DNA from: Streptomycetaceae bacterium
GTDB taxonomy: Bacteria > Actinomycetota > Actinomycetes > Streptomycetales > Streptomycetaceae
Assembly (NCBI GenBank): GCA_019243445.1
Contig: JAFAUH010000058.1
Location: 1-44,764, forward strand
Direction of reading: 5' to 3'
Length of the DNA stretch: 44,764 nucleotides
This document shows positions 1-44,764 of the stretch, in pieces (within the stretch, counting starts at the first letter, position 1; each line of letters begins with the position of its first letter). The notes under the pieces are model-generated. The model was not told the DNA's origin. It made no database searches and saw only the letters and a program-made list of their open reading frames with translations. The position numbers and the translations under genes were made by a program.

Positions 1-150
1 AACCACCGCCGTACCGCGGAGAAGCACAAGCCGCCCACGGCGTCCAAGACCCTTTCCGGCCACATCCTGGTAACTCCTGGACTACGCACAGTAATCCACA
101 CCAAGCGGCCAGTGCAGGGAAACAGCGAAACCACCACCAGGACGGAACTC

Positions 151-393
151 ATGGCCACGCAACGACGATCAGCCGACGAGAACGCCAAGCTCCGAGAAGC
201 GACCCAGGCCCGAGACGCCCTCGCCGCCGCCCTGCTCCGGGCGGGCATCCAGCTCCCCGCGATGGATGTCCGCACCGTCTGGGAGGACGAGGCCGAGGAC
301 AAAGCCCACTACGGCCTGGTGCACCTCGGAGTGTGCTCCGCCCCCGTGGCTCACGCGCTGGCGACCGTGATCGCAAAAGGCGCCGATCGGTGA
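151..393 (+). CDS. Small conserved hypothetical protein, first of a coupled pair
   Basis: An 80-residue soluble, acidic protein of unknown function. ATG 151 is chosen because a purine-rich AGGACGGA stretch lies just upstream; the frame is open back to the window edge and a GTG at 112 is the alternative. The product begins MATQRRSADENAKLREA, with an N-terminal part that could form a short coiled coil. Its TGA stop (391-393) overlaps the GTG start of the next gene (GTGA), so the two are probably translationally coupled. Similar small gene pairs occur in streptomycete accessory regions, but I do not recognise a domain. Confidence 0.6.
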   Translation: MATQRRSADENAKLREATQARDALAAALLRAGIQLPAMDVRTVWEDEAEDKAHYGLVHLGVCSAPVAHALATVIAKGADR

Positions 394-614
394 ACGGCAG
401 CCGCGGGCCCGCCATCGGCGAGACGGTCCGGGACACCGGAAGCGACCGCATCGGCATCGTCATGGACCACCAAGGCACATACGTACAGCTCCGCCCGCTC
501 GGCGGTGGCCGTGAATGGGACGCAGACCCGGCCCACGTCAAGCCGATCAGTCAATCGGAGCTGCTGAGCGCTCGCCTCGCTGAGGTGAACGCACGCAGCA
601 AAAAGGGAAGTTGA
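390..614 (+). CDS. Small conserved hypothetical protein, second of a coupled pair
   Basis: A 74-residue protein starting at GTG 390, inside the stop codon of the preceding gene (GTGA overlap). The frame is open further upstream (to 333), but the overlap start fits a two-gene operon best. The central segment, GETVRDTGSDRIGIVMDHQG followed by TYVQLRPLGGGREWDADP, looks like a small beta-rich fold of the kind seen in many short streptomycete proteins. No signal peptide or membrane segment. Function unknown. Confidence 0.6.
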   Translation: MNGSRGPAIGETVRDTGSDRIGIVMDHQGTYVQLRPLGGGREWDADPAHVKPISQSELLSARLAEVNARSKKGS

Positions 615-931
615 TCACAATCTCTCTGCTAGTCTCCGGCGACATCAAGCACTAGGTGTCGGCCGCAAGCCGAGACATGGCGCGGACCGGTTTCCTGGCC
701 TCGTTCAGCGCCGGACCAGCGCGAATACAAGCACGTCCGTCACACCCAAGACTTATATGAATACTTTGTGATTTATCTGACAGGTGATGTTTCGTCTGAA
801 TGGGCGGAAGATGAGTTCTTGTGCACTCGTGCGGTGTCCAAACGTTCGGGGGCCGCCCCCGCAACTTTGCGCGCACACCCTGCACACAGTGCGCGGCCCC
901 GTCCTGTCCCCTTCCGAGGAGTCGCAACCCC
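615..931. other. Intergenic region upstream of the DUF485/symporter operon
   Basis: 317 nt without a credible gene. It contains an AT-richer patch (about 745-785), a GC hairpin core GGGGGC-CG-CCCCC near 848-860, and an imperfect operator-like inverted repeat GCGCAC (871-876) / GTGCGC (889-894), 38 nt before the DUF485 start. I could not identify -35/-10 boxes. A regulatory role for the inverted repeat is inference only. Confidence 0.3.
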
Positions 932-1339
932 ATGCGCAACAATCCGGCGGCAGCCGGTCCCCTCGACGGGCCGACCGCCCTGCCTTCAGCGGTCGAGGCT
1001 GCCGAAGGATCCGCCGCGGTCTACCAGCGGGTCCACAGCAGTGCCGAGTTCCGGCAGGTGCGTCGCCGCTACCAGGGCTTCGTCTTCCCGGTCGTCATCG
1101 GCATGCTGGGGTGCTACCTGCTCTACGCGGTGGTCTCCGTCACCGCGCCCGGATTCATGGGTGCGAAGCTGTTCGGCGAGGTCAACGTCGGCTTCGTCTT
1201 CACCGCCCTGCAACTCGTCTCCATCATGATCCTCGCCCACTGGTACGGACGGCACGCGAAGGCCAAGCGGGACAACGCCGCCCTGAAGCTGCGGTGGCAG
1301 GTCCAAGAGGAGCTGCAATGCCAGGAGAAGCTGCGGTGA
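932..1339 (+). CDS. DUF485 membrane protein (YjcH-like) paired with a solute symporter
   Basis: A 135-residue protein starting at ATG 932 (MRNNPAAAGP) behind a GAGGAG-type ribosome binding site. It has two predicted membrane helices (around FVFPVVIGMLGCYLLYAVV and VNVGFVFTALQLVSIMILAH) and a charged C-terminal tail, as is typical of DUF485. Family members sit next to ActP/MctC-type symporters and are needed for or modulate monocarboxylate uptake. Here the stop (1337-1339) overlaps the GTG start of the symporter gene (GTGA), so the pair is one operon with coupled translation. Confidence 0.88.
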   Translation: MRNNPAAAGPLDGPTALPSAVEAAEGSAAVYQRVHSSAEFRQVRRRYQGFVFPVVIGMLGCYLLYAVVSVTAPGFMGAKLFGEVNVGFVFTALQLVSIMILAHWYGRHAKAKRDNAALKLRWQVQEELQCQEKLR

Positions 1340-2964
1340 CGGACTCAGCGATGCTCACCCTCGCCGCCTCGACAGCCGCCGGCCACCGGACGCTCTTCCT
1401 CGCGCTGTCGATCGTGGTCACCGTGGCCACCCTTGGCATCACGTTGTGGGCCAGACATTCCACCCACACTCCCGCAGAGTTCTACACCGGCGGGCGGGAG
1501 TTCTTCCCCGGGCAGAACGGCCTGGCCCTCTCTGGTGACTTCATGTCCGCCGCCTCGGTACTCGGCATCGTCGGCGGTATGTCACTGCACGGCCTCGACG
1601 GCTTCCTCTACGCGAGCGGCTTCATTGTCGGCTGGGCGGTTTTCCTGCTGCTCTTCGCTGAGCGCATGCGCAACACCGGCCGGTTCACCACGGCCGACGC
1701 GCTTGTGTTGCGGCTGAAGGAGCGGCCGGTGCGCACCGCCTCCGCCGTCGCCAACCTGATCACGGTGATCTTCTATCTGCTGGCGCAGATGGTGGGTGCC
1801 GGGGCATTGGTCGGCGTGTTGCTCGGCACCTCCGACTCGGGAGCCAAAAATATCGCGATTTTCTGCGTCGGTGCGCTGATGATCGCCTACGTGGTACTCG
1901 GCGGGATGAAGGGCGTCACCTGGGTAGCCATCGTCAAGAGCGCGATGCTGCTCACGGTGGCTGCGGTCGCCACCGTGTTGCTGCTCAGCAAGTTCGGCTG
2001 GGACCTCAGCTCCATGCTGAGCACGGCCGCCTCGAAGAGCGGGCATGGAGAAGCGTTTCTTTCCACGGGATTGCAGTACGGCACGTCGAACGTCTCCCGG
2101 GTGGACTTCATCAGCCAGGCGATGGCACTCGGCTTCGGCATCGCCGGTCTGCCGCACTGTCTGATGCGCATCTACACTGTGCCGACCGCGCGGGCCGCCC
2201 GGACATCCGTGGTCTGGGCCCTCCTCATCATGGGCAGCTTCTACCTGATGGCATTGCTGCTCGGCTTCGGCGCCACCGCGCTCGTCGGCCCAGCCGCCAT
2301 CAAAGCGTCCGACCCGGCCGGCAACACGGCGCTGATCCTGCTCGCCCAGCATCTGGGCGGCGCGCCCGGGTCACTGGGCTCCACAATGATGCTCGGCATT
2401 TTCATCTCCATCGCGTTCGTCTCCATCCTCGCCGTGGTCGCCAGCCTCACTCTTGCCGGAGCGTCCTCGATCGCCCATGACCTGTACGCGGCGGTGATCC
2501 GCAAGGGCAGGGCGTCCCAGCTCGGCGAGCTGTGGGCGGCGCGGTGCGCCTCGGTGGGCATCGGCGCGGTCGCCGTGCTGCTGTCGCTGCTGGCGCAGAA
2601 GATGAACGTGGCGTTCTTGGTGTCGCTGGCCATCGCGATCTCCGGATCGTCGCTTGTACCCACCATGCTGTACTCGTTGTTCTGGTCGCGGTTCACCACG
2701 AGGGGTGCGCTCTGGGCGACGTACGGTGGAGTGATCGCTTCGGTGGTGCTGGTGCTGTTCTCGCCGGTCGTCTCCGGAAGCCCGACGGCGATGTTCCCGG
2801 GCGTGGACTTCCACTGGTTCCCGATCGGCAACCCGGGCATCGTCACCATCCCGCTCGGCTTCCTGCTCGGCTGGCTCGGCACCATCACCTCGTCCGGGAA
2901 ATCGGATCCGGCGAAGTACAGAGAACAGGAAGTTCGCGCGCTCACCGGCGCGGGCGCGTATTGA
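1336..2964 (+). CDS. Sodium:solute symporter, acetate/monocarboxylate permease type (ActP/MctC-like)
   Basis: A 542-residue, 13-helix transporter of the solute:sodium symporter family. GTG 1336 is preferred over ATG 1318 because AGGAGAAG precedes it at normal spacing and it overlaps the DUF485 stop. Diagnostic stretches are EFYTGGREFFPGQNGLALSG near the N-terminus, GDFMSAASVLGIVGG, and GIAGLPHCLMRIYTVP in the middle, all characteristic of the ActP branch. With the DUF485 partner it likely imports acetate, propionate or pyruvate across the cytoplasmic membrane. The exact substrate cannot be read from the sequence. Confidence 0.88.
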   Translation: MTDSAMLTLAASTAAGHRTLFLALSIVVTVATLGITLWARHSTHTPAEFYTGGREFFPGQNGLALSGDFMSAASVLGIVGGMSLHGLDGFLYASGFIVGWAVFLLLFAERMRNTGRFTTADALVLRLKERPVRTASAVANLITVIFYLLAQMVGAGALVGVLLGTSDSGAKNIAIFCVGALMIAYVVLGGMKGVTWVAIVKSAMLLTVAAVATVLLLSKFGWDLSSMLSTAASKSGHGEAFLSTGLQYGTSNVSRVDFISQAMALGFGIAGLPHCLMRIYTVPTARAARTSVVWALLIMGSFYLMALLLGFGATALVGPAAIKASDPAGNTALILLAQHLGGAPGSLGSTMMLGIFISIAFVSILAVVASLTLAGASSIAHDLYAAVIRKGRASQLGELWAARCASVGIGAVAVLLSLLAQKMNVAFLVSLAIAISGSSLVPTMLYSLFWSRFTTRGALWATYGGVIASVVLVLFSPVVSGSPTAMFPGVDFHWFPIGNPGIVTIPLGFLLGWLGTITSSGKSDPAKYREQEVRALTGAGAY

Positions 2965-2979
2965 TTCGCGCATTGATTC
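2956..2979. repeat. 12-nt tandem duplication across the symporter stop codon
   Basis: GCGTATTGATTC (2956-2967) is followed directly by GCGCATTGATTC (2968-2979), one mismatch. The first copy contains the TGA stop (2962-2964) of the symporter gene. It is one of many stop-codon-associated duplications in this window. Confidence 0.75.
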
Positions 2980-2992
2980 CTGTGGCTCTTCC

Positions 2993-3007
2993 CCGAAGGC
3001 CCTTCGG
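2993..3007. terminator. Small hairpin between convergent genes
   Basis: CCGAAG-GCC-CTTCGG lies between the converging symporter and uracil-DNA glycosylase genes, 2 nt from the stop of the latter. It is short and lacks a U-run, so it is only a weak bidirectional terminator candidate. Confidence 0.35.
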
Positions 3008-3009
3008 TT

Positions 3010-3873
3010 CTACAACAACCCCGCGAGGCCGGCACCCCGCCGCAGGATGTCGCGGATCATCGCTGGGGTGACCGTCTTCGTGGAGACATTGCGCTGACTG
3101 GGGTGATAGCAGCCGAGCACATACAACTCCCGCCTCCCCTCTTCCCCGGCGGCGAGCCGCATCTCGGTGCCGTGCCCGAATGCCGGACGCGGGCGAGGAA
3201 GTTGCCATCCCGCGGCGGAGAGCACCGGCATCAACGCCTGCCAGGCGAAGCCGCCCAACACCACCACCGCGCGCAGCGAGGGCCGCAGCAACTGGAGTTC
3301 ACGCGCGAGCCAGGGGCGGCAGGTGTCCCGCTCCGCCGTGGTGGGGCGATTCTGCGGAGGGGCGCAATGTACGGGCACAGTGATCCGTACGCCGTGCAAC
3401 GTCAGGCCGTCGCCGCGGTGGGAGGACCCAGGCTGCGAGGCGAGGCCGATCGCGTGCAATGCGGCGTACAGCACATCCCCTGACGGGTCACCAGTAAAGA
3501 TCCGCCCGGTGCGGTTGCCGCCGTGCGCGGCGGGCGCGAGGCCGATGACGGCGAGCGCGGCGTCCGATGGCCCGAAACCGGGCACCGGCCTCGCCCAGTA
3601 GTCCCACTCCCGGAATGCCTTGCGTTTGACGCGCCCAGTCTCTTCGCGCCATTCCACCAGCCGAGGACAGGCGCGGCAGCAGATCACTGTTGCGTCCAGC
3701 TCGGGCACCGTGGTGAGGAGCGGCGCCCGGCGCGCCGGAAAGCGCAAGTCACCGCGCGGTTCGCCGCGCAAGTCACCGCGCAAGTCGCCGCGCAAGTCAC
3801 CACGCAGCTCGCCGCGCGGTTCGCCGCGCAAGTCACCACGCAGGTCGTCGGGATCCGCCGCTGCATTGCTCAC
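3010..3873 (-). CDS. Uracil-DNA glycosylase, family 5 (UdgB-like)
   Basis: Removes uracil and related deaminated bases from DNA. The core carries the family-5 motif GLAPAAHGGNRTGRIFTGD, the downstream HPS motif (GCYHPSQRNVSTKT), and cysteines (CCRACPRLVEW, PVHCAPPQ, GCYHP) that would bind the 4Fe-4S cluster. I chose GTG 3873 (VSNAAADPDD) because GGTGAGGGGG lies upstream at good spacing; an ATG at 3975 would add 34 residues without a clear ribosome binding site. From about residue 10 the protein has nine tetrapeptide repeats (DLRG/EPRG/ELRG), encoded by a 12-nt tandem repeat. This extension is not part of the catalytic fold. About 287 aa. Confidence 0.85.
   Translation of the reverse strand: MSNAAADPDDLRGDLRGEPRGELRGDLRGDLRGDLRGEPRGDLRFPARRAPLLTTVPELDATVICCRACPRLVEWREETGRVKRKAFREWDYWARPVPGFGPSDAALAVIGLAPAAHGGNRTGRIFTGDPSGDVLYAALHAIGLASQPGSSHRGDGLTLHGVRITVPVHCAPPQNRPTTAERDTCRPWLARELQLLRPSLRAVVVLGGFAWQALMPVLSAAGWQLPRPRPAFGHGTEMRLAAGEEGRRELYVLGCYHPSQRNVSTKTVTPAMIRDILRRGAGLAGLL
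3739..3846 (-). repeat. In-frame 12-nt tandem repeat in the glycosylase N-terminus
   Basis: Nine 12-nt units encode DLRG, DLRG, EPRG, ELRG, DLRG, DLRG, DLRG, EPRG, DLRF. The units are imperfect but exactly in phase, so copy-number change would keep the reading frame. The repeat follows the predicted start codon by only nine codons. Confidence 0.9.
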
Positions 3874-4031
3874 GCTATTGGCCCCCTCACCACCGCCATT
3901 AATCGCATCTTCATAGTTGACCGTACTGAACGATTTGTCGTGTTTTGCAGTTTTCAATCGCTTTTGCCCTGGCATGGTGGGTACGGACGAGCGGCGGGCG
4001 GGCCGTCGTGCTCGGAGGTGAAAGAGGTGCC

Positions 4032-7000
4032 GTGTCTGGACTGCCTGTGGGTCGACTGGAAGGTGTCAGCCGACGGAGCTTCCTGTCGTCGCTGGCAGTG
4101 GCGTCCGCCGCGGTGGTGGGCCTCGACGGCGGAGCAACCGCTACAGTGCGCCCAGGGCAGACCGTCCCGGAGGCGGTACCCGTAGCGCTGCCGTACGACC
4201 TTGACGGGGCGTCGTACAACTGGGACCGCGCGGCGGCAAACCTCGATGGCCACGGCTGGGCGTTCCCAGCCGAACAGCTCCCCTCCGGCCGCACTCGGAT
4301 CGCGGGTGTGCCCTTCGACTTCCCTGCAGATGATGCCTACGGCCCCGCCGGCAAGAACTTCATGATCGCGAAAGGCCAGAAAATCCTCCTGCCGCGGGGC
4401 AACTACGCCCTGCTCTATCTGATCGGCGCGGCCACTGGCGGCCCGGTCGACGCCAAGGGTGAGGTGCTCTACGCGGACGGCGGTACGACGACCGTGCCCG
4501 TGCGGTTCTCCGACTGGGCCCAAGTGCCTGGTTTCCTGGAGGCCGTCGCCGTCGAGGCGAGCTACCGTCGCCATGCCTCGGGGGACTCCGCGCCACGAGT
4601 GCGGCTCTTCTTGCGGACCATCCCGTTCGATCCGCAACGGGAGGCCATCGGCTTCCGGCTGCCCGAGGCCAAAAGGCTCAAGCTGATCGCTGTCTCCGCC
4701 CAGCCGACGGTCCTGGGAACCGCGGTCAAGGTCACCGCGGTGGCGTCCACGGAAGTCTTCACCGGCTCCGAACAAGCACCCCATCAGATCGTGCACGTCA
4801 GCGTCGCCAACATCGGCACCCGGCCGCTCAGCTCCGACGCCCCAGCGATCATCACCCTGACGGGCGAGAAAATCCGCACCCCGCACCCTGTCCTCCTCCC
4901 GGACCTCACGCCCGGCCACGAGGAGACCGTGGAGGTGCCGGTGACGTACACGTCGAAGTATCCGGAGGGGACGGAGCTGCCGGCAAACGTCCACGCCACG
5001 ACGCAGGATGTGGCCGACACACAGTCGGTGCGGATCCGGACGGCCGAACCGGGCTGGACGATGTACATGATCTCGCACTACCACTACGACCCGGTCTGGT
5101 GGAACACACAGGGTGCTTACACCGAGTCATGGGAGAACAGCGGATTCCAGCGGCCGGGATTGACACTGGTACGGGCACATCTCGACATGGCCCGCCGCGA
5201 CCCGGACTACAAGTTCGTCCTCGCCGAACTGGACTACCTCAAGCCCTTCTGGGACATGTTCCCCGAAGACCGCGCGCTCGTGCAAAGACTGCTCGACGAG
5301 GGGCGTCTTGAGTTCGTCGGCGGCCTCTACAACGAGCCGAACACCAATCTCACCAGCGTCGAACTGACCATCCGCAGCGCCGTGTACGGGATGGGCTACC
5401 AGCGGGACGTACTGGGCGGATCGCCACATACCGCATGGCAGTTGGACGTCTTCGGACACGACCCGCAGTTCCCCGGGATCATGGCGGACGCCGGCCACTC
5501 GTCGAGCTCGTGGGCGCGCGGACCGCACCATGAATGGGGGCCGAAGCAGACCGTCGGTGACAACAAGCGGATGCAGTTCCACAGCGAGTTCGACTGGATC
5601 GCGCCGAGCGGAAAATCGCTGCTCACCAGCTATATGCCCAACCACTACTCGGCCGGTTGGCGAATGGACACCGCCAAGGATCTGCCCGCCGCAGAAGCAA
5701 CCGCGTACGACCTGTTCCGCGACCTGAAATCGGTGGCGGCGACGCGGAATTGCCTGCTGCCGGTGGGTACCGACTACGCCCCGCCGAACCGGTGGGTGAC
5801 CCGGGTGCACCGCTCCTGGGCGAGCAAGTACGTGTGGCCGAAGTTCGTCACCGCCGTGCCGAGCGAGTTCTTCGACGCCGTACGCAAGGAACTGGACGCG
5901 CAGCACACCGCGCTCTCGCCGCAGACGCGCGATATGAACCCCATCTTCACCGGCAAGGACATCACATACATCGATACCAAGCAGGCGCAGCGCGAGGCGG
6001 AGAACACACTGCTCGCAGCGGAACGGTTCGCCACGATCGCCGCCCTGCTCGGCGCCACCTACCCGGCCCGCGCCCTGGACAAGGCGTGGCGCCAACTGTG
6101 CTTCGGTGCCCACCATGACGCGATCACCGGCTCCGAGTGCGATCAGGTCTATCTGGACCTGCTCGGCGGCTGGCGCGAGGCTCTTGAACTGGGACGCACC
6201 GCACTGGACGGCGCACAGGCGTTCATCGCCTCGCACGCCGACACCCGCGGCCCCGGCATGCCACTGCTGGTTTTCAACGCGATGGCATGGCGGCGTACGG
6301 ACGTAGTCCTGGCCGACGTCGACTTCCCCGCACCCGGCCCGGTTGGTATCGCCCTGCGCGACCCGGCCGGGAACAGCGTGCCCGTCCACGCCGAGCGGCT
6401 CACCCATCACGCCGACGGCACCCTCGCTTCCGCTCGGCTCGGCTTCATCGCCAAGGACATCCCCGCGACCGGTTACGCCACTTACCACCTCACGCCCTCC
6501 GACACCCCGCTGCACTCCTCCAGCTGGAGCCCGGTGGCACAGGGCGATGCGGATACCCGGTGGATCGAGAACGAGTACTACCACCTCACCGTCGATCCCT
6601 CACGCGGCGGCGTCATCAACTCGCTCCACGACAAGGCAGCGGACAAGCAAATGCTCCGCACCGGCGGCTTCGCAGGCGAACTGCTCGCTTACGACGAGTA
6701 CGAGGACGGCCCGAGTGCACCCTCGGGCGGCCCCTGGGTGATTGTGCCCAAGGGCGGCCCGATCGCGTCCAGTTCGCAGCATTCGGCGAAGGTCACCGTG
6801 GAACGCTGCCCGATCGGCCGGCGTATCACCGCAACGGCCGATTTCGTGGACTGCCGCTACACACAGGAGATCACGCTGTGGGACGGCGTGGACCGGGTCG
6901 ATCTCACCACTCGCATCGACGAATTCACCGGCACCAACCGTCTGATGCGGGTGCGCTTCCAGCCGGACGTCGAAGGCGGCATGCCCGTCTGCGAGGTCGG

Positions 7001-9458
7001 TGACGCCGTCGTCGGCCGCGGCTTCGGCTTCCCCAACATCGACTACGCCCAAACCGAGTGGACACTCGACTACCCCGCCTACAACTGGATGGAACTCGGC
7101 TCGACGCTCACCGTCGCGCTGCTCAACGACCTCAACGACCTCAACGACAAGGAGACCACTGCGGGCGGTGAAGGAGATACCTCCCAGGCGGCAGCTCTGG
7201 GGGAAAACGGAGGACGGGTGCGCGCCTCCCGGGCGGTCAGCGTCGCCGAGGTCATCGTTCCCGCCCGCCAACGGAGTCGGCCACTGTCGGATAACAGCCA
7301 ACTCCATCGGCAGGCGTACAGCATCGACTACAACGACACAGCGCGCTCCCTCGTCACCGCGCTCGTCGCCACCGGCGTCACCGCCACCACCGCAACGGAC
7401 GACGGCTCCCGTTACGGCAGCCTCGATGTGGACTCCAACCTCCCCGATGTCCGCTTCAGCGTCGGCGGCCCGGACGAGAACGACTTCACCGCCGAAGTAC
7501 TCGCCGCCGCCCACCCCGCTTACGCCGCCGAGCTCGACCGCCAACTCCAAAGCGGCCGCACAGCACGCCTGTGGGTACCAGCCGAGCGCCCCCTCGCCGA
7601 GACCTGGGTACCCAACGCCGACTTGCGCGGGCCACGTGCCCTGCCGGTGCTGATCATCGCCGGACATACCCCCGCCGACACCCGAGCCGCGCTGCACGAG
7701 CTCGCCACCGAGTTGCGTCGCGCACCACGCATCAACGTCGTACAGCCGGCGGAACTCGACGGCACGACGAGCCGGGTCGAACCGTACGGCTTCGCCGTCC
7801 TCAACCGCGGGCTGCCCGGCTTCAACGTGGACACCACCGGTGACATCTACCTCGGCATCATGCGCTCTTCGACCGGCTGGCCGTCCGGCGGCTGGATCGA
7901 TCCGCCGCAGCGCAGCCTCCCGGACGGCGCCAACTTCCAGACCAATCACTGGAGTCAGAGCTTTTGCTACGCCATCGTCGGCCACCGCGGCGACTGGCGG
8001 AAAGCCGGGCTCGCCCGCCGCGGCCACGCCTACAACAATCCGCTCACCGCATGCCAGGAGAACGCTCACCCGGGCGCCCTGCCGGCCTGCGCCGATCTGC
8101 TCTCCGTCGACGGCGACAGCGTCGTGGTCACCGCGCTCAAACCACGCGGCAACCCCATCGCGTCGATGGCGGGCACTGATGCCGATCCCGCGGACGGGAT
8201 CGTGCTGCGGGCCTATGAATCCAGTGGCCGGCCGACGACCGCACGGTTCACCTTCTTCCGTCCGTTCACCAAGGCCCAGGCCGTCAACCTGCTGGAGAAC
8301 GACACGCAAACCGCCCAGCCACAACCCGCCCAGCCACAGCGCGGTCGTCCACAGCCCGCCCAGTCGCAGCCCGTCCGGCTCGACGAGGGGCGGATCAGCT
8401 GCGGGCTCGGCGGCTTCGAGATCCGCACTTTCAGCGCTGTGCCGAAGAACCCCGGCAGCGAGGAACCGAGCGCGCGGATCCCCCTCGTCAGCCCGACGAT
8501 CGCACCGGAGACCGAAGTGGCCACCCCCGTGTATGCCTCATACTGGCGACACAACAAGGGTGCTGCGCCGATGGGTTACCAGATGACCGCGGTGCACGCC
8601 TCGCCCGGCGCAATCTCAGGCCCCGGCCCGTATGAGCTCCAGGTCACCATCGCCTCGTCGCACACCCGCGAGCACGCCGCGGGCGAAGTCGAGATCGTCG
8701 TACCACCCGGCTGGACGGCCTCGCCGCCGAAGCGGCTGTATTCGCTCGCGCCAGGCGCGTATATGCGGTACAAAGTGCGCGTCCAGCCCAGCGGTCCCAG
8801 CGGCCATTACTTCGTCTTCGTACGCACCGCCGAAACGCAGGGCCAGCTCCACGAGGACGTCGTCACGATCGAGTACGTCGCCTCCGCCCACACCGCCTCC
8901 CCCTACACCACAGCGGCATCTGCCGAGCCGCCGCTGCCCGGCTCGGAACCCACACGTCCCGTCCACGAGGGAGCAGCCGCCCACGCACTCGCTCTGTCCA
9001 TCGACAAGGTCACCCGCAAAGCCCGGCTCGTCACCCCCAGTCATCCGCACCGGCCACATCACGCACTGGAAATGGCCGCCACCCTGGTCACTCCGGAGAT
9101 CACAGTCGCCCCCGGGCAGACGGGCCGGCTGACAGTGCACCTGCACAACAGCGCGCAGAGCCCGATCCACGGAGAAGCCCAACTCATCACCCCCTACGCG
9201 ATCTGGCCGCTCACCACACCGTGGACGCAACCCTTCTCGGTCGTCGCCGATGGTGAAACCGACGTCCACTACGAGATCGCCGCACCGCCCGACGCCCCTC
9301 CGGGAAGCTGGTGGGCGCTGGTGAAGGTGATGTATGTGGGTCGGCTGCTGTACACGCCGACCGCGGTCGTCGCCATCGGCGAGGCGTCCCGCCATGCGAC
9401 TGCCGTACCGCGACGCAGTACCGACCGTGATGACCTTCCCAGCGGGAGCCGGCCATGA
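4032..9458 (+). CDS. Secreted GH38 alpha-mannosidase, giant multidomain form with Tat signal
   Basis: A predicted extracellular alpha-mannosidase of 1,808 residues; bacterial GH38 enzymes are usually near 1,000. GTG 4032 follows GGAGGTGAAAGAGG. A twin-arginine signal (VSRRSFLSSLAVASAAVVGL) comes within the first 35 residues. Next come an N-terminal beta-rich region and a CARDB-like segment to about residue 340. The GH38 catalytic domain follows, with zinc-site HYHYDPVWW (H349, H351, D353), the probable nucleophile D472 in WQLDVFGHDP, and HHDAITG (H694-D696). The C-terminus contains NEW3-like beta-sandwich segments (about residues 1530-1625 and 1690-1790). Two low-complexity insertions occur: LNDLNDLND plus a palindromic element near 7126-7216, and a QPAQPQ-rich linker near 8310-8370. 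The stop overlaps the start of the parvulin-like gene (ATGA). Natural substrate unknown; fungal or plant mannosides are plausible. Confidence 0.88.
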   Translation: MSGLPVGRLEGVSRRSFLSSLAVASAAVVGLDGGATATVRPGQTVPEAVPVALPYDLDGASYNWDRAAANLDGHGWAFPAEQLPSGRTRIAGVPFDFPADDAYGPAGKNFMIAKGQKILLPRGNYALLYLIGAATGGPVDAKGEVLYADGGTTTVPVRFSDWAQVPGFLEAVAVEASYRRHASGDSAPRVRLFLRTIPFDPQREAIGFRLPEAKRLKLIAVSAQPTVLGTAVKVTAVASTEVFTGSEQAPHQIVHVSVANIGTRPLSSDAPAIITLTGEKIRTPHPVLLPDLTPGHEETVEVPVTYTSKYPEGTELPANVHATTQDVADTQSVRIRTAEPGWTMYMISHYHYDPVWWNTQGAYTESWENSGFQRPGLTLVRAHLDMARRDPDYKFVLAELDYLKPFWDMFPEDRALVQRLLDEGRLEFVGGLYNEPNTNLTSVELTIRSAVYGMGYQRDVLGGSPHTAWQLDVFGHDPQFPGIMADAGHSSSSWARGPHHEWGPKQTVGDNKRMQFHSEFDWIAPSGKSLLTSYMPNHYSAGWRMDTAKDLPAAEATAYDLFRDLKSVAATRNCLLPVGTDYAPPNRWVTRVHRSWASKYVWPKFVTAVPSEFFDAVRKELDAQHTALSPQTRDMNPIFTGKDITYIDTKQAQREAENTLLAAERFATIAALLGATYPARALDKAWRQLCFGAHHDAITGSECDQVYLDLLGGWREALELGRTALDGAQAFIASHADTRGPGMPLLVFNAMAWRRTDVVLADVDFPAPGPVGIALRDPAGNSVPVHAERLTHHADGTLASARLGFIAKDIPATGYATYHLTPSDTPLHSSSWSPVAQGDADTRWIENEYYHLTVDPSRGGVINSLHDKAADKQMLRTGGFAGELLAYDEYEDGPSAPSGGPWVIVPKGGPIASSSQHSAKVTVERCPIGRRITATADFVDCRYTQEITLWDGVDRVDLTTRIDEFTGTNRLMRVRFQPDVEGGMPVCEVGDAVVGRGFGFPNIDYAQTEWTLDYPAYNWMELGSTLTVALLNDLNDLNDKETTAGGEGDTSQAAALGENGGRVRASRAVSVAEVIVPARQRSRPLSDNSQLHRQAYSIDYNDTARSLVTALVATGVTATTATDDGSRYGSLDVDSNLPDVRFSVGGPDENDFTAEVLAAAHPAYAAELDRQLQSGRTARLWVPAERPLAETWVPNADLRGPRALPVLIIAGHTPADTRAALHELATELRRAPRINVVQPAELDGTTSRVEPYGFAVLNRGLPGFNVDTTGDIYLGIMRSSTGWPSGGWIDPPQRSLPDGANFQTNHWSQSFCYAIVGHRGDWRKAGLARRGHAYNNPLTACQENAHPGALPACADLLSVDGDSVVVTALKPRGNPIASMAGTDADPADGIVLRAYESSGRPTTARFTFFRPFTKAQAVNLLENDTQTAQPQPAQPQRGRPQPAQSQPVRLDEGRISCGLGGFEIRTFSAVPKNPGSEEPSARIPLVSPTIAPETEVATPVYASYWRHNKGAAPMGYQMTAVHASPGAISGPGPYELQVTIASSHTREHAAGEVEIVVPPGWTASPPKRLYSLAPGAYMRYKVRVQPSGPSGHYFVFVRTAETQGQLHEDVVTIEYVASAHTASPYTTAASAEPPLPGSEPTRPVHEGAAAHALALSIDKVTRKARLVTPSHPHRPHHALEMAATLVTPEITVAPGQTGRLTVHLHNSAQSPIHGEAQLITPYAIWPLTTPWTQPFSVVADGETDVHYEIAAPPDAPPGSWWALVKVMYVGRLLYTPTAVVAIGEASRHATAVPRRSTDRDDLPSGSRP
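7171..7213. repeat. Palindromic dispersed-repeat-like insertion inside the mannosidase gene
   Basis: An imperfect hairpin, CTCCCAG (7181-7187) with CTGGGGG (7197-7203) and a 9-nt loop, sits in frame within a non-conserved linker, just after a 9-nt triplication (LNDLNDLND, near 7120-7146). The flanks GGAGATAC and GGAAAACGGAGG resemble the short GC palindromes dispersed through Streptomyces genomes. Family assignment is from memory and inference. Confidence 0.5.
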
Positions 9459-10180
9459 GTGCGGTAGTGCCGGCAGCAGAGGTTGCCCGAGTCGGCGACC
9501 GCGTCATCACCACCGACGAACTGGAGCGACGGCTCGCTGAGATCCGCCGCGGCCCGTACGGCCCACGGCTGCCCGAGGACCACACCCCCGCCGGCACCCG
9601 GCTGCGCCGCTGGGTGGCACAACTGCTCGCCTCCGAGGCACTGGTCCGCCACGAGGCACCCGACGACCAACTCCCCTTGGATCAGGCCGTTCATAAGCTC
9701 TTCGTCCAGGTCACCGCCGACGTCACGGTGAGCCGATCCGAGCTGCGCCGCTATTACGCGGCCAACCTCGACCTGTGGACACTTCCCGAACGCCGTACGC
9801 TGCGCCACGCGGTACGCGCCACCCGGGCCGAAGCCGCCGCGCTACGCACTGAAGAGCTCGGGCCCCCCGAGACGCTCACCCGAGGCCAACTCAGCGGCCC
9901 CTTCGAGGAAGCGCTCTTCTCCGCCGCGCCCGGCACCAGAATCGGCCCGCTGCGTACGACGTTCGGCTGGCACGTCGCTGTTCTCGACCGCGTCGAACCC
10001 GCCGCGTGCCTGCCCTTCGACGAGGTATGCGCTGCCATCCACGCTGATCTGCTCGCCGCCGCGCGCGGCACTGCGTTCGACGACTGGCTCGCCGCTCGCC
10101 GTGACGCCCTGATCCACCTCGCACCCGGCTACGAGCATCCTGGCGACCCCAGCCTCCCGGACCACGTCCACCGGCACTGA
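9455..10180 (+). CDS. Cytoplasmic parvulin/SurA-like peptidyl-prolyl isomerase coupled to the mannosidase
   Basis: A 241-residue protein whose ATG overlaps the mannosidase stop (ATGA). The N-terminal part (VARVGDRVITTDELERRLAE) resembles the SurA/PrsA chaperone N-domain. Residues about 115-180 resemble a PpiC-type parvulin domain with both conserved histidines (H118 in TLRHAV, H173 in FGWHVAVLDRV) and the motif RGQLSGPFEEALFSAAPG. There is no signal peptide, lipobox or membrane helix, so it should act in the cytoplasm, unlike SurA or PrsA. Relatives in databases may carry misleading names. The coupling suggests it helps fold the proline-rich mannosidase before Tat export; that is inference. 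Confidence 0.72.
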   Translation: MSAVVPAAEVARVGDRVITTDELERRLAEIRRGPYGPRLPEDHTPAGTRLRRWVAQLLASEALVRHEAPDDQLPLDQAVHKLFVQVTADVTVSRSELRRYYAANLDLWTLPERRTLRHAVRATRAEAAALRTEELGPPETLTRGQLSGPFEEALFSAAPGTRIGPLRTTFGWHVAVLDRVEPAACLPFDEVCAAIHADLLAAARGTAFDDWLAARRDALIHLAPGYEHPGDPSLPDHVHRH

Positions 10181-10212
10181 GCGTCCACCGCTGAGCGTCC
10201 ACCGGCACTGAG
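10166..10212. repeat. Three 14-17-nt direct repeats across the parvulin-gene stop codon
   Basis: GTCCACCGGCACTGAGC (10166-10182), GTCCACCGCTGAGC (10183-10196) and GTCCACCGGCACTGAG (10197-10212) are directly adjacent. The first copy contains the TGA stop at 10178-10180; the middle copy lacks three bases. Confidence 0.85.
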
Positions 10213-10240
10213 AAGGGCGCCCATTGTGCGGGGGCTCTCA

Positions 10241-10306
10241 CAAGAGGTCCTCAGGAAGTGCTCAAGAAGTGCTCAAGGGGTGCTCAAGAGGTGCTCAAGA
10301 AGTGCT
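10241..10306. repeat. Six tandem 11-nt repeats abutting the lcp stop codon
   Basis: Consensus CAAGAGGTGCT, at 10241, 10252, 10263, 10274, 10285 and 10296. The last unit ends at 10306 and the TAG of the minus-strand lcp gene occupies 10307-10309. Units differ at one to three positions. The array lies between convergent genes and has no internal inverted symmetry, so it is not an ordinary hairpin terminator. Confidence 0.92.
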
Positions 10307-11953
10307 CTAAGGCGCGGAGTTGGGGATGCCGCGGCTGACTGCGTATGCCTGGGTCGGATTCATGGGTACGCCATTGATCGCTACGGTACTGAAGGTGCTG
10401 ACATGCGCGCACTCCTTCTGATTGCCGGTCTGGGCGTTGGCGCCGGCGACAGCGGCCTTGGTGTCGACGGGGGCAGGCTTGGATGTCCCGCCTGCGGTGG
10501 CGGGGAAGGTGGTGCCGCTGTTCCAGTCGCTGCCGATCACGACCGTCACATTGCTGACGGCGCTGTCCTGCCGCAGTCGGCTGGTGGGGATCTGCAGAGT
10601 CCGGGCGACAGCCTGGGCTTCGCCCTGCTGGCTGGGTGCATAGTGAATCGAAGTGGCCGATGCGGGGGCGGGGGCGTTGGTCGAGCCGCTGTTCGGGCTG
10701 AACCCCTGGTCGATGAGGTACCGCGCGACAGCGGAGGCGCGGCCGGTGATCCCGCTACCGTTGCTGACCTGGACGGTGATTTGCGAGTCCGGCACAGTGG
10801 GCTGAGTCGGGCTCGGGGTAGAGGTGACCGTCGAGGTGGCGTGAGCGTCCACGGCCGTCTTGCCGCCGCTGGACGTAGTGAGCGACTGGTCACCTATGAT
10901 CGCGTCGAACAGACTCTGCGCCGCCGGGGAGACCTCGACCGCAGAGCTGTCCTGCGGATCCGGAACGGTCTGCATCGTGGTAAAGGTGATCCGGTTGGAC
11001 GGCACCTTGTTCAAGTCGTCGGCCAGGCCAAGGAGTCGGGGGATGCTGTCGAGCCCGGTGTCGACGGTGAGCGCCTTGGTCGCCGCTTCAGCGAGGCTGT
11101 ACAGCTCCGCCGGATTGGTGAGTGTGCCCGCGCTCTTCAGCGTACGGATCATGGAGGAGAGGAAGATGTGCTGGGCGACGGTGCGCCCGAGGTCATCGCC
11201 GTAACCGAAGCCGTGCCGGGTGCGGAGGAATTGCAGCGCCGACATGCCCTTGAGAGTGTGCGTGCCCCCCGACAACTTCAGATGCGAGTACGGATCGTAG
11301 ACGTTGTTGGTGACGCAGACCGGTACACCGCCGACGGCGTCCGACATATTCACCACACCCTGGAAGTCGATCTCCATGAAGTGGTCGACCGGCACGCCGG
11401 TGAGGTGGTGGACAGCCGCGGCCGTGCAGCTGGGACCGTACTGCAGCGTGCTGTTGATCCGGGCACGCTGGGCCGACATCGTCTGGTGAGTCTGCGGGTC
11501 GGTACAAGACGGCAGATCCGTGACGGTGTCCCGCGGAATGCTCATCACCGTCGCATTGGAGCGGTCCGCCGAGACATGCACCAGCATCTCGACGTCGGCA
11601 TTGGCTCCGGGGCCGCAGTCGCCGCCGATCCTGCAGTCAGCCGCGGTATTACGCCCGTCCGAACCCATCATCAGGATATTGATCGGGGTGCGCCCGAACG
11701 CGTCGGGCTTCTCCGACCCGCCGCCGATCAGTGGCACACCTTTGATGTTCCCGTTCAACTCCTCGTACACCACCGCGCCTATTCCGGCCGCTATTAGCAC
11801 AAACACGGAGGTGGTTATCGCGACGATCTTACCGACGCTGCGCTTCTTCCGCCGCGACCGGCCGCGACCGCGCTTCGCCGCCCGATGTCCGGCCCGCGGC
11901 ACTTGTCGTGTCTGCATGGCCGAGACACCCCGCCGATGCGATATGTCCGTCAT
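10307..11953 (-). CDS. LytR-CpsA-Psr (LCP) family glycopolymer ligase with LytR_C domain
   Basis: A 548-residue membrane-anchored enzyme that attaches undecaprenyl-linked wall polymers to peptidoglycan. ATG 11953 (MTDISHRRG) follows AAGGTGAGG; an upstream ATG at 12055 has no such site. A basic cytoplasmic tail (RGRGRSRRKKRS) is followed by one membrane helix at about residues 40-62. The extracytoplasmic LCP domain starts near PINILMMGSDGR and has the signatures SIPRDT, DHFMEIDFQGVV and FLRTRHGFGYGDDLGRT. A Ser/Thr/Pro-rich linker leads to a LytR_C domain beginning ITVQVSNGSGITGRAS. It is convergent with the parvulin gene, and an 11-nt repeat array touches its stop. Confidence 0.92.
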   Translation of the reverse strand: MTDISHRRGVSAMQTRQVPRAGHRAAKRGRGRSRRKKRSVGKIVAITTSVFVLIAAGIGAVVYEELNGNIKGVPLIGGGSEKPDAFGRTPINILMMGSDGRNTAADCRIGGDCGPGANADVEMLVHVSADRSNATVMSIPRDTVTDLPSCTDPQTHQTMSAQRARINSTLQYGPSCTAAAVHHLTGVPVDHFMEIDFQGVVNMSDAVGGVPVCVTNNVYDPYSHLKLSGGTHTLKGMSALQFLRTRHGFGYGDDLGRTVAQHIFLSSMIRTLKSAGTLTNPAELYSLAEAATKALTVDTGLDSIPRLLGLADDLNKVPSNRITFTTMQTVPDPQDSSAVEVSPAAQSLFDAIIGDQSLTTSSGGKTAVDAHATSTVTSTPSPTQPTVPDSQITVQVSNGSGITGRASAVARYLIDQGFSPNSGSTNAPAPASATSIHYAPSQQGEAQAVARTLQIPTSRLRQDSAVSNVTVVIGSDWNSGTTFPATAGGTSKPAPVDTKAAVAGANAQTGNQKECAHVSTFSTVAINGVPMNPTQAYAVSRGIPNSAP

Positions 11954-12339
11954 GGCCTCACCTTGCGCGGTCGAACCGGGCCGTTCCGACGATGATCTGT
12001 GCGACGGAAGCGCACGGTACGCAGTATCCTCCGGCCGCGTTGCGGCATTGCGCAACCTAACAACGCCCGATGAAAATCACATAAAAAATCGCCACCTACC
12101 GAAAAAACAGCTCTGCGCATATGGCCAGATGCAGAAAGTGACTGAAATCAGGAAGTCGCAGTTTTTCGCATTCTTGGTAACTTCGGCGAAATCTTAGCAA
12201 TTGAGATCAGGTAAGTAAGGGTACGCCCGTCCCCGTACCCCTTCGGGACGAGCGCGGCGACTAGGGCGTCCGCATCCGCATGTCGACCGAGGGTCCTGTG
12301 CGCAGGGAACGCACACGGAGTGCACAGGCATTCACGGAA
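11954..12339. other. AT-rich intergenic region upstream of lcp
   Basis: No gene seen. From about 12056 to 12215 the sequence is markedly AT-rich (runs of A and T), unlike the rest of the window, and probably holds the lcp promoter on the minus strand, though I could not fix -35/-10 boxes. At 12219-12250 two overlapping, mutually exclusive hairpins can form: GGGTACG (12219-12225) with CGTACCC (12234-12240), or CGTCCC (12228-12233) with GGGACG (12245-12250). Confidence 0.4.
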
Positions 12340-12380
12340 GAAGGCCCTCTGGCCGCATTTCTGCAGGCCAAAGAGCCTTC
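12340..12380 (-). terminator. Hairpin terminator downstream of tRNA-Ala
   Basis: Two 15-nt arms (12340-12354 and 12366-12380) pair throughout with two G-U wobbles around an 11-nt loop, 8 nt past the 3' end of the tRNA-Ala gene. It is a strong factor-independent terminator structure without a long U-run, as usual in streptomycetes. Confidence 0.85.
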
Positions 12381-12387
12381 CTCACTG

Positions 12388-12460
12388 TGGAGCCTAGGGG
12401 AGTCGAACCCCTGACATCTGCCATGCAAAGACAGCGCTCTACCAACTGAGCTAAGGCCCC
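12388..12460 (-). tRNA. tRNA-Ala (anticodon TGC)
   Basis: A complete 73-nt cloverleaf. The acceptor stem GGGGCCT pairs with AGGCTCC (one G-U), the D arm is TAGCTCAGTTGGTAGAGC, the anticodon loop contains TTTGCAT with TGC as anticodon, and the T arm carries GGTTCGACTCC. The discriminator is A and the 3' CCA is not encoded, which fits the CCA-adding enzyme gene further right in this window. Confidence 0.97.
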
Positions 12461-12756
12461 GTGCCGGAGAACAGCGTACCTGGTGTCGCAGGGTTCTCCG
12501 ACCAGGTATCGGCATCCAGTTACCGGCGTTGCAGGAGCTGGCCGATCAGCTCGCGGAGGTGACGCCTCGCGGAGGTGGCGCCGAGCAGCTGACCCTCGTC
12601 ACGTTCCGGCTGTGTCGTCCGGCTACGGGCCTCCGGCTGCGGCGTCAGACTCAGACTCGGACAACAGCGAAGCCCCGACCGCTCGCGGCGGTCGGGGCCC
12701 TGTTGTGGCTGTGGACCAAGTTCCCGGACTCGTCTCAGGAGCTCGTCAGGAGCTCG
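12461..12756. other. Region between tRNA-Ala and the DLW-39 gene, with a strong hairpin
   Basis: Nothing here looks convincingly coding. The tRNA-Ala promoter should lie just right of 12460; TACGCT-like -10 sequence is present on the minus strand near 12472-12478 without a clear -35. An imperfect inverted repeat (about 12479-12506) overlaps that area. A strong hairpin follows: CCCCGACCGC (12673-12682) with GCGGTCGGGG (12688-12697), extended by ACAACAG (12661-12667) with CTGTTGT (12700-12706). It is probably the terminator for the DLW-39 gene transcribed from the right. Confidence 0.5.
12661..12706 (-). terminator. Long hairpin downstream of the DLW-39 gene
   Basis: A perfect 10-bp GC stem (12673-12682 with 12688-12697, 5-nt loop), extended by a 7-bp outer stem (12661-12667 with 12700-12706). 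It lies about 50 nt past the stop of the minus-strand DLW-39 gene. Confidence 0.75.
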
Positions 12757-12769
12757 TCAGGAGCTCGTG
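12737..12769. repeat. Three tandem 11-nt repeats across the DLW-39 stop codon
   Basis: AGGAGCTCGTC at 12737-12747 and 12748-12758, and AGGAGCTCGTG at 12759-12769. The stop codon of the DLW-39 gene (12757-12759) falls at the junction of units two and three, so one unit encodes the C-terminal residues and two are in the 3' untranslated part. Confidence 0.88.
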
Positions 12770-12897
12770 TCGGAACCTGCTGGAACTGGGTCGGTCGCCT
12801 CCGTCCACAGGTCCTGCTCGGCGCGGTCCGCCTGGATCTGGCGGTACACGAGGAGCCCGCCGATGGCGGCCAGTGCGACCAGGAGAAGCTTCTTCAC
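12757..12897 (-). CDS. DLW-39 family micro-protein
   Basis: A 46-residue protein starting at GTG 12897 (VKKLLLVALAAIGGLLVYRQ), then ADRAEQDLWTEATDPVPAGS. The lysine-rich start plus hydrophobic stretch forms one N-terminal membrane helix, and the DLW motif names the family. Such genes are conserved between gyrA and the origin-side tRNAs of many actinobacteria; the function is unknown. GGACGAGG precedes the GTG. The frame is open further upstream to 12981, but the conserved protein begins at the GTG. Confidence 0.85.
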   Translation of the reverse strand: MKKLLLVALAAIGGLLVYRQIQADRAEQDLWTEATDPVPAGSDTSS

Positions 12898-13020
12898 CGC
12901 GCGACCTCGTCCTTCTTGCGTTGGGAGTCCTCCGACGCGCCCGATAATACACACCAACGGATATACCATCCGATACCGCATGGTGACCTGTCTGTCCGAC
13001 CCCCTGCATGCCGCAACGCC

Positions 13021-13056
13021 AAAGGCCCGGATGGAATGAGATCCATCCGGGCCTTT
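13021..13056 (-). terminator. Perfect hairpin terminator downstream of tRNA-Ile
   Basis: A perfect 15-bp inverted repeat (13021-13035 with 13042-13056, 6-nt loop 13036-13041), ending in GGGCCTTT on the minus strand, 7 nt past the tRNA-Ile 3' end. Confidence 0.9.
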
Positions 13057-13063
13057 GCGCTGG

Positions 13064-13137
13064 TGGGGCTAACAGGACTTGAACCTGTGGCCTCTTCCTT
13101 ATCAGGGAAGCGCTCTAACCGTCTGAGCTATAGCCCC
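13064..13137 (-). tRNA. tRNA-Ile (anticodon GAT)
   Basis: A 74-nt cloverleaf. The acceptor stem GGGGCTA pairs perfectly with TAGCCCC, the D arm is TAGCTCAGACGGTTAGAGC, the anticodon loop CTGATAA carries GAT, and the T arm contains GGTTCAAGTCC. The discriminator is A and CCA is not encoded. With the nearby tRNA-Ala it forms the Ile/Ala pair that accompanies gyrA in many actinobacteria. Confidence 0.97.
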
Positions 13138-13247
13138 GTGCCGCACGGAAAGGTTAGCGCACCGCGGCCCGTGTCCCAAATCCGTTGGCGGCCATCCGCG
13201 GAGACCGCGCGTAGGCGTGACATCGGCCTCCTCCTGCCGCGGCAAGG

Positions 13248-13294
13248 CCGCCAGGGTCTGCCCGCCACGGTAGGTCTTGCCCGCCAGGGTCTGC
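13248..13294. repeat. 14-19-nt triplicated sequence just past the DUF3566 stop
   Basis: CCGCCAGGGTCTGC occurs at 13248-13261 and 13281-13294 with a diverged copy CCGCCACGGTAGGTCTTGC between them (13262-13280). The array ends 7 nt downstream (minus strand) of the DUF3566 gene stop at 13302. Confidence 0.75.
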
Positions 13295-13301
13295 TCCGAC
13301 G

Positions 13302-14015
13302 CTACTCGTCCTCGGCGAGTGTCAGTTCGATGCCGCCCACGAAACCGGACGACAGGTTGTAGATGAATGCGCCGAGCGTCGCGAGCGCTGTTGCCAGTAC
13401 GACGTCGATCACCGCGATGACGGCCGTGAACAGCACACAATTCGACAGCGACAGATATGACTGCAGATTGAAGGCGCTCTGCTCGCCCGAGCCGGTGGCG
13501 TCACTGATCGTGGCGCCGACCGTGCTGAACACACCCATCGCATCGAACACCAGCCACAGCACCGCCACCGCCACGACCGTGCAGATCCCGAGCGCGATCG
13601 AGATCAGGAAACTCACCTTCATCACCGACCACGGGTCGGCCTTGGCCACCCGCAGCCGCGCCGACCGCGTCCGCGGCACCGTACGAGCGGCAGCCGCTGG
13701 GCGCGGCTTGCGCACCGCCTGGGCACTCGGCACGCTCGGCGACTCCTGCGGCGGCAGATACGCCTGAGGCGGAGTGTGCGAAGGGGGCGCTGCCGGCAAT
13801 GGCTGCTCGGGGGTGCGGGGCTCGCGCGTCTCGGTTGCGGTAGCACCGCCGCCTCGCTGCTCATCCCTCGCCTCCGGCAGCGGGGCCCCCGACGACCCTG
13901 AGGGCGCCGACTGCCCGCCGACGCGCGGCGCGGCAGAGCCACGCTCGCGCTCGGCGTCCGGGGCAGGACCGTTCGCTCCCACGCCGCCCTCTTCCGCGTC
14001 CGTGGTTCCGCTCAC
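13302..14015 (-). CDS. DUF3566 membrane protein downstream of gyrA
   Basis: 237 residues. The first half is a long disordered Pro/Ala/Glu-rich cytoplasmic region. The second half is the DUF3566 domain with two membrane helices (around VSFLISIALGICTVVAVAVL and LFTAVIAVIDVVLATALATL). The gene starts 3 nt after the gyrA stop, so it is co-transcribed with gyrBA. The family is restricted to Actinobacteria and nearly always follows gyrA; in mycobacteria, proteins at this locus have been linked to cell shape and division, but no biochemical role is known. Confidence 0.85.
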   Translation of the reverse strand: MSGTTDAEEGGVGANGPAPDAERERGSAAPRVGGQSAPSGSSGAPLPEARDEQRGGGATATETREPRTPEQPLPAAPPSHTPPQAYLPPQESPSVPSAQAVRKPRPAAAARTVPRTRSARLRVAKADPWSVMKVSFLISIALGICTVVAVAVLWLVFDAMGVFSTVGATISDATGSGEQSAFNLQSYLSLSNCVLFTAVIAVIDVVLATALATLGAFIYNLSSGFVGGIELTLAEDE

Positions 14016-14018
14016 GGT

Positions 14019-16595
14019 TTACTCCTCCGGTCCATCGGCATTGACCTCCTCGGCCTCACGCCCAGCCTCTGCGTTGCGTGCGATGCCCACCACAGCGTCG
14101 CGCTTGCCCAAATTGATCAGTTGGACGCCCATGGTGTCACGGCCCGTCTCCCGGACTTCGCTGACCCTTGTACGGATCACCCCGCCGCCGAGCGTAATGG
14201 CCAGGATCTCATCGGCCTCCTCGACCACCAGCGCGCCCACCAGCGAGCCACGCTCCTCCACGATCTTGGCGGCCTTGATACCGAGACCGCCGCGACCCTG
14301 GACCCGGTACTCGTCCACGGGGGTGCGCTTGGCGTACCCGCCATCGGTGGCGGTGAAGACGAACGTACCCGCACGGACGACATTCATCGACAGTAGTTCG
14401 TCACCCTTGCGGAAACTCATCCCCTTCACACCGGATGTCGCCCGGCCCATCGGCCGCAGCGCCTCATCCGTAGCGGTGAACCGGATGGACTGCGCTTTGC
14501 GGCTCACCAGCAGCAGATCATCCTCGGCGGAGACCAGCTCCGCCCCGATCAACTCGTCCTCGCGGCCGTCCGTCATCTCCCGAAGGTTGATCGCGATGAC
14601 GCCGCCGGAGCGCGGCGAGTCGTAATCCTTCAGCGAGGTCTTCTTCACCAGGCCCGACTTAGTAGCAAGCACCAGATACGGCGCCGCCTCATAATTGCGG
14701 ATCGCCATAATCTGCGCGATGTGCTCGTCCGGCTGAAAGGCAAGCAGATTGGCCACGTGCTGGCCGCGTGCGTCACGGCCGACGTCCGGCAACTCATACG
14801 CTTTTGCCCGGTAGACACGGCCCTTGTTGGTGAAGAACAGCAGCCAGTTGTGGGTCGTGGTGACAAAGAAGTGGTCGACGATGTCGTCCTGCTTCAGCTG
14901 TGTACCGCGTACGCCCTTGCCGCCGCGCTTCTGCGAGCGGTACAGGTCGGTCTTGGTGCGCTTGACGTAGCCGCCACGGGTGATGGTGACGACGATGTCC
15001 TCCTCGGCGATCAGGTCCTCGATGGACATGTCGCCGTCGAAGGGCACCAGCTTGCTGCGCCGATCGTCGCCGAACTTCTCGACGATCGCGTTGAGTTCCT
15101 CACTGATGATCTGGCGCTGCCGCACTGGCGAGGAGAGGATCGCGTTGTAGTTGTTGATCTTCGCCTGCAATTCGTCATGCTCCGCGACGATCTTCTGCCG
15201 CTCCAGGGCGGCGAGCCGCCTCAACTGCATGTCGAGGATCGCGGTCGCCTGGATCTCGTCGATCTCCAACAAGTCCATCAGGCCGGCCCGCGCGATCTCA
15301 ACCGTCTCGCTGCGCCGGATCAGCGCAATGACCTCGTCGAGCGCGTCCAGCGCCTTGAGCAGACCACGCAGGATGTGCGCCCGCTCCTCGGCCTTGCGCA
15401 GCCGGAACTTGGTACGGCGGACGATGACCTCGATCTGGTGCGTCACCCAATGCCGGATGAATGCGTCGAGCGACAGGGTGCGCGGCACACCGTCCACCAG
15501 CGCCAGCATGTTGGCGCCGAAATTGGTCTGCAGATCGGTGTGCTTGTACAGGTTGTTGAGAACGACCTTGGCTACGGCATCCCGCTTGAGCACGATCACC
15601 AGACGCTGACCGGTGCGCGAGCTCGTCTCATCCCGTACATCGGCGATACCGCCGATCTTGCCGTCCTTCACCAGGTCGGCAATCTTCTGAGCGAGGTTGT
15701 CCGGGTTGGTCTGGTAAGGCAGTTCGGTGACCACCAGGCACTGGCGGTTCTGGATCTCCTCGACCTCGACCACCGCACGCATGGTGATCGAGCCGCGGCC
15801 GGTCCGGTACGCCTCCTCAATGCCGCGCCGGCCGACGACGAGTGCACCAGTCGGGAAGTCCGGACCCTTGATGCGCTCCAAGAGTGCGTCAAGGAGCTCC
15901 TCGTTGGAGGCATCGGGGTGGTTCAGATACCACTGCGCGCCATCCGCCACCTCACGCAGATTGTGCGGAGGGATGTTGGTGGCCATGCCGACCGCGATAC
16001 CTGCCGAACCATTGATCAGCAGATTGGGGAAGCGCGACGGCAAAACCGTGGGCTCCTGATTGCGGCCGTCGTAGTTGTCCTGGAAGTCGACGGTCTCCTC
16101 GTCGATGTCCCGGACCATCTCCATCGACAGCGGCGCCATCTTGCACTCGGTGTACCGCATGGCCGCGGCCGGGTCATTGCCCGGAGAACCGAAGTTGCCG
16201 TTGGAGTCGACAAGCGGCATCCGCATCGCCCACGGCTGCGCGAGGCGCACCAGCGCGTCGTAGATCGAGGCGTCGCCATGCGGGTGGTACGTACCCATGA
16301 CGTCACCGACGACGCGGGCGCACTTGTAGAAGCCGCGCTCGGGACGGTAGCCGCCGTCGTACATCGCGTACAGCACACGGCGGTGCACCGGCTTGAGGCC
16401 GTCACGGACGTCGGGCAGCGCACGCGAGACGATGACGCTCATCGCGTAGTCGAGGTAGCTGCGCTGCATCTCGGTTTCGAGCCCGACTGGCTCGATACGC
16501 AAGCCCGTTTCGGGGTTGGCAGGTGCGGGGATGGCCTGCAGGGCCTCGGGGGCCTCGGGGTTCGGAGGCGTGCTGGGGGTGGTCTCGTCGGCCAT
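14019..16595 (-). CDS. gyrA: DNA gyrase subunit A
   Basis: 858 residues, normal length for the family. Forms the A2B2 complex that introduces negative supercoils. The N-terminal breakage-reunion domain contains the catalytic tyrosine Y148 in AAAMRYTE. The quinolone region reads [10 protein letters not shown]; alanine (A109) replaces the serine found at E. coli position 83, while the aspartate (D113, E. coli Asp87) is kept. The C-terminal pinwheel starts after about residue 530 and has the GyrA box in QKRGGKG. It lies 58 nt after gyrB on the same strand and is followed within 3 nt by the DUF3566 gene. Confidence 0.98.
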
Positions 16596-16610
16596 TGCCG
16601 GTCAAGTTCC

Positions 16611-16653
16611 TTTCGGGCCGCTGTCTTTCAGGCCGTGTCTTTCGAGGGCCGAC

Positions 16654-16655
<2 letters not shown>
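16611..16655. repeat. Three ~15-nt repeats filling the gyrB-gyrA gap
   Basis: TTTCGGGCCGCTGTC (16611-16625), TTTCAGGCCGTGTC (16626-16639) and TTTCGAGGGCCGACTC (16640-16655) occupy most of the 58-nt spacer and run into the gyrB stop codon (16654-16656). Confidence 0.75.
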
Positions 16656-19012
<2,357 letters not shown>

Positions 19013-19546
19013 TCAGCCATAGGTGTCACCAGGGCCCTTGGATCCGGGGGCGCGCAGCCTGCCGTATGTGCGCGGGGCGCCGCCAGGACCCAGCACCTTG
19101 ATCATTTTGACCGTTCCATGACCCAGATCGGTGTTGAGCCGGGCCACAAGCGTCGAAGCCAGCAACCGTACCTGCGTCGCCCACGCCGTCGAATCGCACT
19201 GCACAGTGAGGATCTTCTCCTCCTCGTCGTACCGCTGGGGTACGCAGTGCTTCGCCAGGTCCTCTCCCACCAACTGCGGCCAGCGTCCCATCACCCCGCC
19301 GACCGCGGCCGGCGCCTCCCAGCCGCGCTCGGTGATCAGCCGACTGATCGCGGCGCCGAGCGACAGCGGATCGCGACCGTCGGCGCGCGCCCCGCTGCGC
19401 AGGCCGCCACGGCGCGCGCGCTTCTTTTCCTGCGCCGAGGCTCCGCGGGCGCGCGCCTGCTCCTTCGCGGCGCGCAGTGCCACCCGCGCCAGGTCCACAC
19501 CGGACAGCTGGGGCTGCGGCTTCACCTCGGTGACGTTGTCATTCAT
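19013..19546 (-). CDS. dciA: DciA-like DUF721 protein (replicative helicase loader/operator type)
   Basis: 177 residues from ATG 19546 (MNDNVTEVKP), preceded by GGAG. The basic low-complexity N-terminus (RARGASAQEKKRARRGG) is followed by the DUF721/DciA domain, PLSLGAAISRLITERGWEAP and LAKHCVPQRYDEEEKILTVQ. DciA proteins interact with DnaB helicase in bacteria lacking DnaC or DnaI, and in actinobacteria the gene sits between recF and gyrB as here. Identity by family is good; helicase-loading function is by analogy. Confidence 0.85.
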   Translation of the reverse strand: MNDNVTEVKPQPQLSGVDLARVALRAAKEQARARGASAQEKKRARRGGLRSGARADGRDPLSLGAAISRLITERGWEAPAAVGGVMGRWPQLVGEDLAKHCVPQRYDEEEKILTVQCDSTAWATQVRLLASTLVARLNTDLGHGTVKMIKVLGPGGAPRTYGRLRAPGSKGPGDTYG

Positions 19547-19570
19547 ACACGCTCCACATCTCTCTGCCTT

Positions 19571-19670
19571 CATGTGAATTCATGGGCGTTCACATGAAGG
19601 CATGTGCGTTCATGTGCGTTCACGCGTGTTCTTATGTGTTCATGCGTGTTCTTATGTGTTCACGTGCGCT
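19571..19670. repeat. Ten tandem 10-nt repeats across the recF stop codon
   Basis: Ten consecutive 10-nt units in exact phase (19571, 19581 and so on to 19661), consensus near CATGTGCGTT, for example CATGTGCGTT twice (19601, 19611), CTTATGTGTT twice (19631, 19651) and CATGCGTGTT (19641). The recF stop (19660-19662) lies at the boundary of the last two units. A 10-nt period is close to one DNA helical turn, so each unit faces the same side of the helix. Confidence 0.9.
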
Positions 19671-20853
19671 CTACCCGGCCGTTGTAGACAGTGCAGCGGG
19701 CGCCCGTGAGCACACCGGGGACGTCCTCGTCCACAGCCGCCGTGACCAGCACCTGCTCGCCGGGCGCGACGAGTTCCGCGAGCCGGTCGCGGCGGCGGGT
19801 ATCGAGCTCGGCGAAGACGTCGTCCAGGATCAGCACAGGTTCGCCGCCCTCACCGCTCTCGCCTTCGGCGCGCAACAGGTCATATGAGGCGAGGCGGAGC
19901 GCGAGCGCCAGTGACCACGACTCGCCATGGCTTGCGTACCCCTTGGCGGGCAGCTCGCCGAGCTTGAGCAACAGGTCGTCCCGGTGCGGTCCGACGAGGG
20001 TGACGCCGCGCTCGATCTCCTGTTTGCGGGCATCGGCGAGTGCACCCAGCAGCAGCTCGTACAGCTGTTCCCGGGATGCGCCGAACGTGCCGGGTACACC
20101 GTGGTGCGGGGAGTCGCCCGCCGAACCGCGGTAGTCGAGGCCGACCGGGCCACCGCCTGGGGCCAGTTGCTCGTATGCCTTGTCGGTGAGCGGCTGAAGC
20201 GCGGCGATGAGAGCGTGGCGCTGCGTGAGCAGCTCGGCGCCGGTTCGTGCAAGGTGCTGGTCCCACACGTCGAGCGTGGACAAATCCGCCTCTATTGACT
20301 TCGTCGTGGTAGGGGCACCTCGCCGGCCCCCGTGCCGCCGAGCCAGTGCCGCCGACTTCAGCAGGGTGTTGCGCTGTTTGAGCACACGGTCGTAATCCTG
20401 CCGAACACCTGCCATGCGAGGGGAGCGCACGATGATCAGCTCATCGAGGAAGCGGCGGCGCTCGGAGGGATCGCCTTTGATCAGGGCAAGGTCCTCAGGG
20501 GCGAAGAGCACGGTGCGCAGGATGCCGAGCACGTCACGTGGTCGTACCTGGGAGGATCGGTTGATGCGGGCGCGGTTCGCCTTGCCCGGATTGATTTCGA
20601 ACTCGATCAGCTGCTGTCGTTCGCCGTGGGTAATGGCTGCCCGTATCACGGCCCGGTCCGCGCCGAGCCGCACCAATGGGGCGTCGGCGGCGACGCGATG
20701 GCTACTGAGGGTGGCGAGATAGCCGATTGCCTCGACGAGATTGGTCTTGCCCTGCCCGTTGGAACCGATGAACGTGGTGACGCCCGGGTCGAGCGGGACC
20801 TCGACCCGGGCGTAGGAGCGGAAGTCGGCGAGTGACAGGTGGCTTACATGCAT
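19660..20853 (-). CDS. recF: DNA replication and repair protein RecF
   Basis: 397 residues from ATG 20853 ([19 protein letters not shown]). SMC-like ATPase that helps load RecA at gaps through RecO and RecR. Walker A GSNGQGKT at residues 30-37, signature [13 protein letters not shown]-like segment ([20 protein letters not shown]), Walker [14 protein letters not shown]. The ribosome binding site is weak. Located between gnd and dciA in the standard streptomycete order. Its 3' end lies in a 10-nt tandem array. Confidence 0.95.
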
Positions 20854-20934
20854 CGTGCGCTGTGGCGCGGGATCACGCCTGCCTCCCTGCCTTGGTCGCT
20901 TTCTGTTAGCGGTATGTGCGGCGTTTGCCACATA

Positions 20935-21036
20935 TGCTGCATTTGCTGTGCGTTGACTGCATTTACTGCCGGATTTACTGCTGGACCTTGTCCGGGCCTG
21001 TGCTAGGCACTGTCCGGGCCTGGTCCTGCGTGTTCA
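20935..21036. repeat. Degenerate short repeats downstream of gnd
   Basis: TGTCCGGGCCTG occurs at 20989-21000 (within CTTGTCCGGG) and again at 21011-21022. GCATTTGCTG, GCATTTACTG and GGATTTACTG recur between 20939 and 20982, and TTTACTGCTGG resembles the stretch over the gnd stop (TTCACTGCTG, 21033-21042). Confidence 0.65.
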
Positions 21037-21924
21037 CTGCTGTGGAGCGTCAGCCGACTCGACGGCGTGGCCGCCGAACTGGTTGCGCAGCGCGGCAATC
21101 ATCTTCATCGAGGGTGAGTCGTCCTGGCGGGACGAGAACCGGGCGAAGAGCGAGGCGGTGATCGCCGGCAGCGGCACGGCGTGGTCGATGGCGGCCTCGA
21201 CTGTCCACCTGCCCTCGCCGGAGTCGGCGGCGTAGCCGCGCAGCTTGCTCAGGTGCTCGTCCTCGTCGAGGGCGTTAACGGCCAGGTCGAGCAACCAGGA
21301 ACGGATGACCGTGCCCTCCTGCCAGGAGCGGAAGACCTCACGGACATCGGTGACCGAGTCCACGGCCTCAAGCAGCTCCCAGCCCTCGGCGTATGCCTGC
21401 ATCATTGCGTACTCGATGCCGTTGTGGACCATCTTGGCGAAGTGGCCCGCGCCGACCTTGCCTGCGTGGACGGAGCCGAACTCCCCCTCTGGCTTGAGTG
21501 CGTCGAAGATCGGCTGGACTCGCGCCACGTTCGCCGGGTCACCGCCATACATCAGCGCGTAGCCGTTCTCCAGGCCCCAGACTCCGCCGGAGACACCGCA
21601 GTCGATGAAGCCGATACCGCGGGCGCTGAGCTCCTCGGCGTGCCTCTCGTCATCGGTCCAGCGCGAGTTGCCACCGTCGACGACGATGTCGCCGGGCGAG
21701 AGCAGGCCGGCCAGCTCATCGATCGTCGCCTGTGTCGGGCCACCCGCGGGGACCATCACCCATACAACACGCGGAGCCTTCAACTTATCCACAAGCGCCT
21801 GGAGGCTGGGGACATCGGCGAGGTTCAGGTTGCGGTCGTAGCCGATGACGGTGTGGCCGGCGCGGCGGATGCGCTCGCGCATATTGCCGCCCATCTTGCC
21901 GAGACCGATGAGACCGAGCTCCAT
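21034..21924 (-). CDS. gnd: 6-phosphogluconate dehydrogenase, decarboxylating (short GndA-type)
   Basis: 296 residues. Oxidises 6-phosphogluconate to ribulose 5-phosphate in the pentose phosphate pathway. ATG 21924 is preferred over the adjacent GTG 21927 because GAAGGA is well placed. N-terminal Rossmann motif GLIGLGKMGGNM, substrate motifs DGGNSRWTDD and VSGGVWGLENG, catalytic lysine region KVGAGHFAKMVHNGIEY. The roughly 300-residue length is the short form, commonly NAD-preferring. Located between dnaN and recF as in other streptomycetes. Confidence 0.95.
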   Translation of the reverse strand: MELGLIGLGKMGGNMRERIRRAGHTVIGYDRNLNLADVPSLQALVDKLKAPRVVWVMVPAGGPTQATIDELAGLLSPGDIVVDGGNSRWTDDERHAEELSARGIGFIDCGVSGGVWGLENGYALMYGGDPANVARVQPIFDALKPEGEFGSVHAGKVGAGHFAKMVHNGIEYAMMQAYAEGWELLEAVDSVTDVREVFRSWQEGTVIRSWLLDLAVNALDEDEHLSKLRGYAADSGEGRWTVEAAIDHAVPLPAITASLFARFSSRQDDSPSMKMIAALRNQFGGHAVESADAPQQ

Positions 21925-22073
21925 CACAGATCCTTCGTTCGAAGCGTGCCTGACCTAGAGTGCCGCCCCTGCCGACGTTTGCCCCGCGCTCGCCGTCCTG
22001 GCACGGCTATCCACTGCGTTGCCGCATCGCCCACATACGGGCCCCAGCACGAGGGCACCGCCGCGGCAGCGGC

Positions 22074-22178
22074 TGCTGTTAGGGCCCGCCGGAAAATAAG
22101 TTGTGCGTTGGATCTCTTGACACCACAGCTCAGACACGGTGTTCGCATACAACTTATTTCGAGGCGGTCCCTTACAGC
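22074..22178. mobile_element. MITE-like element with ~26-30-bp imperfect terminal inverted repeats
   Basis: Left end 22075-22104 and right end 22149-22178 are inverted copies: read inward both give GCTGT(T/A)AGGG(C/A)CCGCC, a 3-nt variable patch, then an identical AAATAAGTTGT (21 of the inner 26 positions match). The 44-nt interior has no coding capacity. CAGCGGC occurs at 22067-22073 and 22175-22181 and could be a target duplication, although it is not symmetric to the ends. The AT-rich inner ends differ from the surroundings. I cannot name the parent insertion-sequence family. Confidence 0.6.
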
Positions 22179-22290
22179 GGCACCTTGCGGCTGAGCGCAC
22201 CAGGACGCCCCGCTACCGAGCAAACGTTGGCGGGGCAGCACTAGCTCTGAGCCTACGTCGGCCCTCCGGCCCCGCCTCACCCGAGGCGTC

Positions 22291-22411
22291 CTCACCCCGA
22301 CAAGCGCACCGGCATCCTGTGCTTTCCCGGGGGCCACCCCCCGGACCCCCGGCAGGAAACCGCCAGGCATGTCCCAAGCCAAACCACTCACCCCGACAAG
22401 CGCACCGGCAT
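22291..22411. repeat. 25-nt direct repeat: dnaN 3' end duplicated downstream
   Basis: The 25 nt at 22387-22411, which encode the last residues MPVRLSG and the stop of dnaN on the minus strand, are repeated without mismatch at 22291-22315, 96 nt away. The 71 nt between contain a GC-rich hairpin. Confidence 0.92.
22327..22344 (-). terminator. GC-rich hairpin downstream of dnaN
   Basis: CCGGGGG (22327-22333) and CCCCCGG (22338-22344) form a perfect 7-bp stem with a 4-nt loop; a neighbouring CCCCCGG at 22346-22352 allows alternatives. It is 43 nt past the dnaN stop and lacks a U-run. Confidence 0.5.
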
Positions 22412-23518
22412 GATCAGGTACTTGTACGTCTCGTCGGACTCAGCGTCGATCGCCGGCTTGCCGCTGAGCAGCGCCGGCTTGGTGGCGGTGGTGAATGACA
22501 GCTGAGCCACTGGGGAGTCAATCGCGCTCAGGCCGTCAAGCAAGAACGTCGGATTGAACGCGATCGAGACGTCTTCGCCGTCCAACTGGGCATCGACACG
22601 TTCCACAGCCTGTGCATCATCGCTTGAGCCGGCTTCCAGGGTGAGGACGCCCGCCGTGAAACTGAGCCGGATCGGCGTATTGCGTTCGGCAACCAGCGCG
22701 ACCCGCTTGACCGCCTCGACAAACGGCGCCGTCTCGATCACAGCGACCGAGGCGAACTCCGTCGGGAACAGCGTGCGGTACTTCGGCAGGTCACCTTCGA
22801 GGAGGCGGGTGGTCGTACGTCGTCCGGCGCCTTCGAAGCCGATCAGGCCCTCGCCGGCTCCCGAGCCGGCCAGCGCAAGCGCCACCGTGTCACCGCTGGT
22901 CAGCGACTTGGCGATGTCAAGCAGGGTTTTGGCGGGGACGAGTGCGACCGCCGACAGGTCGGGCGTCTCCGGTTTCCACAGGAATTCGCCTACGGCGAAG
23001 CGATAGCGGTCGGTGGCAGCCAGCGTGACCGTGTCGCCCTCGATCTCGATTCGTACGCCGGTGAGTACCGGCAGGGTGTCGTCGCGCCCGGCGGCGATCG
23101 CGACCTGGGAGACCGCGGCGGCGAAGACCTCGCCGGGCACGGTGCCGGAAGCTGTCGGCATCTGCGGCAGGGCCGGGTATTCCTCCACAGGCAGGGTGTG
23201 GAGTGTGAATCGCGAACTGCCACACACCACGGTGACCCGCACGCCGTCAGTGGAGATCTCCACAGGCCTGTTGGGAAGTGCACGGGAGATGTCGGCGAGC
23301 AGGCGGCCGGAGACGAGCACTGTGCCCTCCTCCTCGACCTCCGCTTCGACCGAGACCCGTGCCGAGACCTCGTAGTCGAAGGCGGACAGGCTCAGCCGAC
23401 CCTCCTCGGCCTTCAGCAGCAGGCCGGCGAGTACGGGCGCCGGCGGGCGGGCTGGGAGGCTGCGAGCCGCCCAGGCCACTGCCTCCGCGAGTACGTCGCG
23501 TTCCACCCGGAACTTCAC
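22388..23518 (-). CDS. dnaN: DNA polymerase III beta subunit (sliding clamp)
   Basis: 376 residues from GTG 23518 (VKFRVERDVLAEAVAWAARS) behind an excellent AGGAGG at 8-nt spacing. Ring-shaped processivity clamp of DNA polymerase III; all three clamp domains are present over the full length, with AIDSPVAQLSF, DETYKYLIMPVRLSG and the typical C-terminus of streptomycete clamps. The frame is open upstream through oriC, but this part does not resemble DnaN. Confidence 0.97.
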   Translation of the reverse strand: MKFRVERDVLAEAVAWAARSLPARPPAPVLAGLLLKAEEGRLSLSAFDYEVSARVSVEAEVEEEGTVLVSGRLLADISRALPNRPVEISTDGVRVTVVCGSSRFTLHTLPVEEYPALPQMPTASGTVPGEVFAAAVSQVAIAAGRDDTLPVLTGVRIEIEGDTVTLAATDRYRFAVGEFLWKPETPDLSAVALVPAKTLLDIAKSLTSGDTVALALAGSGAGEGLIGFEGAGRRTTTRLLEGDLPKYRTLFPTEFASVAVIETAPFVEAVKRVALVAERNTPIRLSFTAGVLTLEAGSSDDAQAVERVDAQLDGEDVSIAFNPTFLLDGLSAIDSPVAQLSFTTATKPALLSGKPAIDAESDETYKYLIMPVRLSG

Positions 23519-24274
23519 CGGAACCGCCTCCTGCTGTTGCTGGCCGTCTATGCCGGCTTTCTCGCGGCCGACTGCTTCTCGATCGTCTGTCGGAGAACAG
23601 TTTGACGCACGCCACTGACAACGGGTGCGGGTTGGGTCAAGTCGAGGCGCCGAGTGTCGGGCCGTGCGTCGCTCCGTTGTGCACAGGCCCAACTTCGATC
23701 TTGATTCCCCGGTATCTCTACGTAGTCGTAGTAATAGGGGGTGTGGATACCGTGGATAACTGGTTCCGGCGCAGGTCAGCAGCACTTTTTTGTCCACGGT
23801 GGCTGTGGGCAGAGCCCGTGGACAACCTCGGCCATCTGTGGATGACCGGAACTTGTGCACACCCGATGCACAGGAGACCCCCGGTTCTCCCCAGTGCTGT
23901 CCCCAGAAATACCCAGGTTCTCCCCAGCTCAACCAGTCCTCTTTGTGTGATGGCTTTCACTCCATCTGGCGATGGAGGCCATGAGGTTGCCGAACAGTGG
24001 ACAGCTGTGTGGACAAGCTGTGCACAACTGCCCCTTGCCTGTGGACTGGCTGTGGACAGCTGCGAGCGGCGGCTGGAGAGCCTCGGTTGTCCACAGCCTG
24101 TGGAAAGTGGTTAATCACATTTCCCCACCCGGTTGACCTGCAATCATGGTCGTTCATCTGCCTTCCCTGTGGAGGAAGTTGGGAAAACCTAGTCGTCCCC
24201 AAGGTGTGGAAGGCCGGATCGACCCGATGCTGTGGAGTACCTGCGGTAGGGGCTAGAGGTTCGAACAACGGGAA
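23519..24274. other. oriC: Chromosomal replication origin oriC
   Basis: The dnaA-dnaN spacer contains about 17 DnaA-box-like 9-mers. Matches to (T/C)(T/C)(G/A/C)TCCACA on the plus strand: 24087-24095 (TTGTCCACA), and 23790-23798 with one mismatch. Minus strand, full matches: 23837-23845, 24008-24016 (TTGTCCACA), 24051-24059, 24168-24176. Minus strand, one mismatch: 23742-23750, 23751-23759, 23817-23825, 23996-24004, 24040-24048, 24099-24107, 24205-24213, 24231-24239. Three TTGTGCACA variants lie at 23677-23685, 23853-23861 and 24019-24027. Most boxes point the same way, as in the known streptomycete origin with about 19 boxes. A 12-nt direct repeat GGTTCTCCCCAG (23883-23894, 23916-23927) separates two clusters. 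The dnaN promoter should lie in the left part. Confidence 0.95.
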
Positions 24275-24327
24275 AAGCTCCGGGAGTTGCACCACCGCGC
24301 CAGCGGCTGATGTCACTCCCGGAGCTT
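24275..24327 (-). terminator. dnaA terminator
   Basis: A perfect 13-bp inverted repeat (24275-24287 with 24315-24327) with a 27-nt loop, followed on the minus strand by TTTTCCC. It lies 24 nt past the dnaA stop and separates dnaA transcription from oriC. Confidence 0.85.
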
Positions 24328-24350
24328 GTGTGTGATATGGCGGTGATCTG

Positions 24351-26384
24351 TCAGGTTTTGATGCGGTTGGTCAGCTCGGTGACCTGGTTGTAGATGGACC
24401 GGCGCTCGGCCATCAGCGCGCGGATCTTGCGGTCCGCATGCATCACCGTCGTGTGGTCCCGACCGCCGAAGAGCGCCCCGATCTTCGGTAGCGACAGGTC
24501 GGTCAGCTCTCGACACAAGTACATGGCGATCTGCCGGGCCGTGACGAGGACGCGGCTGCGCGACGAGCCGCACAGGTCGTCGACAGTCAGCCCGAAGTAC
24601 GCGGCAGTCTCCGCCATGATCGAGTTTGCGCTGATCTCTGGCACCGCGTCCTCGCCACCTGGGATCAGGTCCTTCAACACGATCTCGGTGAGCTGCAGGT
24701 CGACCGGTTGCCGGTTGAGGCTCGCGAAGGCCGTCACCCGGATCAGTGCGCCTTCGAGCTCGCGGATATTGCGGGAGATGCGCGACGCGATGAATTCGAG
24801 CACCTCGGGTGGCGCATTGAGCTGCTCCTGCACCGCCTTCTTCCGCAGGATCGCGATCCGGGTTTCCAGCTCGGGCGGCTGGACGTCGGTGATCAGGCCC
24901 CACTCGAAGCGGTTGCGGAGGCGGTCCTCCAGCGTCACCAGCTGCTTGGGCGGCCGATCGGAGGAGAGCACGATCTGCTTGTTGGCGTTGTGCAGGGTGT
25001 TGAAGGTGTGGAAGAACTCCTCTTGCGTCGACTCCTTGCTCGCGAGGAACTGGATGTCGTCGACGAGCAGGATGTCCATGTCCCGGTAGCGCTTGCGGAA
25101 GGCGTCCTGCTTGCCGTCCCGGATGGAGTTGATGAACTCGTTGGTGAACTCCTCCGAGCTCACATAGCGCACACGCGTGCCCGGATACAGGCTGCGTGCG
25201 TAGTGCCCGATGGCGTGCAGCAGGTGCGTCTTGCCGAGGCCGGACTCACCGTAGATGAACAGGGGGTTGTAGGCCTTGGCAGGGGCCTCGGCGACGGCGA
25301 CAGCCGCGGCATGCGCGAAGCGGTTGGACGCTCCGATGACGAAGGTGTCGAAGAGGTACTTCGGATTCAGCCGGGCAGTCGGCTCGCCGGGACCGGGTGA
25401 TGGCGCGGGCTGCGCGGCGAGTGGGCGGGGGGCGCCGGGGGCGCCGGGGTGCCGACCACTGCCTGCGGAGCCGGGACCGCCCTGGCCCGGGCCAGGGCCC
25501 GGCTGGCCGCCGCGCTGAGGTGGCTGCGGGTACGTGGGCCGCTGCGGTGGGTAGTCCTGGTGGCTCGCTGGGAGATAGAGATCGCGTTCCCCGTACGAGG
25601 CGAGCCTCGGCTGCTGCCAGCCGCCGTGCCCATCCGTATTGTGTCCGCGATCCTGGCCCTGGGTTTGCCTCTGATTCTGGACGTGGTCATACGGGTCTGG
25701 GCCGACGGGGCGCTGCCAGCCGTCGGCGGTGTCCCGGCCGGAGGGGTAGTCGGGGTAGGCGCGGCGCATGGTCGGGCCGTTGGAGGCGGGTCCTCTGTTC
25801 GCCTCGCCGCGCCAGCGGCTCATGTCACCGTCGCCCGTTCCCAGGTTCCGCGGCTGGCTTGTGGTGCCGGAGGGGTGCCTCTCGAGCGGGGGCTCGGCCG
25901 CCCATTCCGCTTGCTCGCGCGGGTCGCTCGCCCGTTCTTGGTTCGCTTCTCCGCCCGTTCCCAGGTTCCGCGGCTGGTTTGTGGTGCCGGAGGAGTGTCT
26001 CTCGAGCGGGGGCTCGGCCGCCCATTCCGCTTGCTCGCCGCGCTGTTCCCCGTAGAAGGGCGTCTGGAGGAGGGAGGGCTGCGGGGCCGGGTGCTGCGGG
26101 GTGGGGACCTGCTCGGTGCCGGCATCGACGGTGATCGCGATGCGGATCGAGCGACCGAACTGCCGGCTGAGACCTTCGGTGATCAAGGGAAGCAGTCGGC
26201 CTTCGAGTACGCCCTTGGCGTATTCGTTGGGCACCGCGAGCAGTGCGGTGTCGGCGACGAGCGCGAGTGGTTGGGATGCTTTGAGCCACCGCTGATCCTT
26301 GGCCTCCACCCCTTGCCCCTCGGTGAGGAGCTGTTCGAGCACTCGTGGCCACACTGCGGCAAGATCGGCGGTTACATCAGCCAC
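24351..26384 (-). CDS. dnaA: Chromosomal replication initiator protein DnaA
   Basis: 677 residues from GTG 26384 ([20 protein letters not shown]), the start conserved in streptomycetes although its ribosome binding site is weak. Domain I covers about residues 1-85. Domain II (about 90-335) is very long, hydrophilic and Pro/Gly/Gln-rich, as in other streptomycetes, and contains a recent 40-residue duplication. Domain III is the AAA+ ATPase: Walker A GESGLGKT with K385, Walker [11 protein letters not shown], arginine-finger region [15 protein letters not shown]. Domain IV carries the DnaA signature [16 protein letters not shown] for box binding. Initiates replication at oriC immediately downstream. 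Confidence 0.97.
25832..26038 (-). repeat. In-frame 120-nt-offset duplication in DnaA domain II
   Basis: About 87 nt at 25832-25918 recur at 25952-26038 with only a few substitutions. Both encode [14 protein letters not shown](S/P)SGTT followed by (N/S)QPRNLGTG. The offset is exactly 40 codons, so the reading frame is kept, and the sequence after each copy (GEANQERAS, then GEANRGPAS) is also related. Confidence 0.9.
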
Positions 26385-26524
26385 GGTGCACGCTCTCTCG
26401 CTCGGTGGGTAGGTTCGCTCGGGTGGTGGAGAGGGCACCGACGTATCCCACGTAGGCGTGGTTCTCGGGAACTGCAAGAAGAGGGCAGGGCCGGGGTCGG
26501 GTCGGAAGGTGCCAGAGTCCAGCA

Positions 26525-26567
26525 ACGGTAGTAAGCACGGCCTACGTCGTTCAAATCGTTGTCCACA
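26525..26567 (-). promoter_or_regulatory. dnaA promoter with adjacent DnaA box
   Basis: On the minus strand: TTGAAC (plus 26549-26554), 18-nt spacer, TACCGT (plus 26525-26530), matching the HrdB-type pattern TTGACN/TANNNT. A perfect plus-strand DnaA box TTGTCCACA (26559-26567) sits 4 nt upstream of the -35, so DnaA could repress or tune its own transcription, as shown for other streptomycetes. Confidence 0.65.
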
Positions 26568-26645
26568 GGGGTGTGTGCAAATGTGACATGCGCGAGGACG
26601 GCGTGCTCGGCCGGGGTGGCCGGCGCGTTGGCGGCTGGACTCGGT

Positions 26646-26675
26646 TTGACCCGACGGCACAGCCACGCGTACCGT
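26646..26675 (+). promoter_or_regulatory. rpmH promoter
   Basis: TTGACC (26646-26651), 18-nt spacer, TACCGT (26670-26675). The -10 and spacer match those of the divergent dnaA promoter. It lies about 190 nt upstream of the rpmH start. Confidence 0.6.
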
Positions 26676-26862
26676 AACAAGGTCGAGTTGTCGATGGCGG
26701 TTGCCGCCTGTCTTCGAGGGCGCAGACCACCCGGTCGCCCGGCGTCATCGAAGAGCGGTGCACCTGAGGCGTATCGCGAGAGCTTCGTGGGCGCACGGTG
26801 ACAGCCAAGCGACGCCCCACGCACGTCTCCCCCGAGACACCAAGCATTCCTGGAGCCCCCGA

Positions 26863-27000
26863 GTGAGCAAGCGCACCTTCCAGCCGAACAACCGCCGCCG
26901 CGCCAAGACGCACGGTTTCCGGCTGCGTATGCGCACCCGTGCAGGCCGTGCCATCCTCGCGGCGCGTCGCGGCAAGGGCCGCGCCCGCCTGTCCGCCTGA
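26863..27000 (+). CDS. rpmH: Ribosomal protein bL34
   Basis: 45 residues from GTG 26863: [20 protein letters not shown], then [19 protein letters not shown]. Complete, highly basic large-subunit protein with the family signature. GGAG lies 8 nt upstream. First gene of the rpmH-rnpA-yidD-yidC-jag-rsmG run. Confidence 0.97.
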
Positions 27001-27016
27001 GCGCACAGGTCATGTA

Positions 27017-27418
27017 GTGCTGCCTGCCGAGAATCGGATGAGGCGGCGCCAGGACTTCGCGACCGCAGTACGACGAGGGCGCAGAGCTGGAAGCCCGCTT
27101 TTGGTCATACATTTGCGAGACAAGGTGTCCCTCCCGCCGGAGGCAGAAGGAGACACCAGGCACCCGCACGCTACGAGGGGGAGTGGTCCCCCGCCGCGTG
27201 CGGGTTTCGTCGTGAGCAAAGCCGTGGGCGGTGCCGTCCAGCGGAACCTGGTCAAGCGGCGGTTGCGGCATTTGGTGCGCGATCGGCTCTCACAGTTGCC
27301 CGAAGGTAGCCTGGTGGTCGTGCGAGCACTACCCGGCGCGGCGGGCGCGGATCACACACAGCTGGCCCGTGACCTGGACGTCGCGTTGAAGCGGCTCCTG
27401 GGAGGTGGCGCACGATGA
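27017..27418 (+). CDS. rnpA: Ribonuclease P protein component
   Basis: 133 residues from GTG 27017 ([20 protein letters not shown]), 16 nt after rpmH. Basic cofactor of the catalytic RNase P RNA in tRNA 5' maturation. The RNR motif region [20 protein letters not shown] is intact. There is an insertion of about 15 residues ([15 protein letters not shown]) before the core strand, common in streptomycete RnpA. Overlaps yidD by ATGA. Confidence 0.95.
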
Positions 27419-27744
27419 AATATCCGCTGTTGTGGCTGATCAAGCTGTACCAGTGGACCGTCAGCCCGCTGCTCGGACCCGTATGCAAGTACTATCCTTC
27501 GTGTTCCCACTACGGGTATCAGGCCATCGCCGTGCACGGTGCGGTCAAAGGCATCGCCCTTACCGCTTGGCGCATTCTGCGGTGCAATCCGTGGTCTCTC
27601 GGCGGGGTCGACTACCCACCGTCGCGTAAGAGACCGCCGTGGCACGAACTGCTGCATACGGCGTGGCGCAACCGTCAGGGCGGTCACTCCGCCGACGAGG
27701 CCAGCGTGGCCGCCGACTCCCAGCCCCATGCCCAAGGAGCCTGA
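27415..27744 (+). CDS. yidD: Membrane protein insertion efficiency factor YidD
   Basis: 109 residues. ATG 27415 overlaps the rnpA stop. Conserved core [19 protein letters not shown], then [19 protein letters not shown], with three conserved cysteines. A small membrane-associated protein that assists YidC-dependent insertion. The C-terminal 30 residues are unconserved. Confidence 0.95.
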
Positions 27745-27747
27745 TCT

Positions 27748-28863
27748 GTGTCAACGATCCTCAGTCCCCTCTATACCGCTGTTTCCTGGATCATTGTCCA
27801 GTTCCACTCGCTCTTCAGCCTGATCTTTGATCCGAACAGCGGCTGGGCGTGGGGTCTGTCTATCGTCTCGCTGGTGATCTTGATCCGGATCTGCCTGATC
27901 CCGCTCTTCGTGAAGCAGATCAAGGCGACGCGGAACATGCAGGTGCTCCAGCCGAAGATGAAGGCGATCCAGGAGCGCTACAAGAACGACAAACAGCGTC
28001 AGTCCGAAGAGATGATGAAGCTGTACAAGGAGTCGGGTACCAACCCGCTCTCCAGTTGCTTGCCCATCATCGCTCAGTCGCCGTTCTTCATGTCGCTGTA
28101 CGGCGTGCTCCACAACATCGCCAGTGGCCACACGGTCGGTGTGATCGACGCCTCGCTGCTGGACAGTGCTCGCAAGGCCCACATCTTTGGTGCACCGCTG
28201 TCGGTGAAGTTCACCGACAGCGCGAGCAAGATCATGAGCCTGGGGGCCTCGACCACTGATGTCCGTGTGGTCACGGTCGCCATGATCGTGCTGATGTCGC
28301 TGTCGCAGTTCTACACGCAGCGCCAGCTGATGACAAAGAACGTTGACATGACGGTGAAGACGCCGTTCATGCAGCAGCAGAAGATGCTGCTGTACGTCTT
28401 CCCCGTCATGTTCGCGGCTTTCGGCATCAACTTCCCCGTTGGTGTTCTCGTTTACTGGCTTACCACCAACGTGTGGACGATGGGGCAGCAGATGTTCGTC
28501 ATCCGCCGCAACCCGACCCCGGGCAGCCTCGCATACAAGGAGCGCCAGGAGCGCCTGCGGGCCAAGGGCAAGATCGTTGACGAGTCGGCGGCGAAGGGAA
28601 GGACCGCTGCTGTTGAGGGCGCTCAGGCGGCCAAGCGGCAGCAACCGAAGCGTCAGACCAAGGCTCAGCGGCAGTCGGCAGGAGGCCAGGGTGTGACGAA
28701 GAGCGAGGTCAAGGCGGAGCAGTCGTCGGATGAACCGCAGGGCGCGAAGCCATCATCTGGGTCCGCATCGGGGTCCGGTCGGTCGGCCGGAGTCGGGCAG
28801 GCCAGGGGCGGCCAGCGCAAGGGCCAGGGCCAGCAGCGGTCCAGGCATCCATCGAAGAAGTAG
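27748..28863 (+). CDS. yidC: Membrane protein insertase YidC
   Basis: 371 residues from GTG 27748, 3 nt after yidD. Short Gram-positive form lacking the large periplasmic domain, with a five-helix core. The conserved groove arginine is R47 in [14 protein letters not shown], followed by the cytoplasmic hairpin [20 protein letters not shown]. After about residue 290 comes a long basic, Gln/Gly/Ser-rich tail that likely contacts ribosomes. Confidence 0.95.
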
Positions 28864-28930
28864 CAAAAACAGCGAAGCAACAGCGCTCGTAGTGCCGAGT
28901 GGCGCAGCGTACATCGATAGGAGTTCATCT

Positions 28931-29440
28931 GTGACGGAAGGCAATACCCCCGTCGTCGAGGGCGAGCACGCCCTGAGCCGCCTCGAGCAGGAAGGGGAGA
29001 TCGCCGCCGACTACCTCGAGGGCCTGTTGGACATCGTTGACCTCGACGGTGACATCGACATGGATGTCGAGGGCGATCGCGCTGCCGTCTCGATCGTGAG
29101 CGAGGGGACTGGCCGTGATCTGCAGAAGTTGGTCGGCCGGGATGGTGAGGTGTTGGAGGCGCTGCAGGAGCTGACGCGTCTTGCAGTGCACCGTGAGACT
29201 GGTGAGCGTAGCCGCCTCATGCTGGACATTGCGGGGTTCCGGGCCCGCAAGCGCGAGGAGCTGACGGAGCTGGGCGTTAAAGCAGCCGAGGAAGCGAAGG
29301 GGACCGGTCAGCCGGTGAAGCTGCAGCCCATGACGCCGTTCGAGCGCAAGGTCGTTCACGACGCCGTGGCGGCGGCTGGACTGCGCAGCGAGTCCGAGGG
29401 CGAGGAGCCCCAGCGCCGGGTGGTCGTCCTGCCCGCGTGA
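28931..29440 (+). CDS. jag: Jag/KhpB-like KH-R3H RNA-binding protein
   Basis: 169 residues from GTG 28931, AGGAG upstream. An acidic N-terminus (EGNTPVVEGEHALSRLEQEG) leads to a KH-II domain (VSIVSEGTGRDLQKLVGRDG) and an R3H domain (MTPFERKVVHDAVAAAGLRS). Binds RNA; the family partners with KhpA and is coupled to yidC almost everywhere. 67 nt after yidC. Confidence 0.92.
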   Translation: MTEGNTPVVEGEHALSRLEQEGEIAADYLEGLLDIVDLDGDIDMDVEGDRAAVSIVSEGTGRDLQKLVGRDGEVLEALQELTRLAVHRETGERSRLMLDIAGFRARKREELTELGVKAAEEAKGTGQPVKLQPMTPFERKVVHDAVAAAGLRSESEGEEPQRRVVVLPA

Positions 29441-29511
29441 TGTGGTTCCGCTTGCGGAGAAGCGAACGGAATGCCCATCGCCGACAAGGTCGCAACTGAA
29501 GGGACGGTCCC

Positions 29512-30237
29512 GTGACGGAAGCGGCTGAGCTTCCCCCCGCGCCTGAGCAGGCGCGCGCGATCTTTGGTGATCGCTTCGCCGATGCGGTCCGGTACGCGGA
29601 GCTACTGGCTGATGCGGGGGTGCGCCGCGGGCTGATCGGGCCCAGGGAGGTGCCACGGCTCTGGGAGCGGCACCTGCTCAACTGTGCCGTCTTGTCCGAC
29701 GTGGTACCGGGCGATGTCTCTGTGTGTGATGTGGGCTCGGGCGCTGGCCTGCCAGGTATCCCGCTTGCGTTGGCCAGGCCCGATTTGCGGATCACCCTTC
29801 TGGAGCCGCTGTTGCGCCGTACGACCTTCTTGGATGAGGTGGTCAGGTTGCTGGGGTTGGACAACGTGACAGTAGTGCGCGGCCGCGCCGAAGAGATGAT
29901 CGGGCACCTCTCGCCCGTCGACGTAGTGACGGCGCGAGCCGTGGCGCCGCTCGACCGGCTGGCGGGTTGGGGTCTTCCTTTGCTGCGTCCGCACGGCGAG
30001 ATGCTGGCGCTCAAGGGGGATACCGCTGAGGACGAACTCAAGGCCGCCCGGGCAGCACTGAGCAAACTGGGAGCGGTGGAGTCCTCCGTGGTGCAAGCGG
30101 GAGCCGGGTTGATGGATCCGCCGTCAACGGTGGTGCGAGTGCTCGTCGGGGAGAGCCCTGGCGGGATACGGGCGGCGACCCGGCGAGCAAAGGCGCGTGC
30201 CAACCGTCAGGCGCAGGGCAGTCGTCGGCGTCGTTGA
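29512..30237 (+). CDS. rsmG: 16S rRNA (guanine527-N7) methyltransferase RsmG
   Basis: 241 residues from GTG 29512 behind AAGGGA. SAM-binding motif [20 protein letters not shown] and [15 protein letters not shown], then VVRGRAEE and [15 protein letters not shown]. Methylates G527 of 16S rRNA; loss of RsmG in streptomycetes gives low-level streptomycin resistance and raises antibiotic production. The C-terminus is basic. Confidence 0.95.
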
Positions 30238-30242
30238 TTGCG

Positions 30243-30264
30243 GGAGCACCCCGCCACGTGCTCC
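30243..30264 (+). terminator. rsmG terminator hairpin
   Basis: GGAGCAC (30243-30249) pairs with GTGCTCC (30258-30264) around an 8-nt loop, 5 nt past the rsmG stop; no U-run. Confidence 0.55.
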
Positions 30265-30330
30265 ATGTAAACGTTCAAAACGCCATATTTCGGAGTGTCG
30301 TTCGCTAACCGCGCGTCTACCTGTGCATCG

Positions 30331-30346
30331 TGTTTCACGTGAAACG
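30331..30346. promoter_or_regulatory. parS: parS site upstream of parA
   Basis: TGTTTCACGTGAAACG contains the perfect 14-bp palindrome GTTTCACGTGAAAC (30332-30345); only the last base departs from the 16-bp consensus. ParB binding site. Confidence 0.95.
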
Positions 30347-30422
30347 TCGCTCTCTTTTGCCGGGAATCCTTAGTCGCGACCATGTAGTGGCCGAGAATCA
30401 GGCTCGCAAGCCCCTTCATGTG

Positions 30423-30464
30423 GTGGACGCGTCCACAGATTCATCCACAGATTCATCCACAGGA
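30423..30464. repeat. 12-nt tandem array of DnaA-box-like units upstream of parA
   Basis: Three 12-nt units: GCGTCCACAGAT (30429), TCATCCACAGAT (30441), TCATCCACAGGA (30453). Each holds a 9-mer resembling a DnaA box; the last two fit the streptomycete consensus fully. The first overlaps a perfect palindrome GTGGACGCGTCCAC (30423-30436), which adds a box-like core in the opposite direction. Confidence 0.75.
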
Positions 30465-30497
30465 GAGGGGGGGTCGCTGGTTCACGACCCCGAAGGC

Positions 30498-31589
30498 ATG
30501 GCAGGCTCTGTGCATCGCGAGCCTGCAGTCGAGGAGAGTGAATCCTTGCGGTCCGACGTCAATGCCGCGGGGCCGATGGCCGATCCGGTTCCTGGCCCCC
30601 GTAGTGAATCGACAGAGAGAGATGTTTCACGTGAAACACTCCCTTCTATGCACGACACCCCGATCGGCCGAGCCGCCAAACTGGCGGTAGAGGCCCTTGG
30701 GCGGGCCGGTGAGGGACTCCCCCGCCCTGAACAAACCAGAGTCATGGTGGTCGCCAACCAGAAGGGTGGCGTGGGCAAGACGACTACAACGGTCAATCTC
30801 GCCGCTTCACTTGCCCTCCACGGAGGAAGAGTGCTGGTGGTGGACCTTGACCCTCAGGGCAATGCCTCCACCGCGCTCGGCATCGACCATCACTCCGAAG
30901 TGCCCTCTATCTATGACGTCTTGGTCGAGAGCAAGCCGCTCTCGGATGTCGTTCAGCCTGTACCGGATGTTGAGGGTCTCTTTTGTGCGCCGGCTACGAT
31001 CGACCTGGCGGGCGCCGAGATCGAACTGGTCTCGCTCGTAGCCAGGGAGAGCCGTCTGCAGCGCGCCATCGAGGCGTACGAACAGCCGCTGGACTATATC
31101 CTCATCGACTGCCCGCCGTCGCTGGGCCTGCTGACGGTCAACGCCCTCGTTGCCGGTGCCGAGGTGCTTATCCCGATCCAATGCGAGTACTACGCTCTGG
31201 AGGGGCTGGGGCAGTTGCTGCGCAATGTGGACTTGGTGCGCGGTCATCTCAACCCGAAACTGCACGTCTCGACGATCTTGCTCACCATGTACGACGGCAG
31301 AACCCGGCTCGCCGCGCAGGTTGCCGAAGAAGTGCGCAGCCACTTCGGCAAGGAAGTGCTGCGCACCAGCATTCCGCGTTCGGTGCGCATCTCAGAGGCA
31401 CCGAGTTACGGGCAGACGGTGCTCACATACGACCCGGGATCGAGTGGGGCGTTGTCCTATCTGGAGGCTGCGCGTGAGATGGCATTGCGCGGCCTCGAGG
31501 TCGACTGCGGATACCAGGGGCAGGAGTCCCATATGCCTCACCAGCACGGTAAGTACGAACAGCACAGCATGCCGGAGGGGATCAAGTGA
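30498..31589 (+). CDS. parA: Chromosome partitioning ATPase ParA
   Basis: 363 residues from ATG 30498 ([20 protein letters not shown]). The start is uncertain: the frame is open from GTG 30330, and ATG 30648 ([18 protein letters not shown]) is the shortest option. 30498 is chosen because streptomycete ParA N-termini resemble this stretch. Deviant Walker [15 protein letters not shown], then [31 protein letters not shown] and [16 protein letters not shown]. Works with ParB-parS to segregate and position origins, especially during sporulation. A parS site lies inside the gene and encodes DVSRET. ParB starts within the stop codon. Confidence 0.93.
30623..30638. promoter_or_regulatory. parS: parS site inside the parA N-terminal coding region
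   Basis: A perfect 16-bp TGTTTCACGTGAAACA. In the parA frame it encodes VSRET within DVSRETLPS, so the site is both coding and ParB binding. Confidence 0.95.
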
Positions 31590-32740
31590 GCGAACGACGC
31601 AGAGGCTTGGGCCGGGGGCTCGGAGCCCTGATCCCCACCGCGCCCACGGGCGAAGCGACATCAGCTGCTGGCACGGCGGGCAAGGCCGGTCCGCCGATCG
31701 GTACGGCCGCCACATCCCCCAGTACAGTACCTGTGCTCACTCCGGAGCGCGGGATCGCGGCCGCTAAGGTCGCAGGACTGATGGATGTCGGCGGCGTCGG
31801 CTCGGCTGCGGATATCCCCGTTTCACGGGAAATCAACGCGGTCCGGCCCGCCGATGCTTCCCAGGAGTTGACGGAAGATATCTCGGGGGTGCACTTCGCT
31901 GAGCTGCCTCTCGACTCGATCACTCCCAACCCGCGCCAGCCGCGTGAAGTGTTCGACCAGGATGCCCTGGCCGAGCTTGTTACCTCCATCAAGGAAGTCG
32001 GCCTTCTGCAGCCGGTCGTGGTCCGGCAGAGCGGTCCGTCCTCCTATGAGCTCATCATGGGTGAGCGCAGGTGGCGTGCGTGCCGTGAGGCAGGTCTGGA
32101 GCATATTCCGGCGATTGTCCGTGCCACGGACGATGAGAGGCTGCTCCTTGATGCTCTGTTGGAGAACTTGCACCGTGCTCAACTGAACCCGCTTGAGGAG
32201 GCGGCGGCGTACGACCAGTTGCTCCACGACTTCTCGTGCACTCACGAGGAACTCGCCGAGCGTATCGGACGCTCCCGCTCTCAAGTCTCCAATACACTGC
32301 GATTGCTGCGACTGTCCGCTTCCGTTCAGCGGCGGGTCGCAGCTGGTGTGCTCTCGGCGGGACATGCTCGTGCTCTCCTCGTGCTTGATGATGTCCAAGA
32401 GCAGGATCGGCTGGCCCAGCGGATCGTGGCCGAGGGGCTGTCGGTGCGGTCGGTCGAGGAGATCGTGGCCTTGATGGCGGCCGAACACGGCACCGTCAAG
32501 AAGCCCAAAGGACCGCGGGCTGGTAAGCGGGTGTCCCCCGCGCTCACAGATCTTGCCTCCCGGCTTTCCGATCGCCTCGAAACCCGAGTCAAGGTCGACC
32601 TCGGACAGCGCAAGGGAAAGATCGTCGTCGAGTTCGCCTCGATAGAGGATCTGGAGCGGATCCTGGGGACGATCGCCCCAGGCGAAGGCCGCGTGCTTCA
32701 GCAGGGGCTCACGTCGGAGTCAGACGACGATGCCGGATGA
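31586..32740 (+). CDS. parB: Chromosome partitioning protein ParB (CTPase/DNA-binding)
   Basis: 384 residues from GTG 31586, overlapping the parA stop (GTGA) behind GGAGGGG. N-terminal [16 protein letters not shown] is the ParA-contact peptide. The ParB/Srx CTP-binding domain has [13 protein letters not shown] and [14 protein letters not shown]. The parS-binding helix-turn-helix contains [20 protein letters not shown], and the C-terminus dimerises. Loads at the parS sites in this window. Confidence 0.96.
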
Positions 32741-32750
32741 GGAGCTTGCA

Positions 32751-32786
32751 GGGTGGGTTGTATCCATAGCGGAATACATCCCACCC
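32751..32786 (+). terminator. parAB terminator
   Basis: GGGTGGGTTGTATCC (32751-32765) pairs with its near-complement at 32771-32786 around a 5-nt loop, followed by TTTG, 10 nt past the parB stop. Confidence 0.85.
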
Positions 32787-32867
32787 TTTGCGTGCTCGCA
32801 GTGTCGGCAATGTCGCGATCCGGTTACGATGCGATGAAGGATCGTTGGGAAATGAGGGCCTGAATCC

Positions 32868-33485
32868 ATGGGGCGTCGGCTCGATCCACTCACGCTGGAT
32901 AATCTTCCTGATCTGCCTAAGCGCTGCCGATCCTGCGTCTTCTGGGAGCTCGACCCCGTGAGTGGTGAGGCGGCGAGGCAAGCCGGCAAGCCGGAGCTGG
33001 AGAAGGAAGCATGGATCTCGGCTGTACTCCTGGAATGGGGGTCGTGCGGCCGGGTCGTTTATGTCGATGATGTGCCCGCGGGTTTCGTCCTGTACGCCCC
33101 TCCGGCGTATGTGCCGCGGTCGCTCGCTTTCCCCACCAGCCCGGTGTCGCCCGACGCGGTGCAGCTGATGACCTCCCGCATTCTTCCCGGGTTCCAGGGG
33201 CACGGGCTCGGCAGAGTGCTTGTACAGACGGTCGCCAAGGACTTGGTACGACGTGGCTTTAAGGCCATCGAGACGTTCGGTGACGCACGATGGGAGGAAC
33301 CGGGCTGCATCCTCCCCGCGGACCATCTCACTGCAGTGGGCTTTAAGACGGTGCGGCCGCATCCGCGCTATCCCCGTCTGAGGCTCGACTTGCGTTCCAC
33401 AATCTCCTGGCGGGAAGACGTCGAGATGGCGATCGATCGGCTGCTCGGTGCCGTCCAGAAGGAACCGGCACTGCGGCCGTTGTGA
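32868..33485 (+). CDS. GNAT-family N-acetyltransferase
   Basis: 205 residues from ATG 32868 (MGRRLDPLTLDNLPDLPKRC). The GNAT acetyl-CoA loop is seen in SRILPGFQGHGLGRVLVQTV, followed by FKAIETFGD. Four cysteines near the N-terminus and in SWREDV-preceding parts are not arranged as a clear metal site. Conserved after parB in streptomycetes; substrate unknown. The TGA stop is directly followed by a parS site. Confidence 0.88.
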   Translation: MGRRLDPLTLDNLPDLPKRCRSCVFWELDPVSGEAARQAGKPELEKEAWISAVLLEWGSCGRVVYVDDVPAGFVLYAPPAYVPRSLAFPTSPVSPDAVQLMTSRILPGFQGHGLGRVLVQTVAKDLVRRGFKAIETFGDARWEEPGCILPADHLTAVGFKTVRPHPRYPRLRLDLRSTISWREDVEMAIDRLLGAVQKEPALRPL

Positions 33486-33501
33486 TGTTTCACGTGAAAC
33501 A
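33486..33501. promoter_or_regulatory. parS: parS site abutting the GNAT stop
   Basis: A perfect 16-bp TGTTTCACGTGAAACA, extended to an 18-bp palindrome at 33485-33502. It begins at the base after the GNAT stop codon. Confidence 0.96.
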
Positions 33502-33507
33502 TGAAGA

Positions 33508-33533
33508 GACGGTGGGGGCTTTCCCCCACCGTC
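33508..33533. terminator. Bidirectional terminator between GNAT and trxA
   Basis: GACGGTGGGGG (33508-33518) and CCCCCACCGTC (33523-33533) form a perfect 11-bp stem with a 4-nt loop between convergent genes. Confidence 0.92.
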
Positions 33534-33547
33534 ATGTTTGAAAGTGC

Positions 33548-33877
33548 TCAGCCGATGAAGTCACCGAGGTCGCGCTCCAGCGCGGCCTTCGGTTTGGCGC
33601 CGACGATGGTCTTGACGACCTCGCCGCCCTTGTAGACATTCAATGTCGGGATGGACATTACGCCGTACTTGGCGGCGGTGGCTGGGTTCTCGTCAATATT
33701 CAGCTTGACGATGTCGATCTTCTCGCCGTGCTCGGCAGCGATCGCCTCGAGCGAGGGGGCGATCTGACGGCACGGGCCACACCACACAGCCCAGAAATCG
33801 ACGAGAACGGGCTTATCGCTCTTGAGGACGTCTTCTTCGAACGACGCGTCGGTCACGTGCTTCACAGCACCGGCCAT
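33548..33877 (-). CDS. trxA: Thioredoxin
   Basis: 109 residues. Active site WCGPC with C33 and C36, cis-proline region [11 protein letters not shown], and [10 protein letters not shown] context are canonical. Disulfide reductase recycled by TrxB, which is encoded 48 nt upstream in the same operon. Likely induced under thiol stress through the SigR promoter before trxB. Confidence 0.97.
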
Positions 33878-33925
33878 GGTGGCAGTCTCCTCAGATTGGG
33901 GCGGATCAGTTTGCGCCGAGTCCGG

Positions 33926-34903
33926 TCAGACGGCTGTGGCCGTCATTTCCGGCGCGGCGATCTTCTTGGCGTCGCTCAGGGCGGCAAGATACCGCTCGGC
34001 GTCGAGCGCGGCGGCACAGCCGGTGCCGGCCGCGGTGATGGCCTGACGGTAGATGTGGTCCACGACGTCACCGGCGGCGAAGACACCGGCGAGCTTCGTG
34101 CGGGTGGCGGGGGCGTCAACCTTGAGGTAACCCTCATCGTCGAGGTCCAGTTGTCCCTTGAAGAGCTCGTTGCGCGGGTCGTGGCCGATCGCGATGAACA
34201 GTCCGGTCACCGGAAGCTCGGAAGATTCGCCGGTGTAGACGTTGCGTAGGGTGAGACCGGACAATTTGGACTCGCCGTGGATCTCGGCGATCTCGCTGTC
34301 CCACACGAACGAGATTTTGGGATCGGCGAAGGCCCGTTCCTGCATCGGCTTCGAGGCACGCAGGGTGTCGCGGCGGTGCACGACGGTGACGGACTTGGCG
34401 AAGCGGGAGAGGAAGGTCGCCTCCTCCATCGCCGTATCGCCGCCGCCGACCACGGCGATGTCCTGGTCCTTGAAGAAGAAGCCGTCACACGTGGCACACC
34501 ACGAGACACCGCGCCCGGAGAGCGCGTCTTCATTGGGGAGGTTGAGCTTGCGGTGCTGCGAACCAGTGGCGATGATGACGGCCTTCGCACGGTGCACGGT
34601 CCCGACGGAGTCGGTAACCGTCTTGATTTCCCCACTCAGGTCGACCGCGGTAACGTCGTCCGCCACGAGCTCCGCGCCGAACCGCTCGGCTTGTGCGCGC
34701 ATGTTGTCCATCAGGTCGGGGCCCATGATGCCGTCGCGGAAGCCGGGGAAGTTCTCCACCTCGGTGGTGTTCATCAGTGCGCCGCCTGCTGTGACAGAAC
34801 CCTCGAAGACAAGGGGCTTGAGGGAGGCGCGGGCGGTGTAGAGCGCAGCGGTATAGCCTGCCGGACCGGACCCGATGATGATCACGTTACGGACGTCGCT
34901 CAC
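33926..34903 (-). CDS. trxB: Thioredoxin-disulfide reductase
   Basis: 325 residues from ATG 34903. FAD-binding GSGPAG (11-16), redox-active CATC (C136, C139), NADPH-binding GGGDTA (about 153-158) and C-terminal FAD motif [16 protein letters not shown]. Transfers electrons from NADPH to thioredoxin. It is the first gene of a trxBA operon with a SigR-type promoter 68 nt upstream. The C-terminus is slightly extended. Confidence 0.97.
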
Positions 34904-34970
34904 GGCTGTCTTCCTCGTCTCTGCCGACTGCTGGGGACCCTACGGGGAAGGTCTCGGTCTTACCCCGCCT

Positions 34971-34996
34971 AACGGATCCTACGGCGCCGGCATTCC
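34971..34996 (-). promoter_or_regulatory. SigR-type promoter of trxBA
   Basis: On the minus strand GGAAT (plus 34992-34996), exactly 18 nt, then GTT (plus 34971-34973): the consensus of the thiol-stress sigma factor SigR, which controls trxBA in Streptomyces coelicolor. It would give a leader of about 60 nt. Confidence 0.85.
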
Positions 34997-35066
34997 CACA
35001 CACCCGAGCGCCACCGCTCGTGCGCGCTCAAGCAAGCGCCGGGGCGTGTCCACTCGATCGCGTTGA

Positions 35067-35082
35067 TGTTTCACGTGAAACA
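35067..35082. promoter_or_regulatory. parS: parS site between trxB and the pseudokinase gene
   Basis: A perfect 16-bp TGTTTCACGTGAAACA, extended to 18 bp at 35066-35083. It lies in the gap where sigM would be expected. Confidence 0.96.
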
Positions 35083-35177
35083 TGCGCTTCCGCATCCGGT
35101 GTCCCGGCAACGGTGGTGCCGATGAGCGCCTCGGCGGCAAGGCCGGTGTCGATCCGTTCGGTGACTCCGTCGGTTCC

Positions 35178-36905
35178 TCAGCTGGTAAATATGACGTTGG
35201 AGATCCCCTGCTTGTACCCGGGGTTGTTATAGCTATCCTGACCGGAATACGGCAGAGCGGTCAGCCACACGACAACATATTGTGTTGCGGTCTGGTTGGT
35301 TACCGTGAGCTTCGCGGTCTTGGTGGTCGTAGACGTCGAGGCGAGCTGCTGCAGCTGTGAGGGCGGCGTTGTGGTGGAGAGGGAATCGGCCGCGTAAAGC
35401 GTGACCGTCGTATGGTCCCCGCCGTAGAGGAAGTTGATGGTCGCTCCGCTGAGCTTCTGCTTGGAACCCAGGTCGTAGACGATGCCGAGGCCCTGCTTAT
35501 ACGGCGCCAGCGTCGGACCCTCGAAGAACGACTTGGTGCGCCACACCGTGGAAGGATCGTTGTCGTACGTGTTTTTCACCTGATCTGGGTGCTGGGCATC
35601 GCCGAACGGTGTGTACTCTGCGGCATCTCGGATCGTCAGCGTCTTATTGCCGACGACGCGCGATGTACCGCCGCCCGGTGCCTGTTGCACTTGGCCGGAG
35701 GATCCGGTGCCCTCGTTCTGGTGGCCCATCAAGGTGTCGGCGACCTGCCAGCTGCCCAAGCCGAGTGCGGTGATCAGCAGCGCGGTGACACCCCACTTGA
35801 GGATCTTCCCGGACCGCCCGGGAAGCGCAGGGGGCGGTGTCGGGGCGACGGGGGCCAGCCGGGCCGAACCGGGCTGAGCCGGGCGAGCCGAGGATGGGCG
35901 GTAGGAGCCGGGCCGGTAGGCAGGGGCATCCGGCTCCGGCGGCCGAATTTTGGGGAGTGCCGCCACGGCTTTGGCGAGCTCCTCGGGGGTGGTGCAGGGC
36001 TGCTCCTGGCGGGATGGGGTGGCGCCGTCGTTGACCAGGGCGCGCATGGCGAGGTCGGACAGTCCCCGATGCACCCCTGCCCGTACCTGCTCGGGTGCAA
36101 CCAGACCCAGGTTCTTGGGCAGGCCGGTGAGCCCATGAGCATCGTGAGGGTAGGGCCAGCGGCGGGTCAGGGCGGCGTAGAGGAGCGCCCCGATGGCTTC
36201 GGTGTCCTGGCGCTTGGGACGATCGGATTCGATGCCCTGCAGTGCGGCGCTGACGGCGAGTCCTAGGATGCGGTATTGCCCGCTCTCGGTACGCAGCACG
36301 GAGGCCGGTTCGAGCTGCAGATGTGCGAGGCCTTCTCGGTTCGCTGCGGCCATGGCCTGCGATACCTGGCTGACGAGTTGGTACGCCTCATGGGCCTCGA
36401 GCGGGCCGGCGGCGAGAAGCGAGGTCAGTTCGGTGGCGTCGGGGAGCCACTCGTGGACGACGTAGACCAGGTCGTTCTCCTCAACAGCGTCGAGGACCTG
36501 GACAAAGCGGGGGTCGCCGAGTAGCGCGGCCGACCGGGCGGCGGCGAGGACGCTGCGGGCTCGGGAGTGATCGGCGGGCAGGATGTGGACGCCGACGGCC
36601 CGGCGCAGTTTCTCGTCCATGGCGCGCCAGCTGCTGAAACCGTCGCGGCGGGTGAGGCACTCCTCCAGCCGGTAGCGTCTGGCGAGCTTATGACCGCTGT
36701 GGAGCTCGGGTGGCTCGGCGGCCGGTGTGGAGGACGCAGTCGCCTCGAGGCTCTGCTGCTTCGCATCCTTCGACGTGTCCTGGGCGTTCGCACCGTCGGT
36801 CGTAGCCCCGCTCTCGTCAGCGGTGAGCGGCGGTCGGCCGCTCTCGTTGGCTACGTCGACGGCAGCCGTGCTCCGCTCCGCCACCGTCGTTCCCTGCCTC
36901 CCCAT
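35178..36905 (-). CDS. MurJ-associated membrane pseudokinase with discoidin-like extracellular domain
   Basis: 575 residues from ATG 36905 (MGRQGTTVAERST), with GAGGGTGG upstream. After a disordered 65-residue N-terminus comes a kinase-like domain that lacks key catalytic residues: no VAIK lysine (RRAVGVHIL), no HRD aspartate (GLAHLQLEPASVLR), and ILGLAV in place of DFG. A Pro-rich linker and one membrane helix (ILKWGVTALLITALGLGSWQ) lead to an external beta-sandwich (TIRDAAEYTPFGDAQHPDQV). In mycobacteria the same parts are fused to MurJ and regulate it through FHA protein binding; here they form a separate gene 102 nt after murJ. Probably a regulator of lipid II export. Confidence 0.85.
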   Translation of the reverse strand: MGRQGTTVAERSTAAVDVANESGRPPLTADESGATTDGANAQDTSKDAKQQSLEATASSTPAAEPPELHSGHKLARRYRLEECLTRRDGFSSWRAMDEKLRRAVGVHILPADHSRARSVLAAARSAALLGDPRFVQVLDAVEENDLVYVVHEWLPDATELTSLLAAGPLEAHEAYQLVSQVSQAMAAANREGLAHLQLEPASVLRTESGQYRILGLAVSAALQGIESDRPKRQDTEAIGALLYAALTRRWPYPHDAHGLTGLPKNLGLVAPEQVRAGVHRGLSDLAMRALVNDGATPSRQEQPCTTPEELAKAVAALPKIRPPEPDAPAYRPGSYRPSSARPAQPGSARLAPVAPTPPPALPGRSGKILKWGVTALLITALGLGSWQVADTLMGHQNEGTGSSGQVQQAPGGGTSRVVGNKTLTIRDAAEYTPFGDAQHPDQVKNTYDNDPSTVWRTKSFFEGPTLAPYKQGLGIVYDLGSKQKLSGATINFLYGGDHTTVTLYAADSLSTTTPPSQLQQLASTSTTTKTAKLTVTNQTATQYVVVWLTALPYSGQDSYNNPGYKQGISNVIFTS

Positions 36906-37007
36906 CCGTTGCCACCCTCTGACATCAAAGCCAAAGACAATTGTGCCCACAGCCACCGCTATGCACGACACGCGACGGCGCGTGATGGTTGTGCAGCGGG
37001 CGCCACA

Positions 37008-39065
37008 TCAACGGCCCAGACGGCCCCGCACCATTCCCACCATCGCGGTCATCTCCTCGATACGCATGCGTTTGGCTGCCACGTAGAAGATGCCGATCAG
37101 GACGATGCCTCCCCCGACCACGGCGGCCAGTGAACCAGCGAAGCCGCTGCCGAGGGTCCCCATAATGGCGTAAGCGGTAGCACCGCCGATGAGGGCGGCG
37201 GGGAGGCTGGCGCCGATCAGGCGGGCGTAGGTGCGGACAATGTGGGCGCCGTCGAGGTCGCCGCCGATCCGCCTGCGCAGTCGCCTGACGGCCACCCCTA
37301 CACCGACCGCGTACGCCAGGCCATAGGAGGCGGCCATACCGACCACGGCCCAGCGGGCGGGTAGCAGCAGGAAACAGAGTCCGGAAGCAGCGGCGTTGAC
37401 GGCGGCTACGACCACCGTGTTGTAGAAGGGGGTGCGGGTGTCCTCGTAGGCGTAGAAGCCACGGAGCACGACGTACTGCACCGAGTACGGAATCAGGCCG
37501 AGACCGAACGCCATCAGCACGAAACCGATGTTGCGGGCGCCGGCGTCCCCGGAGCTGGAGTACATCATCGTGGCCATCGGCACCCCAAGGGCGAGGAACG
37601 CGAAGGCGCATGGCACGATCGCCACAGCCGAGGTGCGCAGGCCGTACGACAGGTCGTCTCGTACTGCCGCGGAGTCGCTGTCGGCAGCTGCGCGGGAGAT
37701 GCGCGGCAGCACTGCGGTCATCACGGAGACGGTGATGATGGCTTGCGGCATCTGCCACAGCAGCAGCGCATAGTTGTAGGCGGTGATGCCAGTACCTGGA
37801 TAGCCCTGCTTGTCGGCGATCGAGCCTGCCCAGGTGGCGAGTTGGATGACGACCAGCATGCCGGCCTGGTTGGCCAACACGAAGAAGAACGTCCACTTGG
37901 CAAGTTTAGCGGCGTGGCCGAGGCCGTGGCCGCGCCAGTCGAAGCGCGGCCGGATCCGCAACCCCGCTTCACGCAGGTATGGAACCATGGCCAAGGCTTG
38001 GACGGCCAGGCCGAGCAGGGTGCCGATGCCGAGCAGCCGCACGCCTTCGGGGGAGATTGTCGAGGCGTCCACTCCAGAGGTACGGGCAGTGCCATAGACC
38101 CAGATGAAGGCGCTGAAAGTGGCGATGACGACGACATTGTTGAGGACTGGGGTCCACATCATCGCGCCGAATCTGCCGCGTGCATTGAGGATCTGACCGA
38201 TGACGAGGTGCACGCCCATGAAGAACATGGTCGGCAGGCAGTAGCGCGTGAAGGAGACGGTGACGTTCATCCGTACCGGGTCGGAGGCGATGCTGTTCGA
38301 CATCAGCCGCACCAGGACCGGGGCCCCGACCACCATCACCGCGGTGACTGCGGCGAGGCCGACGACGACGAGGGTGAGCAGACGGTTGGCGTATGCCTCG
38401 CCACTGTCTTCGTCGTCCTTCATCGCCCGCACCAGCTGAGGGACGAACACCGCGTTGAGCGCACCGCCGCCGACGAGGAAGTAAATCATCGTGGGGAGGG
38501 TGTTGGCGACCTGGTAGTTGTCGCCCAGGCCGGCGACGCCGATCGCTGCGGCGATGACGAGGGTGCGCAAAAAGCCGGTGAGCCGGGAGACGAGGGTGCC
38601 GGCCGCCATGACGGCGCTCGACTTGAGCAGGCCGCTCGCGCGGCCTCCGGTGTGTGCGGGCACCTGTGGAGCCGGAGCCGACGACGGCTCCGGCTCCGGC
38701 TGTGCGGGAGATTCCGGGGGAGGCTGCTGGGGCACGGCGGGGGCCCGTTGCGGGAATTCCTGGTATTGCAGGTATTCCTGCGGTGGGTATTCCTGGTCCG
38801 GATAGCCGTAGGACTGCTGCTGTACGGCTGCGTCGCGCTGGTCCCGGAGAAGGTGCGTGTACGCGTCGTATGGCTGGCTGCCCTGCGGCGGCTGCGCCGA
38901 CTCATGGTAACCGTACGGATGCTGAGTGTGCGGGTACTGAGCGTACGCTTCCTGCGGACGTGGGTCAGGTGCGGAGCGAGGCTCAGGCGGGGGCGGCGGA
39001 CTCGTAGCCGCCGTGTCGTCGAACGGTGCTGGGCGGTCACGCTCACCGTCGTACGGCGCGTTCAT
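37008..39065 (-). CDS. murJ: Lipid II flippase MurJ (MviN family)
   Basis: 685 residues from ATG 39065. A Pro/Gln/Tyr-rich cytoplasmic N-terminus of about 140 residues precedes a 14-helix MOP-superfamily core starting SSAVMAAGTLVSRLTGFLRT. Family motifs include FVPQLVRA, ILNARGRFGAMMWTPVLNN and YVVLRGFYAYEDTRTPFYNT. Translocates lipid II for peptidoglycan synthesis. Sits between the DUF6049 gene and the pseudokinase gene on one strand, probably one operon. Confidence 0.94.
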   Translation of the reverse strand: MNAPYDGERDRPAPFDDTAATSPPPPPEPRSAPDPRPQEAYAQYPHTQHPYGYHESAQPPQGSQPYDAYTHLLRDQRDAAVQQQSYGYPDQEYPPQEYLQYQEFPQRAPAVPQQPPPESPAQPEPEPSSAPAPQVPAHTGGRASGLLKSSAVMAAGTLVSRLTGFLRTLVIAAAIGVAGLGDNYQVANTLPTMIYFLVGGGALNAVFVPQLVRAMKDDEDSGEAYANRLLTLVVVGLAAVTAVMVVGAPVLVRLMSNSIASDPVRMNVTVSFTRYCLPTMFFMGVHLVIGQILNARGRFGAMMWTPVLNNVVVIATFSAFIWVYGTARTSGVDASTISPEGVRLLGIGTLLGLAVQALAMVPYLREAGLRIRPRFDWRGHGLGHAAKLAKWTFFFVLANQAGMLVVIQLATWAGSIADKQGYPGTGITAYNYALLLWQMPQAIITVSVMTAVLPRISRAAADSDSAAVRDDLSYGLRTSAVAIVPCAFAFLALGVPMATMMYSSSGDAGARNIGFVLMAFGLGLIPYSVQYVVLRGFYAYEDTRTPFYNTVVVAAVNAAASGLCFLLLPARWAVVGMAASYGLAYAVGVGVAVRRLRRRIGGDLDGAHIVRTYARLIGASLPAALIGGATAYAIMGTLGSGFAGSLAAVVGGGIVLIGIFYVAAKRMRIEEMTAMVGMVRGRLGR

Positions 39066-39108
39066 CACTGCACCACCTTAATGTCCGCCGTGTGGGCCCG
39101 GCTGTCGG

Positions 39109-41502
39109 CTATCGCTCCACCTTCTCACCTGCAACCGGAGGGGTGGTGCTTTCAGCGGAGGTGTCCGCGAGCGGGTCACCCGACTGCTTCGGCACCCGGC
39201 ACTCGCCGCGCTGGTCGGGGTCGTTCTTCTCGCCCTCATCGCCCTCATCTCCCTCATCGGTCTCCTCGCCTTCCTCGGCCGCGCGCTGCTCCGCTACGCG
39301 CTTACGCTGCCGGTACATGCGGACACCAGCCAGCACCAGCAGTAGCAGACCACCGCCGATGACCAGCATCACGGTCGCGGTGATGGAAGTGACGTTCACC
39401 TGGAAGACCATCGGAGAGCCGTACGGGGTTCCGTCCTGGGTGTAAAGCTGCGCCGTCACCCATGCCTTACCGTTGGCGTTGGCCGTCGTCGAGAACTTCA
39501 GCGAGCGGTTGTGACCGCCGTCGACGTCGATGGTCTGCGGATCGCTCACCTCGAGCCGGTTGGGCTGACTGGAGGTGAGGCGCAGTTGGAGGTCGGTGAC
39601 AGGCTGGGCGAGGCTGTTCTCCACGGTGACGGGGATCGTCGCGCCTCGCCCGGAGAGCGTGATCGACTCTTTGTTGATGATCCGCACGGCCTGTGTGAGG
39701 TCGCTGAGGTAGGCGGCGACGTCGTTCCTGAAGACGGCTGCTCCATCGCTGTTCCCACGCCACTGGGTCGACATCGAGCGCAACTCGGCGGTACCGAAGG
39801 GGATGGTGACCCGGTCCTTGCGAGAGAGGATCACCAGGAACTTGTTGAGGGAGTCTTGGACGGACTGAATCTGCTTGAAGGCGTCGGTGCTCAGCTCCTG
39901 CCGTCGCAGGGAGGAAGGGTACGAGCCACTGCCCGGCACCGTGCGGTTGGCCGCGGGGTCCGGGGTCGCTTTGGCCGCGAATTCCAGGGAGGCCGGCTGG
40001 CTCCAGCCGTCCCCCTTCTGTGCTGTGATCGCCGCGGCCATCGCTTGGGCCTGGCTGGTCGTGGGCATGCGCTGCGGGGCGATCACGATGCTGCGCTGCT
40101 GCTGCGGCGCCTGTTCGTTGATCATCAAGGACTGGGCGAGGAAGGTCTGGATGGCGAGTGTGGAGTTGTTGGCGGTGGTCATGTCGCCCATGAACGTTTT
40201 GGACAGGGCGGCGTCGGCGACAACTGCCGTGGCGCCCTTGCCGATCGGCCGGGCGGCCGTGGGCGTGTAGCTGAGCGCTTGGGTCTCCTGCAGACTGTCG
40301 CTGCGGGCGATGATGTTGTGGGCACCGGCCGAGGTGGCCACGCCCACGATGGAAGGATCGATCTGGCCGTCGGAGGGCCAGGAGAAATCAGTCTGCGGGG
40401 TGACGCCGAGCACCGTCTGGACGGTGATCGTGGAGAGGTCGGTAGCGTCCTTCAGGTGTGCGATGGTGCCGGAGACGCTACTGCCGTGGTGGGCGATGGA
40501 GGCGATGTCCGGGTCACCGAACGGCAGGGCCACCACTTCGCCCCCCTGTACGGTTTGCTGCAGCTCGTTGAGCCATTCCTTGGCGTAGGCAGTGCCGGTG
40601 CCGAGTGTGGTGTGCGTGGTGTCGCCGCCGGGGCCATCGACCTTGTACGTGTTGGTCATCGCGTCGACGGTCGCCAGCAGGTCCGGATCGATCACCCAGG
40701 TGACCGGTAGGTTCTTACCGAGCGCGACCATCTGCTGCAGTCGTCCGCCGGGAGCCAGCTCGGAGGCGAGGGAGTCGTCGCGCAAGAGCGGCATCTGCGG
40801 TTGGTCAGCGGAGGCGCGGGTCTCCGTATGAGGGCGGTCTATCAGCGGCCACAAAAAGGTGCTGCGGATCTTCTGACCGCCCGCCTGCTGATACCAGGGC
40901 AGAAAGGTGCGTGTGATGCCGAGCACCTGCTCGTATGGCGTGCTCCTCGTCTGACCCGATGCGCTGACACCGAGTTGGTAGACGCCGTCACCTCCCAGAC
41001 CGAGGGCGCTGACCGGCACATCCAAAGTGAAGGAGCGGCTGATGCCGGGCGGTATATAGGGGATACGGACGGTATGACCGGTGATCTCAGAGCCGTCGGA
41101 ACTCTTCGCGTAGTTGCCGTTGGCCTGGGTGCCGCTGATCTCGCTGCGATTGGTCAGCGGTCCGTTGGGCGCGATCTCCACCCCTATATGTGCGTCGGTG
41201 ATGGACTCGTTGCCGTGGTTGGTAACGGTGCCGGTGACCTTGATGGTGTCGTGCTGGGTGGGGAGCTGCGGGGTGAGAGAGTCCACATTCAGGGTCGCGG
41301 TACCGGATCCGTTCGCCGCCTCCGCAGCCTCCGCGCGGACGGCGGATGCCCCCGGGAGCTGGACAAGAGCGGTGAGAAGGGTGGTGCTGGCGAGGGTCGT
41401 CGCGGTGCGTCGCAGCCATGAGCACGCTGAGGTGGTTCTGGAGTGCCCTGCCGCGTCTCCCACGCCCTTGTCCGTCCGTCTCTCGTCGCAATCGGCTGTC
41501 AT
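39109..41502 (-). CDS. DUF6049 exported membrane-anchored protein
   Basis: 797 residues from ATG 41502 (MTADCDERRTDKG), an assignment supported by AGGA upstream; the frame is open to 41652. A signal peptide (SACSWLRRTATTLASTTLLT) is followed by a large extracellular region with an immunoglobulin-like start, and a C-terminal membrane helix (ITATVMLVIGGGLLLLVLAG) before an acidic cytoplasmic tail (EEGEETDEGDEGDEG). Family members are next to murJ throughout Actinobacteria, which suggests an envelope role. Function unknown. Confidence 0.85.
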   Translation of the reverse strand: MTADCDERRTDKGVGDAAGHSRTTSACSWLRRTATTLASTTLLTALVQLPGASAVRAEAAEAANGSGTATLNVDSLTPQLPTQHDTIKVTGTVTNHGNESITDAHIGVEIAPNGPLTNRSEISGTQANGNYAKSSDGSEITGHTVRIPYIPPGISRSFTLDVPVSALGLGGDGVYQLGVSASGQTRSTPYEQVLGITRTFLPWYQQAGGQKIRSTFLWPLIDRPHTETRASADQPQMPLLRDDSLASELAPGGRLQQMVALGKNLPVTWVIDPDLLATVDAMTNTYKVDGPGGDTTHTTLGTGTAYAKEWLNELQQTVQGGEVVALPFGDPDIASIAHHGSSVSGTIAHLKDATDLSTITVQTVLGVTPQTDFSWPSDGQIDPSIVGVATSAGAHNIIARSDSLQETQALSYTPTAARPIGKGATAVVADAALSKTFMGDMTTANNSTLAIQTFLAQSLMINEQAPQQQRSIVIAPQRMPTTSQAQAMAAAITAQKGDGWSQPASLEFAAKATPDPAANRTVPGSGSYPSSLRRQELSTDAFKQIQSVQDSLNKFLVILSRKDRVTIPFGTAELRSMSTQWRGNSDGAAVFRNDVAAYLSDLTQAVRIINKESITLSGRGATIPVTVENSLAQPVTDLQLRLTSSQPNRLEVSDPQTIDVDGGHNRSLKFSTTANANGKAWVTAQLYTQDGTPYGSPMVFQVNVTSITATVMLVIGGGLLLLVLAGVRMYRQRKRVAEQRAAEEGEETDEGDEGDEGEKNDPDQRGECRVPKQSGDPLADTSAESTTPPVAGEKVER

Positions 41503-41638
41503 CGGATGTGCGTCCTGGCATGGTAACGATGGCCAGGGACAAAGTGCTGCGGAGTCCTGCACAAGATCGTTGCACGGAGGACGAAGTAGAAGACCAGAAG
41601 AAGACTCGTCCCGTCGCGGCCACGTATCCTGTTCTGTT

Positions 41639-43114
41639 GTGCCGAATGCCAATATCTCTCACTCGTCGCCGTCCGCGGAAGCGAATGCACTGAATCATGT
41701 GCAACGCCGTGCCGTGGGCGAGCTGCTCCGTGTCTCGCCGGTCGCCGATGACCTCGGCCGACGGTTCCAGCAGGCTGGATTCCAGCTTGCGCTCGTCGGC
41801 GGCTCAGTCCGCGACGCATTGCTCGGCAGGCTCGGGAACGATCTGGATTTCACCACGGACGCGCGGCCCGAGCAGGTGCTGAAAATTGTGCGCGGCTGGG
41901 CGGACGCGATCTGGGAGGTCGGGATCGCCTTCGGTACCGTCGCCTGCCGAAAGGCGGACTCTCAGGGCGCCACCTTCCAGATCGAGATCACGACGTACCG
42001 GTCCGAGGCGTACGACCGGAACTCGCGCAAGCCTGAGGTCTCCTACGGTCAGACGATCGAGGAGGATTTGGTCCGTCGGGACTTCTCGGTGAACGCGATG
42101 GCAGTTGTGCTGCCGGGGATCGAGTTCGTGGATCCGTACGGCGGCCTGGGGGACCTGACACGGCGCGTACTGCGAACTCCGAGCACTCCGGAGGAATCGT
42201 TCTCCGATGATCCGCTGCGGATGATGCGGGCCGCGCGCTTTGCCGCGCAACTCGACTTCGATGTGGCACCCGATGTGGTCTCCGCGATGAAGGCGATGGC
42301 CGGCCGTATTGAGATCGTCTCGGCGGAGAGGGTACGGGACGAGTTCAACAAGCTCGTTCGCGCCAGGCACCCGCGCAAGGGTCTCAAGCTTTTCGTTGAC
42401 ACGGGCCTCGCAGGGCATGTGCTCCCCGAACTCCCCGCGCTGCGGCTGGAGAGCGATGAGCATCACCGTCACAAGGACGTCTACGAGCACACGCTGACCG
42501 TGCTGGAGCAGGCGATCGCCCTTGAGGACCACGGGCCGGATCTGGTACTCCGGCTCGCCGCTCTGCTTCACGATATTGGGAAGCCCAGGACGCGCCGGTT
42601 TGAGCCAGACGGCCGTGTCTCCTTCCACCACCATGAGGTGGTCGGCGCGAAGATGACTAAGTCCCGGATGACAAAGTTGAAGTACCCGAGTGACATGATC
42701 AAAGATGTCGCGCGCCTTGTCGAACTGCACCTGCGTTTCCATGGTTACGGAACCGGCGAATGGACCGACTCCGCGGTGCGGCGCTACGTGCGCGACGCGG
42801 GTCCGCTGCTCGACCGTTTGCATAAGTTGACCCGCTCCGACTGCACCACGCGCAACAGGAAGAAGGCAGCTGCGCTGGCGCGCACGTACGACTCGCTGGA
42901 GCAGCGGATCGCGCAGTTGAAGGAGCAGGAGGAGCTGGATGCCATCCGTCCGGACCTGGACGGGAATCAGATCATGGAGATCCTTGGCATCCCGCCGGGG
43001 CCGCTCGTCGGCAAGGGGTACAAGCACCTGCTGGAGCTTCGTCTGGAGCATGGGCCGATGGCGCACGACGATGCAGTTGCGGCGCTCAAGGCGTGGTGGG
43101 CCGAGCAGGGGTAG
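41639..43114 (+). CDS. CCA tRNA nucleotidyltransferase with HD domain
   Basis: 491 residues from GTG 41639 (VPNANISHSSPS), the start conserved in streptomycetes; no ribosome binding site is visible and TATCCT lies 9 nt upstream, so the mRNA may be leaderless. The class II nucleotidyltransferase motif LVGGSVRDALLGRLGNDLDF has metal aspartates D68 and D70. Then RRDFSVNAMAV and DPYGGLGDL, and an HD domain LLHDIGKPRTRRF. Adds or repairs the tRNA 3' CCA, needed because both tRNA genes here lack it. Divergent from the DUF6049 gene. Confidence 0.93.
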   Translation: MPNANISHSSPSAEANALNHVQRRAVGELLRVSPVADDLGRRFQQAGFQLALVGGSVRDALLGRLGNDLDFTTDARPEQVLKIVRGWADAIWEVGIAFGTVACRKADSQGATFQIEITTYRSEAYDRNSRKPEVSYGQTIEEDLVRRDFSVNAMAVVLPGIEFVDPYGGLGDLTRRVLRTPSTPEESFSDDPLRMMRAARFAAQLDFDVAPDVVSAMKAMAGRIEIVSAERVRDEFNKLVRARHPRKGLKLFVDTGLAGHVLPELPALRLESDEHHRHKDVYEHTLTVLEQAIALEDHGPDLVLRLAALLHDIGKPRTRRFEPDGRVSFHHHEVVGAKMTKSRMTKLKYPSDMIKDVARLVELHLRFHGYGTGEWTDSAVRRYVRDAGPLLDRLHKLTRSDCTTRNRKKAAALARTYDSLEQRIAQLKEQEELDAIRPDLDGNQIMEILGIPPGPLVGKGYKHLLELRLEHGPMAHDDAVAALKAWWAEQG

Positions 43115-43117
43115 CGA

Positions 43118-43150
43118 TGTTTCACGTGAAACGATGTTTCACGTGAAACA
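43118..43150. promoter_or_regulatory. parS: Tandem pair of parS sites
   Basis: TGTTTCACGTGAAACG (43118-43133) and TGTTTCACGTGAAACA (43135-43150) are 17 bp apart start to start, a direct duplication beginning 3 nt past the pcnA-type gene stop. Both contain the perfect 14-bp core. Confidence 0.96.
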
Positions 43151-43160
43151 TCGCGCCGTT

Positions 43161-44462
43161 TCACGGCGTCGACGGCGCTGAGGGGGACTTCCGGGTGCGG
43201 CGGTAGTGGATCATGGCTGCCGCGACTGCCGCATAAAGCACGGCAAGCATGATGAGTAGTTTCGGTGACTTACCGTCAGTCGGCAGCAGTAGGGCGGCAA
43301 CTCCTGCCGAGACCACAAAGGAAACGTTGAAGAGCATGTCGTAGAGGGAGAAGACACGGCCACGGAAGGAGTCGTCGATCGAAGTCTGCACGAGGGTATC
43401 GGTGGCGATCTTCGTGCCTTGAGTGGTGAGGCCGAGCAGGAACGCGGCCGCCAGCATCGGCCCCGGTTCGAAGGGCAGGCCGAGTGCGGGCTCCAGTACG
43501 GCCGACGTGGCGGCGCAGACGACGATCCACCCCGTGCGCCCGAAGCGGCCCGCACCCCATGGCGTAATGACGGCCGCCGCGAAGAACCCGGCGCCGGAAA
43601 TACCGACGGCGAGCCCGAGCAACGCCAGTCCGCGTGCGGTGTCGGAGGGCGGGGACCACAGGTATCGCGCAAGGATGAGCAGGGTGACGGTCAGCGCCCC
43701 GTAGCAGAACCGCATCACCGTGATTGCGCCCAGGGCATACGCGGCGGAACGGCGTCCCGCGAGGTGCCGCACGCCCTCGACGAGGCCGAGCGCCGTGCTC
43801 GCCAAGGCCGCCCCGATCCGGGGCTGCAGGACGTCGGGGTCCGGGCCGAGCAGGCCAACTGCCATGGTGCGGGCGGAGAGCCCCGCACACAGATACAGCG
43901 CGGCGGCGATCCCGACCACTACTGCGTCCGCGCCCCCGCCCGCCGCCATCACGAGGTGGGCGAGGAAGGCGGTGCTACCGCCCGCAGTAGCGGCAATGGT
44001 CCCGGCCGTCGGTGAGACGGAGTTAGCAATGACCAGCCGTTCCCCGTCGACCACCCGTGGCAGCGCGGCGGAAAGTCCAGCGAGGACGAAGCGGTTGACG
44101 CCAGTCACCGAGAGCGCGGAAAGGTAGAAGAGCCAGTCGGGCACGCGGGCGAGGATCAGTACGGCGGTGCAGGCGGCGAGCACTGCGCGCGACACATTGC
44201 AGTAAAGCAGCACTTGGCGGCGTCGCCACCGGTCGAGCAGGACCCCAGTGAACGGCCCTACGAGTGAGTACGGAAGCAGCAGCACTGCCATTGCACCCGC
44301 GATGGCTGTCGCCGACGCCTGCTTCTGCGGGGTGAAGACCACATATGCGGCGAGTGCGACCTGGTAGACGCCGTCGGAGAGTTGCGAGAGCAACCGCACC
44401 GCGAGCAGCCGTCGGAAATCGCGAAACCGCACCAGCACGCGAAGATCCCGTACGACGGCCAT
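43161..44462 (-). CDS. MFS transporter
   Basis: 433 residues from ATG 44462 (MAVVRDLRVLVRFRDFRRLL), preferred over ATG 44480 because GTGAGG is at good spacing. Twelve predicted membrane helices, MFS loop motif PFTGVLLDRWRRRQVLLYCN between helices 2 and 3. Conserved near ino1 in streptomycetes; substrate unknown. The last codons and stop lie in a 9-nt duplication (ACGGCGTCG, ACGGCGCTG at 43163-43180). Confidence 0.88.
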   Translation of the reverse strand: MAVVRDLRVLVRFRDFRRLLAVRLLSQLSDGVYQVALAAYVVFTPQKQASATAIAGAMAVLLLPYSLVGPFTGVLLDRWRRRQVLLYCNVSRAVLAACTAVLILARVPDWLFYLSALSVTGVNRFVLAGLSAALPRVVDGERLVIANSVSPTAGTIAATAGGSTAFLAHLVMAAGGGADAVVVGIAAALYLCAGLSARTMAVGLLGPDPDVLQPRIGAALASTALGLVEGVRHLAGRRSAAYALGAITVMRFCYGALTVTLLILARYLWSPPSDTARGLALLGLAVGISGAGFFAAAVITPWGAGRFGRTGWIVVCAATSAVLEPALGLPFEPGPMLAAAFLLGLTTQGTKIATDTLVQTSIDDSFRGRVFSLYDMLFNVSFVVSAGVAALLLPTDGKSPKLLIMLAVLYAAVAAAMIHYRRTRKSPSAPSTP

Positions 44463-44485
44463 GGTCACAGCCTCACACATGCGAA

Positions 44486-44514
44486 GGGCCCCCGGGAGGA
44501 TTCTCCGGGGGCCC
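44486..44514 (-). terminator. Hairpin downstream of ino1
   Basis: GGGCCCCCGG (44486-44495) and CCGGGGGCCC (44505-44514), a perfect 10-bp stem with a 9-nt loop, lies about 90 nt past the ino1 stop and just before the MFS gene. Confidence 0.88.
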
Positions 44515-44566
44515 GTGATCAGGACGTTGTAGTCGTAGTGCGCTGTGCCGTGTCTCGTGAGCGCGT

Positions 44567-44609
44567 TGCGCTATGTCTCGCTAGCCGCGCTGCGCTATGT
44601 CTCGCTAGC
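44567..44609. repeat. 24-nt-offset direct repeat across the ino1 stop codon
   Basis: TGCGCTATGTCTCGCTAGC (19 nt) occurs at 44567-44585 and 44591-44609. The second copy contains the stop of ino1 (44605-44607). A more diverged third unit starts near 44539. Confidence 0.88.
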
Positions 44610-44764
44610 GCTCGACTTCGCCTTTGATGAACTTCTCGACGTTGTCACGTGCCTCGTCGTCGAAGTACTGCACCGGCGGGGACTTCATGAAGTACGAGGA
44701 CGCCGAAAGAATCGGGCCGCCGATGCCGCGGTCCTTGGCGATCTTCGCAGCGCGCAGTGCATCG
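44605..44764 (-). CDS. Inositol-3-phosphate synthase, C-terminal part (cut by window edge)
   Basis: The last 52 residues are present: [20 protein letters not shown], then [20 protein letters not shown], then [12 protein letters not shown] and stop. This matches the C-terminus of actinobacterial myo-inositol-1-phosphate synthase, which makes inositol phosphate from glucose 6-phosphate for mycothiol and phosphatidylinositol. The identity and position right of the MFS gene match other streptomycetes. The rest lies beyond the window. Confidence 0.85.

Follow-up and report, generated by a model that had tools for sequence, protein, structure and literature searches.

The ECF sigma factor SigT of Streptomyces coelicolor (SCO3892) is reported to be paired with the cognate anti-sigma factor RstA (SCO3891), which co-purifies with it (PMC5537264). 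According to published work, SigT negatively regulates differentiation and is released and degraded in a ClpP-dependent manner after proteolysis of RstA (PMC7593790, PMC6295645), and the name SigM is used in S. coelicolor for a different, SigB-type factor (PMC6295645). By neighbourhood and by kind, SigT-RstA is the closest characterised counterpart of the gene pair considered here. In mycobacteria the genes follow the usual order murJ, sigM, anti-sigma gene, trxB and trxA, and the sigma gene bears the name sigM. The locus also touches on the chromosome segregation system of Streptomyces, in which ParB is reported to bind origin-proximal parS sites, of which S. coelicolor has 24 and S. venezuelae 16 (PMC4852455, PMC12207404).

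We describe a locus from a Streptomycetaceae bacterium (assembly GCA_019243445.1, contig JAFAUH010000058.1), contained in a stretch of 44,764 nucleotides which was analysed as a whole and is termed the window. It differs from the SigT-RstA locus of S. coelicolor in that it lacks the sigma gene and retains rstA as a relic of 136 nt. We read it as a lineage-specific loss in which a parS centromere site has outlived its host gene, rstA.

The interval between the pseudokinase gene and trxB

The minus strand of the window carries, in order, the gene for a DUF6049 protein, murJ (37008..39068; TIGR01695, 5e-132), an adjoining pseudokinase gene (35178..36971; 597 aa, Pfam Pkinase 1.8e-5, 85% identical to its counterpart in Streptomyces humicola), an interval of 274 nt, trxB coding for thioredoxin reductase (33926..34903; TIGR01292, 3.2e-120) and trxA coding for thioredoxin (33548..33877; TIGR01068, 8e-37). 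Adjoining the trxA side, on the plus strand, are intact parA and parB genes, the latter (31586..32740) with its N-terminal, HTH and C-terminal domains. The interval spans positions 34904-35177, exactly as given in a preliminary description of this DNA made from the sequence by eye of a model, which also held that it contains a parS site and a SigR promoter and lacks any sigma or anti-sigma gene. All of these statements held: the ORF list shows no sigma-like or anti-sigma-like ORF of at least 90 aa in the interval, in which only a relic of rstA, unmentioned in that description, is found; a perfect 16-bp parS palindrome, TGTTTCACGTGAAACA, occupies 35067..35082, at a distance of 2.3 kb from parB; and a SigR-type promoter motif, GGAAT-N18-GTT, occupies 34971..34996 on the minus strand (read from 34996 to 34971).

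Two other intervals in the window are also short relative to those of the sister S. humicola, namely that between trxA and parB (32835-32854; 18 nt versus about 250 nt) and that near the tRNA-Ala and tRNA-Ile genes (12510-12657; about 0.15 kb versus about 3.2 kb).

The sigma and anti-sigma genes in relatives

As relatives we used the best 80 of 588 confirmed loci from a genome collection, with the distance between the pseudokinase gene and trxB taken between tblastn matches. The closest named match is Streptomyces humicola RB6PN25, whose trxB is 95% identical. In all of these best 80 of 588 loci the distance is about 1.7-2.75 kb, as opposed to 274 nt here, and in every one of them (80/80) the sigma and anti-sigma proteins of S. 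humicola find matches at the junction. This agrees with the usual streptomycete order, with sigM and an anti-sigma gene preceding trxB, from which the preliminary description had started. The S. humicola sigma factor passes the NCBIfam model of mycobacterial SigM (NF007225) with 283.5 bits at a cut-off of 190, and its anti-sigma factor has weak matches to NF052375 and zf-HC2, both below cut-off. The missing gene is thus sigM by NCBIfam match, but its Streptomyces name is SigT, with RstA (SCO3892/SCO3891) as its anti-sigma factor; locus number, position and annotation point to the pair in the relatives being orthologous to these two genes.

A SigM orthologue was recovered at E<=1e-45 from 147 of 150 genomes of the family, with identities among the family relatives of 61-100%. 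These counts, together with the 80/80 matches among the best 80 of 588 loci, speak against the possibility, raised in the preliminary description along with the proposal to compare the junction in the nearest relatives, that these never had sigM here. The three genomes without a match are the present one, G154, whose contig has its trxB start at base 303, and G161, which is 71% complete and yields no trxB match. Because of the contig end in the one and the incompleteness of the other, both are uninformative on the loss of SigM and were dropped as candidates for further losses in the family; the present genome is the sole evaluable case without SigM in the 150-genome family sample. In a comparison by eye, the sigM and trxB matches share contig and strand and lie within 3 kb of each other in all 36 of the genomes G001-G036. 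A class-wide sample gave SigM in 82 of 98 genomes (E<=1e-30), and trxB lies within the 1.5 kb flank of the SigM match in 20 of the 30 class loci fetched. The 16 misses comprise this genome and 15 others, including five genomes of 1.3-1.4 Mb from one genus; hence loss of SigM, or its divergence beyond E<=1e-30, recurs elsewhere in the class.

The rstA relic and the deletion junctions

Proceeding from the stop of the pseudokinase gene toward trxB, we found 4 nt, then the 136-nt relic (35173-35038), a further 10 nt, and finally a segment (35027-34904) that aligns with the sister sequence directly before trxB (111/124, 90%). The relic (35038..35173, minus strand) corresponds to codons ~71-119 of the 291 of rstA and aligns by blastn with S. 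humicola L001:8188-8332 (107/145, 74%), with a single in-frame gap of 9 nt. At the first junction (35174..35177, minus strand) about 922 nt of the sister (L001:7266-8187), which comprise sigM in full plus the first quarter of rstA, are missing, and at the second (35028..35037, minus strand) the remainder of rstA, about 545 nt of the sister (L001:8333-8877), is replaced by the 10 nt. By eye, a CCGACG repeat is visible in the sister at either end of the segment missing at the first junction, and would fit a short-repeat-mediated deletion.

The frame of the relic runs open from 35177 until a stop at 35028, with no ATG, GTG or TTG start in this stretch. An RstA-type anti-sigma gene has a complete ORF with a start, a zinc-binding N-terminal part and a membrane anchor; here only codons ~71-119 are left. 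The relic frame continues in frame after the TGA of the pseudokinase gene. A readthrough fusion of the two was considered and set aside, as the sister ends its pseudokinase at the corresponding TGA and the relic contains no known domain. With the parS codons set aside, the relic has 40 aligned codons, which show 6, 8 and 16 changes at codon positions 1, 2 and 3, as compared with 9, 9 and 79 in trxB. This third-position excess is mild (binomial p 0.019) and suggests that much of the divergence of the relic is older than the deletion.

Probable loss of the sigma and anti-sigma genes

These observations lead us to favor a lineage-specific loss of sigM and rstA, with a probability that we put at roughly 0.85: the ancestor would have had the pair, and two deletions would have left behind the piece of rstA that bears parS. 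Comparison with the relatives shows an ancestral order of murJ, the pseudokinase gene, sigM (sigT), rstA, trxB and trxA. Relative to S. humicola, the two deletions took out sigM completely and rstA for the most part. They presumably followed the split from that species, a timing that rests on one sister because the genus is represented in the sample by this genome and a single other, in which sigM and the anti-sigma gene are complete. What the deletions left is 136 nt of rstA around the perfect parS, with the SigR-type motif upstream of trxBA intact. Mechanistically, deletion mediated by short repeats is likely, in a lineage losing regulatory genes, and sigM and rstA may have gone together because an anti-sigma factor is presumably useless without its sigma factor.

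The preliminary description had left loss and relocation of the ECF system side by side and had proposed a search of the genome for SigM and its anti-sigma factor. In the 5.36 Mb of the genome, the S. humicola SigM query found no orthologue, its best paralogue having 34% identity, and the sole match to the S. humicola anti-sigma factor is the start-less relic in the interval itself (35034-35171, residues 71-119, 67%, E 1.2e-7). For these reasons we regard the loss as genuine, with the relatives keeping the pair and the relic lying in place, and reject a move of the pair to another site. With a completeness of 96.21, some 4% of the genome may be missing from the assembly and could in principle harbor a relocated copy; however, the relic records a deletion in place, and the closest paralogue (G000:C46) is SigE-like in appearance and has an anti-sigma-like ORF on the same piece (both judged by eye), rendering relocation highly improbable. 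An error of assembly or binning, whereby the real chromosome would have sigM and rstA at this position and the contig would be mis-joined, deserves slightly more consideration given that the assembly is a draft of 414 contigs with 4.96% contamination. Against such an assembly deletion, which had been named earlier as a possible refutation, the interval contains a diverged relic bordered by two distinct breakpoints, the sequence on either side of the interval matches the sister collinearly at 86-87% identity, and no fragment of sigM or rstA was found on any other contig in the whole-genome search. We therefore consider it improbable.

The loss of sigM and rstA would also fit a wider thinning of sigma factors, since the genome has 23 Sigma70_r2 matches, fewer than the 34 of the sister (7.1 Mb) and the 36-45 of six other relatives; part of this difference could stem from incomplete assembly. 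An HrdB-like principal sigma factor, so named by eye, is present, and the group 2-like sigma factor of the sister (G001:C2) has no equally strong match in this genome. The control of differentiation by SigT-RstA that is known from S. coelicolor would, by analogy, be gone from this organism. Given how nearly universal this ECF system is in the Streptomycetaceae sample, its clean loss makes the strain a natural knockout for the role of SigT-RstA.

A parS site within the coding sequence of rstA

The preliminary description was right about the presence of parS, but the comparison with relatives shows that the site is not an incidental intergenic one. In 79 of the best 80 of 588 loci a parS-like site with at most 2 mismatches lies inside the coding sequence of rstA, always in one frame, and in 76 of these 79 the in-frame site reads V-S-R-E-T. 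The codons used are GTT in 79/79, TCA in 78/79, CGT in 78/79, GAA in 76/79 and ACA in 65/79 of these relatives. To place these in context, codon usage was tallied from the trxB and sigM genes at these loci, where the shares among synonymous codons are 2.0% for GTT (Val), 2.8% for TCA (Ser), 12% for CGT (Arg), 14% for GAA (Glu) and 3.7% for ACA (Thr). The joint probability of the parS codons, given the peptide and this local usage, is 3.5e-7. Such a series of rare codons in frame implies that the DNA of parS is constrained beyond the requirements of the protein. The one remaining locus, L050, retains rstA with no recognisable parS inside it and has parS-like sites further on, so the site within rstA is dispensable there. 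Several more distant loci of the family (e.g. L095 and L101) have the site at a more upstream position, close to where the sigma gene ends; thus, the position of parS is not universal.

In 12 of the best 80 of 588 loci, including L002, L003, L007, L008 and L035, rstA contains two to five parS-like sites in tandem. These are spaced by multiples of 3 and are all in frame (34/34), for which reason the linker of the anti-sigma factor seems to have grown through repeats carrying parS. In the window itself, five more parS-like sites with 0-1 mismatch are found near parAB and upstream (30331, 30623, 33486, 43118 and 43135), two of which overlap the listed parA ORF, which may start too early.

The site in the interval has the same 16-bp palindrome as the origin-proximal, ParB-bound parS array of Streptomyces, and is similarly near parAB. 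It is distinguished from that array by its location in a gene relic, and in the relatives by its embedding in coding sequence. Our literature search found no report linking parS with SigT in Streptomyces, and among the papers listed on coding versus intergenic positions of parS nothing concerned the rstA locus; passages of PMC4852455 on the parS sites make no statement on parS at rstA. A centromere site within the coding sequence of a signaling protein is an unusual double use of DNA, and here the site is still present after the protein has been lost.

Retention of parS

All 16 positions of parS are unchanged, in a relic that otherwise shares about 75% identity with the sister. Against this background, identity at 16/16 positions has p ~0.01, and a randomly retained block of 136 nt would cover parS with a chance of ~8%. 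Taken by themselves these retention numbers are weak statistics. Each is modest, and it is together with the constraint seen in the relatives that they lead us to favor selection, such that purifying retention of parS is likely. The probable reason for keeping the piece is that ParB continues to use the site as one of its origin-proximal centromeres, in keeping with the DNA-level constraint in the relatives. The fuller proposition, that parS is dual-coded in rstA across Streptomyces and that selection for segregation protected the piece bearing it while deletions removed the gene to either side, has in our estimation about an even chance of being correct. A neutral course of events, with the pair deleted and a scrap containing parS surviving by chance or through the youth of the deletion, is a tentative but quite conceivable account. 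It is consistent with the still open frame of the relic, with changes by codon position (6, 8 and 16) that look as if much of the divergence predates the deletion, and with the 8% chance of covering parS. It sits less well with the strong constraint on the parS codons in the relatives and with the absence of any change across the 16 nt that make up parS, as against ~25% in the flanks.

Were protection of a dual-coded parS to be borne out, the locus would constitute a natural experiment that separates the constraint on a centromere from that on a protein. It also makes testable the strength of selection acting on each individual parS within the large array of Streptomyces.

The SigR-type promoter of trxBA

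The SigR-type motif, with a spacer of 18 or 19, recurs upstream of trxB in 80/80 relatives (the best 80 of 588 loci). As SigR itself is encoded in this genome (TIGR02947, 349.4 bits at a cut-off of 251.55; G000:C32), we expect that trxBA stays under SigR control. After the deletion, the distance between parS and the SigR-type element of the trxB promoter is 70 nt; if the proposed retention of parS is correct, the SigR promoter of trxBA would also have come, through the deletion, to lie 70 bp from a predicted ParB loading site.
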